DNA of 64,000 nt, taken from Antedon mediterranea (Eukaryota > Echinodermata > Crinoidea > Comatulida > Antedonidae). The notes below the pieces were generated by a model. The model was not told where the DNA came from and searched no databases. It worked only from the letters and a program-made list of their open reading frames with translations. Shown piece after piece: positions 1 through 64,000 of the stretch. Position 1 is the stretch's first letter. Every line of letters begins with the position of its first letter. A program made the position numbers and the translations under genes. The DNA is taken from the NCBI RefSeq assembly GCF_964355755.1, contig NC_092674.1, positions 6,453,001-6,517,000 of the forward strand. The letters run 5' to 3'.

Positions 1-410
1 GTTCCAAAGGAGGGGTGTCCCCTTAATAGAGATGTTTCAAGGAAGGGGTATGTGTTCCCCTTAATAGGGGTGTTCCAAAGAAGGGGTGTCCCCTTAATAG
101 GGGTGTTCCAAAGAAGGGGTGTGTGTTCCCTTAATAGGGGTGTTCCAAAGGAGGGGTGTCCCCTTAATAAGGGTGTCCCAAAGGAGGGGTGTCCCCTTAA
201 TAAGGGTGTCCCAAAGGAGGAGTGTCCCCTTAATAGGGGTGTTCCAAAGGAGGGGTGTCCCCTTAATAGAGATGTTTCAAGGAAGGGGTATGTGTTCCCC
301 TTAACAGGGGTGTTCCAAAGAAGGGGTGTGTGTTTCCTTAACATGGTTTTTTTTAAAGGATGTCCCAAAGGAGGAGTGTCCCCTTAATAGGGGTGTTCCA
401 AATGAGAGGT
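1..410. repeat. 33-bp minisatellite with higher-order structure
   Basis: About twelve tandem units of roughly 33 bp, each beginning like GTTCCAAAGGAGGGGTGTCC and ending CCCTTAATAGGGGT. Because 33 is a multiple of three, open frames run through it, but these only translate to an 11-residue repeat and are not taken as coding. The block at 1-100 recurs almost unchanged from 241, including the variant unit with GTTTCAAGGAAGGGGT, so a unit of about 240 bp was itself duplicated. The array would lie in an intron of, or downstream of, the partial enzyme gene at 1124-2019. Confidence 0.9.
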
Positions 411-733
411 TCTACTTTATCTAATTCCAACTTACTGTAAGAAGTTAGCAAGTTTCTTCATTCTCAAATCATCATGAAAAGAGTTTAATGGAATAAGATA
501 CAACGATGCCCCCACTAGCATATCAATAAACACATTACCCTCACTCTGAATTTGGTCAGGATTCTATGAAATAAAAAGAAGTTTTACTAAAAATATCTTT
601 GTTTATTTGATGAATTTATGATGAAGTTATAGATGTATTGTCCCCTAAAAACATGACAAATTAAGACTAATAAAAAAAAAGACTTTGGGTAGGCCATTTC
701 TCAGTTTTAATAGTCAATTTGACTATTTTTTGC

Positions 734-766
<33 letters not shown>

Positions 767-1123
767 TAACAATTTATATAGCGCACCATCCACTAAAAGT
801 GCTCAAGGCGTTAATCACAACACTGTTTGTTTATACTTTATTAATACCATATGCCTCAGCAAAAAGGTATGATTTTAATCATCAATTTGAATATTTTTTG
901 CTGTAAATTACATTTTTTTAGGTAAATCATTTTTTTCGATCCAATTTGTGGTCAAAATGAATAACTATTATGTGACATTAAAATGGCATATTCATTAAAA
1001 TATATTTTAAAAAAAATTATTTTTCAGGGGGACAATATATCTTTAATTGGAATCAGCCAATAAGTTGGAGAGGAAATAATTCCTGTGAAAAATATGAATT
1101 ATGATATTATTAGGGATACCTAC
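411..1123. other. Non-coding, AT-rich, with an (AAT)n microsatellite
   Basis: No exon with splice signals was seen. An (ATA)n run lies near 738-766. If the enzyme gene at 1124-2019 is functional, this is part of its third intron, since its later exons are not visible to the left edge. Confidence 0.5.
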
Positions 1124-2019
1124 CTCATAGGGTGACCTAATGAGCAGGTGTGGTTCTAGGCCCACCTGCCTTGCTGCCACTGCTGTTGTTCTACAGTGGT
1201 TTGACTGAACATCACCAATAGTGATCACAGCATCACATTTCTTATGAATTGCATCACCCAAAAGAAACTCCAATTTCCGTGCCTGTTGCAAAATTATTAT
1301 TATTATTACGCAACACAATTGATTTACAATTGATTTACATATACACAATATTATTTTAAAAACCGTTGCATACTAAAGTTGGAATTTATTCTGACTAGTT
1401 TAGCCTCCACTGATTGTCAGGGCGTTTGTTGTATGAGAAAATGTATCTGGTGGTTGAAAATCTGCGATAATACCATATACAGCTCTGTGGTCTAGTGGTA
1501 TGATACTCACCCTGTAAGCGAGAGGTCGCAGGTTCAAATTTTACCTAATAAAGTAATATAAACATATATAATTAAACAAATATTCCTAACTCACTTTATT
1601 ACCACTCAATGTGATTCCTGTCATGTCATCGCGTTTTATAGAAACCTCAAATCCGTCTGGTACACCTGGAAGGTTCCATTTATAAATAGGGGTGAATGGT
1701 TGTATGAGCTGTAAGAAGAATACAATTTTGAAATTAAATCAAACCTGTAAAAATAAAGGAAAAGTACAAATTAGAGAAGAATGATGATAACCAAGAATGA
1801 AAACATGAAGAAAGGTTTGAGGAAAATTAACAAAATTTAACACATAAAGTTTGATAGTGTAGAAATAGCTTTAGATTTAATTGGTTAACAAACCTTTAAA
1901 CGAAATTGTGGGATGTTTTTCAAGCGTTTCAGCCAGGAGGGTGGGTCGTACGGGTACAACTTTGCCGGATCTGAACTTTCTTGCAAATAAGTCACTTCAT
2001 CAGGTTCCTTAGCTGTCAT
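1124..2019 (-). CDS. D-cysteine desulfhydrase-like PLP enzyme, copy A (5' three exons, partial at window edge)
   Basis: Three joined minus-strand exons: 1894-2019 (starts ATG, 42 codons), 1595-1708 (38 codons) and 1124-1282 (53 codons), all phase 0 with GT-AG borders. The product is the N-terminal part of a fold-type II PLP enzyme of the D-cysteine desulfhydrase/ACC-deaminase family. The PLP lysine motif LSGNK ends exon 2. The serine motif [10 protein letters not shown] is in exon 3. The internal exon lengths equal those of the complete copy at 5507-10654, so the pair is a tandem duplication. The leader (MTAKEPDEVTYL) is short and acidic and looks cytosolic, unlike the basic leader of the other copy. 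In exon 3 a usually Gly-rich stretch reads TIGDVQSNH. Exons 4-9 are not visible to position 1, so the gene continues off the edge or is truncated. Confidence 0.82.
1481..1548 (+). repeat. tRNA-like (SINE-head-like) sequence
   Basis: An A-box-like TGGTCTAGTGGTATGAT is followed about 35 bp later by a B-box-like GGTTCAAAT. The anticodon stem has a mismatch and the acceptor stem does not pair, so this is a tRNA-derived repeat rather than a working tRNA. It lies in intron 2 of enzyme copy A. Confidence 0.4.
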
Positions 2020-2375
2020 TGTGGTTCATAAACTATAAAAAAATATTACAAATTTAGAAATAAGATTGAAGCTGTCATTTTGACAATTATTTCTATTATT
2101 ATATTAGTAGAGTAGCGAGTAAACAGGGAGGTATAAAATAATACCTCCGTGCTGGAGTACAGTGATTAAAAATAAAATAAACTCTAATTTTAACGTTCAA
2201 ACATGGAGGTATACAAATATTTTTATACCTCCATGGTTCAAATGTGACAAGTACCCACTGGCCACATCATGGTGGCATACATCAAAGTAATAATTAATAT
2301 ATTATTTATTTAACTTTTTTCTTGGCGTACTGCTATTTGATCCAAAAAAAATTGGTAAATGTTTTTACAATTAAT

Positions 2376-4554
2376 ATAGGCCTAGGGGCAATTCCATGGT
2401 CACTCGCATTACACATTACAGTCATTTTTGTTAGTCTAAGCTTTGTACTTTCTATACTAATTGGATTTTTAAGTCAATGTTTTATATGAACATACTTTAG
2501 GTGCAAGTCTTTAATAAAATACTATAAAAAAAATTTTATGTCTTTTACTTCGACAATGACGCCATTGCGAAATTCTGTCACACGCATTACACAAAAAGGA
2601 CACAACAAAAATTTGATTAGATTTGATAAGAACGTGTCCTTAAACTAAAAATATATGAATCAAAAGATCTTATATTTTTAATTGCTGTACTTTTAAAGTA
2701 TAAAATAGGATAATAAAAAAATTCAACATTACATAGATTTTAAAAATATTTTACATTTTAACAAAAAAGTCCCGTCACTCGCATTACTGTCACTCGCATT
2801 ACCGTAAGAAGTGAACTTAGTATTTACTAAGCAAAGCAGAAAGAAAGGTAGACAATAATTAAATAATGCAACATTAAACCACTCAAAGAATGTTATATCA
2901 ATTTTCAAGTAAAAACTTTTATTTCAACTCATTTGGATGAAGTTCTAAAGGACATCATCTATTTTTAACACTAACAGAACATCTTGATTTTTTACAAACA
3001 CAGTAACAGAACACTTATACGGTCACTAAAAATGAAAATAGAAAATTCAAACAGCCATTTTACAAATTATGGAACTCAAAGTTCTTCGCAAACCAGCATC
3101 AAGCATTCTTTTTGCCCTGGTAGTGGCTTTAGCAAAGCCATAGCACTTCTAAAAGGTGAGGGCCCGTCTGATGCCAAAGCAGCCTTCTTTGCTCTGAACT
3201 AATAGCCACACGTTTTCTATTAGCAACTTTAAGAGCATCAATCTTCTGCTTCTTCAAAGCTGGTGGCAGAGCTAGAATTTTCTCTTTTCTTTTACTTTTT
3301 TACTTCTTTTCGAAATTTCATTTTGTTTGTTTCTGTGTGAGATGTATTTTCCCTCGGCTTTCAGTTTTTCTAGGTACTTTCTCTGTCGTTCGGCCATTTC
3401 TAAAGGCAGGATGCAAATGTGAATGATAATTTAAAATTATTTTTAAATAATAAGCAATTATATATTTTGTTTTTAAAACTACAATGCTTTAGACCTGGTG
3501 GTATAAAATATGCCTAGTAAATAATAATATATAAATAAATTATTATAGCCTTAGGCCTATGCGGTGTTTTCAAATTATAGAATTTGAAATAATTAACACT
3601 AACAATATAAGAAAAAAAAACTTAAAAATTGTGATTAAATATAAATGTATACTTATTCTTACCTTCACAAAAGATTGTACCAAATTTGTTAAATCTCACC
3701 AGATTTAGTGTTTTTTATTTAATGAGCTCTTATAATGATTTGATTTTTCAAATGATTTAACTGCAAAAAGGTCGTTGCTAGGGATTGTGCCCTCAACAAA
3801 CCTAATGCTATAATTATTATACTGTAGTGCCTCCAAATAAGGGCCAAATCACACATTGTATTATGAAATTAATGTATATACTAATTCTGGGACTAATTCA
3901 TAACTAATGATAGATTAATTACTATTTTACTTTACAAAAAAAAGAGTTTTAGTAATGTCACTCGCATTACATTGTCCATTTTTTAACGTCACTCGCATTA
4001 CATGTCACTCGCATTTCACTTTTCAATGTCTCAACAATTTTGTATTTACGGGGATTTTTTATTTTTATTTGTCAAATTTTAATTGTTCAAAGTAGTATAG
4101 CTAAATTATAAAATTTCATTAAAAAAAATTATCATCATGATGGTATAAAAAAAAAAAATCATTTTTTTTGTCACTCGCATTACATACCCTAATATATAAC
4201 AGAATACATAGCACTCCTATATGGGATATTCAACATTTGTAGTTATATCATATTTTCCATATCTTAAGTGTACTACCGTATTACTTAGACATGTTACTTT
4301 ATAAATATTACTTTGTTGGGAAAATAATAATCAGTTAACGTAATTACCTATTTTTCACACCTAAAAAAAAATATATATTCAACATTGAATAAACGTAATT
4401 TTTTGGCTGCAAAAAGTCATAAATGAATTGAAAAAGTTAAAAACCTAGTTCCCACATATTCAAAGAGTAACATAAACACAAATTTTGAGCTGACTAATTA
4501 ATTTGAATTTTTTTGGTCATGTCCATGTTTGCATGGAATTGCCCCTAGGCCTAT
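2376..4554. mobile_element. 2.18-kb DNA transposon-like element with 23-bp terminal inverted repeats
   Basis: The left end at 2376-2398 and the right end at 4532-4554 are perfect inverted repeats around AGGGGCAATTCCATG plus the palindrome AGGCCT. Inside, the 14-mer GTCACTCGCATTAC and close variants occur about eight times (near 2399, 2577, 2774, 2789, 3957, 3988, 4003 and 4170), all on the plus strand. A decayed coding fragment lies at 3130-3397. A target duplication cannot be fixed because the flanks share the palindromic AGGCCT. The superfamily is not recognised. Confidence 0.65.
3130..3397 (-). pseudogene. Decayed lysine/arginine-rich transposon-encoded fragment
   Basis: A minus-strand ATG at 3395-3397 opens 41 codons beginning MAERQRKYLEKLKAEGKY and ending at 3272. 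After an apparent slip in an A-rich run, another frame continues as LPPALKKQKIDALKVANRK and so on to about 3130. The basic AERQRKY... start resembles proteins I associate with animal DNA transposons, but I cannot name the family. It lies inside the inverted-repeat element at 2376-4554 and is probably a remnant of that element's own gene. Confidence 0.35.
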
Positions 4555-5506
4555 CCTAAGAATTCCCACAGCCGAGCCCCTAATAATTATTATTATTAGT
4601 TTGCTAGGCCCTATTACTAGGCCTAGTATAATATTAGGCGTAATAACTAATTATAAATTAGGCCCAACTAGCCTTAATTAGTTAAGCCTGGCTAGGCCTC
4701 CTTCCAGTCGGACTGGAGAAGGTGTGTGTGTGTGTGGAGCAAAAACATCACAGCAGACACAACACAGACAGGTGTCTACTTTTATTTACTAGGCCTAGCC
4801 TAGGCTAGGCCTACTCCATCATCATGGATGGATGGTTGGAGGAAGAGGGCCTGAGCTAGCCTACTACTAGCCTAGGCCTAGCTAGTACTAGCCTAGCCTA
4901 AATAGGGCTAGTAGGCCTAGCTAGTTTAGTTAGTTAGTAGGCCTAGCCTAGTTTATCATGGTATGGTTATCCTCGGTTTTATTAAAAGGCTAGCAAAGGG
5001 CTGGCTATCCGATCTTAGTTTACCTAGGCCTAGGCTAGGCTAGATCATCTGTGTTTAGAAAACGTCGTACGCATCATCAGGGAGAGTAGAGTGCCTGCAC
5101 ATACGTACACGTATATACAAGCCTTCTATTCTCCTTCACGCTCCGATCCAGGGGCGGAAAAAAGGTAGAATGTTTGTCGCCCTCTATAACTGATTTTCTC
5201 TATTATAACTTGCTGATCGGATTTTTAGAAAAGTAGTGGTGGTGGTAGACTAAAAATGGACACATTAAAAACGAGTCACGCATTAAAACTTTAATGAATG
5301 AAATGTATTTATTAATATAAAAAAAAATTAAACGATTAATAATATAAATTCATAGATATATAATCAGATAGATAGCAATATAGTGTTACACTCTCAGTAT
5401 TCATTTAACTAATAATTTGACACATTATTTAAAGGGTTCTACATTTTTAATCAGTAGGCCTATGTTTTTAAACCTTTATAAACTTTAAGAAATAAATATT
5501 AATTAA
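4555..5506. other. Intergenic, TAGGCCTA-rich sequence
   Basis: Between 4560 and 5050 the palindromic words TAGGCCTA, CTAGGCCTAG and GCTAG recur densely, giving many overlapping short palindromes, with a short (GT)n near 4722. No exon was seen. The rest (5050-5506) is plain AT-rich downstream sequence of the gene ending at 5507. Confidence 0.5.
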
Positions 5507-8500
5507 TTAATAAATGGTTGGTTCACCATCAGGATTCATCCAGTTCTGCACTAGTGGATCGGCTCCCGAAGACTGGGTCAGTGTGTCACCGAGTTGCCCG
5601 TCGAACATGCCAAAGATTCCACCTAACATAAGACAATGAGAACAATATAATAAGTTTGATTGAAAACAACCATATAGTAAATAAAGGGGGCACCGCTATT
5701 TAGGAGACACACCCATATTCAGAGGACATCAATAGGTTTTAACACTATTGTCAGCGACTATTCAAGGGACACCTTATTCAGAGGATAACTTGTTGGGTCC
5801 CTTATTTAGGGTTCAACTGTACCTCCAATCCAAAATACAGACTAAAAACCCACCTGAATGTAAAAATAGTATTCTTCTCCCTTTAAACTTTGACCTGTCA
5901 CGCATGAGTTCTTTGGTTAATGCTAGTGCGGCCTTCCCTGTGTATGTTGGGTCTAGTAATATACTGCTTTCTTTAGCTACTGTTTTAATAAACTCTTCAA
6001 AATAGAACATAATAAAATATAAAAGATTTCATTTCACTTTTAAGACGTGAATAAATAGAACATTTTGGTGCAATATGTTGTCATGGTTACCACACAAAGT
6101 ACAAATCTTGTATTTCATTACACATTGTATTTCCTGTAGTATATCAGGGGTCATTTAAATGTGGATTTATGAAAGAATGGCCAATAAGAGAGGAAGATGG
6201 CAGGGAATAATTTCGCCAGTGTAGCATAGCAAAAAGCTATACAAAACAACCTTATTGCTACACATTTCTAAAATTGTGTAGCAAAAAAGACAATACAAAA
6301 CTATGTTTCTCGACTAAAAAATCAGTTTGATTAGCAATAATTGCTAAACAAAATTTTAAAATGAAATTTTTCCCTGGATGGACATGCCAGTTGCTTTCCA
6401 GGGAGGGAAAAGTAGGGCATATAGATCTAAAGGCAAATTACTGAAAAAAATACAATGCTGTGGGTATCAGTGGCTGGATCTCAATGGAGATACAAAATAA
6501 AAGCGAAAAGCTAAATCAAAACGAGAAGTAAACAGCCAGAAAAGTTAGCAGAGCTTTCGGGCAACATATATACTGTATATAATATTATATAAATATTCCA
6601 TAATATTGGGATGTTTTTCTATATCCCAAAAAATATTGCACCTAAAGCTCTGTTTAAACTTTATGTGACAAAAAATGTGATGTACCCTTATATGGACATG
6701 ATGATGTCATATTACTACCATATTTGGGCATATCACTACCATATTTGGGCATATCACTACCATATTTGGGCATATCACTACCATATTTGGGCATATCACT
6801 ACCATATTTAGGCATATAATACTTTTTTTAAAACTAGTTTGATAGTGCAGACAGAGCTTAAGATGAGAGGTGGGTGGCACTTTTCCTCACCTAATTCCTC
6901 AGGCTTTGAAATACCATATCCAAGTCCTTTTGCTCCTTCATGAATATTAATGATGCCCTCTGACCTCACCGTGTCAATACCGATACTATCTAGGGTTTCA
7001 TTTATATGGCTGTGAAAATATGCAGCTGTATCGCAGACAGCAAAAGCATGTATCCTGGAAAAAACAAATATTTGTTTTTTTTATTAATGTTTACGTCGTC
7101 TGCTTAGTTCCTGTTTTGGATGTTTACAATTCCAATTTTGTTTTATTAAAATATGATGAAAGTCAATAAAAATTAATAATAATTGGTGAGTTCATAATTT
7201 GTTTAATAAAACTATATTATATTAAATTTACATAGCATTCAGTACTAGACAGTGGATTCACTGGCGCTGTATTAACATCTAGTCAAATGTGGTGGAAATG
7301 TCTCCTAAGCTGTCTACACTATCAAACTTTATAGACAAAACAATGTGATGCGCCTATATATGGACATGGTGATGTCATATCACTACCATATTTGGGCACA
7401 TCACACTTTTTTGTTTGATAGTGTAGGCAGAGCTTTAAAGCTCTAAATTGTGTAACAGTTTTTCTTCACTACATTCATCAATCAAACTCTATTGACAAAA
7501 CAATGTGATGTACCCATATATGGACATGATGATGCAATATCATTACCATATTTGGGCACATGACAATTTTTTTGTCAAACTAGTTTGATAGTGTGTCACA
7601 GTTTTTCTTCACTTTACTTCATTCATCAATTGATTCAAAAGTTTTGCACAGGCGACAACAAATGATTAAAGCTCACAACTATTTTGGTGAATGTGGTAAA
7701 TAATGACTCCATACATGTTTTCAAGAAGGTTCCATGTTCGAATCTCGGTTGGTGCGACTTTTTCTCATCTTTACCGTTTCAATGTAAATTATTATTCATA
7801 TTTCTAGATTTGCATTATTTACCTGAGGTGTGATCCCGTGAGATAGTTGCCAATTGATATACCAGCTGCTGTTCCACCACTGCCCACCGTCAGTACAATA
7901 TCATCGAACCTGTTAATCACTCCCTATGATCAATCAATCACATATCAATCAATCAATCAATCAATATGTTTAGGGCAGATGATGTTTTCATTACTTTTAA
8001 ATGGGGTTAAAATTAAATAATACAGTAGAACCATTAATGGGGACCTTAAGCTCTGTCTGATGATGATGATGTCATATCACTACCATATTTGGGCATATCA
8101 CTACCATATTTGGGCATATCATTACCATATTTTGGCACATCAAACTAGTTTGATTGTGTAGACAGAGCTTAATGGACAAAGTATACACATAATAGGGTTG
8201 TTACCTAAATAGGAGTTGGCTGTAGAGTTAAAAATATGGTTTCCCTTGTTAATTTTATAGGAAAGTGTCCATTTAGGGGTGTCAACTGAATATTGATGTC
8301 CCAAATGATGGGTCCTACTGTATTATAAACAACATGCAAATAGTCTACCTGATCTAGCAGTTCTTGCCACCCATTTAAGTAACCATGGAGACCAGTAACA
8401 TTGGATCCACCAATAGGGATGGAGTATGCTTTAATACCCTTAGACTTTCTGGAAAAAAAAATACAGTATTAAAAAGCAATACATTATATACAGTATATAT

Positions 8501-10654
8501 ACACATTGAATGGAGAAGGGGACACATTCCTGTTAATTGAATGGTGGAAAATTATGTTTTAACACTATGGACAACTCATCAATGGCATAACTGCTATGAG
8601 TGCTCACTTCTGGGCTAAACCCAGGGGCCCCAGAGCAGTGCCCAGAGACAAAAAACAGGCATTAAAATATGTCGAAAAAGGCTAAAAACCCGCGAGGCCT
8701 CCAGCCACTTAAGGTTTCTAAATCCAGTGCCTGAGGTCTCTACGTGTTGCCACTGCAAGCTATATTCAGGCGACACCTCCATAAAGAGACACTTTGTTAG
8801 GTCCTGAATGTGTCCTCCAGGTTCTACTGCATGTAGAAAGGTTTTCTCACTAAAATTAAAAATCATAGATTGCCAAGTAAACTAAACTTACTTTAGTTTG
8901 TTGGTGAGTTGTTGCATTCTTGGTATGAGGTCAGTTTTTTCTTGCGCTTTGATGGGAACCAGGTACATTGATGCCCCCATTAGCCTGTTGAGGAGCATGT
9001 TACCATTGCTGCCCAACTCGCAAGGATCCTAATAAAATATTCCAAGATTATCAAAAAGGTTAATAAAATTGTTGTGACGATATTGTGTCAAGACCTAAAA
9101 ATCTGTCTACACTATCAAAGTGTGACAAAAAAAGTGTGATGTGCCCAAATATGGTAGTGATATGACATCATCATGTCCATATATGTGCACACCACTTTTT
9201 TTGTCACATAAAGTTTGATAGTGTAGACAGCTTTAGAGTAGGTGAAAAACTACATTTAGTTTTAGCCTTTGAAATAATTGTATACAAAGGTTTTATTACA
9301 TTTATGGCATCTACTTTGTGTAAAGAGCCACAGAAAAACGTTTGGAAAAAGCGGACATTGCGAAGGGGTTATTTAAGGTCACATTAGGTCAAATAATTAT
9401 GAGGATGTTTGTATTTAAGCATAAATGTCCTGAAAATAGATTCTGGATTTTCCCTAAATTCCTAGTAACTTGGGGAAGTGTAGACAGAGCTTAATACTAG
9501 AAACCTCTCTACCTTTATTCTGGACCTTAGAAGAAGGTGAGTCTCAAGTCCAAGTTGCCTAGCCGCAACCGCTGTTGTGCGGCAATGATTTGACTGAACT
9601 CCGCCACACGTTATCACAGCTTTACAATCATTTGATAAAGCCTCGGCTAGCAAGAACTCCAACTTTCGAATCTAGTCACAATAAAATCACACTTCAAACA
9701 TTATTTTAAAAAGCAATCTTTTGACATATTTCTGGAGAATCTACATAAATACATAAAAGTCAAAGTTGTATAATTAATTAATTAATGGGGTAAAACATTC
9801 ACACACTAATAAGTAGCGAGCTCAACCAATCAGTTACCTAAAGATAGACTGAGGTATTTGCGAAAATGCACTAGCGCCATAAACATGCACTATAACACAA
9901 GTTTGGACTTTGTTTATGGTGGCCATCAGAAAGAAAATATTGACTGTAAAAGAAATATTTTGTTTACTTATAGTCTTATCGATCTGATTTGATAGCTAAC
10001 CTTGTTACCTGATAGAGCACAACCTGTCATATCATCACGTTTGATACACACTTCAATGTCACTAGGCACGCCTGGGAGATTCCATTTCTGGATAGGGGTG
10101 AATGGTTGGAAGAGCTGCACAAATTGTATAAATATGAACATTAGCATAAACTGCATTAGTCAGAATGTATATACTAATAACTATTATAATTATTAATCTA
10201 GTATTTTGTTGTCCACATTAGGGTCCGTTTTTAAATTGGAGAGATAAAAAATTTGTATCAATCAACATAATCAACCCCATCCTTCCCCCTCCCAATCCTT
10301 GATACCCCCCCCCCCCCCCAAAAAAAAAAATAAAAAATAAGGGGAATTCCCATTTCATTTTAAATCCTGATTGACCCATATGTTTTTCTTATTTCAACAA
10401 ATAATGACAAATTCACAATTTACCTGAACTTGCACTGATGGAGACATTTTCAAATGTTTCGCCCAATCCGGTGGAGTGTAACTAAGGAGTTGGTTTGAAG
10501 TAAACCCAGAATGCGTGTGTCTGCACCTGTGATTGGACACTGCAGACACTGACAGTACGCATTTTCTCGTCATAAATATTCCAACAACATTCTGTTGTTT
10601 CACATTGCTAATTACTTTATGACTGATTCCATTCATTAGGTGATGAGTAAACAT
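5507..10654 (-). CDS. D-cysteine desulfhydrase-like PLP enzyme, copy B (complete, nine exons)
   Basis: Minus-strand exons: 10424-10654, 10001-10114, 9513-9671, 8892-9028, 8349-8448, 7823-7923, 6891-7054, 5854-5994 and 5507-5622 (TAA). All borders are GT-AG and all phases close, giving 420 residues. Bacterial relatives are about 330, and the extra is an N-terminal leader rich in R, S and H without acidic residues (around residues 27-51), consistent with a mitochondrial presequence. Residue assignments: PLP lysine K115 in LSGNK, S142 in VQSNHC, a phosphate-binding Gly loop [14 protein letters not shown] at 353-356, and HSGG at 381-384. In ACC deaminases the YTGK threonine is normally Glu and the HSGG serine is Leu; polar residues there favour D-cysteine desulfhydrase (D-Cys to pyruvate, H2S and NH3). 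Start choice is uncertain: M1 or M28. Several MITE copies lie in its introns. Confidence 0.92.
6643..6861. mobile_element. TTAA-type MITE copy with expanded internal 21-bp repeat
   Basis: Terminal repeats like GCTCTGTCTACACTATCAAA are present in inverted form at both ends (the left one is damaged). The interior carries about five tandem 21-bp copies containing ATCACTACCATATTTGGGC at 6711-6810. It lies just beyond exon 7 of enzyme copy B. Confidence 0.85.
7305..7437. mobile_element. TTAA-type MITE copy
   Basis: Inverted ends (CTGTCTACACTATCAAACTT / TTTGATAGTGTAGGCAGAGC) flank the core CCATATATGGACAT. It is in an intron of enzyme copy B. Confidence 0.85.
7481..7596. mobile_element. TTAA-type MITE copy lacking its outermost ends
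   Basis: The core and the inner parts of both inverted repeats are present, but the CTGTCTACAC tips are missing. About 30 bp of flanking sequence (CAGTTTTTCTTCACT...CATTCATCAAT) occurs on both sides. Confidence 0.75.
7731..7790 (+). mobile_element. Fragment of the tRNA-derived SINE found at 28380-28872
   Basis: It holds a B-box TTCGAATCTCGGTTGG, then CGACTTTTTCTCATCTTTA and CGTTTCAA, in the same order as the minus-strand SINE copies at 28380-28872. The A-box half is missing. Confidence 0.6.
8045..8172. mobile_element. TTAA-type MITE copy with intact TTAA borders
   Basis: Both edges read TTAA directly outside GCTCTGTC...GACAGAGC, the clearest case for TTAA as target site. Three tandem copies of the internal 21-mer occur. 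Confidence 0.88.
9099..9234. mobile_element. TTAA-type MITE copy (opposite internal orientation)
   Basis: Inverted ends CTGTCTACACTATCAAAG / CTTTGATAGTGTAGACAG-like. The asymmetric core is reversed relative to the copies at 7305 and 36243. A detached end fragment of the family lies at 9476-9494. Confidence 0.85.
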
Positions 10655-10873
10655 TTGTTATGGAAACCTGTTGCTGACAAACAAAAAAAGTCCTGAATTA
10701 AAAAAAAAAATAAAAAAAAACATAAAAACATACTTTTTTATTATTTAGAAATAAATTAAAAGGCTTAAAATAAGATTCAGATGAGATTACATATTTTAAA
10801 TTAAATTGTGTATATTTAAAATAAGCATTAAAAATGGATGTAGCTTAGAAATCACATAAAACATCCATTATCT

Positions 10874-12420
10874 ATGCCTAGCTATGTAAATTCTCAGTTA
10901 AACACCAGATCTGGTATTCCTACTCTTAGAAATTTTGAAGGTAAACTTGTTGTAGATGACCAAGATAAAGCGGAGTCTTTTAATTCTTTTTTTAGCAGTG
11001 TCTTTTGTAAGGAAAACTTATCGAATGTTCCGAATCTTGATAAAAAGATTGAGGCTTCTTTGTCAGATATTGAGTTTAATGTAGAAGATATTCATAAGCT
11101 GTTGTCTAACTTAGTTAAAAGTCAGCTGGCCCTGATGGCTTTCACCCACGGGTTTTAATTGAATTAAAGGATCAAATTGCTTACCCTCTCAGTCTAATAT
11201 TCACTAGATTATTCAATGATCAGACGGTCCCTCTAACGTGGAAGGAGGCAATTGTAATACCTATATTTAAAAAAGGCAAAAAGGAGGACCCGGCTAACTA
11301 CAGACCGGTTAGTTTAACGTCGGTCATAGGGAAAATGATGGAAAGGATCATTAGGGATAAACTTGTAATGTATCTTGAGAGTAATGGTCTTTAGTGCAAT
11401 GAGCAATTTGGATTCAGACAAGGTAGATCATGTGCATTACAACTACTTGATGTCCTGGAGAGTTGGACTACTAACCTGGATAACCATGATAGCTTTGATT
11501 GTGTCTATTTAGACTATAAAAAGGCTTTTGATAGTGTGCCACACCAAAGGCTTCTAGTCAAATTGAAAGGTTTTGGTATTACGGGAAATCTACTAGGATG
11601 GTTCTCTAATTATTTGTCAAATAGAATACAACGAGTTAGTGTCAATGGTCAATTATCATCACAGGCTCCAGTATTAAGTGGAATTCCACAGGTAGCGTTG
11701 TGGGCCCAATCTTATTTTCAATCTTCATTAACGATTTACCTGATGTTGTCGAGTCTAGTATTCGTTTATTTGCAGACGACACTAAGTTGTATAGAGTGGT
11801 CAATAACATTGATGATGCGGATTTATTTCAGAGAGACATTGACAGTGCTTCCCATTGGTCTAATGTTTGGCAATTGCCATTTAATGACACTAAGTGTAAG
11901 GTATTTCATTATGGTCGTGATAATCCCAATTTCTTGTATTCAATGGCTGGTAATTTACTACATGAGGTAAAGCAGGAGAACGATCTAGGTGTTACCTTTG
12001 ATCCTAGTTTAATATTTAATTTGCATGTAGCAGATATTTGTAAAAGAGCTAATAAGAAACTAGGAATGATTTATAGATCTTTTAAATTCTCGAATAAAGA
12101 TGGATTTTTGAAGCTGTATAAGTCTATTGTCAGGCCAACGCTTGAATATTGTAATACTGTTTATAATCCTATTAGAAAACGAGATCAGGATGAAATAGAG
12201 AAGGTCCAGCAAAGAGCAACAAGATTGATTCCTAGGTACCGTAATATTCCTTATGAACAACGATTGTGAATTCTTGGTCTTCCTACCATGAGATATCGAA
12301 GGCAGAGAGCTTAGGATTGTTAAAGGTTTTGATCGTATTTCGATCAACACATTTTTTGAATTTGATCTAGAATCTAGGACCCGTGGACACCCATATAAAC
12401 TCAAGTTTAAAACTCACCGT
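10874..12420 (+). pseudogene. Non-LTR retrotransposon A: decayed reverse transcriptase
   Basis: Reverse-transcriptase motifs read in order but in three frames. FNSFFSSVF (about 10980) and an AGPDGFHPRVL equivalent (about 11130) come first. PIFKKGKKEDPANYRPVSL (about 11270) and QFGFRQGRS (about 11410) follow, then the palm motif YLDYKKAFDSVPH (about 11510) and the catalytic LFADDTKLY (about 11770). A maturase-like C-terminal tail runs to about 12270. A TAG interrupts near 11393 and there are at least two frameshifts, so it is dead. No endonuclease domain is present (5' truncated). The motif set fits the Jockey/CR1/L2 group; the clade is not assigned. Confidence 0.85.
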
Positions 12421-12438
12421 AACTCACCGTACACCACT

Positions 12439-13504
12439 CTAAATGAGTGGTGCAAGAGGCTGGTGGGCCGGTCGTGGCCCTCTATTAGCCCCCCTCGTCT
12501 TCTGAAATTGTCTTTTAAATAGTATGGTTGTGTCAACTTCTACTGTACTGGCAGGGAGAGCATTCCATGGATTTACGACTCGTTGGGTAAAAAAATGACT
12601 ACGGCAATTTAATCGAGCATTATTCTTTTTCAATTTATGTTTATGACCCCTAGTGGCGGTATATTCAGACTTTTGAAAAAGTAAATCACTATCAATAGCC
12701 TCTTTGTTAGAAAGAAAGTTATATGTTTGAATCATGTCCCCTCTGTGTCGTCTTTCTTCTAAGGTTGTTAAATTAAAAACTTTTAACCTATCTGCATAGG
12801 GCATGCCATGCAAACTAGGTGGTAGCCTAGTTGCTATCCTCTGAACTTTTTCTAATAAAAGAATGTCTTTCCTTAGTTGAGGAGACCATGCCTGGACTGC
12901 AAATTCGAGATGAGGCCTGACTAATCCAACATAAAGCGATTTAATCATATCAACTGATTTATTTTTAATGGATCTTTTAATAGTACATAAAACTCGATTA
13001 GCTGTTTTGGCTGCTGCTACACATTGTTTACTAGTCAAGTTCATAAGAATGATTCGGATTATTAAATCCTAGGTGCATGACATTGCATTTACTACTATTA
13101 AAGCTCATAAGGGATTCATGACACCAAAGTGATAACTTGTCAATCATTTTGTAGTACTCCAGGATCGACCTCGGAACGCACACTTCCAAACAATTTAATG
13201 TCATCAGCAAATTTCAACAATGAAGAATCAATGGAAAAATCTATGTCGTCAATAAAAATGAGAAAAAGCACCGGTCCGAGGACAGAACCCTGAGGCGTAC
13301 CACTATGAACAGGGGCCCACTCAGATTTCCTACCATTCACAACAACCCTTTGAGATCTATCACTAAGCCAGTTTTGAATCCACATGCCAAATGGACTTTC
13401 AATACCATGAGCCAAAACTTTATTCATCAACCTTACATGAGAAACTTTATCGAAGGCCTTTTGGAAATCAAAATAAATTACATCTACTGGTAAACCCTGG
13501 TCGT
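12439..13504 (-). pseudogene. Non-LTR retrotransposon B, 3' part: decayed reverse transcriptase
   Basis: On the minus strand the motifs run VIYFDFQKAFDKVSH (about 13470), GTPQGSVLGPVLF (about 13290), LLKFADDIKLFG (about 13200) and then a C-terminal region ending near 12439 with VNPWNALPASTVEVD. A deletion near 13050-13030 removes the region between thumb and tail. It is interrupted by element C. Its 5' continuation is at 16143-16315. Confidence 0.82.
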
Positions 13505-16142
13505 TCGTTCCCCTAACGGAGTTTTATTTCCACAATATTTAGGCCTCTGGCCCTTATATCTTACATACAAATCATACAATAATATTTTCTGGTTGGGTTG
13601 CAAAATAATATTTTCTATTTTCGTAAGCTAAATAAACAAAATTTGCTAAATCTTGGACTACTCTAGTGTTGCACATTAAAAAATAAAACTTATTTAAACA
13701 AGGGAACGTGTGATAAAAATTAGGAATATATAAGTTTCTGAGTTCGGAATAATATGGACAGACTAACATAAAATGAAATTCGTCTTCAATAGAATTCATA
13801 TTGCATAATTTACATAAACGGTTTTGAAGTGGGATTTTGTTCCATCTTCCCTTTTCTATTTCCAAATCTAACACTCCTAAACGAAATTTTGTGAATATAT
13901 TTTTACGTTTCCAATCTTTTAAGTGTAACAAATGATAACTTATTTCAATTTTCGTTTTAAAATACTTAAAATATTTTAGTTTTGAATGTAAAGAAAATTG
14001 TTCAAAATATTTTTGTTTTTCTAAATCAATCAGTCGTAATTTAAATTCTTTAATAAATAATTTCTTGTCTTCAATCATTTGATTGTACCAAACATAACCA
14101 AAGCCGGTTGAACAAAGTAAATGTTTTACCTGACTATAGCCCACCAATATTCAATTCTGTTAATAATAATTTTTTTTAACTGAAAACTGTAACATTTAAA
14201 AATAAATCTATTTTTATCCATGTCAATAATATGCAACCAAAAACGAATAATTGAAATTAAACAATCGACATGCAAGGAAACTCTGCCTAATTCTGTAGTT
14301 ACGGCTGCGCTAGGGGCACTTTTTCCAATGTTCAAAATAAACCTCGCAAAACGCGTGTGGAAATTATTAATAATTATTTGGTTAGAAAACCCCCATATTT
14401 CACTGCCGTAAATTAAAATTGGTAATATTTTTGTGTCAAAAATATAATTAGATGTATTTTCTGGTAAATATTTCATATTTCGACTAATAAAAGATTTAAC
14501 GGAAAATAACGCGTTGTTTGCTTTTTGACAATTATATTCAAGTGCTTTGTTCCACTGGCCATTTGAACTAAATACCACTCCTAAATAATTATAAGTCGTA
14601 ACAACCTCCATTTGAATATTCCTGTAATACCATTTTTCAAAATATTTTAGTTTCCCACCCTTTTTAAATACCATTATTTTTGATTTATTTGTGTTTACAC
14701 TGAGACCCCATGTGTCACAAAAATGTTCGAGTTTATTTATTAAAATTTGTAAGCCCCTTACCGTATCTCCAAATAATACTAAGTCATCAGCGTATAATAA
14801 ATGATTGATAAAGCTGTCTTCAACTTGTATTTTGTCGCTATCTCTACTCTGATTTAGATCATAACTTAAATCATTCATAAATATGTTGAAAAGTAAAGAG
14901 GATAAAGGTGAACCTTGTTGTATTCCAATAGAACAGTCAAATGGAAATGTCACTTTGTTACCAATTTTTACATGTGCAGACAAATTGTTATACATAGACT
15001 GAATTATATTGTACATATTACCATTTACACCTATTCGTTTTAATTTAAGTAAAAGAAAACTATGATTTATACTATCGAAGGCACGCTTGAGATCAATGAA
15101 ACAGCAGAATACCCTACCTCGTTTTTTACTTAAATAGTTTGCAATGATACTATTTAAAATAAAAATATTGTCGAATGTGCGAAAACCCTTACGAAAACCT
15201 GCTTGCTCTTGATAAATAATGTTGTTATTTTCAGTGAAGTGGTCTAATCTTGATTTAAGGATGTGTAACAAAATTTTGCCAAGTATCGGAATAAGAGCAA
15301 TGCCTCTGTAATTTTCTGGCTTATTCTTTTTGCCCTTTTTGTAAATAGGAATTATCATGCTCGTCGCCCATTGTGTTGGGAATTGGCCCAACTGAAAAAT
15401 TGAATTAAAAATAAGTTTTAGATTATCAAATAATAAATTGGGTGCATTTAAGATATATTCTAAAAACATACCATCCATACCAGGAGATTTTCCTGATTTC
15501 TGCATTTTCAATGCTTGTTTGATTTCACCCAAGTCAATTTCTGAATTGAGGTTATCATTTTCGTTAACAATGTTATGTACTATTTCGTCTGTAACTTTGT
15601 TAACTGGCTCGGGGGGTTCAAACAGTGATTGGAAATGATCTCGCCATTCGTTAATTGTTATTTCAGAAGTTATTGTTTGTTTATGAGTTTTTAATTTTGA
15701 CCAAAATTGTTTTGAGCTCCTATTACGTCGTGAGGTGGTTTCCCGATTAATCGTACGATCAAAACGGTACTGGCTGCTATTAAAATTTTGTCACGTTTTT
15801 GTTTTTGATGGTTATATTTCTTTTGTCTTATTGTTTTTTTGTATTCCTTTTAAGTTTGATATAATTATTAAATGAATTCTGTTGATCGTTATTTCTTAAA
15901 GCTAAAGCTTTATTCAATTCTTTTTTAAAATCTTTTTTTAAAGTAAGGCATTCGCGATCAAACCAGTTATTTGTTTTCTTAACATTTTGAATAGTGGTAT
16001 TAGCGGTAAAATGTGTAAATACTTTAGATATTCCGCTACAAGTGTATTCAAAAGTTTTTTGAAGACATGTTACAGCCTCGTCGATTTTGTTTTGAATTAT
16101 TGCGCTCATGAAACTGTTGTCTAACTTCTCGGTCAATATCAT
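13505..16142 (-). pseudogene. Non-LTR retrotransposon C, nested inside element B
   Basis: On the minus strand a linker region lies at 15828-16142. The reverse transcriptase spans about 14126-15640: GKSPGMDG, IIPIYKKGKKNKPENYRGI, AGFRKGFRT, CFIDLKRAFDSINH, QQGSPLSSLLFN and the catalytic LLYADDLVLFG near 14780. A frameshift near 14140 leads into the C-terminal tail (13572-14147), which has a Cys/His knuckle CKLCNMN...HFMLVC. One frame is open for 468 codons, so it is younger than A and B, but 5' truncation and frameshifts make it inactive. The endonuclease is missing. The clade is not assigned. Confidence 0.85.
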
Positions 16143-16315
16143 ATGTCACCTTCTCAAGAAACATTAGTAAATTTGTCAGACAAGATCTTCCTTTCAAGAA
16201 CCCATGTTGGGATGTATTCAGTAAATGTAACGAGTCAAGATGAGCTCTTGTCTTAATATTAGGAGGGACACGTTTTCCAGGAGAGTTATTCTCTTATACT
16301 CTACGGTGAACTTGT
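16143..16315 (-). pseudogene. Non-LTR retrotransposon B, 5' part
   Basis: The minus strand translates to HLLNTSQHGFLKGRSCLTNL followed by LLMFLEKVT and stops exactly where element C begins. The missing next motif (VIYFDFQKAFDKV) resumes at 13504 on the far side of C. B was therefore one element before C inserted. Confidence 0.8.
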
Positions 16316-16499
16316 TCAAATGACAAAGCAAAACTTAACGTCGTATGGTCCAACCACCCGCTGAAGTTTTCACCCTATATAGAATATGATTTTATTACTA
16401 AGAGGGGCTTTTAAGCACTGAGTGCTTCGCCTCGATCCCGTAGACGAAAGTGTACGGGAAACAAGTAAACAAGTAGCCTGCCTAAAATTTAATTCTATC

Positions 16500-17766
16500 A
16501 TGTATCATGCCGGGCCGCGATTTTTTTTTTCGTACATAAGTTGGGGACCCCATGTGAAAGATAGCCAAACTACTTCCTAAATATAACCTAACCCTCCAAA
16601 TAATCTCTCTCACTATAAAGTAAAAGAGTAGCTCATGGGAGTTGAACCCCATAGATCGACATGTAAAGTCTTATTAACTCGACTACACAGACGGCTCGAC
16701 AGAAATCGTTTACATTAGCGAATTGTAGTTAGCTCGATTCTTACGTCACACCTTATGGATATAACTAATGAATATTCATGTTTATTTTGTGACGTTTCAC
16801 GAGGGGTCCTCAACTTATGTACGAAAAGAAATATCGCTGCCGGGCCGCGATTTTTTTTTTCGTACATAAGTTGGGGACCCCTCATGAAACGTCACAAAAT
16901 AAACATGAATAATTCATCAGTTAATTTTTTTGTTCCGTGTCTACCCAAGCGTCGTATAGCTAAAAGTGATTACAACTGCGATACGATTCTTTCTAGGCCT
17001 AGGATTCTAGGTCAATTCATGTGATTGCCTTCTCGCACTCTTCTTCACACACACACCAACCTATGCAAAATGTGTCGAGGCTAATCGACAGCTAGACAAG
17101 ACACATTCAACTAAGTAGTAATTAGACATAGCCCATAGAAAGCTTAGACCCACAAGAAGAATGTTTATAATTTGTGTACTGTAATTTTTTAAATTCTGCT
17201 ATTTTATTATCAAACAATATGCATGTACTCAAAGGAACTTTAAAAATGCGCGTATATGAACACATGAGATGGAAAGATTAGAACCACGAGAATAAAAAAT
17301 GTATTTTTGTGTAATGTAATTGTTTAATTTTGCTGACTTATTACTCGGACTGTGTCATACCTAACAGTAACACACACGTCACACCCACACAGACTACTAG
17401 AATAGACATGGACTTTAGAGACTAATAATTAGGCCTAATAGTATTAATAGAAACTATAATTTTAACACGTAATTCTTTAATAATACAATAATTATATTAA
17501 AAACTCTATCATAAACTAAAGGCTGATTATTTCGACAATCCACACAAAACGCCGCTATTCTTTTATGAAATCGCACACCGCAACCACAGCGGAGATGGCC
17601 TAGAATCGTATCGCAGTTGTGTCGTGTAATCACTTCTTGTTGTTATACGCTTGTGGGTGCACACGGAACAAGAAAATTAAACTGATGAATTATTCATGTT
17701 TATTTTGTGACGTTTCATTAAGGGGTCCCCAACTTATGTACGAAAAAAAAAATCGCTGCCGGGCCG
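16500..17766. mobile_element. Inverted-repeat element with a large internal hairpin
   Basis: The left end (16509-16555, GCCGGGCCGCGATTTTTTTT then CGTACATAAGTTGGGGACC) recurs inverted at the right end (about 17683-17766). A third and fourth copy form a near-perfect hairpin at 16752-16930, with arms of about 85 bp meeting at CTGCCGGGCCGCG. Nothing coding is evident inside; the short open frames follow the repeat. It may be one element with a nested relative, or a fold-back transposon. Confidence 0.55.
16628..16705 (-). repeat. tRNA-like sequence
   Basis: The minus strand has an A-box-like TAGTCGAGTTAATAAGA and a good T arm (ATGGG GTTCAAC CCCAT-like). The acceptor stem is not convincing, so it is probably a tRNA-derived repeat head. 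Confidence 0.35.
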
Positions 17767-18972
17767 GTGTAAGATTTAAATCTGTCCGGTGTTTGAAAGT
17801 GTCCACTGGACAATTTTCAGCATTGAATATTGTAATACTAGCTGTTGAAAATGGCCGCAACCACCCGGGCAGCTTTCATCGATAAAAAAGTAGGACCATC
17901 GAGACATCGACATCATATTAACCCCGTAAAAACTAGGGCACTGGACGTTCACCAACTCCCGTTAGGGTAATTATAATTCCTTAGAATACCAACTTGAATC
18001 GCAAAATATCAAGTGGATTGAAATAAATATTACTATTATTATATCTGGAGACATATAGTCTAATCAAATTAAATTGTTTGTTTTTGATTGAGTATATACA
18101 ACCTGTTGTCAATTTGAAGTAAATCGACAACTTGAAAAATATATAGCCTACTGTATTATTATTTCGAGGGAATGAATATCACTAAATCATATAGGCATAG
18201 GGCCTACCTATTTCGTTATCTCGAAATATTATTTCATTCGAAATTCGAATTACTACTTCGCGAGAGAACGAAATAATTTCCCTCGAAATTATTTCGTTCT
18301 CTCGATCATCATCATCATCATCATCATCATTCCTTGTCTCGAAGTAGTAATTCGTTTTTTATATTATTCAGTTCTTGAAATCTTATTTTGTTCTCCCTAA
18401 ATATATTCGTTCCCTCAAAATATTTTTCAGTTCTCAAAATATTATTTTGTAATATTCATAATACTGCTACTAATTTAATAATATCAACTGATAACAAAAG
18501 TTCTTTAAACAAGTAAGTTCGTCATTGTTAAAGTCAGTTCTTTTTCATTATATTTTTTTCACAGATGCCTGATTTTTGTTTTTATTTAATAAAACATTGA
18601 ATTGGTTAGTCACAATATTTGCTTTGTTTCTAGAGACTTTACATTATTTATTTATTTATCTAAAATACATTTGAAAAATATTGTTGATGCATATTACCAA
18701 AAAATATTTGTTTTTTATATTTTATATGGCAAAATAAACACCTTAATTGCGCATCATAATTATTCGTTCACTCAAGGGTATTTCGGTTTTTTGTTTTTTT
18801 CGAATATTAGGGTATTTCGTTCCCAATACAAACAGTCCAATACCGTTATACATCAAATTCATAGAATAATGGCTTATATTGAAATGAAGCGTTTAAAACG
18901 TCTTTGCCACAATGTCTGTACATGCAGCTGAGTTTAAAAAATCGCGGTTGTATTTTTGTTTTATATGGACAT
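17767..18972. other. Non-coding stretch with ATTTCG/CGAAAT palindromes and an (ATC)n run
   Basis: From about 18160 to 18360 the words TTATTTCGTTCTCTCG and CGAAAT recur in both orientations, followed by (ATC)n near 18304-18332. No exon was seen. About 45 bp at 17800-17840 (GTCCACTGGACAATTTTCAG) recur in similar, inverted form near 31000-31060. Confidence 0.45.
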
Positions 18973-19961
18973 ATAAACATAGAAACCACCAGCTAATACC
19001 AGAAATACCAACAGCTTATGTATCAATTTTTAAAATCAACACCAGCTAATTTAGAACGGTCAGCAGATAATGTAGTAACGAAAATTGCCTCACAGCTAAT
19101 GTTGAAAATATTGTATAATTTAAAAACCTGTCTACATCATGTGAAAATGCATTTCTTTACTTACCGGTAGCTATCCATCTATCCACGTCTCGTAAGTGAC
19201 CAACCAACAACCACTTCTAGTAAGTAACCACCTCTATTGAACGACCACCGTCTCTGATAATCGCCCACCATCTCTTAACGACCACACCACTCGTCAAGGA
19301 CGAGCTATTTTAAAGGACCACCACCTCGGCTTCTCATAATCAACCTCATGACGGACTACCTCTCTTAACGACCACGCCTAAAGTGTCGACCTCTCTATAA
19401 AAAAAAACGTCCACCTCTCCACTGGGACCACTTCTCATAATCGACTACCATCCGTAACGACCACCTTTCGCAAATTACCACCTCTATTGAGGTGGTCACT
19501 TACGGGAGGTGTAGTCGGTAAAAGAAGTGGTCGTCTACGAGCGGTGGTAGTTTATGAAAAGCAGTCCCTTATGAGAGGAGGTTACCCCTTCAGGAAGTTG
19601 TCCATTGTGAGAAGCGGTCCTTTAACAGAGGTAGTCCCTTTTAAATATTAAAGGTGGTCGCTAACAAGGGTAGTTGCTTACGATCAGAGTGCTACGTTTT
19701 GAAAGCCGATCACTTACGAGAGGTGGATAGACTGACAGCTAAACTAAGTAGAGAAATACATTTGCACATGATTTAGACATTTAGGTTTATAAAATATATA
19801 ATTATTATTTTATTAGCTGGCGATATTAACTACATCAGCTGTGAGGCAATTTTCGTTACTTCATTACCTGTTAAGTTGTATATTAGCTAATGTTGATTTT
19901 TATTTAATAAATAACTGTTGGTGTTTCTACATTAGCTAGTTCTAGGTTTTACTACATGGGT
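18973..19961. mobile_element. Fold-back element with minisatellite-filled arms
   Basis: The left arm (18973-19200) and the right arm (19700-19961) are inverted copies of each other. Shared blocks include AACGAAAATTGCCTCACAGC, CATGTGAAAATGCATTTCTT (diverged in the right arm) and TATCCATCTATCCAC. Between them lie many imperfect repeats of about 18-22 bp around CGACCACCTCTCGTAAG, in plus orientation on the left half and minus on the right half. A one-armed relative sits at 22921-23650. No coding capacity was seen. Confidence 0.75.
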
Positions 19962-21499
19962 GGATTTGACAGTTTCGACGACATTTGCTGCCGTTTTCTA
20001 CACTAGCGGTTTTGAACAGGGACTAGTGTAAAGGAAATGCCACAAGTTGTGTTTTTTTATTTTTTTTTATTTATTGTTTTGTGTACTAAAGTGGCAGCAT
20101 AATCAGTATTTATTTTTACCAGATGTCCAGCAAGGGTAATGTCCCATAACTCAGGCCACAATTGTCAGGTCAACCTCAAAACAGCGGCTCTCGGGAGATA
20201 TTAATTACCGGTAGTCGTGTTAACTGTCATCTGTTATTTGTCAGGAGAAGGGGTGCGAACTTGCCATATCTCAAATTAAGATTACGCTTACCATGAATAT
20301 GATTTCATTACAAGAATTATATACCACAGTATGTTACGTAATTTAATTCTCTTATTTTAAAAAATAACTAAATAAATTAGTATATGATTCTAGTATAAGT
20401 ATTATAAAAAATGTTTCTATTTAATATACAGGGAGCGGGGGTTGCCTCATAGCCTGAACGGTTTTAATACGAACTTATGTACTATAATATTATTTTACGT
20501 AGATTACTATTTAATATTATTTTATTTATTTAACAACATATTTATATAGGATTATACACAATCAAGTAGAAATATACTTGTTTTGCATTGTGGTCCTGTC
20601 GACAAAAACGGATACAAATTTAAATACAATTTCAATTAATATTATAATATAATTTGAGATGAACTTATAATATGTAATAAAGAATAACTATATGATTATA
20701 TTTTATACTCCTATCTGAATGTGCTATTTATTGTGTAATAGAACGACTGAAGCGTTTACCAATAAGAGTATCTTCGAAATTTAATTTAATAAATGGCATT
20801 TCCCTCCAATAGTTTTTTTCTCTCATTTTTTGTGTACTTGCCACTGTAATAAATTACCATTCCCTAACCATGAACATTCTAGAATAAGATGTTTACATTT
20901 AAGACATCATGTATAATTAATATAATAACAATCAGGAACATTCCAGTATGCTATTAATAGAAACTGTAATCAAATAGAATAAGAAGTATAAAGAATGATA
21001 TAGAAGGATAGGAACATCTTGTATATAAAGGGATGTAAAACTATTGTCATGTTGTTGGATATTAGAGGTTGGATATTAGATTGTAAAAGTTATTGTGAAG
21101 CTGTTGTTTAAAATGCTTACTGGGTTGTTGAAAGTTGAAGTTGATTGAAATTAAAGATTTGTTTTTGAGTTATTTTACAACTTTGTGAATTTGGTGTGTA
21201 TACTTTTATGTCACAAGGGAGTTTCTAAAGTATTTTCAACCGCTCGGAAACATACGTAAAAGGAGTTCGTGACATCCACTTAAGGCACAAAGTTTAAATT
21301 ATAGGCCTACACCTGACAAAACTGTTTGCTCTTTCTTCTAATCGGCAATTGGTTAAAACAAATGTAGCAAGAAGCTGATTGGCTCAATGTTTGTTCAAAA
21401 CCTCCTACATTTAAAAAATCATTCACTTTGCTTGCAAAGTTCCAATCACGGTGTTGTTCGTTACAATCTGCCTTCTTTCTATTTTTACTTATTATCATT
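19962..21499. other. Upstream region of the integrase-OTU gene
   Basis: No exon was recognised. A TATATAAAG word lies at 21022-21030, about 470 bp before the first ATG. CCAAT-type words (ATTGG) lie at about 21350 and 21377. These could belong to a promoter, but nothing else confirms that. Confidence 0.3.
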
Positions 21500-24400
21500 A
21501 TGGCCGATCATGAGTTTGATGCCTTGAGAAACTATCTACAAAACAACGTTTATCCTGTAAATTATTCTGAAATATTAAAACGAAGTTTGCGACGGAAAGC
21601 CAAGAACTTTACAATTCTTCGTGATATCTTGTATTACAAACAACATTCTGGTAGATTGTTGCGTGTATTGTTACCGAAAGAAAAAAACGAAGTGTTAAAC
21701 AGTATCCATAAGCAGGCACATGGTGGTCACTTGGGTGTCAACAAAACGTAAGTTTAAAGTTTGTCAATTAAATAATATTTAAGCTTCGATAAGTTTCTGG
21801 GTGACTTTAAAACTGTTTATATGTTTGGCCAGGTGGAATGCCATCCTGAGATGAGTATTAGTAATTAGTACAGCATTGTTTTTAAATGATTTTATACGTA
21901 ATTTTACTTTCTGTGGACCACAGAATTCGAAACAAATGATTAAATGAATGAATTAAATGAATAATAACTAATACTTATCAATTGAAAAATGTATAATGAC
22001 CGTGTACATTATGAAGTTAGTATTTTATATATAGATTCAAACATATTTTTATACCTCCATGAATGAAAAATATGTTAAGTCGATAATAATTTCTACTCAA
22101 TATATTATCGCAATTAATTGTATAAATATATTGAAGTTGAACATAAAATACCACATGTAAAAAATACAAAACATATATTGGCATTCAATAATTAATCAAA
22201 AATGTTCCGAATATGAGCACTGTTTCAATAATTTGACAGATTATTATTATATAATTTACACAGTGCTACACAACGCATATATCTTTAGTTCAAAATTAAG
22301 ATATCTCTTTTAATAAAGATAGATTATTTCAATTGAAAACTAAGATGTCTTACTTTTTAAAAGAAATATCTATGTTAATAGATATTTTTTTGTAGGCTTA
22401 TTACACCTCGAAAAACCAAGAAGAATACAGTACAACTAGCTCTATCTATAATAGTAATGTTTTAGTTTTATAACAGTTCATATACGGTACTCTACACGTG
22501 CCCACTGCATAACTAACACAGAAAAAAATCCACTTGTGATATTCCGAATGGGACAAGAATCTTCCATTCTAAATATCTTGGTAAGTAAGTAATATAGAGA
22601 TATCCCTCATGAGAGATATCTTAGTTTTAAATAGTGATACAAATACTTCCCGAATGAAAACTTATTCAGGTCTTGGTATAATAAATATGTTCAATATTAG
22701 TTGCTCATTCATAATGCAAAAAGCCATATCAGTATTAACTTTCGTTCGTTTAAAATGTATACTTATGAAAGAAAACACAATTTGACAAAAAAAAAGGTAA
22801 GGAAGAAGACTTTTATTATGTAACTTTAAAGTGGATTATTACATTTTTTTTTAGGGAATACTTCTTTAAAAAAAACGCATTTTCAATAACAAAACTAGTT
22901 TCCAATCCCCCGGTAATGGAGTAAAACCACCTGCAGCTTATGTAATGAAAAAAATTAACACCATGTAGAACGATCAACAACGAATGTAGGAACGAAAATT
23001 GCATCCCAGCTAATGTAGGACTATCGCCAGCTAATGTAGAAAATATATATTTTACAAACCTAAATGTCTAAATCATGTGCAAATGCATCTGTTTACTTAG
23101 CTATCCATCTATCCACGTCTCGTAACCGACCAACTTTCTAAAACGACCACACATCGTAAGCAACCAACTCTTTTAAGGGACCGTTTCTCATAATCGACTT
23201 CCTCTCTCGTAACGACAACTTTTTTGGGTGACCACCTCTATTAAACGGCCATCGTCTCTGTTAAGGGATCGCTTCCCATAATCGACCAACTATTGTAAGT
23301 GATCACATCCTCTCATTATGGACCGCTTCTCATAATCGACCACCTCTCGTAGTAAGCGACCACCTCTCTTAACAACCACAACTCTCGTAAGCGACCGCTT
23401 TTTATTTTCGACCGCCTCTCGTAAGTGATGATCTCTTTTAGAAGACCACCATATCTCTAAATGGACCGCTTCTCATAATATACCAACTCTTGTATAAATC
23501 ACCTCTCTTAAGTGACCACTTCTAATAAACGACCTCTCTGTTAGGAGACCGCTTCTCATAATCGATCACATATCGTAAGCGACCACCTCCCTTATCGACC
23601 ACATCTTTCGTAAGTGACCACCTATTTTAAAGGACCACTACCTCTCGCAATCTACCATTGTGGCTCACTAAAAAGTACCCGGTTTCCTTAATAGGGTGTC
23701 CTCTACATTTTAAAAATAAATAAATTTAACCAGTATGTAGTGTTAAAACGTATATATTTCCCCTTGTTTATTTTAAAAAAAAAGTGGCGATTTTTATATC
23801 TACTCTGTCGCACATTCACCAAGCGTACACAATAATTCTAGTAGGACAATTAATTATTTATACTTTTCAAGTTAGTTTTTTATTGCCTGAGTGAATTATT
23901 ACCAGATTGAGGGCGTAGTTATTTTGTATGGGAGGCTGCACTCAATTTGAAGTTTATATGGGGGTATTTAGAATGTAAACACGGTACAATCAGGGAGATG
24001 TAAATCTCCCTGGTACAATGTGACACGGAATCATCACGGACTGATGGACATTTTTCATAGAAGGTATCTTTTCCCTTTTCAATATTCATTTATCATTGTC
24101 AAATAAAAAAACTAGAAACATAGATAAATATTAAAAGTGAATTAATCAGTTGTGCCCAGTGCTTGCCTTAAACGAAAAGTTAAAATATATGGAACGCCAA
24201 ACTGTAATGTTATTATAATGCATTGATGAGAATGGTGATGTGAACTGCGGTAATAAATAATAAATAATATTAAAAAACAAAATAAAATTAAAATATTTAA
24301 AGAATCCATAATACAGTTTTAAGGTCAATAGTAAACCTACAAAGAGATTGAATATCATCAATACAATAAACACATTTTTTTTTTTTTTTAACAGTTGGAA

Positions 24401-27323
24401 AAAGATACGCGAAAGGTATTATTGGAAGGGGTCATTTGATGGTGTTCGTAATTTTATAGCCGCCTGTGATCAGTGCCAACGGAAAGAAGTTTTAAAAAAA
24501 GCAAAAGTGCCACTTCAACCTATACCCGTAACAGATACTGCTTTCAGACAGATCGGTATGGATATTGTTGGGCCTTTGGTAAAGACAGAAAATGGTAAGG
24601 TATCTCATGACAAATTACTGAAAAACAAAAATGCTGTGACTGGATAAAAAAGCTAAATCAAAACGTAAAAGTAAAAAGCAAGAAGACATGAATGAAATAC
24701 GTTCAGAAAACTTTGTAATTCATTCTTCAGGGCCTAAAATTACAGTTAATAATTAGTTCTGTTCGGCCTTTATTGTAATAGGGCTGAACTTAAATTTATT
24801 ATTGTAAAGGCACAAGCGCAATTTCTGTGAGGTTTCTTGAAATTGTTAACTAAACTAAAATTATGACAGTTCTCTTTTTTACACTGTCAACAAAAACTAG
24901 ATTTACCAAGAATCAGATGCTCTTATTATTGTCACCGGATTTACATCGATTATGGCTATACTGTAATAATCTTTATTTCTGCCTGTTTTAATTTGATCCA
25001 AACCATGACTGGGGTAATACTGTTCAGCGCATAGAGGTTTTACAACATTAGGCGCTATGTAAATCCACGATATTATTATTGTTCTTGTTCTTATTATATT
25101 TATTGATATTAATATTGTTATTATTATTGTTATTTCATTCGTACAGTTCGGGTGTTGTACATCTCATCATGACATTTTGACACTACTATTATTACGGCTT
25201 ATTATATTATTATTTGCTGTGTTTCAGGTAATCGGTACTTACTTGTATTTACGGAGTACCTTACCAAATGGGTGGAAGCTGATGCAATTCCAGATAAATC
25301 TGCTAAAACAGTGCTGAGATCTTTTATTGATTTTGTCTGCAGACATGGAACACCTTCTATATTGATTACAGACCAGGGTAGAGAGTTTTGTAATGAGCTG
25401 AATGACAGCTTCTGTAAGCTGATTGGGGTAGACCACAGAGTTGCCTCACCATACCATCCTCAAACAGGCGGGCAAACGGAGCGCTTTAACAGAACACTTT
25501 GCACAATGCTTATGACGTTGACCAACGCAGACCAAAATGACTGGGATATACAACTCCCATACGTGTTGTTTGCCTACAGAACATCCGAGCACAAGTCTAC
25601 GAAATGTGACCCATTCTCATTAGTTTACGGTAGAAAGGCTGTGTTGCCTGTAGAATTACGTATTCCCATCGTTTCGTCTAATAAAGATGACATATCCGGA
25701 ACTGTTCCTTTAAAAATAAGAGTGGACGCTTTTTTGAAACTCAAAGATTCAAGGAGAAAGGCATCAGAAAATATCAAAAAAGCACAGAAAAAGCAAAAAC
25801 ATTATCATGATGCTGGTGTTAAAAGCAACACGTACTATGCAGGAGATCAAGTGCTCTTGCAGAATTCCAGAAATTTGTCAAGAAAGGGAGGCAAACTTAA
25901 TGCTCGATGGACTGGTCCATATATTATAGAAAAAGTCCTCACTCACAATACATATCGACTAAAAGGAAGAAGGGCTATTGTTAACGGAAACAAGATCAGA
26001 CATTACAAGTCCGATAAAACAACCTCTTTGAACTGTCCATCATCAAGCACTAAACAGAAATGTAATACCAATGATAAGCATCTCCCTCCAAAGAAACGAA
26101 AGCGAACGCCAGACATCCCACCTGAAGTAACGCACCATGATAACATACCTACATCCAAGAATGGTGATATCACACCGGATGATCACATTATTAACATACC
26201 TACATCCAAGAATGTTGATGATAACGATAACAGACCTACATCCAAGAATTATGATATCACACCGGATGATCACATTAACATACCTACATCCAAGAACGAT
26301 GATATCACACTGGATAATCACGATAACATACCTACATTAGACAATGATAATGTCGCACCGGATGATGACCATGACAACAGTAGGCCTGTATCTGATAGTG
26401 ATGTGGTATACCTCAACACGAAAACTTCAAGAAAGTTATTCTTTCCTGTCGATGCCAATTGGCAGCTTGAAAAGGCAGCACCATTTGGTATCAATGTCAA
26501 AAATTTTCACAAAACTCACTTAAAATGTGAAATGGACAAGGCAGCCAGGCCTACTAAAGTTGTTAATATGAGAGGGGACGGCAACTGTCTTTTTAGGGCT
26601 TTGAGTTATATTCTCTTTGGTGTCCAGAACTACCATGTAGTTGTACGGGATTACATACTAAACTATATGTCCATGAACAAAAACCTATTTGAAAAAATTG
26701 AATCCAGATCATTTGAACGATACGTGGAAGACACGAGAATGGGGGAATATGGGACATGGGGTTCGGACATCGAAATCATGGCATTTGCGACCATGTCAAA
26801 TACGAATGTTTATGTTTACAGTAAATATGGAAGAAGGAAAGGGCTTCCACATTATGAATGGTTGAAATATGCACCAATAAGTAATCAGTTTGGTGATTTA
26901 GTATCTGAAAGAAACATCTACCTATCAAACTTATGTGCACACTTTGAGCCTGTCCTGGATGTAGACAAGAAAACTTATGACGCTGAATTAAAATACACTC
27001 GTACACCATACGCACCAATCAAAAACCACCTTGCACGGAAATACTGGGATATTGTATCCGATGTGACCCTCAATGCTGCTCTGGTAGATAATTACGAAGA
27101 TGAAGCGGTAATGCGTTCCGAAGGCATTATGGACGTTATATACGTATCTGAATTCACGGACACACATTATGACATTGAAGCAGTCAACCATCTAAAAGAT
27201 GATATCGATCCAAATATATTCAATTTGCTTTGTGACATGGAACATTTCCCGGAAAGGATTCATCAGAGCAACAATGAAGTACCTGGACAATTATATGTTG
27301 ATTCATACAACGTCACTCTTTAA
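21500..27323 (+). CDS. Integrase-OTU fusion protein (domesticated or Ginger-like), three exons, intact
   Basis: Exons 21500-21747, 24395-24594 and 25228-27323 (TAA) join in phases 2 and 1 across GTAAGT/ACAG and GTAAGG/TTTCAG borders, giving 847 residues without a stop. The N-terminus is followed by an HHCC zinc module: H70/H74/H77 candidates, C107 and C110 in CDQCQ. The DDE core is complete: D139 (IGMDIVGPL), D198 (LITDQGREF) and E234 (HPQTGGQTERFNR), with exactly 35 residues between the last two. A GPY module follows (WTGPYIIEKV, 379-381). Next come an acidic repeat linker (about 452-534) and an OTU cysteine-protease domain: catalytic D600/C603 in GDGNCLFRA and candidate H721 in AHFEPV. There is no gag, protease or RT and no LTR was recognised. 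Relatives known to me are GIN1 and Ginger transposases. An upstream in-frame ATG at 21428 would add a hydrophobic leader and is less likely. Confidence 0.88.
22921..23650 (+). mobile_element. One-armed copy of the fold-back element, in intron 1 of the integrase-OTU gene
   Basis: It shares AACGAAAATTGC, AACCTAAATGTCTAAATCAT and TATCCATCTATCCACGTCTC with the element at 18973-19961. About 550 bp of degenerate CGACCACCTCTCGTAAG-type repeats follow. The opposite arm is absent. The host gene is not disrupted. Confidence 0.7.
26134..26375 (+). repeat. In-frame acidic tandem repeat inside the integrase-OTU gene
   Basis: The coding repeat has units around IPTSKN-x-DITPDDH(D/I)N, about five copies of 9-16 residues, with variable spacing but frame kept throughout. 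It links the GPY module to the OTU domain and is predicted to be flexible and negatively charged. Confidence 0.85.
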
Positions 27324-27440
27324 CTGTAGGCCTACCTATGACCGGTAATCTCAACATACACAGAAGCATTAAATGGTGAAAAGGGTATTTGTTTACCTTA
27401 TAGAGGTAAGTTTCGTTAATGCTTTGATTTTTTACAGGTG

Positions 27441-27718
27441 CTTCCGTCAAGAGGAGATTGTCGGCTTTGTCTGAAACTCATCGACGAAGAAATACCAATT
27501 GCATTTGTCGGACCAGAAAGAAGAACATAGATTCACCACAGCGGCTAATTAAAGCGTCACCATCTTTCATTGAATCAACGGAAGACGAATATCTGAGCAT
27601 AAGTACGTCAAAGGCTCAAGGGGTCTAATGGCAGGTAACAACAGATCAAATACAGTGTGTCCAGTGTAAACATGCAATGATGTGTCATGCGCCCTGCTTT
27701 GATCGCTACAAGGATTAA
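27441..27718 (+). pseudogene. Decayed Cys-rich tail resembling a piggyBac-type transposase C-terminus
   Basis: Two pieces read GDCRLCLKLIDEE (27456-27494) and, in another frame, QIQCVQCKHAMMCHAPCFDR (up to 27710, TAA at 27716). The pattern CxxC ... CxxC ... CxxPCFxxY resembles the zinc-binding tail of piggyBac-like transposases. One frameshift and one TAA (27626) break it. A TTTTTTACAG acceptor-like site directly precedes it (27430-27438), so a spliced 3' exon of the neighbouring gene is an alternative. Confidence 0.35.
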
Positions 27719-28379
27719 AAAATTAATTAAAAAGCAGATTGTATAAAAGAATAACGCGACTAAAGGTCCGGTAAGGTAAAAGTACGTGAATTAGATTGTA
27801 ACTAGTGTTTATTTTTATTGTATTTTTATGTTTAAAAAACTTTTTCATATTTACAACTCATATGATTCTGTTTCATAATGTTATGCAATTTTCTTCTATA
27901 ATATGTTTTCTTTGGTCAAAGGGGCACATACAAACGTGCAACCTACCCTCGCTATGATCATCAACCTTGACGTGGTAGCGAGGCTTGCGTGCTTCCAATG
28001 TATTGGTAGCCAGACCAATGATGATCAATAACAAAGTAAAATAAATACAAACACACTTACTGAAACAAGTTTTAATAGCAATAAATAAATAAATAAATAA
28101 ATATTTTTCTGTAACTATTGTTCATTATTATTACACTATTATTATTTTATCCTGTTAATATAAGTAATGATCAATGATATATAATTTATGTTTACAAAAC
28201 TCGTTCATATTTACAACTCATTCTGACAAGACAACAACATTTAATATTTTTGTAATTCACAATTCATACATTTATTTGTAATGTATTCATGAATTTGCTT
28301 TTCCTTCATCCAATCTACATAGTAGATATATGAAACTATTGTTCTAACCACGTGACTATGTAGCATAGAACATTAATTC
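27719..28379. other. Non-coding, AT-rich
   Basis: It contains an (AAAT)n run near 28080-28101. Nothing else is supported. Confidence 0.4.
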
Positions 28380-28585
28380 TAAACCGCCCGGTAATATACT
28401 GAAATTTAATTAATTAATTTGAAACGATAAAGATGAGGAAATCTGTGAGAATGAGTTAAAGTCGCCCCAACCGAGACTCGAACTCGGACCGCCTGCTTGA
28501 TATGCAGATGTCCTAACCGTTAGACCACTGGGGCTTTCACGGTTCGAACTCGATTGGATAGCGACTCTTTAACATTCTCGGCGTG
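28380..28585 (-). mobile_element. tRNA-derived SINE, copy 1
   Basis: The minus strand at 28464-28534 folds as a full cloverleaf. The acceptor GCCCCAG pairs with TTGGGGC, the D stem is GTCT/AGGAC, and the T arm is CCGAG TTCGAGT CTCGG. The anticodon loop is ATATCAA, giving ATC in the anticodon position. A-box TGGTCTAACGGTTAGG and B-box GTTCGAGTC are good. A shared tail (CCTCATCTTTATCGTTTCAA on the minus strand) follows, so this is a SINE head rather than a lone tRNA gene. A second copy lies 266 bp away. Confidence 0.7.
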
Positions 28586-28644
28586 GTACGGCGGAACAGC
28601 ACTAGTCCTCAGTTGTAAACACAACAGGCATAGAAATAAATTCC

Positions 28645-28872
28645 AAACCGCCCGGTGATACACTGAAAATGATTTAATTAATTTTTGAAACGATAAAGAT
28701 GAGGAAATCTGAGAGAATGAGAAAAAGTCGCCCCAACCGAGGCTCGAACTCGGACCGTCGGCTTGATATGCAGTTGCCCTAACCATTAGACCACTGGGGC
28801 TTTCATGGTATTGTTCTTTAACTCGACCGGATAACGACCCTTTAACATTCTCGGCGTGGTACGGTTGGAACA
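28645..28872 (-). mobile_element. tRNA-derived SINE, copy 2
   Basis: It aligns with copy 1 throughout, including AACCGCCCGGT, the tRNA-like head (28730-28800) and TTTAACATTCTCGGCGTGGT. The anticodon stem has more mismatches, but the loop ATATCAA is the same. Confidence 0.7.
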
Positions 28873-28874
28873 CA

Positions 28875-28875
<1 letters not shown>

Positions 28876-28916
<41 letters not shown>
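28876..28916. repeat. (AT)n microsatellite
   Basis: Uninterrupted AT dinucleotides directly before a long palindrome. Confidence 0.9.
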
Positions 28917-28919
<3 letters not shown>

Positions 28920-29026
28920 CAGTAACAAGTGTACATTATTGTAAATATAACAAATACATATATATTATATATATATATATATGTATATGTATTTGTTATA
29001 TTTACAATAATGTACACTTGTTACTG
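28920..29026. repeat. Perfect AT-rich palindrome with 43-bp arms
   Basis: CAGTAACAAGTGTACATTAT... on the left is matched base for base by its reverse complement ending ...TGTACACTTGTTACTG on the right, around a (TA)n centre. It could form a cruciform. Confidence 0.9.
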
Positions 29027-29759
29027 AACTATGGAGAATTTTTTTTTTTCGAAATAAAAGAAGAATGAATGAATGAATTTATTTTCAATCTTTCTACATA
29101 ACAACAAATATATAGTATAACAGGGGAGTAGCGGAAAAGCAAAAGTAAAGTAAATTTGAACCAGCCAAACATGTATGAAACATTATCCAGTAAGCACATT
29201 TTATAAGAAGCTTTTGTTTATTAAAATGGGTTTCTCTGAAATTCCAGAAGTTTATTAAACATTGAAAATAACACAATCGCCTTTAAACAAAATGCTGTTC
29301 AAAAAAAGAATCGGTTGAAGCAAGCGTTCTTATAACATCCGATAAAATGAAGGTTCAATAAAGTAGCCCTATTAACAAATGTATGAGGTCTCAGGCCTAT
29401 CCCATATTAATTATTTTTATAGATACATTAATTTTAAGATTCCAGATACCGAATTGTTGTTTTTTTACATAACAAGTCATTTTTTCTTTGAATATAAATT
29501 CTGATTTAAGGACAAAATACTAAAATAAATACTTACACCAAAGGTGCATAAAAACGTGTTGATGTGGCGCTATATCGATGTCATTATCTTTGCATTCACC
29601 CTAGACGCACATAGTGTGACACCCCTACCATATTCTCGATGTGACGATCAATGTACCAATTAACATAATACTTCAGTAAAACTGATTATGTTTTTTCAAG
29701 AGATCAGCTATATCGTGTTGATTATAAAAAGGTGCAACTTTTAATTGATTGGGGATTAA
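29027..29759. other. Non-coding; (GAAT)n run
   Basis: An AATAAA-like word and GAATGAATGAATGAAT near 29054-29080 look like the 3' tail of a non-LTR element. No coding remnant could be recognised. Confidence 0.35.
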
Positions 29760-30810
29760 ACAAGTAAACTATTTATTCTTCTTGTCTTTACTCGTACAAA
29801 ATAATATAACGGTCGCTAATTGGAAGTGTTTAAACTAAAGTGATCTATAATTGGAAGAGGACCCGTACAATTACTTGTTTTTTATCACATGATTATAAAC
29901 TATTTATTCTTTTTGTCTTAACTAGTATTTATTCTTCTTGTCTTTATTCATACAAAATAATATAACGGTCGCTAAATGGAAGTGTCTTAAAGTAAAGTGA
30001 CCTTTAATTGGAAAAGGACCAGTACAATTACTTATTTTTTATCACATGATTAAAATCTATTTATTCTTCTTGTCTGTACTCATACAAAATAATATAACGG
30101 TCGCTAATTGGAAGTGTCTTAAAGTAAAGTGATCTTTAATTGGAAGAGGACCAGTACAATTACTTGTTTTTTATCACATGATTAAAATCTATTTATTCTT
30201 CTTGTCTGTACTCATACAAAATAATATAACGGTCGCTAATTGGAAGTGTTTAAATTAAAGTGATCTTTAATTGGAAGAGGACCAGTACAATTACTTGTTT
30301 TTTATCACATGATTAAAATCTATTTATTCTTCTTGTTTCTATTCATACAAAACAATAATAACGGTCGCTAATTGGAAGTGTTTAAATTTAAGTGATCTTT
30401 AATTGGAAGAGGACCAGTACAATTACTTGTTTTTTATCACATGATTATAAACTATTTATTATTCTTGTCTTTACTCATACAAAATAATAAAACGGTCGCT
30501 AATTGGAAGTGTTTAATTTTAAGTGATCTTTAATTGGAAGAGGACCAGTACAATTACTTGTTTTTTGTCACATGATTAAAAACTATTATTACTCTTGTCT
30601 TTACTCATACAAAACAATAAAAATGGTCGCTAATTGGAAGTGTCTAAACTAAAGTGTTCTTTAATTGGAAGAGGACCAGTATAATTACTTGTTTTTATTA
30701 CATGATTATTATTATATTGTTATTTATTCTTCTTGTCTTTATTCATACCAAATAATATAATGGTCGCTAATTGGAGGTGTTTTAAGCCAAGTTATCTTTG
30801 AAAAATAAAA
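29760..30810. repeat. 132-bp satellite array, about eight units
   Basis: The marker GGTCGCTAATTGGAAGTGT recurs at 29811, 29967, 30099, 30231, 30363, 30494, 30625 and 30762, a spacing of 131-132 bp for most units. Each unit also holds ACAATTACTTGTTTTTTATC and CTTCTTGTCTTTA-type blocks. No gene lies inside. Confidence 0.92.
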
Positions 30811-32086
30811 ACTAGTTTGGCATTATTAACAAATAGTGGTCGTTAAAAAAAGACAAGTGCATGCGCAATCACGATCAAAACCTGAATCTCAAATCTCAAC
30901 CACGGACGGTATTCAATCCAAGGGTCAGACATTATTAAACGCGCCGGACAGCATTAAATTGTTGGAAAACGCCCGCGAACCCGTTGAAACATGCAATTGG
31001 ACATTATCCAATGCTGAAAAGTGTCCACCCGGACACTTTTGAATGATGGACACATTTCAATCTTACACCGGCCAGAGACCGACCGAGCTGAGACTAGCTA
31101 GCTAGTTGTTCTGCTGACCATGTATAGGCTTAGGCTAGGAGGCTAACTCTAGTTAGGCCTAGAATTTGGTTACACATTAGTGGTGCGTCTAGATTTGATT
31201 TCAACGATTGCTAAAACTTCATTTTAAGCATAAATAACAAATTCATATATTTATTATGACTTATTTTAAAGCACAATACAAAAATACTCCACCTTACCAA
31301 TCGTTCCAACAAATCCACAAGATGTTTACTTCTCATACGCCCTCTATGAAATGTGTCTACTATATTAACACTATTAATAAAAAAAATGGGAAACCCAACT
31401 TATAGGGCCCTGGTGGGGATTCCCCGACTGCTAAACAATGTTATTTATTTAATTTATTTAAAACTGAAAAAACAATGCATTTTATAATTGAAATGAAATT
31501 CAGTGAAGTGAAAATACTATTCAGACAAATCATTCAATTACAGCCTCATAGAAATTGAAATCAATAATAGATTTCACAATGATGCAATTATTCATCACAC
31601 AATTGTTTACAGTTTTACTTACAGAGGCCTGTTATGGTTTTTTAATAATAAAATTGCTCATGAGGCCAATTCTCAGCGGTGGTTGGAATCATGCCAGTGT
31701 TATTGTATGTTAACATATAACACACAACACGGTAACATAAGCTTCTCTGTCAATAACAACTTATACAGATCCACTATAATACACTGTCACTATTCATGGT
31801 ATAAATTGGCCTTATAATGCAGGCTAAAAATACTGAGCGCCTTTTATGGAGTATTATAAAGCTTTAAAACGTTATTTTTATTTGAATATAGAACAATGCC
31901 CTTTTTATTAAATAATAAATAAGTAGGATTACGGCGGATGTATGAATAATAGGCCTACGTTCTATAAATAGCATTTGATGGAAATTCCAAAGGTAAAAAA
32001 AGATAGACTTTACAGCATTCGTTGTCGTTTCAGAGATTAGAAATTTGCTTAGAAAGAGATCCAGGCCAGGGGTTGTTTGTTCAAGA
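30811..32086. other. Region upstream of the TNF-receptor-like gene
   Basis: No exon was recognised apart from possible 5' UTR. At 30990-31070 it carries GCTGAAAAGTGTCCACCCGG and CTTACACCGGCC, an inverted relative of 17760-17840. Confidence 0.35.
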
Positions 32087-34140
32087 ATGGCGTTGTACAT
32101 GGTCTTCTTAATATTGCATTTTATAATCTTTTCTTCTGGGGACTCAAAATCTGAGAATGACGTGTGCAAACATGGTTACTATGCGAAAACTCTTCCCAAA
32201 AGGACGACGAAGAAAAACAACAAATACGCTTGCATGAAATGTGGAATGTGTAGAGACGGGGTGGAGGTTATTGCGTCATGTACAAAATGGTCGGATGTAA
32301 AATGTGGTGGGTGTATTCATGAAGACCTTGGGTTTATTTTTGATCACATTACAAAGTCGTGCCAACATTCTGACGTCTTGTCTGGAAAGGTCGCACCGGA
32401 AGAGATCTGGACAAAGCTTGGGTTACGATCAACTACTACTAGGCCTAGGCCTATATCAAAAAGATTTTCTACAACGCCTGCAATAACCATTTCAGTACAA
32501 GATTCGGCAGCATTGTATCCAGAAGAAGGTCCTCATGGCATAAAGCATGTCAATTCTCTAACATTCGAAGCAACACCTTCAGCGCCATCTGTCCTGTCTT
32601 TGATATCAGTTGGATCTGCCACAATTCTGTCTCTGGCCTTAATTCTTTTGATTATCTTGAGCTGCAGGTTAAAGGCAGAGCAGGATGGAGTAGATTCGTT
32701 ATTTCCTTGTGTGGTTTACAAGTGTTTTAAAGGAATATGTAACAGTGAATCACGTAAGTGTGTATGGGGGGGGGGGGGGGGGCAAGAGTTGAAGTTTTTT
32801 CTACTGGGGTACATCAGTAGGCCTAGGCCTACGTGTCCTTGCACACTCTTGATGCTTAACGTGGGCTGTTAAAAGTATTTTCTCACCCACTGTTAAATTT
32901 GAAGCAAAAACAGAGAACTATACGCACAGATATTCTTCAAATAATGTCTAGTTTTGTGATAAATGATAGCTGGCCTTACTGTATAGTTATTTAATTATTT
33001 ATTGCCTAACATTGTGGTATCTAACCCAATTATGTATTTTAGTATCATTGGTAAATTTCGTAATACAGCATATCATGTGTATCACATGTGTGGTGCCTTT
33101 ATTTAGGGTGATGATACAGGAGTCATATATCAGTACATACAATCTGCCGGGTATCTCGTTTATAAGGAACTTGGTAAAGTTGCTTATAAATATTATAGTG
33201 ATGTACTGTAATTATTTCCTTTTTCGGTAATCGGGATTTTCCTAATGTTTACTGGTACCTGTATGTCGCAGTGGAAACTAGACATTGCTTCCTCTTTCAA
33301 TTTCTCTAGGCCTATTGTTGTCAGACATATCTTCGTTTGTGTTTGCTACTAAAGACATTAATTTTTCTTCCCGTGTTTATTAAAAAGCTAATTTGTTGAA
33401 TAACACAAGCATTTACCCATAGCATTCATTCCTTGTTGAATACGAGATCATCGTCTTAGCATGCGCGCATAATATAATAATATAATAATTACACGCTGCG
33501 AATCTGTTTAATACGAGATAAGAAAATAATATACTGTAACAAACAACAAACAACAAATTTGCTGGTACAGTTTTAGCTATAGAACTTGTTGAATTATAAT
33601 TTATTATTATTTACAGATAATCAAACTCATAATGGTAGGCCTACATCTGAGATAGGCCAATTTCACGTCGTCACAACAACGAATAAAAGCCCCTCTGAGG
33701 AGAAAGAGAAGCTGTGGAGTGAAGATTTTGAGTTCCCAAGATCAATCAGCTTGATTGACCTAAGAACGTCGGATTCGTTCCATTCAATCATCAAGCTCGT
33801 CTGTAAAAGTGCATCCTGTCTGGAATTCGAGTACGGTTTAGCCCGCGACAGCAGGCCAACTTCAAATAAGCACAAAGCACATGGTGCACCAGTCAGCTTC
33901 TATATTGGAGATTTTGGTGTAAAGAAGTTATCAAAATCAAAATGTGAATCAAATATGGAATCCGAGTTCACTTCTTTTTGTTCGTCACATGTCTTTAGCG
34001 ACAGGTTAAGTGATTGTGGAAGCGTTTCTTCTGATGATGAGTATGGTGCGTGGAGAGCGTTTATGGCGTGCCATAACATTACAACTTATGACGAAACTGT
34101 TGAAAGCGATGTATGGATACTTAAAGTAACTACAGTCTGA
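32087..34140 (+). CDS. TNF-receptor-superfamily-like type I membrane protein, two exons
   Basis: Exons 32087-32753 and 33617-34140 (TGA) join in phase 1 across GTAAGT/TTACAG, giving 396 residues. The first Met (MALYMVFLILHFIIF) begins a clear signal peptide, which favours it over the in-frame ATG at 32045. One cysteine-rich domain follows: C-HGYYA..., then CMKCGMC, VEVIASC, WSDVKCGGC and a later C, the spacing of a TNFR repeat. A Thr/Pro/Ser-rich stalk leads to a membrane segment (SVLSLISVGSATILSLALIL). The cytoplasmic part (about 180 residues) has acidic and Ser-rich stretches but no death domain that I can see. Ligand and signalling are unknown. A single-CRD ectoderm-receptor-like (EDAR/TROY/EDA2R) affinity is possible but not shown. 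Confidence 0.75.
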
Positions 34141-34146
34141 ATTATG

Positions 34147-34152
34147 AATAAA
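34147..34152 (+). other. Candidate polyadenylation signal
   Basis: AATAAA lies seven bases after the stop codon of the TNF-receptor-like gene. If used, the 3' UTR would be very short. Confidence 0.4.
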
Positions 34153-34332
34153 TACATCAAGAGAAAGTGTTGTTCATAAAAATAACAAAAGATATTTTAG
34201 TCATTGCTTGGCAATAGATAGAGGTTGCCTGATGAAGAGGTGTCACACTAAGACAGAATATGGTATTTTAATTTATTTATATTTCATTAAATATATTGTT
34301 ATATTATCACAAAAAACAATCCTAAAACGCAT

Positions 34333-34472
34333 AAGGCTCTGGCTACACTATCAAACATTATGTGACAAAAAAATGTGATGTATATTGACACGATGACGTC
34401 ATATTACCACCATATTTTGGGCACATCACACTTTTTTTGTTAAACTAGTTCGATAGTGAAGACAGAGCTTAC
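34333..34472. mobile_element. TTAA-type MITE copy
   Basis: Inverted ends GGCTCTGGCTACACTATCAA / TCGATAGTGAAGACAGAGC with the common core. It lies between the 3' ends of the TNF-receptor-like and sphingomyelinase-like genes. Confidence 0.82.
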
Positions 34473-34929
34473 AAATAAGCAACGTCAAACTTAGTCGTGA
34501 TTTCCACGCTACGCTTACGCTATCGAGCGCAGAAAGGGCTTGTTTGAGATACAAATTTGTATTTTAAAACTTGTTTATTTTCACCTTTAGATGTGTATTT
34601 CCCGCCCCTAAAGATCTCTTGTATATCATATACAAGGGCTCTTTAGGAATGGGTAGGTGTATATACTTTTTAGCTTGATTTAACTAGCCCCACTATGCAA
34701 GATTGTAAATTTGACAAACGCTTTCTCATTCGATCCTGATCATCGGCTTTCGTCACCGTCGTCGTTAGGTCACCGTTGTCAAAAAGAATGAAAAAAAAAT
34801 AAAAAAAGATTTAACACAAATTAAGAGTTTTGTATTTCATTTTTACTAAACTAGATCTACATGGAATTGAGAAAAATAACTGTGCACGTGGGAGGTTTAG
34901 CTTATTACGAAATGTATTCAAAGGAAATG

Positions 34930-37108
34930 TTAATATGAGTTCTTTCTTTTCTTGTGACCTTTCTTTGGTGGATCTGGAAAATAAAAGCGTCCAACAAGAC
35001 CAAAATGATCTGATAAGTCGGTGATGACCAGACTCCCTAGGCAGTCAGGTGATGTCGCAGATACGTAGCCTCCCGTTGTTGCGTTGACACAGATGTTTAG
35101 TGGCTTCGTTTTTGGTTTGAAGACGCTTAGAAGAGATTTAGCGTTAGATTTATGAGCAGAGCTCAACACAACGTAGTCTATCCACTGTTCTTGTGGTTCG
35201 TTAACTAGACGATTCAAGTCATTTGTAAGCGGATCAAAGGTCGTTCTTACACGTCCAACTCTACGAGGTAAGATTGCGCCCATATTTTCGAGAACTCGTT
35301 CAGCATGGTCTTGGAAGTTGTTCAGATCGGCGTTGAAATCTCCCGCCATAATGACCGCTTCGGTGGAAGGAATGTTACGTCGTGATATAAAGTTTTCAAA
35401 CTCGGTGGCTTGAAGTTCCCGGATTGCTTGCCTAGAATCGCCAACCTGCGCCTGCATGTGTGTACCAAACACGTGATACGGGAGAGTACGGTTGTGGACT
35501 GTCTTCATCACGTGCGCGTACATGATTCCCTTTGACGAAAATGGATCAAATGTCGTTGGATCAGTGTTGTTAAATATGTAATCTTCGTAGTATGCAATTG
35601 GCCAACGTGAGGCAATAAATGTTCCGCCATTTTCAAAGATTAAGAAGTTTTCGGCTTCTTCTGCAATTCCAACATTTGGAGTGACGTACTTGAAACCATA
35701 GTATTTCAACAGATCTCTAAAATCAAGTTTGCCAGGAAAGCATCCGCCCATAGCTAGTTCTTGGAAGACGATGACGTCAACTCTTCGGATGTTCTTTAAT
35801 ATTTCAAGAGGTATACGACAGGTTCGTTCTCTCTGACCAGTGTATTGGTAAGATGGTGGTATATTAAAAATCGGAACCGAATACTCGTAGTCCAGCTCCA
35901 ATACATTATACGACACCACTTGCAAGAAGTTAGCTGGAGTTGATGGAAGAAGAGGGCGTGCTTTTGGTGCTGCACATATCACTACGTCACTGCAGCCAAC
36001 AGTCTCTACATCGCAATTGACAGTGCTTGTACAGATGTAAGAAAGACCAAATTGTTTGCATGTCAATGCACTGTACTCAGTTTCCTCCGTGCTACTAGCT
36101 GAGGAATAAATCAAACATTAAATGCGCATTTCATAATTGCGGGGTTTCTATTTCTACTACTTAAGCCTAATAGTTGTAAAATGTTTTAGCAAGTTTCAAT
36201 CATAAAAGGCTCGTATTGTTGCTCTGAACATGTTCGTCTTTCTTAAAGCTCTGTCTACACTATCAAACTTTATGTGACAAAAAATGTGAGATGCCCATAT
36301 ATGGACACATGATATCATATCACTACCATATTTGGGCACATCACACTTTGTCAAACTAGTTTGATAGTGTAGACAGAGCGTAAGTTATGTATATTACTGC
36401 CACGAGCAGGTAAAACGTTCAATGTTTCAGTGACACATTTATTCAGATTTTTCTGCGTAAATTGCAATTGTAACTTACATAACCAAACAAATGGCCGCTC
36501 GTCATTGGTTAGTTTTTCATCTTCATCTCCGTTGCAACTCCGATACAACCGACCTGAAACCATCAAAGTAGGCTTACAGTAAATACCATAACATTGTTCT
36601 TAAATAAACGTTAAGATATAATACAGACATTTGTGAAACGAAATAAAACTCTGTGGAACCGGGTGTTTCACGACAATGCGAGTACCCACTATTGGGTCTA
36701 AGAGTATGTCTGCTAATAATGTTCCTGAGCGTGCGCAGAATGACTTTTTGACTTGACAGTTCCGTAGTCTAGTAGCATCGAGTGTCCGATAGACCTAACG
36801 CGAGTAAAACAATCAATTTTGTTCTAAAATCTGGAAGGGCAACTTTTTTTTCTGTGGCTTAGTAAAAAATACAATTGATTATTGTGTTAACAAGCACCCG
36901 TGCTAGGACTACTTAAGTATTCATAATTAACACAATATGCTAATTTACATTTAACCCGTCAGTTGGTGACTTCATAACTATCAGAAATGAATAGGAATAT
37001 AACAGGCTACATTGTAATAATTCAAACATTATTTGTATACATACCTTTTGAATGTTTTGAAGTCACACATTGGATGAGATACACCAGTAATAGAGCCTTA
37101 AGAATCAT
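34930..37108 (-). CDS. Secreted sphingomyelinase C-like phosphodiesterase, copy 1
   Basis: Minus-strand exons 37045-37108 (signal peptide, MILKALLLVYLIQCV), 36479-36553 and 34930-36098 (stop) are all joined in phase 1 with GT-AG borders, giving 435 residues. A short segment with SCNGDED...RPFVW and a Cys-rich region (five Cys between residues 60 and 88) precede an endonuclease/exonuclease/phosphatase fold. Expected metal and catalytic sites are visible: Asn in SYNVLELD (N111), Glu in FQELAMGG, His in GTHMQAQ, Asp/Asn in AGDFNADL, Asp in IDYVV and the C-terminal SDHFG. The pattern FENGG...IASRWPI...SKG is that of the bacterial-type neutral sphingomyelinase family, predicted to release ceramide and phosphocholine outside the cell. 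The tail is short and basic. It is the downstream member of a tandem pair. Confidence 0.88.
36243..36384. mobile_element. TTAA-type MITE copy in the large intron of sphingomyelinase copy 1
   Basis: A nearly complete copy: CTTAAAGCTCTGTCTACACT at the left and GATAGTGTAGACAGAGCGTA at the right. It lies between exon 2 (36479-36553) and exon 3. Confidence 0.88.
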
Positions 37109-38900
37109 AATTAAGCCGAGGTGTGCTATCGTCAAAATAAGAGTGTCCTCCGCCGATTACCAAAGACAACTGACCAAACCTCTTCCAAATTATTCAAACC
37201 TTCAGAGATCTTAAAGGATTATCCGCGTCGGCGGAAGGATTCATTTTTCACGAACATTTTTGTCAAGTGTCAAGTAAACAAATATATATTATTATTTATT
37301 ATTTAGTCTCAATTTTCGTAGAATATATACCCGGGTATAATTATTAATAATATGCATATACAGTTTTAGGCGCATATCGTGATTTTATTTAATATGTGAA
37401 AATACAGTGCAATATGATTATATGATTTTTTTTAGAATGAAATCGTCCAATATTTTGTCAAGTGATTTCAAATCATGGTCAATGTGATTAAAAGTACAAT
37501 TGTACTTTATTTATAATACTTATTATTTATAATAAAAAAATATTGTTTTAAATCTTTTCATCAAGAACGGCAATCAATCCAAGGACTAGTTGACTCGCCT
37601 ATCCGTATACGATTACCAACATGACTGCACCCAAATATGGGATTAGGCTTCATTTCAACATTGTTTGTAGGCTTGGTTTCCACTAGCGACGCAACGTAAC
37701 GCAACCTACGCGACGTACGAAAATTTCCTTCCAATAAATAATTGTGTTTGCCCCCACCTGCGTGAAATCAAACCTGCGATGTTTGCAGCACTGTTGCGTC
37801 GTCGGTTCCCACTTAAGCTTAGTTCCCACTAGAACGTAACGCAAAGACGTAAACGCAACGCAAGCGTTTTAACCAATGACAAGCGAAGTTATAGACAGTT
37901 AGCAATCACAAGCGAATAAGCCATCGCTTGTGATTGGTCAATTCACTTGCGTTGCGTTACGTCCTTGCGTTGCGTCGCTAGTGGGAACCACGCTTTATGA
38001 TTACTCAATACAGCACTTTTCGTCAATACGTCGCTGCGTTGCGTTCTAGTGGGAACCACGCTTTAAGAGGCCCATTACATCTTTCTCTTCCTTCATCAAT
38101 TGTAAGTGCCGCCCGCCCACAGAATGAATTTAGTACATTTGGGTGTGGCTATTTTTAATTACAGCCCATTTCAGTGAAATCCCAACTTTATGCCTAATTG
38201 TTATTATTAGCCTCATGGTTTATCGGTATTGAAACAAAAACTGGACTGATCAATCTCCATGTTTGCTGTTTTAAATCATCTAATCTGAGCTGAAAATACT
38301 TGTGCTACTCTGATCGTGTTTGTCTCGTCCGCGCACTGTCTACGCCAATTCATGGTACGGTCGTCAACTTCCATCATATATATTAGGATGACGTAAAGTA
38401 TATCTGAGACAACTGAAAACGGCAAGGAGCTACCGAGAAAGCTTATCCAAACATTTCCTAATTATTAAAAGTACGAAAAAACACAACTAAAAACAAAACA
38501 CAAAACAACAACCTATCTAAACATTCTATAATATGATTTTTTTACATGGTAGTAAATATAGTTGTAACGTTTCTTTAGGTAGGCCTAGCTTTGTGCATAA
38601 CGTTCTAAAAAATAAAGTAATGCTATGCAGTGATGATAAACTAACAATAATAAAGTAGGTCTAATAATAAATAATAAATTGCACAAGTTTATATACCGGT
38701 ACTACAACTACATTTAAACAAAATTAAAAGTAGTAGAATCAACCGATGTAAATAAAACTTCAATCTTCAGTGATTCTTAGCTTCTTTAGCAGCAAATATA
38801 TTTATTTAGGAAAGGTATATTATTGCCTTATTTATACTCTACAAAAATATAGCTGTTATAATCAAACAGGGGCATTTAATTTTAGGACAAATTTTATCGT
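37109..38900. other. Spacer between the two sphingomyelinase-like genes
   Basis: No exon was seen. It holds the inverted-repeat cluster at 37669-38067; the remainder is AT-rich, with direct TAATAATA runs near 38640. Confidence 0.5.
37669..38067. mobile_element. Nested MITE-like repeats with CGTAACGCAACG-type arms
   Basis: GGTTCCCACTAG or close variants occur at about 37677, 37805 and 37825, and inverted (CTAGTGGGAACCACGCTTTA) at about 37977 and 38048. GCAACGCAA words run inward. At least one complete inverted-repeat unit spans about 37815-37996 and is probably nested in another. A half copy is at 46874-46990. Confidence 0.6.
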
Positions 38901-41900
38901 TTACAAGAATCTCCAATTCTTACAGCATTTCTTCTTGGTCAACTTTTTGATCACTGGGTTTCGTGGAAATATAAAAGAACCAACAACCGCGTAGTGGTCT
39001 GATAAGTTTGTAACTTCAAGACTCTGGTTGCAATCTGATGATTTCGAGCTGACGTAGTCTCCAGTTGTTGCACTTATACAAACGCTAAACGCGTTCGGGT
39101 CTTGTGGCTTGAACGCAACTAAGTTAGCACTGACGTCTACTGTTAAATGAGATGAACTTAGGACAACATAATCTAACCATTGATGGTCAGGCTCATTAGA
39201 TGATATGATCAATTCATTTGTAAGCGGGTCCCACGTCGTTTGCAATGGTCCAACTTTACTAGGAAGAACGCCTCCCATTTGAGAAAGAACCCGGTAAGCG
39301 TGGTCTGGATAGTTGTTCAAATCAGCGTTGAAATCTCCCGCCATAATAACTGCTTCCGACGACGATATACCAAATCCTTCGATAAAATCAAAGATCTCAG
39401 CTGCCTGTGCCTCACGAACAGTCTCTCTTCTAGAGCCAACTTCAGCCTGCATATGGGTACCAAACACATGGTACGGAACGGCTCCGTTTCCATCAGATTT
39501 CATTATATGCGCGTACATTACGCCCTTTGACGCGTACGCATCTGTAGTAGTAGGATCGGAGTTAGTAAATACGTGGTCTTCATAATACACAATCGGCCAA
39601 CGTGACGCAATAGCAACTCCGCCATTTTCGTAAATAAGTGGGTTATCTCCCTCTTCTTCTTCAACTCCAACATTAGGAGTAACAAAGGTAAAACCATAAT
39701 AATTCAATAAATCTCTGAAGTCCAAATCGTCTGGAAAACATCCTCCCATGAAGAGTTCTTCCATAACAAGAACATCGGCATGCGGGTGATTCTGCAAGAT
39801 ATTTAAAGGTATACGACAGGTTCGTTCTCGCTGACCACTATACACGTAAAGCTTTGGTAAATTTAGTATATCCGGATCATAAAGATAGTCAAGCTCATAG
39901 ATATTATAGGCAACAACCTGCAAGTTGTTGGCAGAGGTAGCTTCAGTAAGAGGTTGTGCCTCTGGTGCGGCACATAGTGCCTCAGCTGTACAACCCGTGC
40001 CAGCTGAATCGCATGATGAACTGGAACAGACAAAGTCTAGGCCAAATACTGAGCACGTCAATCTGCTTGGTGGACTGGATGTCGAAGAATGATCTGATAA
40101 ATAACAAATAAATTATACATATAACACGTTTAAATTTTCAGCAACCACAGTTTGTATTGTAGACACGTGTGCAGTCTATTGTAATATAAAGCATTTATGA
40201 ATAGAAGGCCACTGTCAAAGTCTTGCATGCTCTAAAATATTATTTTACGCCGATTTTCCATCAGCGGCGAATTTGTTCGCGCGAATCGAAAGCGCCAGTT
40301 TATACGCATGCGTATTTCATCTTCCAAATCCCTATCTACGCATGCGTATAAGTTGACGCTTTCAACTCGCGCGAAAAAAATTCCCCTAGTTGAAAATCAG
40401 CTGTCTAGTCCTATTTATTAAACGTAACCGGCCGGAATAGCCTAGTATAATAATTCAAATATATTTCCAAATTACGGTCGTAAGAAAATAAACTTTTCGT
40501 GGTCCGATTTTGATGAAATAAAAACCAATTGTTAAGCAACATATATTTTATCATCAATTAATACTCGACGCATACATGATAATAAAGAAATCAGACTGCG
40601 CATACGATTTATACATGGGTACGTTTTTACATTAGCAATTGATCTATAGAGGGCTTCGGCAAGAGACATGCGGTAGTGTTCACAGGGCGTGTATGGTAGC
40701 GGTGCTTTAATATAGGCTGGGAAGTGTATTCTTCTTTGATATTTTCATCAGTCCTTCTATTTCAATATTACAGTAATTTGATTTCACGAGAATACACTCC
40801 GGGTTTTCCATTTTTTTTTTCCTATGAGGTTAAGAAAATCATGAATAATTCATTACCTTAATTAATCTCTCTTCATGCTCTATAATGTCCCATATTATGT
40901 CATAATCTAATGAATTATTCATGATTTCTGCGTTAGTCTCTTAGGAAAGAAAATTCCTCCGGGTTTAACATTTCTATATTTTAAAATATACACCTTTGCA
41001 ATTTTAAAATAAGGAGTGCTATTTCACGATGCTCGTTCTACGTCATCACTGTCCAATGGGGTTATAATAAATGTTGTTGTAAAGGTGTATATAATAAAAT
41101 ACTGTACAACTTTTAAACTTCTTAAGTCTAATAAAGACCAAGTACGTACCGACCCATACAAATGGACGACCTTCTCGTCGAAGTAGATCATCCTCTCCGC
41201 CAACACAACTCCAATAGTCTATACAGTATACATGACAAAAAATACATATTTATAATTATTGGAAGTGATATCAGCTTTTTAAAATACCTTAATTCAGAAT
41301 CATACGATAAACACATTATTATTTTTGATTGGTTTAAAATGCTGGTAGCTATAAACATATCATACATTATGTTTTAATGACTGATCATTAAATATACACT
41401 TGACTGCGTTTACAATTCGTGCAGTTAATTTCCATTGTTTATTTGTTGATGTCTCAATTGGTGTTTAAACTTTTTCTTATCTACATACAAATCTTACATT
41501 TCGTGTAGGCTGCATGCACGTTACTTTTTGTCCTCATTTCGTAAATATTATGTGGTATTGAATGCCATATAATAACGGTGGGACGGATTTATTTAATCAA
41601 GGGGTAATCTATGGTTTTTTCCCACCTATTATCTTGTACCAAGACTGGTAAGAATGGGTGTAGTGGGACACATTACTATGGTATACTGTAGTAAAAGGAG
41701 AGGTAATAAACATCGCTGGGGGTTGTTTGTTTTTGGTACTTTTCACCATCACAACAAACAAGCATTTACGTGCATGATGGGTACAAACCTAGATTAATTC
41801 TTTACGGGATTTTGAAAGCAGAAAAGGAGTATTGCTAGTGTTACAGAACGATAACTGAATAAAATGATTAATGGATGACGTAATCATTTTTAGATATTCT

Positions 41901-42347
41901 ATAGTACTACTGTTCAATCTTGGTCGGAATTTTATATAATAAAAATTACAATATAGGCCTATATTATTTGGAGCACTGTCCAAAATGAAATACTAGGCCT
42001 ACAATAGCTTGAAGATAATTTATGCCTATACTTATAATTTGTAACCATCCTCTGATGTGATGTGACGTCACAACACAACCACCACGCATCACTATGTAAA
42101 TGGTACGATAAACAGGGTTTGTTAATTGCCTTACTTATTTAATTTACTTTAAATGGATATGAAAGGGTTCCTATAGCAATATCATTGTATTTGCTCAACA
42201 TGTAGATCACTCAGTTTTAAGCTTACCATAGTTATACTACATGTTTTGGAGGACAACTCCCTCAAAACGCCCCTGGGCGTAGATACACTTACCTGCGTAG
42301 ACATAATGTGGAAGAAAAATGGATAATACGGTCCAGAAAAGAATCAT
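38901..42347 (-). CDS. Secreted sphingomyelinase C-like phosphodiesterase, copy 2
   Basis: Minus-strand exons 42293-42347 (signal peptide, MILFWTVLSIF), 41150-41218 and 38901-40093 (stop) are all joined in phase 1, giving 438 residues. The layout is identical to copy 1: a small SCVGGEDD...RPFVW exon, a Cys-rich region, then the endonuclease/exonuclease/phosphatase domain. Metal and catalytic motifs are kept: AYNIYELD, MEELFMGG, GTHMQAE, AGDFNADL, LDYVV and SDHYAV. The ENGGVAIASRWPI and SKGVMYAH blocks also match copy 1. Predicted role: extracellular hydrolysis of sphingomyelin. Some relatives in other organisms are membrane-damaging, but a digestive or lipid-signalling role is equally possible. 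Main differences from copy 1 are a more acidic middle (VEEEEGDN) and a Cys-containing tail (KKCCKNW). Confidence 0.9.
40249..40402. mobile_element. Short hairpin MITE-like repeat, family 3
   Basis: The arms CCGATTTTCCATCAGCGG... and ...CCCTAGTTGAAAATCAGC are inverted. TATACGCATGCGTA lies near the middle of each arm and TCGCGCGAA between. It is in the intron between exons 2 and 3 of sphingomyelinase copy 2. Confidence 0.65.
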
Positions 42348-42830
42348 GGTGAAAGAATTATGAGATGACAACTCTGTAGCCGTAACTCTGTATTGCATGA
42401 CATCAAACATAGTTTATGCAAATCACACCTTCCAAATGCTGGTACCAGCATTGATATTGATATTATTTAACCAATTTATCAATTAATCAATATAATTTAC
42501 TGCATGCAATGACTGTCATTGCACAAAAAACACAGGGAATTAATTGATAAAATGATAATTAATTGTTATCATTGTTAGCAATACTATTCTCGTACCTGTT
42601 CACGTCCTTCTCAATGTTTGTGTTTTTTATCTAATCGGGGATCGGAATTTACAATATTCATACATATTTATGCCAAGGCTCGAAGCTTTACAAATATAGA
42701 AATCTGCTTCATTCTATTGTACTCAAATGAAACATATTTAACTAAATCTGAAATCATTCTTGCAATAACCTTGCATACACAACTCGTCATAAAACCATCG
42801 TATAATAAGCAAATAAGAATGTTCTCTAGC

Positions 42831-42895
42831 AGTATTCGAACACGTGAATTCTCACAAGCTAAGCACCACTCCATTAGACCAGGCGTTTAAACACG
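42831..42895 (-). repeat. tRNA-like repeat head
   Basis: The minus strand has an A-box-like TGGTCTAATGGAGTGG and a B-box-like GTGTTCGAATA. A relative in the same orientation lies at 43255-43318. Confidence 0.4.
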
Positions 42896-42969
42896 TCGTC
42901 TGATAGAATTGTGCTTAGCATGTGAAAAAAATTGAAAACCGGTGTTTCAACCCTAGAGGAAAAAATACA

Positions 42970-43235
42970 TCATTGTCCTGCTAACATATCTTAATCCCGC
43001 TTTAAGCTGTACCCTATTCCGATAACACACCTTGTCTCGATAACATCGAAAGACAACTTGTTCATTCAATAACCGATCAAACACGGTGTATGTGATCTAC
43101 ATCATTGTTCTGCTAACATATACCAATTTAAGCCGTATCCTATTCCGATAACACACCTTGTCTCGATAAAACATCGCTTTACAAAAAACAACTTGTTCAA
43201 TAACCTATCAAACACGTTGTATGTGATCTATTGAT
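42970..43235. repeat. Two diverged direct repeats of about 130 bp
   Basis: Both halves contain CATCATTGTYCTGCTAACAT, TATTCCGATAACACACCTTG, TCTCGATAA and GTATGTGATC. A third partial copy is near 44095-44160. Confidence 0.7.
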
Positions 43236-43254
43236 CGGCATCAACAAGTTTTTA

Positions 43255-43318
43255 CCGGACAATTACCGGGATTAGAACCCGTGACCTCTTGCATGGCAAG
43301 CACCATTTCATTAGACCA
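43255..43318 (-). repeat. tRNA-like repeat head
   Basis: The minus strand has GTGGTCTAATGAAATGGTGC and a good T arm (ACGGGTTCTAATCCCGG). The anticodon loop lacks the usual U33, so it is a tRNA-derived repeat rather than a gene. Confidence 0.45.
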
Positions 43319-43844
43319 CAAATTCCGCTAGACAATACTCGATACTGTGTACTCCACATCATGAGATTAATAATTACCAGTAACATGGGCACATTCTGTA
43401 ATACAGTTACATCATACGTGGCGAACTTGTGTTACGGTAGTCCTATGGCCCATGGTACATGTCCCACTGTATTAAATACTTGCCATGATACTGATAAATT
43501 AATTATACAAAGTACCGAGAATCGGCTAAGTTTAGTAATGACAATAAGTTGTCGTCCCTTTGAATAGAATAACATTTAAAGCATTATGAAATAAAATGAT
43601 ATCGAGTACTTGCTAACATCATTTAATGTTATTTGAACATTTCAGATATTCAATAGTATCTGCTTGATCGCAGTTCTATTTATAAAATACTATGTATTAT
43701 ATTTGCAAGCTGACTTTTCCCATAATGCTTCACGCGTGCGCAACTTTGCCCATAATGCATTCCCCCATAGCACTTCATGGTCCGCACACCCCGGTGCTAT
43801 CGATCGGGGTTGGTGAAATCAACAGTCCCTTTGTGAACAGAAAC

Positions 43845-43990
43845 TCCCTACAGCTTGACAGACTGAGCCTCTATAATGGACAGTTTGAGCCCATATAATG
43901 ATGGACAGTTTGAGCCCCTTTAACGATGGACAGGTGCCCCTATAACGATGGACAATTTGAGACCCTATAAAGTACAGATTGATCTGATAT
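43845..43990. repeat. Degenerate 20-30 bp repeat
   Basis: GACAGTTTGAGCCC(C)TATAATGATG-like units occur about five times. They recall the CCCTATTA/GGGGT wording of other dispersed repeats here. Confidence 0.5.
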
Positions 43991-44544
43991 ATTGGACAGT
44001 TTTTAATAACCCTGGTACTATAACAGGTGTTTGAACCATATGACCATTACAATCCTTGACTCATAACATAGTTTACTAATCCAAATGTAAGATATAGCAA
44101 CACACCCTGTCTCGATATTCGATAAGATCGCAACAAACATATTCAATAATACTCCACCGAGATATTATAATGCAAACAGTGATATATTAATCGTGAAGGG
44201 CCTTCAACACAATTTACATTTGACATATGTGATTATTTTAATCTGTGTGCACTTTTTATTAGTTCTTTAGATCTACCTTTGTCGTGTTGATAATCACCGA
44301 AGCATGTCCGCTTAACTTCGCCTTTGCTATTTAAGCGACAGACTGTATTTTTCTGTTCAGTTCATTGAACGTCTTCCACTAAATTGCTGTGTTTCCAGGG
44401 TTTCCTTTCCAGCGTCTGAACTGACTGCCAGACTAAACAACTTACCATAGACATAATTATAATGTAAGTATACGGCTAAGTTAGTCGAATAAGTTAGGGC
44501 GCAATGGTGGGGGATAAACCGTAGGCATATCCTTAATGCAACCA

Positions 44545-45065
44545 GGGAAGAATGCTCTTCCCTGGTAAGAATACCGCGTCCCTGGTAAGAATGCGCGTCC
44601 CTGCTAAGAATGCGCGTCCCTGGTAAGAATTCTCTTACCTGGTAAGTATTCTCTTACCCGGTAAGTATTCTCTTACCCGGTAAGTATTCTCTTACCCGGT
44701 AAGTATTCTCTTACCCGGTAAGTATTCTCTTACCCGGTAAGTATTCTCTTACCCGGTAAGAATTCTCTTACCCGGTAAGAATTCTCTTACCTGGTAAGTA
44801 GGCCTATTCTCTTACCTGGTAAGTAGGCCTATTCTCTTACCTGGTAAGTATTCTCTTACCTGGTAAGTATTCTCTTACATGGTAAGTATTCTCTTACCTG
44901 GTAAGTATTCTCTTACCTGGAAAGAATGCCGCGTCCCTGGAAAGAATGCCGCTTCTCTGGTAAGCATGCGCGTCACTGGTAAGAATACCGCTTCCCTGGT
45001 AAGAATGCTCTTCCCTAATGGTAAGTATGCTCTTACCTAGTGGTAAGAGCTCTTCCTAGTAAGAT
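44545..45065. repeat. 19-bp GGTAAGTATTCTCTTACC minisatellite
   Basis: About 25 units. The central units read CTTACCCGGTAAGTATTCT and repeat every 19 bp; flanking units diverge to TCCCTGGTAAGAATGCGCG. TTACCCGGTAA makes each unit a short palindrome. Some units carry a TAGGCCTA-like insert. Confidence 0.92.
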
Positions 45066-46571
45066 GATCTTCTATGCTACACAACGGACTTAATGTTGCT
45101 AAAAGTTAAAACGCAATCAACCTACCGTCGCTACGAACTATAGGCCTTTTTTTTTTCTATTTATGCGATATTATTACAACTCATTCGCTCTTACGTTTTT
45201 TTCAATATGTCCTATGAATTTTTTACCTTCCTCACAATTGTTTTAAATAGAAAAAAACATATATTTTGTTTTACTTCATTCGGTAATAACGTGTATTATG
45301 CGTAATAAAAAATTGTTTCCATTATTGTATTTGTTTAAATGCTCAAATTAAACAATCTGCAAGCCTACATCATACAATCGATTTATAATGGCTATTTGAT
45401 GTTGTTTATTATTATAAAAGGAACATATGTGAGGCGACTGTTTATGTTTACTGTATGTTATAAATAAAGATTAATATTTAACATTTATTAATACATTGTC
45501 CAGGTTTTGATTTATAGGTGTTTACATGGTGTTCGATGATGAAACATTTTATTGGCATTACATCAACATTTTCATCACAGTTAAAAACAAAATCCTCAAA
45601 GAACACTCTAAAAAGGTCAGACAATGTTAAACGGATAAAGAAATATTATGGTTGAATAACATTCAAATCATCAGAAAACCGAAAAAACGGATAACTAGAA
45701 TAAACAAGAAATATTTCTTACAAAAAACGCCGCTCGACATTTAAAAAATAATCTTTTTTTCTTTCTTCAGATATATGAAGTTATTAATTATTAAAAGATG
45801 TCCTTTAATCGCAAAAATGCATACAAATCAAAGATAGTTCTTTAATTATGAATCAGATTATGCCCATTTTTTTACTAGTTAATTGTATACTATTACTATA
45901 ATATAAAACACAATTTAATAATAATTTAATGTTTTTGTTACCGGGGAAACGTGTAGCAAAATAAAATATGTTGGTTAATCGCAAAAATACACAAAATCTA
46001 ACATAGCTATTTAATTATAAATCACATCATGCCCATTTTGGTGGGTGTTAGTAATCTGGTTGTATTTCATTGAATAATTGATAATTATGCTAATTTTCAA
46101 CAGCATTTGAAAGAAGACATGTGTACCTTTTCAACAATGTTTTATTTGCCAACAAATATTAATCTACTATAATTAAAAAATGGTAAATTTTGAAATGTGC
46201 TGTGTGTGTGTGTGACCTCAACCTGTAGGTAACTGAATACTCTCTAGACAACGTGACTTCACGGCGTAAAGTGAGAAATTCTTCCGCAGTCTGTTGATTG
46301 GCGTCAACCAATCAAAGGGCGAGAATCCAAAATCGTTCAACCGTGAGCCCTCATAGACTCTCTTTTCCCATACGTTTTTTGGGTCCAGCAGCTGGTACCT
46401 ATAAATTATAGTCGAGTTTACAAATTATTAAAATAACTATAACTATAACTTATAACTATAGAACCGCGACGCTAAAGCTTCTTAATGAGTACGTCTACTT
46501 GGGACATAGCTGCCTAAAGCCGCGGCGCGAAAAGTATTGTTATTTTAGTATAAGTATCTATTCAACAAACG
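45066..46571. other. Non-coding, AT-rich
   Basis: No exon, RNA gene or clear repeat beyond a (GT)n run near 46200. Confidence 0.4.
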
Positions 46572-46686
46572 TTAAGCTCTGTCTACACTATCAAACAAGT
46601 TTGACAAAATAAAGTGTGATGTGTCCAAATATGGTAGTGATATGTCATCTTGTCACATAAAGTTTGATAGTGTAGACATGGCTCTA
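46572..46686. mobile_element. TTAA-type MITE copy
   Basis: The left edge TTAAGCTCTGTCTACACTAT is intact. The right end reads GATAGTGTAGACATGGCTC. Confidence 0.82.
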
Positions 46687-46774
46687 GACTCTGTCCATTA
46701 GAAATTGTACGCATATGGGACATTCCCGCGTGTACGATAGTTGTTCGTGTGAACGCAGAGAGGTTCGGGTTAAG

Positions 46775-46995
46775 CTGCATTCACACTTGTTACGGAACGA
46801 AAGACGACCGTTCAATTAATCATACGATTTTCCATTACAACAATGCGCCGTCTTCCGTGTGTAGGTTAAGGCTTGGTTCCCACTAGGAAGAAGCAACGTA
46901 AAGAAATAAGCGCAACGCAACGTAATTTGGTAAATCCAAGCGATGGATTATTTGAACTGTCGCTTGTCATTGGTCAATTCGTCATGAGCTTATTT
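46775..46995. repeat. Fragments of two further inverted-repeat families
   Basis: CATTCACACTTGTTACGGAA (46780) is a relative of the GTTCCGTG...GTGTGAATG block near 53390. GGCTTGGTTCCCACTAG (46876) is an end of the family at 37669-38067. Confidence 0.5.
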
Positions 46996-47084
46996 CGATA
47001 CTAGCCTAATGTATACTTCAGTAATTACCAGAGTCATAATTGGAGTACAGTATAACCCACCTTTTTGGGAAACTTTCCGTTAAA

Positions 47085-47210
47085 TGAACGAAGGTCAATT
47101 TATGTTTTAACACTAGGGCAAACTCCTATTAAAGCTACGTCTCTATTAAGGGGACAACATGTTGGGTCCCCGAATGTATCCCCTTAATAGGGGTTCTATT
47201 GTATACTAAT
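47085..47210. repeat. Dispersed repeat with CCCCTTAATAGGGG wording
   Basis: CTATTAAGGGGACAACATG then ATCCCCTTAATAGGGGTTCT. Related phrases occur near 5690-5820 and 8220-8330 and resemble the monomer of the minisatellite at 1-410. Confidence 0.55.
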
Positions 47211-47248
47211 TATAAATGGCATGTTTTATTTCACCTGCAGAAACAACA

Positions 47249-49975
47249 ATGGACCCGACAACTGATCAGTTATTTCTGCTGAACAACATCAAGTCAGTAG
47301 ACGGAAAGACCATAGCTCCCTCAGAAATTACGCTCGACACAACAACCAACGCTTATCCGTTATTCAAAAACAAACAGGGTAAATTGATTGCCGCTGGTGG
47401 ATTCCTCAACAAAGGCCGAATTGTAACATTTGCACACGAAGCCATTGTGAACTATGGGAAGGATAGCACCGAAAATAACGCGGCGTCACTCACAAAGAAT
47501 GCCGTCAAATGGTTGGGTCGGAACGCGACTCGCGTAGGAATGCTGGTGTCACGCTATAACGGACTGAGAACCAATCTAACGACAGCTGGAATGACTGTTA
47601 GTGATGTCACCCCTGCGCAGCTATCAACAGTAGATGTTGTATTCACAGACACGTACACAAACTTTGACGACACTAAGATGTCACAAATACGTGCATTTAT
47701 TTCCGGGGGAGGTGGCTTACTTTACGGAGGTCACAACTGGTATTACAAACATGCCTGGGTAAATAACATTCTCCAGGGGACTGGTATTACCATAACACAG
47801 GTTCAAGTAGATGGATACCAGGTCTTTGCTCCTGTTCCTCCAGTGGTGTCTGCGTCGGTACCACACCTTATTAAAGGTGTATCCAAGATAACTCTTGATG
47901 GCCTAACTCCCGGAACGTTGAGTCTGTTTGATACCAACGCTTTCAGTTTCATCGACAGAGACCGGAATGTAATTGCGGCTGGTGCACATTTTGAGCTTGG
48001 TCGGATGGTACATTTTGGGCACGAAGCCGTTGTTAACATTCGGAGCACCACTGACAACTCACTGCTTCTGGTTAAGAATACAATTAGTTGGTTAACAAGA
48101 ACAAAGTCAAAAGCATCCGTCGGATTCCTTGTCACATCAAACGGATTGAAGACAACTTTAACCGAGCTTGGGCACACCGTCACAAATATAAATATTGGCG
48201 ATGACTTCAGCGGGTACGATCTCCTCGTTACGACAACTTACAAGTCTTATACAAAAGATCAGTTACAGAAAATAGAAAAGTTTGTTGGCAATGGCGGATC
48301 ACTTCTTACTGGTGGTCATAACTGGAGTGGAGCTAAAGCATATGTTGACATTTTGATGCCGGGTGGAATCTACCTCACCAATGACTACACTGGTGGTGCG
48401 GGTCTCACAGTTACCAGTAGAACGATAGAATCTCAAAATATGTTAAATGCGTACAACTGCATCAACGCACTCACTGCACATGTAAAAAAAGAACATGTTC
48501 TTACGATAAATGACCAACGAGATGTCATGGTAACAGTTCGGTATGGAACCAACGAACTTCCATCAACAATTGACAAGTTTTGGACAGCTTGTAAAGACTT
48601 CCTTAAGCTACACCAATCGGTTTCAATTACTTCGTTAGATACCAATGCTTCTCCCGTAGAAGCATCGTACGTTTACATCTTTAACGCTGTTGTCGAAAAT
48701 GAAGACGTTAACTCCATGAAACAATACCCTGAAGCTAAAGACTTTCCCGGTGCAGTTCCTTCAACACTAAGCCGAACAAGCAAAACCATCAATATTGATG
48801 CTACATTTACCGGTCTACCTAACTACTTTCCATCCCATTCAAACGCGGTGTGGCGCAGCACTGCTCTTTACGCGGGCCCTTCGGAACCAATCACGGTAAC
48901 CGTTTCCACATCAGCTGTAAATAAAGGCATTCGTGTGCTGATTGGCTGCCACGTCGATAACCTTACTAAAAAAGATACACTACATCGTTACCCACGAATA
49001 TCGAGATCTTTCGAAATTGTTTCCACTACAACAAAAGCCGGAAACGTATTTGGAGGGCTAATTTACATCACTGTTCCTTCCGGTTCAACATTGGGAACAA
49101 TTCAAGTGTCCATACAAAATGCTTATGCCGCTCCGGAGTTCATCCTCGGCACCACGAATGAGAGTCAATGGAAGACATCACTTTCTGCCAATCCTGTTCC
49201 ATTCTGCGAGATGGCAAGTAAAAGTATGATTCTGACAGTACAGACATCTGAAGTAGCGAGTAGAGTAAAAAATCCAACGGATTTAATGCAGATATATCGA
49301 TCCTGTGTAGATGTGATAAACGAGTTATCGGCCTTGGACCCGAACAATCGTGCTCGTGGAGAACGCTTTGTTCTTGATAAGCAGATAAGTGCTGGTTATA
49401 TGCACGCAGGCTACCCAATAATGGGACCAATAAGCGCTTCCACTTTCATGCTCGATAACGACAAAATACGCGAAGACGGAAACATTTGGGGACCTGTCCA
49501 TGAAATCGGTCACCAATACCAGACAAAAGGTTGGACACCATCGGGAGGCGGTGAAGCAACTACTAACATCTTTTCCGTGTACGCTTCAGAAAAGGTTCTG
49601 AAAATCCCACGCGAAAGGGCACATAGTGCTTTAACGGCGGCTAATCGACAGAAGAGGATTGACGATTTCATAAAAAATGGCCGAAAGTACTCTGATTGGA
49701 CTGTGTGGACCTGTTTAGAGACGTACCTACAGCTGCAGGAGGCCTTTGGCTGGGACTTCTATATCAAGATATTGGGTGAATACAACAAGACTATGACAAA
49801 CCGACCATCATCAAACCAACAAATGCTTGACGAATGGCTAAAACGGTCATCTAGAATTGCGAACTACAACTTGGCCCCGTTCTACCAAGGATGGGGTTGG
49901 TCTATAAGCCAAGATGCAATCAACAGTGTTGCAAATCTTCCACAGTGGACGAAGAATCCGATGACGATCACCTAG
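47249..49975 (+). CDS. TRPM8 channel-associated factor (TCAF)-like protein with M60-type metalloprotease domain
   Basis: One coding exon of 908 residues, close to the roughly 920 of vertebrate TCAFs. A TTTCACCTGCAG acceptor lies eight bases before the ATG, so a 5' untranslated exon is likely upstream; the in-frame ATG at 47216 would then be intronic. The N-terminal half has two related amidotransferase-like blocks, marked by GGGGLLYGGHNW and GNGGSLLTGGHNW. The C-terminal half is an M60/enhancin-like domain with HEIGH at 751-755 and E769 in GGGEATTN, a gluzincin HExxH-x13-E arrangement that looks catalytically intact. Vertebrate TCAFs bind and regulate TRPM8 channels; whether that applies here is unknown. 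Protease activity on glycoproteins is possible, since M60 relatives include mucin-binding enzymes. Confidence 0.9.
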   Translation: MDPTTDQLFLLNNIKSVDGKTIAPSEITLDTTTNAYPLFKNKQGKLIAAGGFLNKGRIVTFAHEAIVNYGKDSTENNAASLTKNAVKWLGRNATRVGMLVSRYNGLRTNLTTAGMTVSDVTPAQLSTVDVVFTDTYTNFDDTKMSQIRAFISGGGGLLYGGHNWYYKHAWVNNILQGTGITITQVQVDGYQVFAPVPPVVSASVPHLIKGVSKITLDGLTPGTLSLFDTNAFSFIDRDRNVIAAGAHFELGRMVHFGHEAVVNIRSTTDNSLLLVKNTISWLTRTKSKASVGFLVTSNGLKTTLTELGHTVTNINIGDDFSGYDLLVTTTYKSYTKDQLQKIEKFVGNGGSLLTGGHNWSGAKAYVDILMPGGIYLTNDYTGGAGLTVTSRTIESQNMLNAYNCINALTAHVKKEHVLTINDQRDVMVTVRYGTNELPSTIDKFWTACKDFLKLHQSVSITSLDTNASPVEASYVYIFNAVVENEDVNSMKQYPEAKDFPGAVPSTLSRTSKTINIDATFTGLPNYFPSHSNAVWRSTALYAGPSEPITVTVSTSAVNKGIRVLIGCHVDNLTKKDTLHRYPRISRSFEIVSTTTKAGNVFGGLIYITVPSGSTLGTIQVSIQNAYAAPEFILGTTNESQWKTSLSANPVPFCEMASKSMILTVQTSEVASRVKNPTDLMQIYRSCVDVINELSALDPNNRARGERFVLDKQISAGYMHAGYPIMGPISASTFMLDNDKIREDGNIWGPVHEIGHQYQTKGWTPSGGGEATTNIFSVYASEKVLKIPRERAHSALTAANRQKRIDDFIKNGRKYSDWTVWTCLETYLQLQEAFGWDFYIKILGEYNKTMTNRPSSNQQMLDEWLKRSSRIANYNLAPFYQGWGWSISQDAINSVANLPQWTKNPMTIT

Positions 49976-50394
49976 AGGAGACAGAGATAATCGGCGAATC
50001 TTTATCTAAAGATGATACACACATTGTCTAACCATTTAATTCAAATGAAATAATTGTATACCTTTTAATTATGGGATTTAAACAAGTAGTAGTAGTAGTT
50101 AAGAATAATACACTTACTAAATATAGTTCAATGTCTATATTACTAAAAATAGGATTCGATGTCTATATTACTAAATATATAATCCAATTTTTATTAAAAC
50201 ATATAATTCGTTTTTCATGTTACTAAAACATTTATGTTCATGTTACTGAAAATAGAATTCAAAATCTATGAAAAAAAAGTAGGCCTATTGAAGGTATCAG
50301 ATAAATTGGAACTATTGTATGTAATGTAAGAATTTAAACTACTAATGCCAGGAAACGGAATTAGGCATACAGTAGGCATATAGTTTAGAAATAT

Positions 50395-51090
50395 AAGGTA
50401 GATACATTAAAATTACCGTACTGATCTATAAGATCGTACAAATAATCCGATGGAATTTAAGAAAGTAGATAAAACATGATCCGATTATATGTAATAAGCA
50501 CTGAAGTAGATATAAGATACATTAATACTACTGCATGGATCTAACAAGATCGGAAACATAATCCGATATATATGTAATTAAGCACTGAATATTAAAAATA
50601 CTTCACTTATCTATAGCAAGACTGGAAACAGAATCCGATATATATATGTAATAATCAATGGAGTAGATATAAGATATATTTAAAATACCTTACTGATCTA
50701 TAGCAAGACTGGAAACAGAATCCGATATATATATGTAATAATCAATGGAGTAGATATAAGATATATTTAAAATACTTTACTGATCTATAACAAGACTGGA
50801 AACAGAATCCGATATATATATGTACCGTAATAATCACTGGAGTAGATATAAGATATATTTAAAATACTTTACTGATCTATAACAAGACTGGAAACAGAAT
50901 CCGATATATATATGCAATAATCACTGGAGTAGATATAAGATATATTTAGAATACTTTACTGATCTATAACAAGACTGGAAACAGAATCCGATATATATAT
51001 GTAATAATCACTGGAGTAGATATAAGATATATTTAAAATACTTTACTGATCTATAACAAGACTGGAAACAGAATCCGATATCTGATAAAG
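50395..51090. repeat. 87-bp satellite array
   Basis: ACTGGAAACAGAATCCGATA recurs at about 50621, 50708, 50795, 50887, 50974 and 51061. Spacing is 87 bp, except for one 92-bp unit with a CCGTA insertion. More diverged units precede from 50395. It lies 420 bp after the TCAF-like gene. Confidence 0.92.
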
Positions 51091-51335
51091 AAATAAAGAC
51101 CAATTTAGTGGATATTAGATAAAATAAAATGCTGTACTGTGTTTAAATGTTTAAAATCTTTTTCATTTTAATGCTACAGTATGCTATAAGATACATTTAG
51201 GCATTTATTACCTTCACCATAGGCTGGTGCACATTAAAGCTGTTTTCAAGGAGGAAATACACAATTTCCTTCACCATCAAATATTTGTTTACGCGTATGA
51301 ACCATACATTCTATATAACCACAATCAATATTGAC

Positions 51336-51402
51336 TTAAGTTCTGTCTACACTATCAAAGTTTGTGACAAAAAACTAGTTTGATAGTGTAGACAGAACTT
51401 AA
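51336..51402. mobile_element. Minimal TTAA-type MITE copy
   Basis: Only the two inverted ends remain (GTTCTGTCTACACTATCAAA / TTTGATAGTGTAGACAGAAC). TTAA sits exactly outside both. Confidence 0.88.
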
Positions 51403-52149
51403 TTTATAGTTTTCGACAAATATACCTAAATTGCTTACATAAAACACACAAAACCACAAAATAAACATCAATGTTTATATATAATTTATTTGAAAACGAA
51501 CATATAATTTAAAATGTATTTAAAGAAGCACTGACTTTATTGTAAAGTTGGCCAAAATGCCAATGCACTTAAATATTGCTTTTAACATTGACGCTAATAG
51601 TTACATGTTTTCAAAGAAAAACTTGGAGGAAAAATACACCAGCCTGCATTCATTCGACGTGTGTTTAATGGCTGTCATTAAACAAATTAATCATAGCGGA
51701 AATTCCAATAAAAAATATGCAGTGAAACACAGTAAAAAAATTGTTCTCTAAAATAAAAAAAAAGGTTTAGATGAAAACCACACCAGATTGAGGTCTGATT
51801 TCGTTCCAAGTTGATGCCTTTGTTGCGTTATTTAAATAAAATATGTGAATACCGTTTTAAAATTTCCTAGTCTAAAGAAAAATATTTTCCAATATCTCTG
51901 TTAATGCATGAATGAAGAAGCACATTTTCTGGAATAAAAAGTATAAATTCACGTCTGCATTTGAGCCTAACTATTCTGACCAGGTCAAACACACACCATA
52001 CAGTAACATTTGAGGGTTGTAAAAAATCTACAAACCAATCAAAACTCTTTTCAAATTGGTTTGTACAGATGAGATCAAGGAGATTGTTGATTTTGTGTGT
52101 AATCCCTAAAGAACATACAAAATAATCAAGGCACTTCCTACGATTTCTT
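51403..52149. other. Non-coding, AT-rich
   Basis: A 67-codon open frame at 51548-51751 has no splice or family support. Nothing else was seen. Confidence 0.4.
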
Positions 52150-55100
52150 TCATCTAATAATCTGACGCTTGCTTTGGATCTGGACGGCTCGTTTGTAATC
52201 TTTGATGGCTAGATCACGTTTACCGAGTTTACCTAGGACGTCACCTCGTCTCTTATGCACAATGGCGTCATCAGGCTGAAGTTTCAATGCTGAAAAAAAA
52301 AAATTCTAATTTGTTTTGTTTATATATATTTAGAAAAATTGCCAATCCATTCACTATCCTTCATAAAGGTAGCAATCCTGTTCACAGGAAAAACATATAC
52401 ACAAGATGCTCTACATAAACAAAGTCTTATTACAAATCTTTGGGAGTGGAGTTGTAAATTGTCATTAGAAAAAAGTCCTGACATGCGAGAACTTGAACTC
52501 ATACATAATGTGGGAGTGGTGGATTCAGAGGATACGGGTGAGATGGTGCCGGAGAGCATTTTATTCGGGTGCAGGTCAACTCGGCCCTAAACCATCTCGG
52601 CCCCACGTCAAGTCGGCCCCACGTCAAGTCGGCCCCAAGTCAAGTCGGCCTCAAGTCAACTCGGCCTGAAGTCAACTCGGCCTCACGTCAACTCGGCCTC
52701 AAGTCAACTCGGCCAAAAACTAATCCGTCAACTCGGCCTCTAAAAAGTATGGAACGCAAAAAGTGCTAATATAGTAGCTAAATAAAACCGAAATTTCAAT
52801 GTAAATTGTTTAAATGTTTGTTAGATCTATTTTTTAATACAAGGATGTTCCAAGAAAGAATCGAAATATTCTTAGAAAGCCTATTATTATATAGATACTA
52901 GCAATTATACCCGCCCCAGGGCGGGTTTCAAAATTAGTTTACAGCCTTCTCAGTACATAACACCCGACGCCAGTATCTATTTTAGAATGACGCTTCACCA
53001 ATACGGTCATCTTGTCAGTTTAATTAAAGATAATATTACAAAACGGGACACAAGATTCCCGATGATAGCAACAACACACACCATGACAAATTCCATGAAT
53101 CCATAATTTAATACATTAAAATCACAATCACATCCCCTCGCGATCAGATGTCTCTCCAATTCCCCAGCACTTTTTTAACTTTTTAACTTCATGACCCTTG
53201 ACATAATAAACTACGAAACAGGTTATGATTGGTCATCGTTTCCGTTCCGTTTTTATCAAGTTATGAGCGATCTGTCAGTTCCGTTGTTTTTCACCGGCCG
53301 TTCATTTTCACGGAACAGATTTGGTGTTTAAACGCTGCTATTTTTTAACGCTTTTCGATTTTCTAACAAAACGGTGCCGTTCTCCGTTCCGTGAAACGGA
53401 ACAGGTGTGAATGCCTCTTAAGTCATGAGAATATACAGTAGCCAAATAACAGTTATATACAAACGTCAGTCATCATGTGATACTTTGTTTGAAAGAACAA
53501 TACCTTAAAATTAAGAGAAATAACAACATGGACTGTCATGGAAGCAAATTTCTCTCTTCCCATGCTGTATTAATTATGAATAATTATGAAATAGAAACGA
53601 AATGAAAATAAAAATGTCATACAAAAAAACCCCGTAAGGATGTAACCTATACCCATAATGCTTATACAATTTGTATTCTTGCCTTTTTGATTTGTTATGA
53701 TTTTAATGTTATTCTATTCTTATTATATTGATGTATATATACAGTTGTAGACCATGGAGGTATAATACCTCCATGTGTAGACCGAAGTATATTGTTTAAA
53801 TATTATTCATTAAAATGTCTTCTTCGACAGTTATTCCTGTAATTACAAAATGTGAAGAAATATTTATTTATTTCAAACAATATAAATAAATACTACCTAT
53901 CAATTAAACGAAAAACGATCAGGCCCAGTGTGTTATAATTTATATTGAATTTTCCGTTTTATTTCGTCTATTATGTAGGCCCTAGTCCTAACCGTACTGT
54001 GATGTTTATCTTGCCATTATAATATTAACTACAATATTAGCACTTTTTACGTTCCATAGTTTTTAGAGGCCGAGTTGACGGATTAGTTTTTGGCCGAGTT
54101 GACGTGAGGCCGAGTTGACGTGAGGCCGAGTTGACTTGGGGCCGACTTGACTTGGGGCCGACTTGACGTGGGGCCGACTTGACTTTGGCCGAGACGGTTT
54201 AGGGCAGAGTTGGATCGAATTCTCTTATTCACCACAGCCCACACCATTGCGTGTAAAGCTCCGTCTACACTATCATCTTTGTTTGACAACAAATTTGATG
54301 TGCCCAAATATGGTAGTGATATGCCTAAATATGGTAAAGATATGGCATCATCATGTCTATATATGAGCACATCACACATTTTTGTCCAAGTTTGATAGTG
54401 TAGACAGAGCTTTAGTGTATTTGAGCACAAACCTTGGGAATAATCTTTCTCTGCTAGTTCATATTTATGCAGCATTGTGTACAAGTTGCCCCTGTTGAAG
54501 TAAACATGTGCTGAATATGGACTTAAGTTTTGCGCTTGGTAGAAGTCTTCAACGGCTCCTCTGAAGTCTCTCAGAAGTACCTAAACAAACCATAATAATG
54601 AACCAATAAAACTATGTGAAACAAAGGAACCATTCTGTACCTGTATTGATTGTATGTAAGGGTCTTATAAATAGAGGAAATATTTATACATCTGTATGAT
54701 TGAGAAAGCTGCATGATAATTGTATTTTTAGTTAAAACTACTGTGGAATATAGTAAATTACTCAACTCCCTGACACAAAGCTACCCCACAATAGTTAAAT
54801 ACAATTATCATGTTGATGTAGTAACCGATTGGGCTTGAATCTAACCCCTAGTGTTCAGTGAAAGATTGGTGGTCTAGAGGTACAGTATCAACACCAGGCT
54901 AGTGATCTGGAGGTTGTGGGTTTGAGTCCCACCCACATTTGTTAAAAGTGTTCTCAATTTACTTAGTATAAAGTACAAAATTACGTCAGAGTAGGGCAAA
55001 CATCTGACCAATATTGACAAACTGTTTGTTGTAATGGTATTGTGAGCTGTGTCAAGAATTTTTTCCTTTGTAGAAACTTTACAATGCAATAATGCAGAGT

Positions 55101-58100
55101 AAAGGCCTTGGTAACAAGTAGAGGATTTTGTGTTCTGATCATGGACCAACTGGAGAGCAGTCTTGTACTGAAGAGGTCATCCAGTATAAAGAAAATAAAT
55201 ACAATAAAACACATTCCTTGAATATTGTAAATAATGCATGTTTTCTAAACAAAAGTACATTCCTAATTGAATTATTTGATAGAGTAAAGATGCTAGTAGT
55301 AAATACAATCACCACCCTCTATCAATAGATTACCCTTGTTATAGCCCTATTTAGCATGGCTGCTTCGTCTTTTTCATTATAGTGTAATGTCTTGTTATAG
55401 TATTCCAGTGCCTAAAAATAAAAAGTTGTAATAACATAATATAGTAGGCCTAATTATTCAGTTCAAATCAAATACAGATTATTGACACTTTGTTGGATCT
55501 CAAAAGCGTCTCCTAAAGCTCTGTCTACACTACCAAACTGCTTGTGACAAAAAAGTGTGATATGTACAAATATGGTAGTGATATGATATCATCGTGTCCA
55601 TATATGGTCACATCACATTTTGTTGTCACATGCAGTTTGCTACGCTCGCGCTAAGGTCAAATTTTCGTTCGCCAAAATGGCGAAAGGTTTTGAAAAACAT
55701 TAGCCAAATTGAAAATCCTTTAGCCAAATTTAAAAAACCATAAAAATTCGCAAAAATGTTTATTAAATAAATAATGCATGTATTTGTTTGTTATTTTACT
55801 TCTTTTACATTTATATTATTATTATTTATCCCAATGAAGCTGATTTTCGTTACCGCGATTTCAAAAAGTGACGTGTCTTTGAAGTTAAAAATATACTATT
55901 TCTTATGTACCCATGAGAATAAAAATTATATGCCTGGAAAGATCTTGTTTAAGGGATTATTTTTATATATTTTTAATCTATGTTTATTAAATATTTTAAT
56001 AGAAAACACGAGTTAAAAATGAGGTACAAAAGCCGGCGAGCCGAAATCTGCGCGCTAAAAATAACTTTGGAAAACACCTACCCATTTTCGCACCCGATCG
56101 CACGAGGTCCATAATAGGTGGTGGAGTAATTTTTGTTGCATGTTATCAGGCTTTAAATACTCTTTATTTTGATATGTAAATCGGTTATTATTATTATGTA
56201 CATCCGCCTCATATGTCAATTTTAACGATAACAATTTTTTAGCCTTTCTCATTATCAAAATCTGGCTAATTTAGTAATGAATTAAAGCTAATTTATATTT
56301 CTGTTTGATAAACCACATCGTTTTATTTGACTTTGCGTGGACCTGGTGCGAAGAAGCCAACAAGACCAACCACTGAAAAAAATAATCCCTACCATAAATA
56401 TCAGTGTTTACCATTTTCCTTACGGGGGATTCAGTTCTCCGCTTATTACTAAATTACCGTCGCCTAGGTATTAGCGCGTTAATTAATGATTGGATAACCC
56501 CCGCACAGTGGACTGTTCCATTTTCTGAACTAGTATTCGCCGCACACGAGGCATGTCGAAAAATGTCGCCTCTCATCATGGAATACTTGCTTCGAAACGT
56601 CAATTTTACCGATTTATTAAATTATTTAATAAGTGGAATATTTATCAATCTATTATATAAAACAAGTACGTTAGGAAGAAATGTACCACAGAAATTTAAG
56701 AAGCTTTGAATTTGCTATGCAGCGGCCGTAACCCATTCTATGTAGGCGGCCGAAACGCGCTTTGGCCAGGGTTGCCGTTGTAGTATACGTTGTTTCTTAG
56801 CTATTCAATTTAAAGCGCAACTTTCGGTTAGAATAATCGAAAGGGAAATAAAATTAAACATGTTAACATTATACTATTGAGGTAATTACTTTGTTAAATT
56901 TAAAATTCCCCTTTTTAAATAACAGAACAGCCTCGTTTACGGAAGTATTCGTCCACATGTTTCTGTTTACATTTTCTTCTCGAAGTTCATTTTCTACATC
57001 GAAGAATAGGGACTTCCCCTTTTATTCGCTCATCATCACGTCGACGACGACCGGCCACGAACCAATCACATTAACTGTGTGTCATTAAAACGTCATCGAG
57101 GCACGCTCTGCGCATGTTTAAACAGAACTAAAAAAATGAACACGGCGATCGTGACGTCGTCACATAAAATGCTGTTGTGGTAAAAAGTGTACCCGAGTCA
57201 GAAAGTACCGAAGTGTGGCGAATTCTCGCTCCCATAAGAAGTCACGCCGACCAGGCTAGGCCTAGGCTTGGAAATGTATTTTCGCCAATTTGGCGAACGA
57301 GGCAATAATTATTTTCGCCAAATGGAGACTCCAGTCGCCATTGGCGAATTGGCGAGCGGTTAGCGCGAGCCTAGGGTTTGATAGTGTAGACAGACCTAAA
57401 TAATTAAATACCTGAGAAAACTGTCTGTTTTGAAAGAAAATGTTTGCAGAATTGAAGTAAGCGAGTGAATACGTTGGATCCTTTTTAATTGCTGCTTTAA
57501 AATCTTTCATTGCATTCACTCTATCATCCATAAAGAGGTGGACCACTCCACGATTTGTGTACAGCTCGGCTGTCCCAGCGATCTTGAGGGCAGCATTCAA
57601 GTCAAGCAGTGCTGCGAAAGTGTCCATCATTTGAAGACAGATGACAGACCGGCCTTCCAATGCTGGTTTGTAATCTGAAGTCAATCAAGGTTCAAAGGTC
57701 AATACGGGAGAGAATGGTTCTGACATTATTATAATAAAGATTAAATAGGTGGTTTGGACATGAAGAGTTTGTGTAATATAAAAGGATATTCAAGACCAGA
57801 AAAGGGGGAGATTGGAAGAGGAGATTACTAGTGAGAGAGGTCAACATACATGGCAGCCAGGTAAGGGAAAGGTGAAAGGATGTTGAAGAAGTTGCAGATA
57901 GCAGAAAGACTTGAATACCAACAAGGATATAAATTTATCTTGAGAGAGGTTGTGTTGAGGACACAAGATCCAGAGAGATAGAAACTTGCCATTTGGGTAG
58001 AGGAATGCTGTAAGATAGAGTTGCCAACATGAGGCAGACATAAAGACCAACAAGGAGATACATTTATCTTCAGAGAAATTGTGTTCAGGACACACGATCC

Positions 58101-60992
58101 AGAGAGATGTACACTTGCCATGTTGGTAGAAGAATGTTGTAAGATAAAGTTGTCAGTAAAGGACAGACTGGAAGACCAAGAAGAAGAAGAAGAATGTTGC
58201 AGAGAGAAGTTGTAAGCAACAGGATACAGAGGGATGAGATGGACATTGGTCAAGTGGGAAAAAAGAATCCTGCAACAGGAAGAACAAGTAGATCATAGGT
58301 AGAGGAATGGTGTAAAAACTTTATACTTACTAGGATTGACTTTAAGACATGCTGTAAACTGTTCCCAAGCTTGCTGGAATTTTCCAGTCATTTGCAGGGT
58401 GTAGGCAAGATTCACTCTTGCAGGTAGACAGAGTGGGTTTAAGTGCAATGCTTGCTCATAGTCATGCCTAACAAATATAATTTCATTCGTTACCAGGAAG
58501 CTTTTGATTTGCGATTACTACCAAACTATGCCATGTTAATTCATTGTGTGCATGCGGAATATTGGGATGGGAGTCCTGCTTTTCACCCCAACATAGCTTT
58601 GATGGCTAAGGTCCAGATGACGACCGACAACACATCAATCAGTTCTCGCAAAACGAAAGCTCCATAATAATGATCAGTCGCTGTTAGACATAATCCAATT
58701 CCTAAAATACATAATCACAATTTTCTCTCCACCTGTACTAATTTTATTTGCCTACCTTGACATTTTCATTGCTATCTCGTGGTGGAAGTCCATCAGTGCA
58801 TTACCACGTCCAATGTAAGCATCGAGAAAGAATGGATCTATCTGAAGTGCCTCAGTATACACCAGTACAGCTTCTTCTAATTCATTTAATCTAACGAACA
58901 TAAATATAATTGCATACTGTATTACCTATTTCACAAATTTATACTCTCCACAATAGCACACATTCCCGTTGCCATATACACTCTTCACAATTATGCTAAG
59001 GCAGGACAATACATACAATATTATACAGATATTGACTGCTTAGAGGTTAAATATAAGATTTGACATCGGTAGTCATGTGATGCAGTTTCAACCAATCACG
59101 TTAGCGTATTTACATAGGCTATGTAATATAAAACAATAATACTAAGCATCATACTATTAATTTATTACTTAGGAAATATTTCGAATAAAACCAAATGTAT
59201 TTTCACTCCCAATGATCATGCCATAGTGTCAAAAATTATTAATACCTAAATTATTATTATTATTATAAAACTGAGTCTATATTTTTAAAATGTTATATAT
59301 TAACTGTACTATTCCAATTTTTTTTCAAATAGTGAAAAATTCAACTAGAAATTGAAACAAAATGTTCTTACTTATGACAGCAAAGTCCAAGTGTATGCCT
59401 GATGTTCACATTTCTTGGCTCAACCTGAAATTGAAAAAGAATGACAACTATAGTTATAAAAGAATACAGTCAACTCTTCGAGGTTGGCCAAATATGTCTG
59501 GTTTCCAGAAAGTCTGATATTCGGAATGCGTTTTTAATGGTAAAAAATGAATTTTTGGGAGAGTTTTCTGTATTTTTATCTTTTGTATTGTTTTGCCAAA
59601 ATGTCAAGAAAATTATGTCTATATCAAACTAGATGGAAAAAAATTGCTAGTTATATATCATCATGTCCATATATGGGCACATCACATTTTTTTGTCACAT
59701 AAGGTTTGATAGTGTAGACAGAGTTGAGAATGTTATTTTAGTTGTCTTTAAAAGAAACGTCTATCTCAATTTTATTTCATTTTGGAAATACATGATGTAA
59801 AAGCATTACTTCTATAGGGTTCATAGCCATGCAAACTTTAAACAATATAATATTTGTTTATGATAACATACCAAAATAGCTTGTGAAAAGTCTTCTTTAG
59901 CATTTTGATAGTCCTTCCTTTCAAAGTACAACAATCCTCTATTGATAAGAACCTAAAGATAATAAAAAGAATGAATCTATATCTAACATATCATTTCTGT
60001 AGATATTTGGCAGAGGTGAATCCATTCTCCATTGATAGTTGATGATATTTGAATGAATATATTTGTTTTTGAAAAAACCTTCTTTTCTATAGGGTCACCC
60101 CACTTTCATTCTATCTTAATATATAATTAATATACATAAGCTTTACATAAACATATCATTACCGTTTACATATATATATTTATATATACAGTACAGGCAC
60201 ACACATAAACATATCTATTCATTTACAATTCTAATTATTATAGTACTTTAGTCACTGTTATTTTTCATAATAATATTTTTGTAGAACCTTAAATAAGATC
60301 CATTGTATAGTACCAGTAGATTTAAAAGCCTATAGTTTTTAATAACAATGAGTTGATCTGGGCCTCTGTGGTTAAATAAAGTTAAATTTAATTGATTGGG
60401 GATGTATTGTGTAGCCATTATATAATACATATTATTTCATTAATTTTACCTTAAAAAAATTACTAAAATACAATAGGAAAAGAAGATTCAAAGACAGGAT
60501 TCCTAAAAAATTATGCTGAATCACTATCTAGTAGGTCTCCTCTATTGCAGTTATTGGAGATGCAAAACGTTTGGTACACCCTTAAACCTCTGTCTACACT
60601 ACCAAAGTTTATATGACAACAAAATATGCCCATATATAGACACGATGATGTCATAGCACTACCACATTTGGGCATATCACTACCATATTTGGCCAAATCA
60701 CACTTTTTTTGTCAAACCAGTTTGATAGTGTAGACAGAGCTTTACTGAAAGATATTATAACAATAACACAAGAAAAGTTAATTTATGTAACACACAAACC
60801 TTAAGTGAATTTTCGTCACCGAGCAGAAGAACAATTCCATAATCTCTGAGAGCTTTGGGATAATCTTTGACGGTATGATAGCAGACAGCCCTGTTGAAGT
60901 AGGCTAAGGAACACCGGTTATCAATCTCCAGGGCCTTGGAGAGGTCTTTGATGGCTAGCTTGTAGGCCATGATGTAGTATTTAAGGGCACCT
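52150..60992 (-). CDS. TTC6: TTC6-like tetratricopeptide repeat protein, C-terminal nine exons
   Basis: Minus-strand exons: 60800-60992, 59872-59952, 59372-59424, 58756-58890, 58331-58467, 57412-57674, 55334-55411, 54433-54580 and 52150-52289 (TGA). Every junction is GT-AG and closes in frame, giving about 409 residues. The product is a run of TPR units, each with the W/L-G-Y-A-F-P type spacing. Examples are AYFNRAVCYHTVKDYPKAL, INRGLLYFERKDYQNAKEDF and YFNRGNLYTMLHKYELAEKDY. The protein ends soon after DLAIKDYKRAVQI. The order and the RGNALMDF and LNAALKI-type blocks recall TTC6. The function of TTC6 is poorly known; TPR arrays bind protein partners. The first visible exon starts inside a codon, so earlier exons exist, but none was recognised between 60993 and 63500. 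Introns hold two large transposons and several MITEs. Confidence 0.85.
52575..54212. mobile_element. 1.6-kb fold-back element with inverted GTCAACTCGGCC minisatellites
   Basis: The left arm 52575-52760 is ten or so 15-bp units such as GTCAACTCGGCCTCA, ending AAAGTATGGAACGCAAAAAG. The right arm 54030-54212 is the same in reverse (GGCCGAGTTGACGTGA units). Both tips carry CCCTAAACC(A/G)TCTCGGCC. The middle has no evident gene, but includes TACCCGCCCCAGGGCGGGT near 52910. It is inserted in the last intron of the TTC6-like gene. Confidence 0.82.
54254..54414. mobile_element. TTAA-type MITE copy
   Basis: Ends AGCTCCGTCTACACTATCAT / GATAGTGTAGACAGAGCTTT; two internal 21-mers. It adjoins the exon at 54433 of the TTC6-like gene. 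Confidence 0.85.
54866..54945 (+). repeat. tRNA-like (Thr-like) SINE head
   Basis: A-box TGGTCTAGAGGTACAGT and T arm GTGGG TTTGAGT CCCAC are good. The anticodon stem CCAGG/TCTGG encloses CTAGTGA, which puts AGT in the anticodon position. The acceptor stem does not pair, so it is a repeat. It is intronic. Confidence 0.5.
55513..57400. mobile_element. TTAA-type MITE split by a later insertion
   Basis: The left part runs 55513-55639 (TAAAGCTCTGTCTACACTAC start). The right tip is 57376-57400 (GTTTGATAGTGTAGACAGAC). The 1.7 kb between them is the element at 55640-57375. Confidence 0.85.
55640..57375. mobile_element. 1,736-bp inverted-repeat transposon nested in a MITE
   Basis: Ends CTACGCTCGCGCTAA and TTAGCGCGAGCCTAGG are inverted, with one mismatch in the core 15 bp. 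GTTTG stands directly outside both ends as a 5-bp target duplication. TTCGCCAAAATGGCGAAAG near the left end and TTCGCCAATTTGGCGAA near the right end are internal palindromes. A 101-codon open frame at 56404-56709 is not recognised. The element looks non-autonomous. Confidence 0.8.
57830..58310. repeat. Diverged direct repeats of about 128 bp
   Basis: GACACAAGATCCAGAGAGAT with flanks recurs 128 bp further on as GACACACGATCCAGAGAGAT; weaker third and fourth units follow. It is in an intron of the TTC6-like gene. Confidence 0.7.
59650..59727. mobile_element. Half copy of the TTAA-type MITE
   Basis: CATGTCCATATATGGGCACA and GATAGTGTAGACAGAGTTG are present; the left end is missing. Confidence 0.75.
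60582..60744. mobile_element. TTAA-type MITE copy
   Basis: The left edge TTAAACCTCTGTCTACACTA and right end GATAGTGTAGACAGAGCTTT are present, with two internal 21-mers. It adjoins the exon at 60800 of the TTC6-like gene. Confidence 0.85.
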
Positions 60993-61863
60993 CTGATAAC
61001 AAAAAAAACATATGCATTAAAACAATCTCAATAACATGCCAAAGCTTGTTTTTCATTATTTCTTCTACATAATTATCTCGGTTGGTGGTCTTATGGTAGG
61101 GTGTCTGCCTATCAACCAAAAGATTGGGTTAGCAACTGTAATAAGTTATTGAATCAGGTGAATTTGTTACAAAATGCAAAAAATCGGCGGCCACCTTTTA
61201 ATGTCAAATTTTTAAACTTTGCGGTAGTCTTCATAAATAGGTTTAGATAAAAAAAGCAGACACAAAAAAAAACACCTGGTATCATATCATCTCAGGATCT
61301 CCATCATTTTGTTATGGAGTCTGGATGATTCCCATAATACTTTCTATCATTTCATTTTTGCTAGCTGACATTCTCTGTAACAATGAAAAAACAGGACGCC
61401 ATTAATAACAAACTTGTTATTAGCACTGCAATGTCTAGGCAATCGTAACAATAATCGAAGAGCATTGTTGTAACATACCCATAGGGCACTAAGTGCATTG
61501 ACTGTGATTAGACCACAAAGAAGAGTAATACATACTCATGCAATAAGATTTAAACAGCAAGCATTTAAAACCAACAAAGCATTTAAAACCAACAGAGCAT
61601 TTATTTACTAAATTCATTTTTATTTTTTAAAATTTTTATTTTATTCAATCGAAACTAACAGCGATAATTACCGCCACTAACAGGTTTGATACAAACAAAG
61701 CCAGGTCTGTTTAAAGCACCTTGATTGGTCCTAACATTGACCAAGGGCTTCTCTCGTCCAGTGCCCACCTTGACCAGAAGTCTGAGGCAGATACTAGATG
61801 CAGGGGCTGCCATAAGAGTCAGCAGTGCCGATTTCAAATGCCTAACGGGACCCCAGCTCCATA
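60993..61863. other. Non-coding
   Basis: No TPR exon was recognised although the TTC6-like gene must continue upstream. A tRNA-like trace (TTGGTGGTCTTATGGTAGGG) lies near 61081-61100. 61650-61863 is the extension of the 5S-like repeat. Confidence 0.4.
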
Positions 61864-61974
61864 TACAGCACCCGTTATTCCCAGATGGTCTCCCATCCAA
61901 TCTCTAACCAGGCCCAACGTCGCTTAACTTCGGTGATCTGACGAGAACTGGTGTTTCAACGTGGTAAAGCCGTA
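61864..61974 (-). pseudogene. 5S rRNA-derived sequence (SINE or pseudogene)
   Basis: On the minus strand it runs from TACGGCTTTACCACGTTGAA to ATAACGGGTGCTGTA, keeping the 5S landmarks AAGTTAAGCGACGTTGGGCC, CCTGGTTAGA and TGGATGGGAGACC. The length (111 nt) is short of about 120 and substitutions are spread along it, so it is not a functional gene. About 200 bp of unrelated sequence follow it on the minus strand to about 61650, as expected of a 5S-headed SINE. Confidence 0.75.
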
Positions 61975-62128
61975 TCAAATTATGTGTATTGGCTCGAATA
62001 CATATAGATCTGTATTGACGCCTAATGTATAGTAATAACAATTACTTAAAAATTGGTTATTAAATTGTTATTCAGATTGATTAATTAAATTACAAATACC
62101 ATTTGTTTTATGTTTGGTTATACAAGAT

Positions 62129-62890
62129 ACAAGATACAAGATAACTTTATTGTCAAAATTGTTAACAATTTTGAGATATGTTTTGTACCTGAGTAGAATA
62201 AATAATACGATGTGATAACTATATAAATAAATACAAATGATACAATTGTGACTATCTTGAAAAGTTTTTGTTAAATAAATTGCATGCTATGTACATTGGT
62301 GAAAATCTTAAATGGTTAGTGGATATTTTTTCCTGTCTCAGTCTAACCCTTCCTGATCTACTTATAATGATGTCTGAATGTAATGGGTGTGATGGGTCTT
62401 GCATAATTGTGTCAAATTTCTTAAGTATATGAATATATTAAACATTTCCTCTAAAGATTTCACTTCTACACCGATAACTCTGCTGGCCTTGTTTACTAAT
62501 CTCTGAATTTGACTTTTACTGTTTACATTGATATGAGAAAACCAAACAATAATACAATAAGAAATGATTGATTGAACAACAGAGGAATAAAACATATGAA
62601 TAAGATGAGAACTAACATTAAACCGTTTCATTTTGTATATAAAGTACATTCTCTTATTAGCCTTGGTACGGAGTTCTTTAGTGTTGCTCTCCCAATTTAG
62701 TTTATTATCAATTATTAATCCCAAGTACTTATGACTTTCTACTATTTCACAATTTCATTATCGATTTAAATATTTACATGATTAGTTTTATTTTTCCTTC
62801 TAAAATCGACAATAGCCTCTTTAGTTTTTTTGACATTTAGTTCAAGAAAATTTTGTTTACACCAGACTACAAAATGTTCAACATATTATA
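62129..62890 (-). pseudogene. Non-LTR retrotransposon D: 3' end of reverse transcriptase
   Basis: The minus strand reads AIVDFRRKNKTN (about 62800), KYLGLIIDNKLNWESN (about 62720), SSVVQSIISYCIIVWF and RLVNKASRVIG, the C-terminal third of a reverse transcriptase, with stops upstream. It ends in a (TATCTTG)n microsatellite tail at 62129-62146 on the minus strand, typical for CR1/L2-like elements. Confidence 0.78.
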
Positions 62891-63538
62891 TCTATGTCCA
62901 TGTAAACTTTATATGTAAGTCTTAATTAATTCACATGGTTTTATTGCTTCTGTTGCAGCAAAGTACAACAACATCAATACTATTATCAGCTATTAAATAT
63001 CAATATTGTGAGATCAAAGCATTATAAAAAGGAAGGAAGTGGTGTTATAAGGATCCATTGACCAATCCGCCGATATCCCTTAACATCACCCAGACCTATA
63101 TACAATAAGAAATGGACAATACACAAAATAATTGAAACGAAATACTGCTATGGTAATTAGTAGCTGTATTATGAATTAATTATATGATCCTCGGGCATTT
63201 ACACTATTGTTGTAATTGTATGTAAAAACATTCAAGATCGATTCTATATCTACACAATTTTCTATTGTGTCAAAGTTCAAATTTTATGGATGAGAAATCT
63301 CTTGAACAAAATATTCATTGTCATCAACTACACCCAACAATGCCAAATGTATAGCGGCTGTGAAGTAGGACTGTGGGAAACTTACATCAAGAAAATAAGG
63401 TAAGTTGTAAACTTAAATAGTAAGTACAGGATTGCTGATGATTTCAACTATATTTGTTACTGTACCATTTAACAATGGAGGAATCACTCCATGTTTTAAC
63501 ACAATTGAAATTGTTTGCCTAACGTTGTATTTTTACAG
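62891..63538. other. Region upstream of the B-box gene
   Basis: No exon was recognised. The intron preceding the B-box exon ends TATTTTTACAG at 63538. Confidence 0.4.
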
Positions 63539-64000
63539 ATGTCAAGTCAAGAAGTGCAAGGTACTTGTTGCCAAGACCATCTAGACCACACAGTAGAAAG
63601 ATTTTGTACAACTTGTACTAAAAGTGTATGCAAGAAATGTGTTATGAGTTGTTATAAAGATCATCATGATATTATAAAGATGAATAGTGCCATAGAAGCA
63701 TTTAACAAACGAGTAACTGAAGTGATCAGGTCAGCTGATGATGTCAAGCAAGAATTAGAAAATACACTTGACTTTATAGTTAAGGACCAATCAGATTTTG
63801 ATTCACATGTAAACATGATCAGAGAAATTATTAAAACGCATAAAGAAACAATTATTTCTAAGGTTGAAAAGGAAAGCAAAAAACTATTGTTGGATCTTGA
63901 AAATGTATGTAAGCAAAAGAATGATGCCATTGACTGTCAAGTGAAAGAGCTAGAGTTACACCAAATGGAAGTGCAAAGTTTGAAGAAGTCAAGTTCAGAA
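63539..64000 (+). CDS. B-box/TRIM-like coiled-coil protein, N-terminal part (cut by window end)
   Basis: The ATG directly follows an acceptor (TTTTTACAG|ATG), so translation probably starts at the first base of this exon, after a 5' untranslated exon. 154 codons are open to the window end. A B-box-type zinc motif comes first: CCQDH, FCTTC, VCKKC, then DHH (about residues 10-43). A long charged alpha-helical region rich in K, E and L follows, as in the coiled coil of TRIM proteins. No RING precedes the B-box in this exon, unlike full TRIMs; it could be in an earlier exon or absent. TRIM45/TRIM56-like or TRIM2/3-like genes with NHL ends are common in echinoderms, but the C-terminus is outside the window. 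Confidence 0.7.
   Translation, partial: MSSQEVQGTCCQDHLDHTVERFCTTCTKSVCKKCVMSCYKDHHDIIKMNSAIEAFNKRVTEVIRSADDVKQELENTLDFIVKDQSDFDSHVNMIREIIKTHKETIISKVEKESKKLLLDLENVCKQKNDAIDCQVKELELHQMEVQSLKKSSSE

Follow-up and report, generated by a model that had tools for sequence, protein, structure and literature searches.

The window, a 64,000-nucleotide stretch of the Antedon mediterranea genome (contig NC_092674.1), contains a three-exon gene for an integrase-like transposase with a C-terminal OTU protease domain, enclosed by inverted repeats and 4-bp target site duplications. This gene almost certainly belongs to a large, autonomous Ginger1 DNA transposon (17768-31067), for which it encodes the transposase. 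The features are as follows:

17764..17767, no strand, 5' target site duplication CCGG, identical to the 4 bases at 31068-31071
17768..31067, plus strand, whole Ginger1 element, 13.3 kb in the window copy, delimited by inverted ends and genomic copies
17768..17833, plus strand, 5' terminal inverted repeat, beginning with TGTAA (TGTNR rule)
21500..21747, plus strand, transposase exon 1, with the histidines of the HHCC zinc finger
24395..24594, plus strand, transposase exon 2, with the cysteines of the HHCC zinc finger and the first catalytic residue Asp139
25228..27323, plus strand, transposase exon 3, with Asp198, Glu234, GPY and the OTU protease domain
26538..26966, plus strand, OTU domain, edges approximate as taken from the aligned range
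26704..27227, plus strand, 524-bp stretch absent from six other copies, where its loss causes a frame shift with a stop at codon 644 and removes His721
27438..27530, plus strand, alternative fourth exon of the database protein P0001, with exon 3 then ending at 27278
29770..30782, plus strand, tandem array close to the 3' end of the element, its repeat unit being about 132 bp long
31001..31067, minus strand, 3' terminal inverted repeat, pairing with 17768..17833
31068..31071, no strand, 3' target site duplication CCGG, identical to 17764-17767

When the exons were joined on the window sequence, the reading frame stayed open over 847 codons from the ATG at 21500 to the stop codon at 27321-27323, and both introns have GT-AG borders; the three-exon model of the first-pass annotation was thus exact in its coordinates. 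The Pfam search with the 847-codon product returned Integrase_H2C2 (5.1e-17), rve (3.1e-11) and OTU (1.3e-10), all of which pass the curated cut-offs. The zinc finger residues are H70/H74/H77 together with C107 and C110, and the integrase triad consists of D139, D198 and E234, the second and third of these being separated by 35 residues. GPY lies at residue 379 and is present in most rows of the alignment of relatives. Hence, the HHCC, DD35E, GPY and OTU elements, including the candidate catalytic His, which had been read from the letters at first, were recovered by Pfam and by their residue positions. Upstream of the zinc finger, Y18-P19, F37 and Y45-Y46 are candidate residues of the YPYY motif published for Ginger1. 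Since 9 of the 20 other copies for which the gene region was fetched show the same uninterrupted 847-codon frame, the frame is not a product of chance. When the exon 3 frame served as query, an NCBI protein of A. mediterranea (P0001, 863 aa) matched 96% of it at 100% identity. This protein has the first three exons of the 847-codon model, with a splice from 27278 in exon 3 to a fourth exon at 27438-27530, which makes 27323 an uncertain 3' end for the model.

The ends of the element were located by scanning the surroundings for equal 4-bp flanks combined with inverted ends. One outstanding pair was found, 17768 and 31067, with CCGG at each and both reading TGTAAGATT inwards. Alignment of the two terminal repeats comprises 67 columns with 53 identical positions and one gap, i.e. 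the inverted repeats are imperfect. As a control, both flanking regions were resampled 200 times under a first-order Markov model; the best result was 21/30 compared to 22 observed, and none equalled the observed value. The margin of this control is small, and it is the genomic copies that settle the ends. A check for inverted repeats outside 21200 and 27720 had been proposed with the first annotation, and they were indeed found, each at a distance of about 3.4 kb beyond these positions. An inverted-repeat search limited to 19500-29500 had returned no element ends, because 17768 and 31067 fall outside this range. Two long arms in inverted orientation (19.5-19.9 kb and 23.0-23.4 kb) are internal repeats and were rejected as element ends.

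For further coding content, three open reading frames of at least 90 aa were scanned besides the exon frames. These frames, at 18593-18931 (plus), 24146-24418 (minus) and 28520-29020 (minus), gave no Pfam match above the cut-off, and the same holds true for two short frames downstream of the transposase gene. Two more frames of at least 90 aa lie at 26043-26336 on the minus strand (antisense to exon 3) and at 17604-17885 on the plus strand (across the 5' end). At 18593-18928, a match to DUF2768 that did not reach the cut-off was set aside. tRNA-Asp-like units were also noted.

The number of related elements in the genome was determined separately for the two ends. A search with the initial 333 bases gave 40 scored genomic matches (from 82 candidates), 22 of them at full score, and one with the terminal 333 bases gave 23 full-length matches at 99-100% as well as shorter, older ones, the window being counted in both cases. 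Only the best candidates are scored in the genome search, and the copy numbers are therefore lower bounds. Pairing of the ends by position resulted in 23 two-ended elements. Their lengths were 13.0-15.8 kb in 20 cases and 11.6, 17.2 and 22.0 kb in the others, most of them being longer than the window copy. The 3' array region gave many partial matches per genomic copy, and the 132-bp array presumably accounts for much of the difference in length between copies. CCGG was present on both sides in 21 of the 23 two-ended copies and CCGT on both sides in one, and the last lacked a matching duplication (TGCC vs CCGG). One additional copy (C1:37329184) showed CCGG before its 5' end, with no matching 3' end among the matches listed. 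A protein search revealed, by their exon 3, at least 25 gene-bearing near-identical copies, window included.

The target of one copy (C5:9259215) is a dispersed repeat. When its flanks were joined with one CCGG kept, 40 scored genomic matches spanned the junction at 98-100%; these are uninterrupted paralogous sites of the target. Another copy (C3:16387028) carries the same 5' flank and is accordingly inserted at the same place in another unit of this repeat.

The gene region was requested for 20 other copies, and the window was added for the comparison of intact genes. Among the ten intact 847-codon genes (nine plus the window), the mean difference was only 0.11%, corresponding to 2.8 of 2544 bases, and across the nine full-length copies no more than nine codons deviated from those of the window. 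The element has spread very recently. The remaining 11 of the 20 copies comprise five with a shared 524-bp deletion and one each with a stop at codon 160, with a 2-bp frame shift, without most of exon 3, with a break within OTU, with an insert ahead of exon 3 that places this exon outside the fetched stretch, and with no gene seen at the requested place. Considering all 25 near-identical copies, window included, exon 3 was uninterrupted (residue 148 or 149 to 847) in 13, and damaged or incomplete in 12. These 12 comprise six deletion-class copies, two that carry a single TAG, and four that are partial or damaged in other ways. The deletion class consists of the five copies that were read and a sixth, C1:1523636, which was assigned by the same 148-660 pattern. 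Likewise, the codon-160 stop class occurs at two sites, one copy having been read and the second recognized by the same 718-codon, one-TAG pattern.

Relatives of the protein were taken from the best 120 of 203 matches. In a tree of 46 integrases selected by domain content, the window integrase fell among rows that carry OTU, Ulp1 or PHD domains, with a support of 98-99, a group named by its C-terminal domains, as the published Repbase Ginger1 proteins are not among the rows. A mollusc relative from Mercenaria mercenaria (LOC128550298, P0005) aligned with 41% of the query (716 aa) at 50% identity. Mollusc OTU proteins such as this one likewise comprise an integrase core, an OTU domain and an extension of about 110 residues after OTU; the likeness refers to the protein alone, not to the element ends.

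Support for an OTU fold and its catalytic Cys, His and Asp comes from Pfam, from a fold search covering the OTU part (about residues 5-186 of a 302-aa model) and from alignment. The catalytic residues are Asp600 (26577-26579), Cys603 (26586-26588) and His721 (26940-26942). In an alignment with 17 relatives chosen by domain content, they are conserved among proteins 29-46% identical to the window transposase. Based on the predicted fold and these conserved residues, a deubiquitinase activity is plausible, and OTU is somewhat more probably than not an active and useful domain of the element.

A different reading would be that the element is a Ginger1 transposon in which OTU is carried along as a passenger and plays no part in transposition. 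This is a sub-case of the best explanation, so that the odds of both overlap, and we consider it unlikely. It draws on the six copies with the 524-bp deletion, each of which occupies a site of its own. In five of these copies CCGG is present at either end, indicating that they moved after the deletion had arisen, either alone or in trans. As these six copies spread without the second half of OTU, they give no help to the view that OTU is needed in cis. Nonetheless, mobilization in trans by intact copies also explains the deletion class as well as the presence of the codon-160 stop class at two sites. Since the codon-160 stop lies inside the integrase, movement in trans is likely in this feather star Ginger1 family. 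Furthermore, the passenger reading is at odds with the conservation of the catalytic residues among these relatives and with the table of Bao et al. 2010, in which 15 of 16 Ginger1 families carry a C-terminal OTU or Ulp1 domain (PMC2836005).

The first-pass annotation had also left open that the gene could be domesticated and have deubiquitinase activity. In this reading, it would be a single-copy host gene derived from Ginger1 in the manner of vertebrate GIN1/GIN2 or crustacean Imagin and would encode a DNA-bound deubiquitinase. As for the genome defence considered in the annotation, the analysis, which was directed at the element, its copies and its relatives, yielded no sign of it. The intact spliced frame and the presence of all catalytic residues would fit such a gene, and domesticated Ginger1 genes are known (PMC2836005, PMC12863088). 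However, there are many near-identical gene-bearing copies with terminal inverted repeats, CCGG duplications, differing flanks and uninterrupted target sites, and near-identical copies with such repeats and duplications are what the annotation itself had named as evidence for an ordinary transposon. In addition, of the genomic matches to the OTU region, the two diverged ones (57% and 61% identity) contain two stop codons each. The element ends and copies refute domestication at the window locus and leave it next to no probability. According to the published descriptions, GIN1/GIN2 and Imagin share common descent from Ginger1 transposases (PMC2836005, PMC12863088), but they are host genes, Imagin being single-copy and without inverted repeats (PMC12863088), whereas the window locus belongs to a multi-copy element. 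The integrase of a Gypsy-type LTR retrotransposon that lost gag and RT is just as improbable: although the core is akin to Gypsy-like integrases (rows at 32-39% identity) and many integrase cores occur in the same genome (150 scored of 835 candidates), this origin is refuted by the terminal repeats, which are inverted and not direct, and is further opposed by the CCGG duplications, by the lack of an RT domain in the scanned frames of at least 90 aa within the element, in agreement with the original remark that no RT or LTR was seen, and by the Gypsy rows falling outside the OTU/Ulp1 group of the tree.

Altogether, the ends, target duplications, copies and phylogeny support the Ginger-type transposase that had been suggested from the sequence, and the element can be compared to the published family. 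As defined by Bao et al. (PMC2836005), Ginger1 elements comprise an integrase with GPY/F, TGTNR ends, terminal inverted repeats of 40-270 bp and duplications of CCGG or CCGT; for the 4-bp target duplication CCGG or CCGT/ACGG is given, and the genes carry 0-4 introns. The same paper lists Ginger1-1, -2, -3 and -11_HM, Ginger1-1_AC, and Ginger1-1 and -2_AP as OTU-bearing. With these listed families the window element shares the H2C2, DDE and GPY integrase, the C-terminal OTU and the introns in the gene, as well as TGTNR ends, a terminal inverted repeat within the 40-270 bp range and 4-bp CCGG/CCGT duplications. The association with OTU or Ulp1, which the earlier annotation had brought up, was listed for Ginger1 in 2010, and the fusion of integrase and OTU is therefore an already published feature of the family.

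The length of the element lies outside the described range. Lengths of 2.6-7.1 kb are given for 13 families (PMC2836005), as a description and not as a defining rule, and at 13.3 kb the window element is about twice as long as the longest in Bao's table, in a comparison that covers the families of this table; later, in 2022, Repbase contained 23 autonomous Ginger1 entries (PMC10045372). The crinoid host and the long 3' tandem array also set it apart from the listed OTU-bearing families. The element is a well-preserved, young member of a known transposon group, and what is less usual beyond Bao's table is its size, its very recent spread and the occurrence of an OTU deletion class at different sites.

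From the knowledge of the family, the integrase part would bind the TGTAA ends, cut adjacent to the terminal CA and join the ends to CCGG targets with a 4-bp stagger, with the GPY module aiding multimerization of the integrase. More tentatively, the OTU domain could function as a cysteine deubiquitinase of the OTUD5/OTUD3/OTUD1 type. Its substrates might be ubiquitin chains on the transposase or, in the surroundings of the insertion, on host factors for repair or silencing. Intact copies probably mobilize those with a broken gene in trans. An active role of the OTU and Ulp1 domains in Ginger1 transposition was proposed by Bao et al. 2010 (PMC2836005), and no test of such a role was found among the texts returned by the literature search. 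Taken as a whole, it is possible, albeit doubtful, that the giant Ginger1 family is still active at present, with a working OTU deubiquitinase that supports transposition in trans and with OTU-truncated copies (6 of 25) that exploit the intact ones. If true, the copies would form a natural separation-of-function series for asking what purpose a transposase-borne deubiquitinase serves. The family has at least ten intact near-identical transposase genes, and both its ends and its target sites are known, which makes it a good base for testing the role of OTU.

Inside the Ginger1 element and in the neighboring parts of the window, the following features were observed:

Window 14129-15790, minus strand: reading frame for a reverse transcriptase (Pfam RVT_1, 8.3e-38)
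Window 27438-27720: candidate fourth exon, followed by the short Cys-rich reading CVQCKHAMMCHAPCFDRYK
Window 28463-28534 and 28729-28800, minus strand: pair of tRNA-Asp-like sequences with the anticodon ATC, scoring 56 and 42 bits in Rfam
Window 29770-30782: tandem array with units of about 132 bp, close to the element's 3' end
Window 31997-32869: reading frame containing a TNFR cysteine-rich region (5e-6, slightly under the Pfam cut-off)
Window 34933-36117, minus strand: reading frame of the endonuclease/exonuclease/phosphatase family (Pfam, 1.2e-6)

The Cys-rich reading is similar to the zinc finger at the C-terminus of piggyBac-like proteins; its Pfam scan gave no match. The two tRNA-Asp-like sequences lie within the element at a spacing of 266 bp, and the stretch comprising them is covered by the alignment of two further genomic copies, L067 and L072. 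The pair could possibly represent a tRNA-derived SINE or a captured tRNA.

Outside the element, the reverse transcriptase frame probably belongs to a non-LTR element. The TNFR-like frame, with its match below the cut-off, adjoins the insertion. The endonuclease/exonuclease/phosphatase frame shows similarity to a secreted sphingomyelinase-type protein.

Genome matches showed units like those of the tandem array in many other Ginger1 copies, and also in older relatives whose 3' ends share about 79% identity. At C3:16371836-16372514, only 15 bp separate two elements of the family inserted at adjacent CCGG sites. Furthermore, a 5'-end match (97-98%) and a 3'-end match (79%) were found about 4-5 kb apart at three positions:

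C6:31616671-31621374
C3:17767335-17771145
C5:30616009-30620331

These closely spaced end pairs are probably short non-autonomous relatives of the Ginger1 element.
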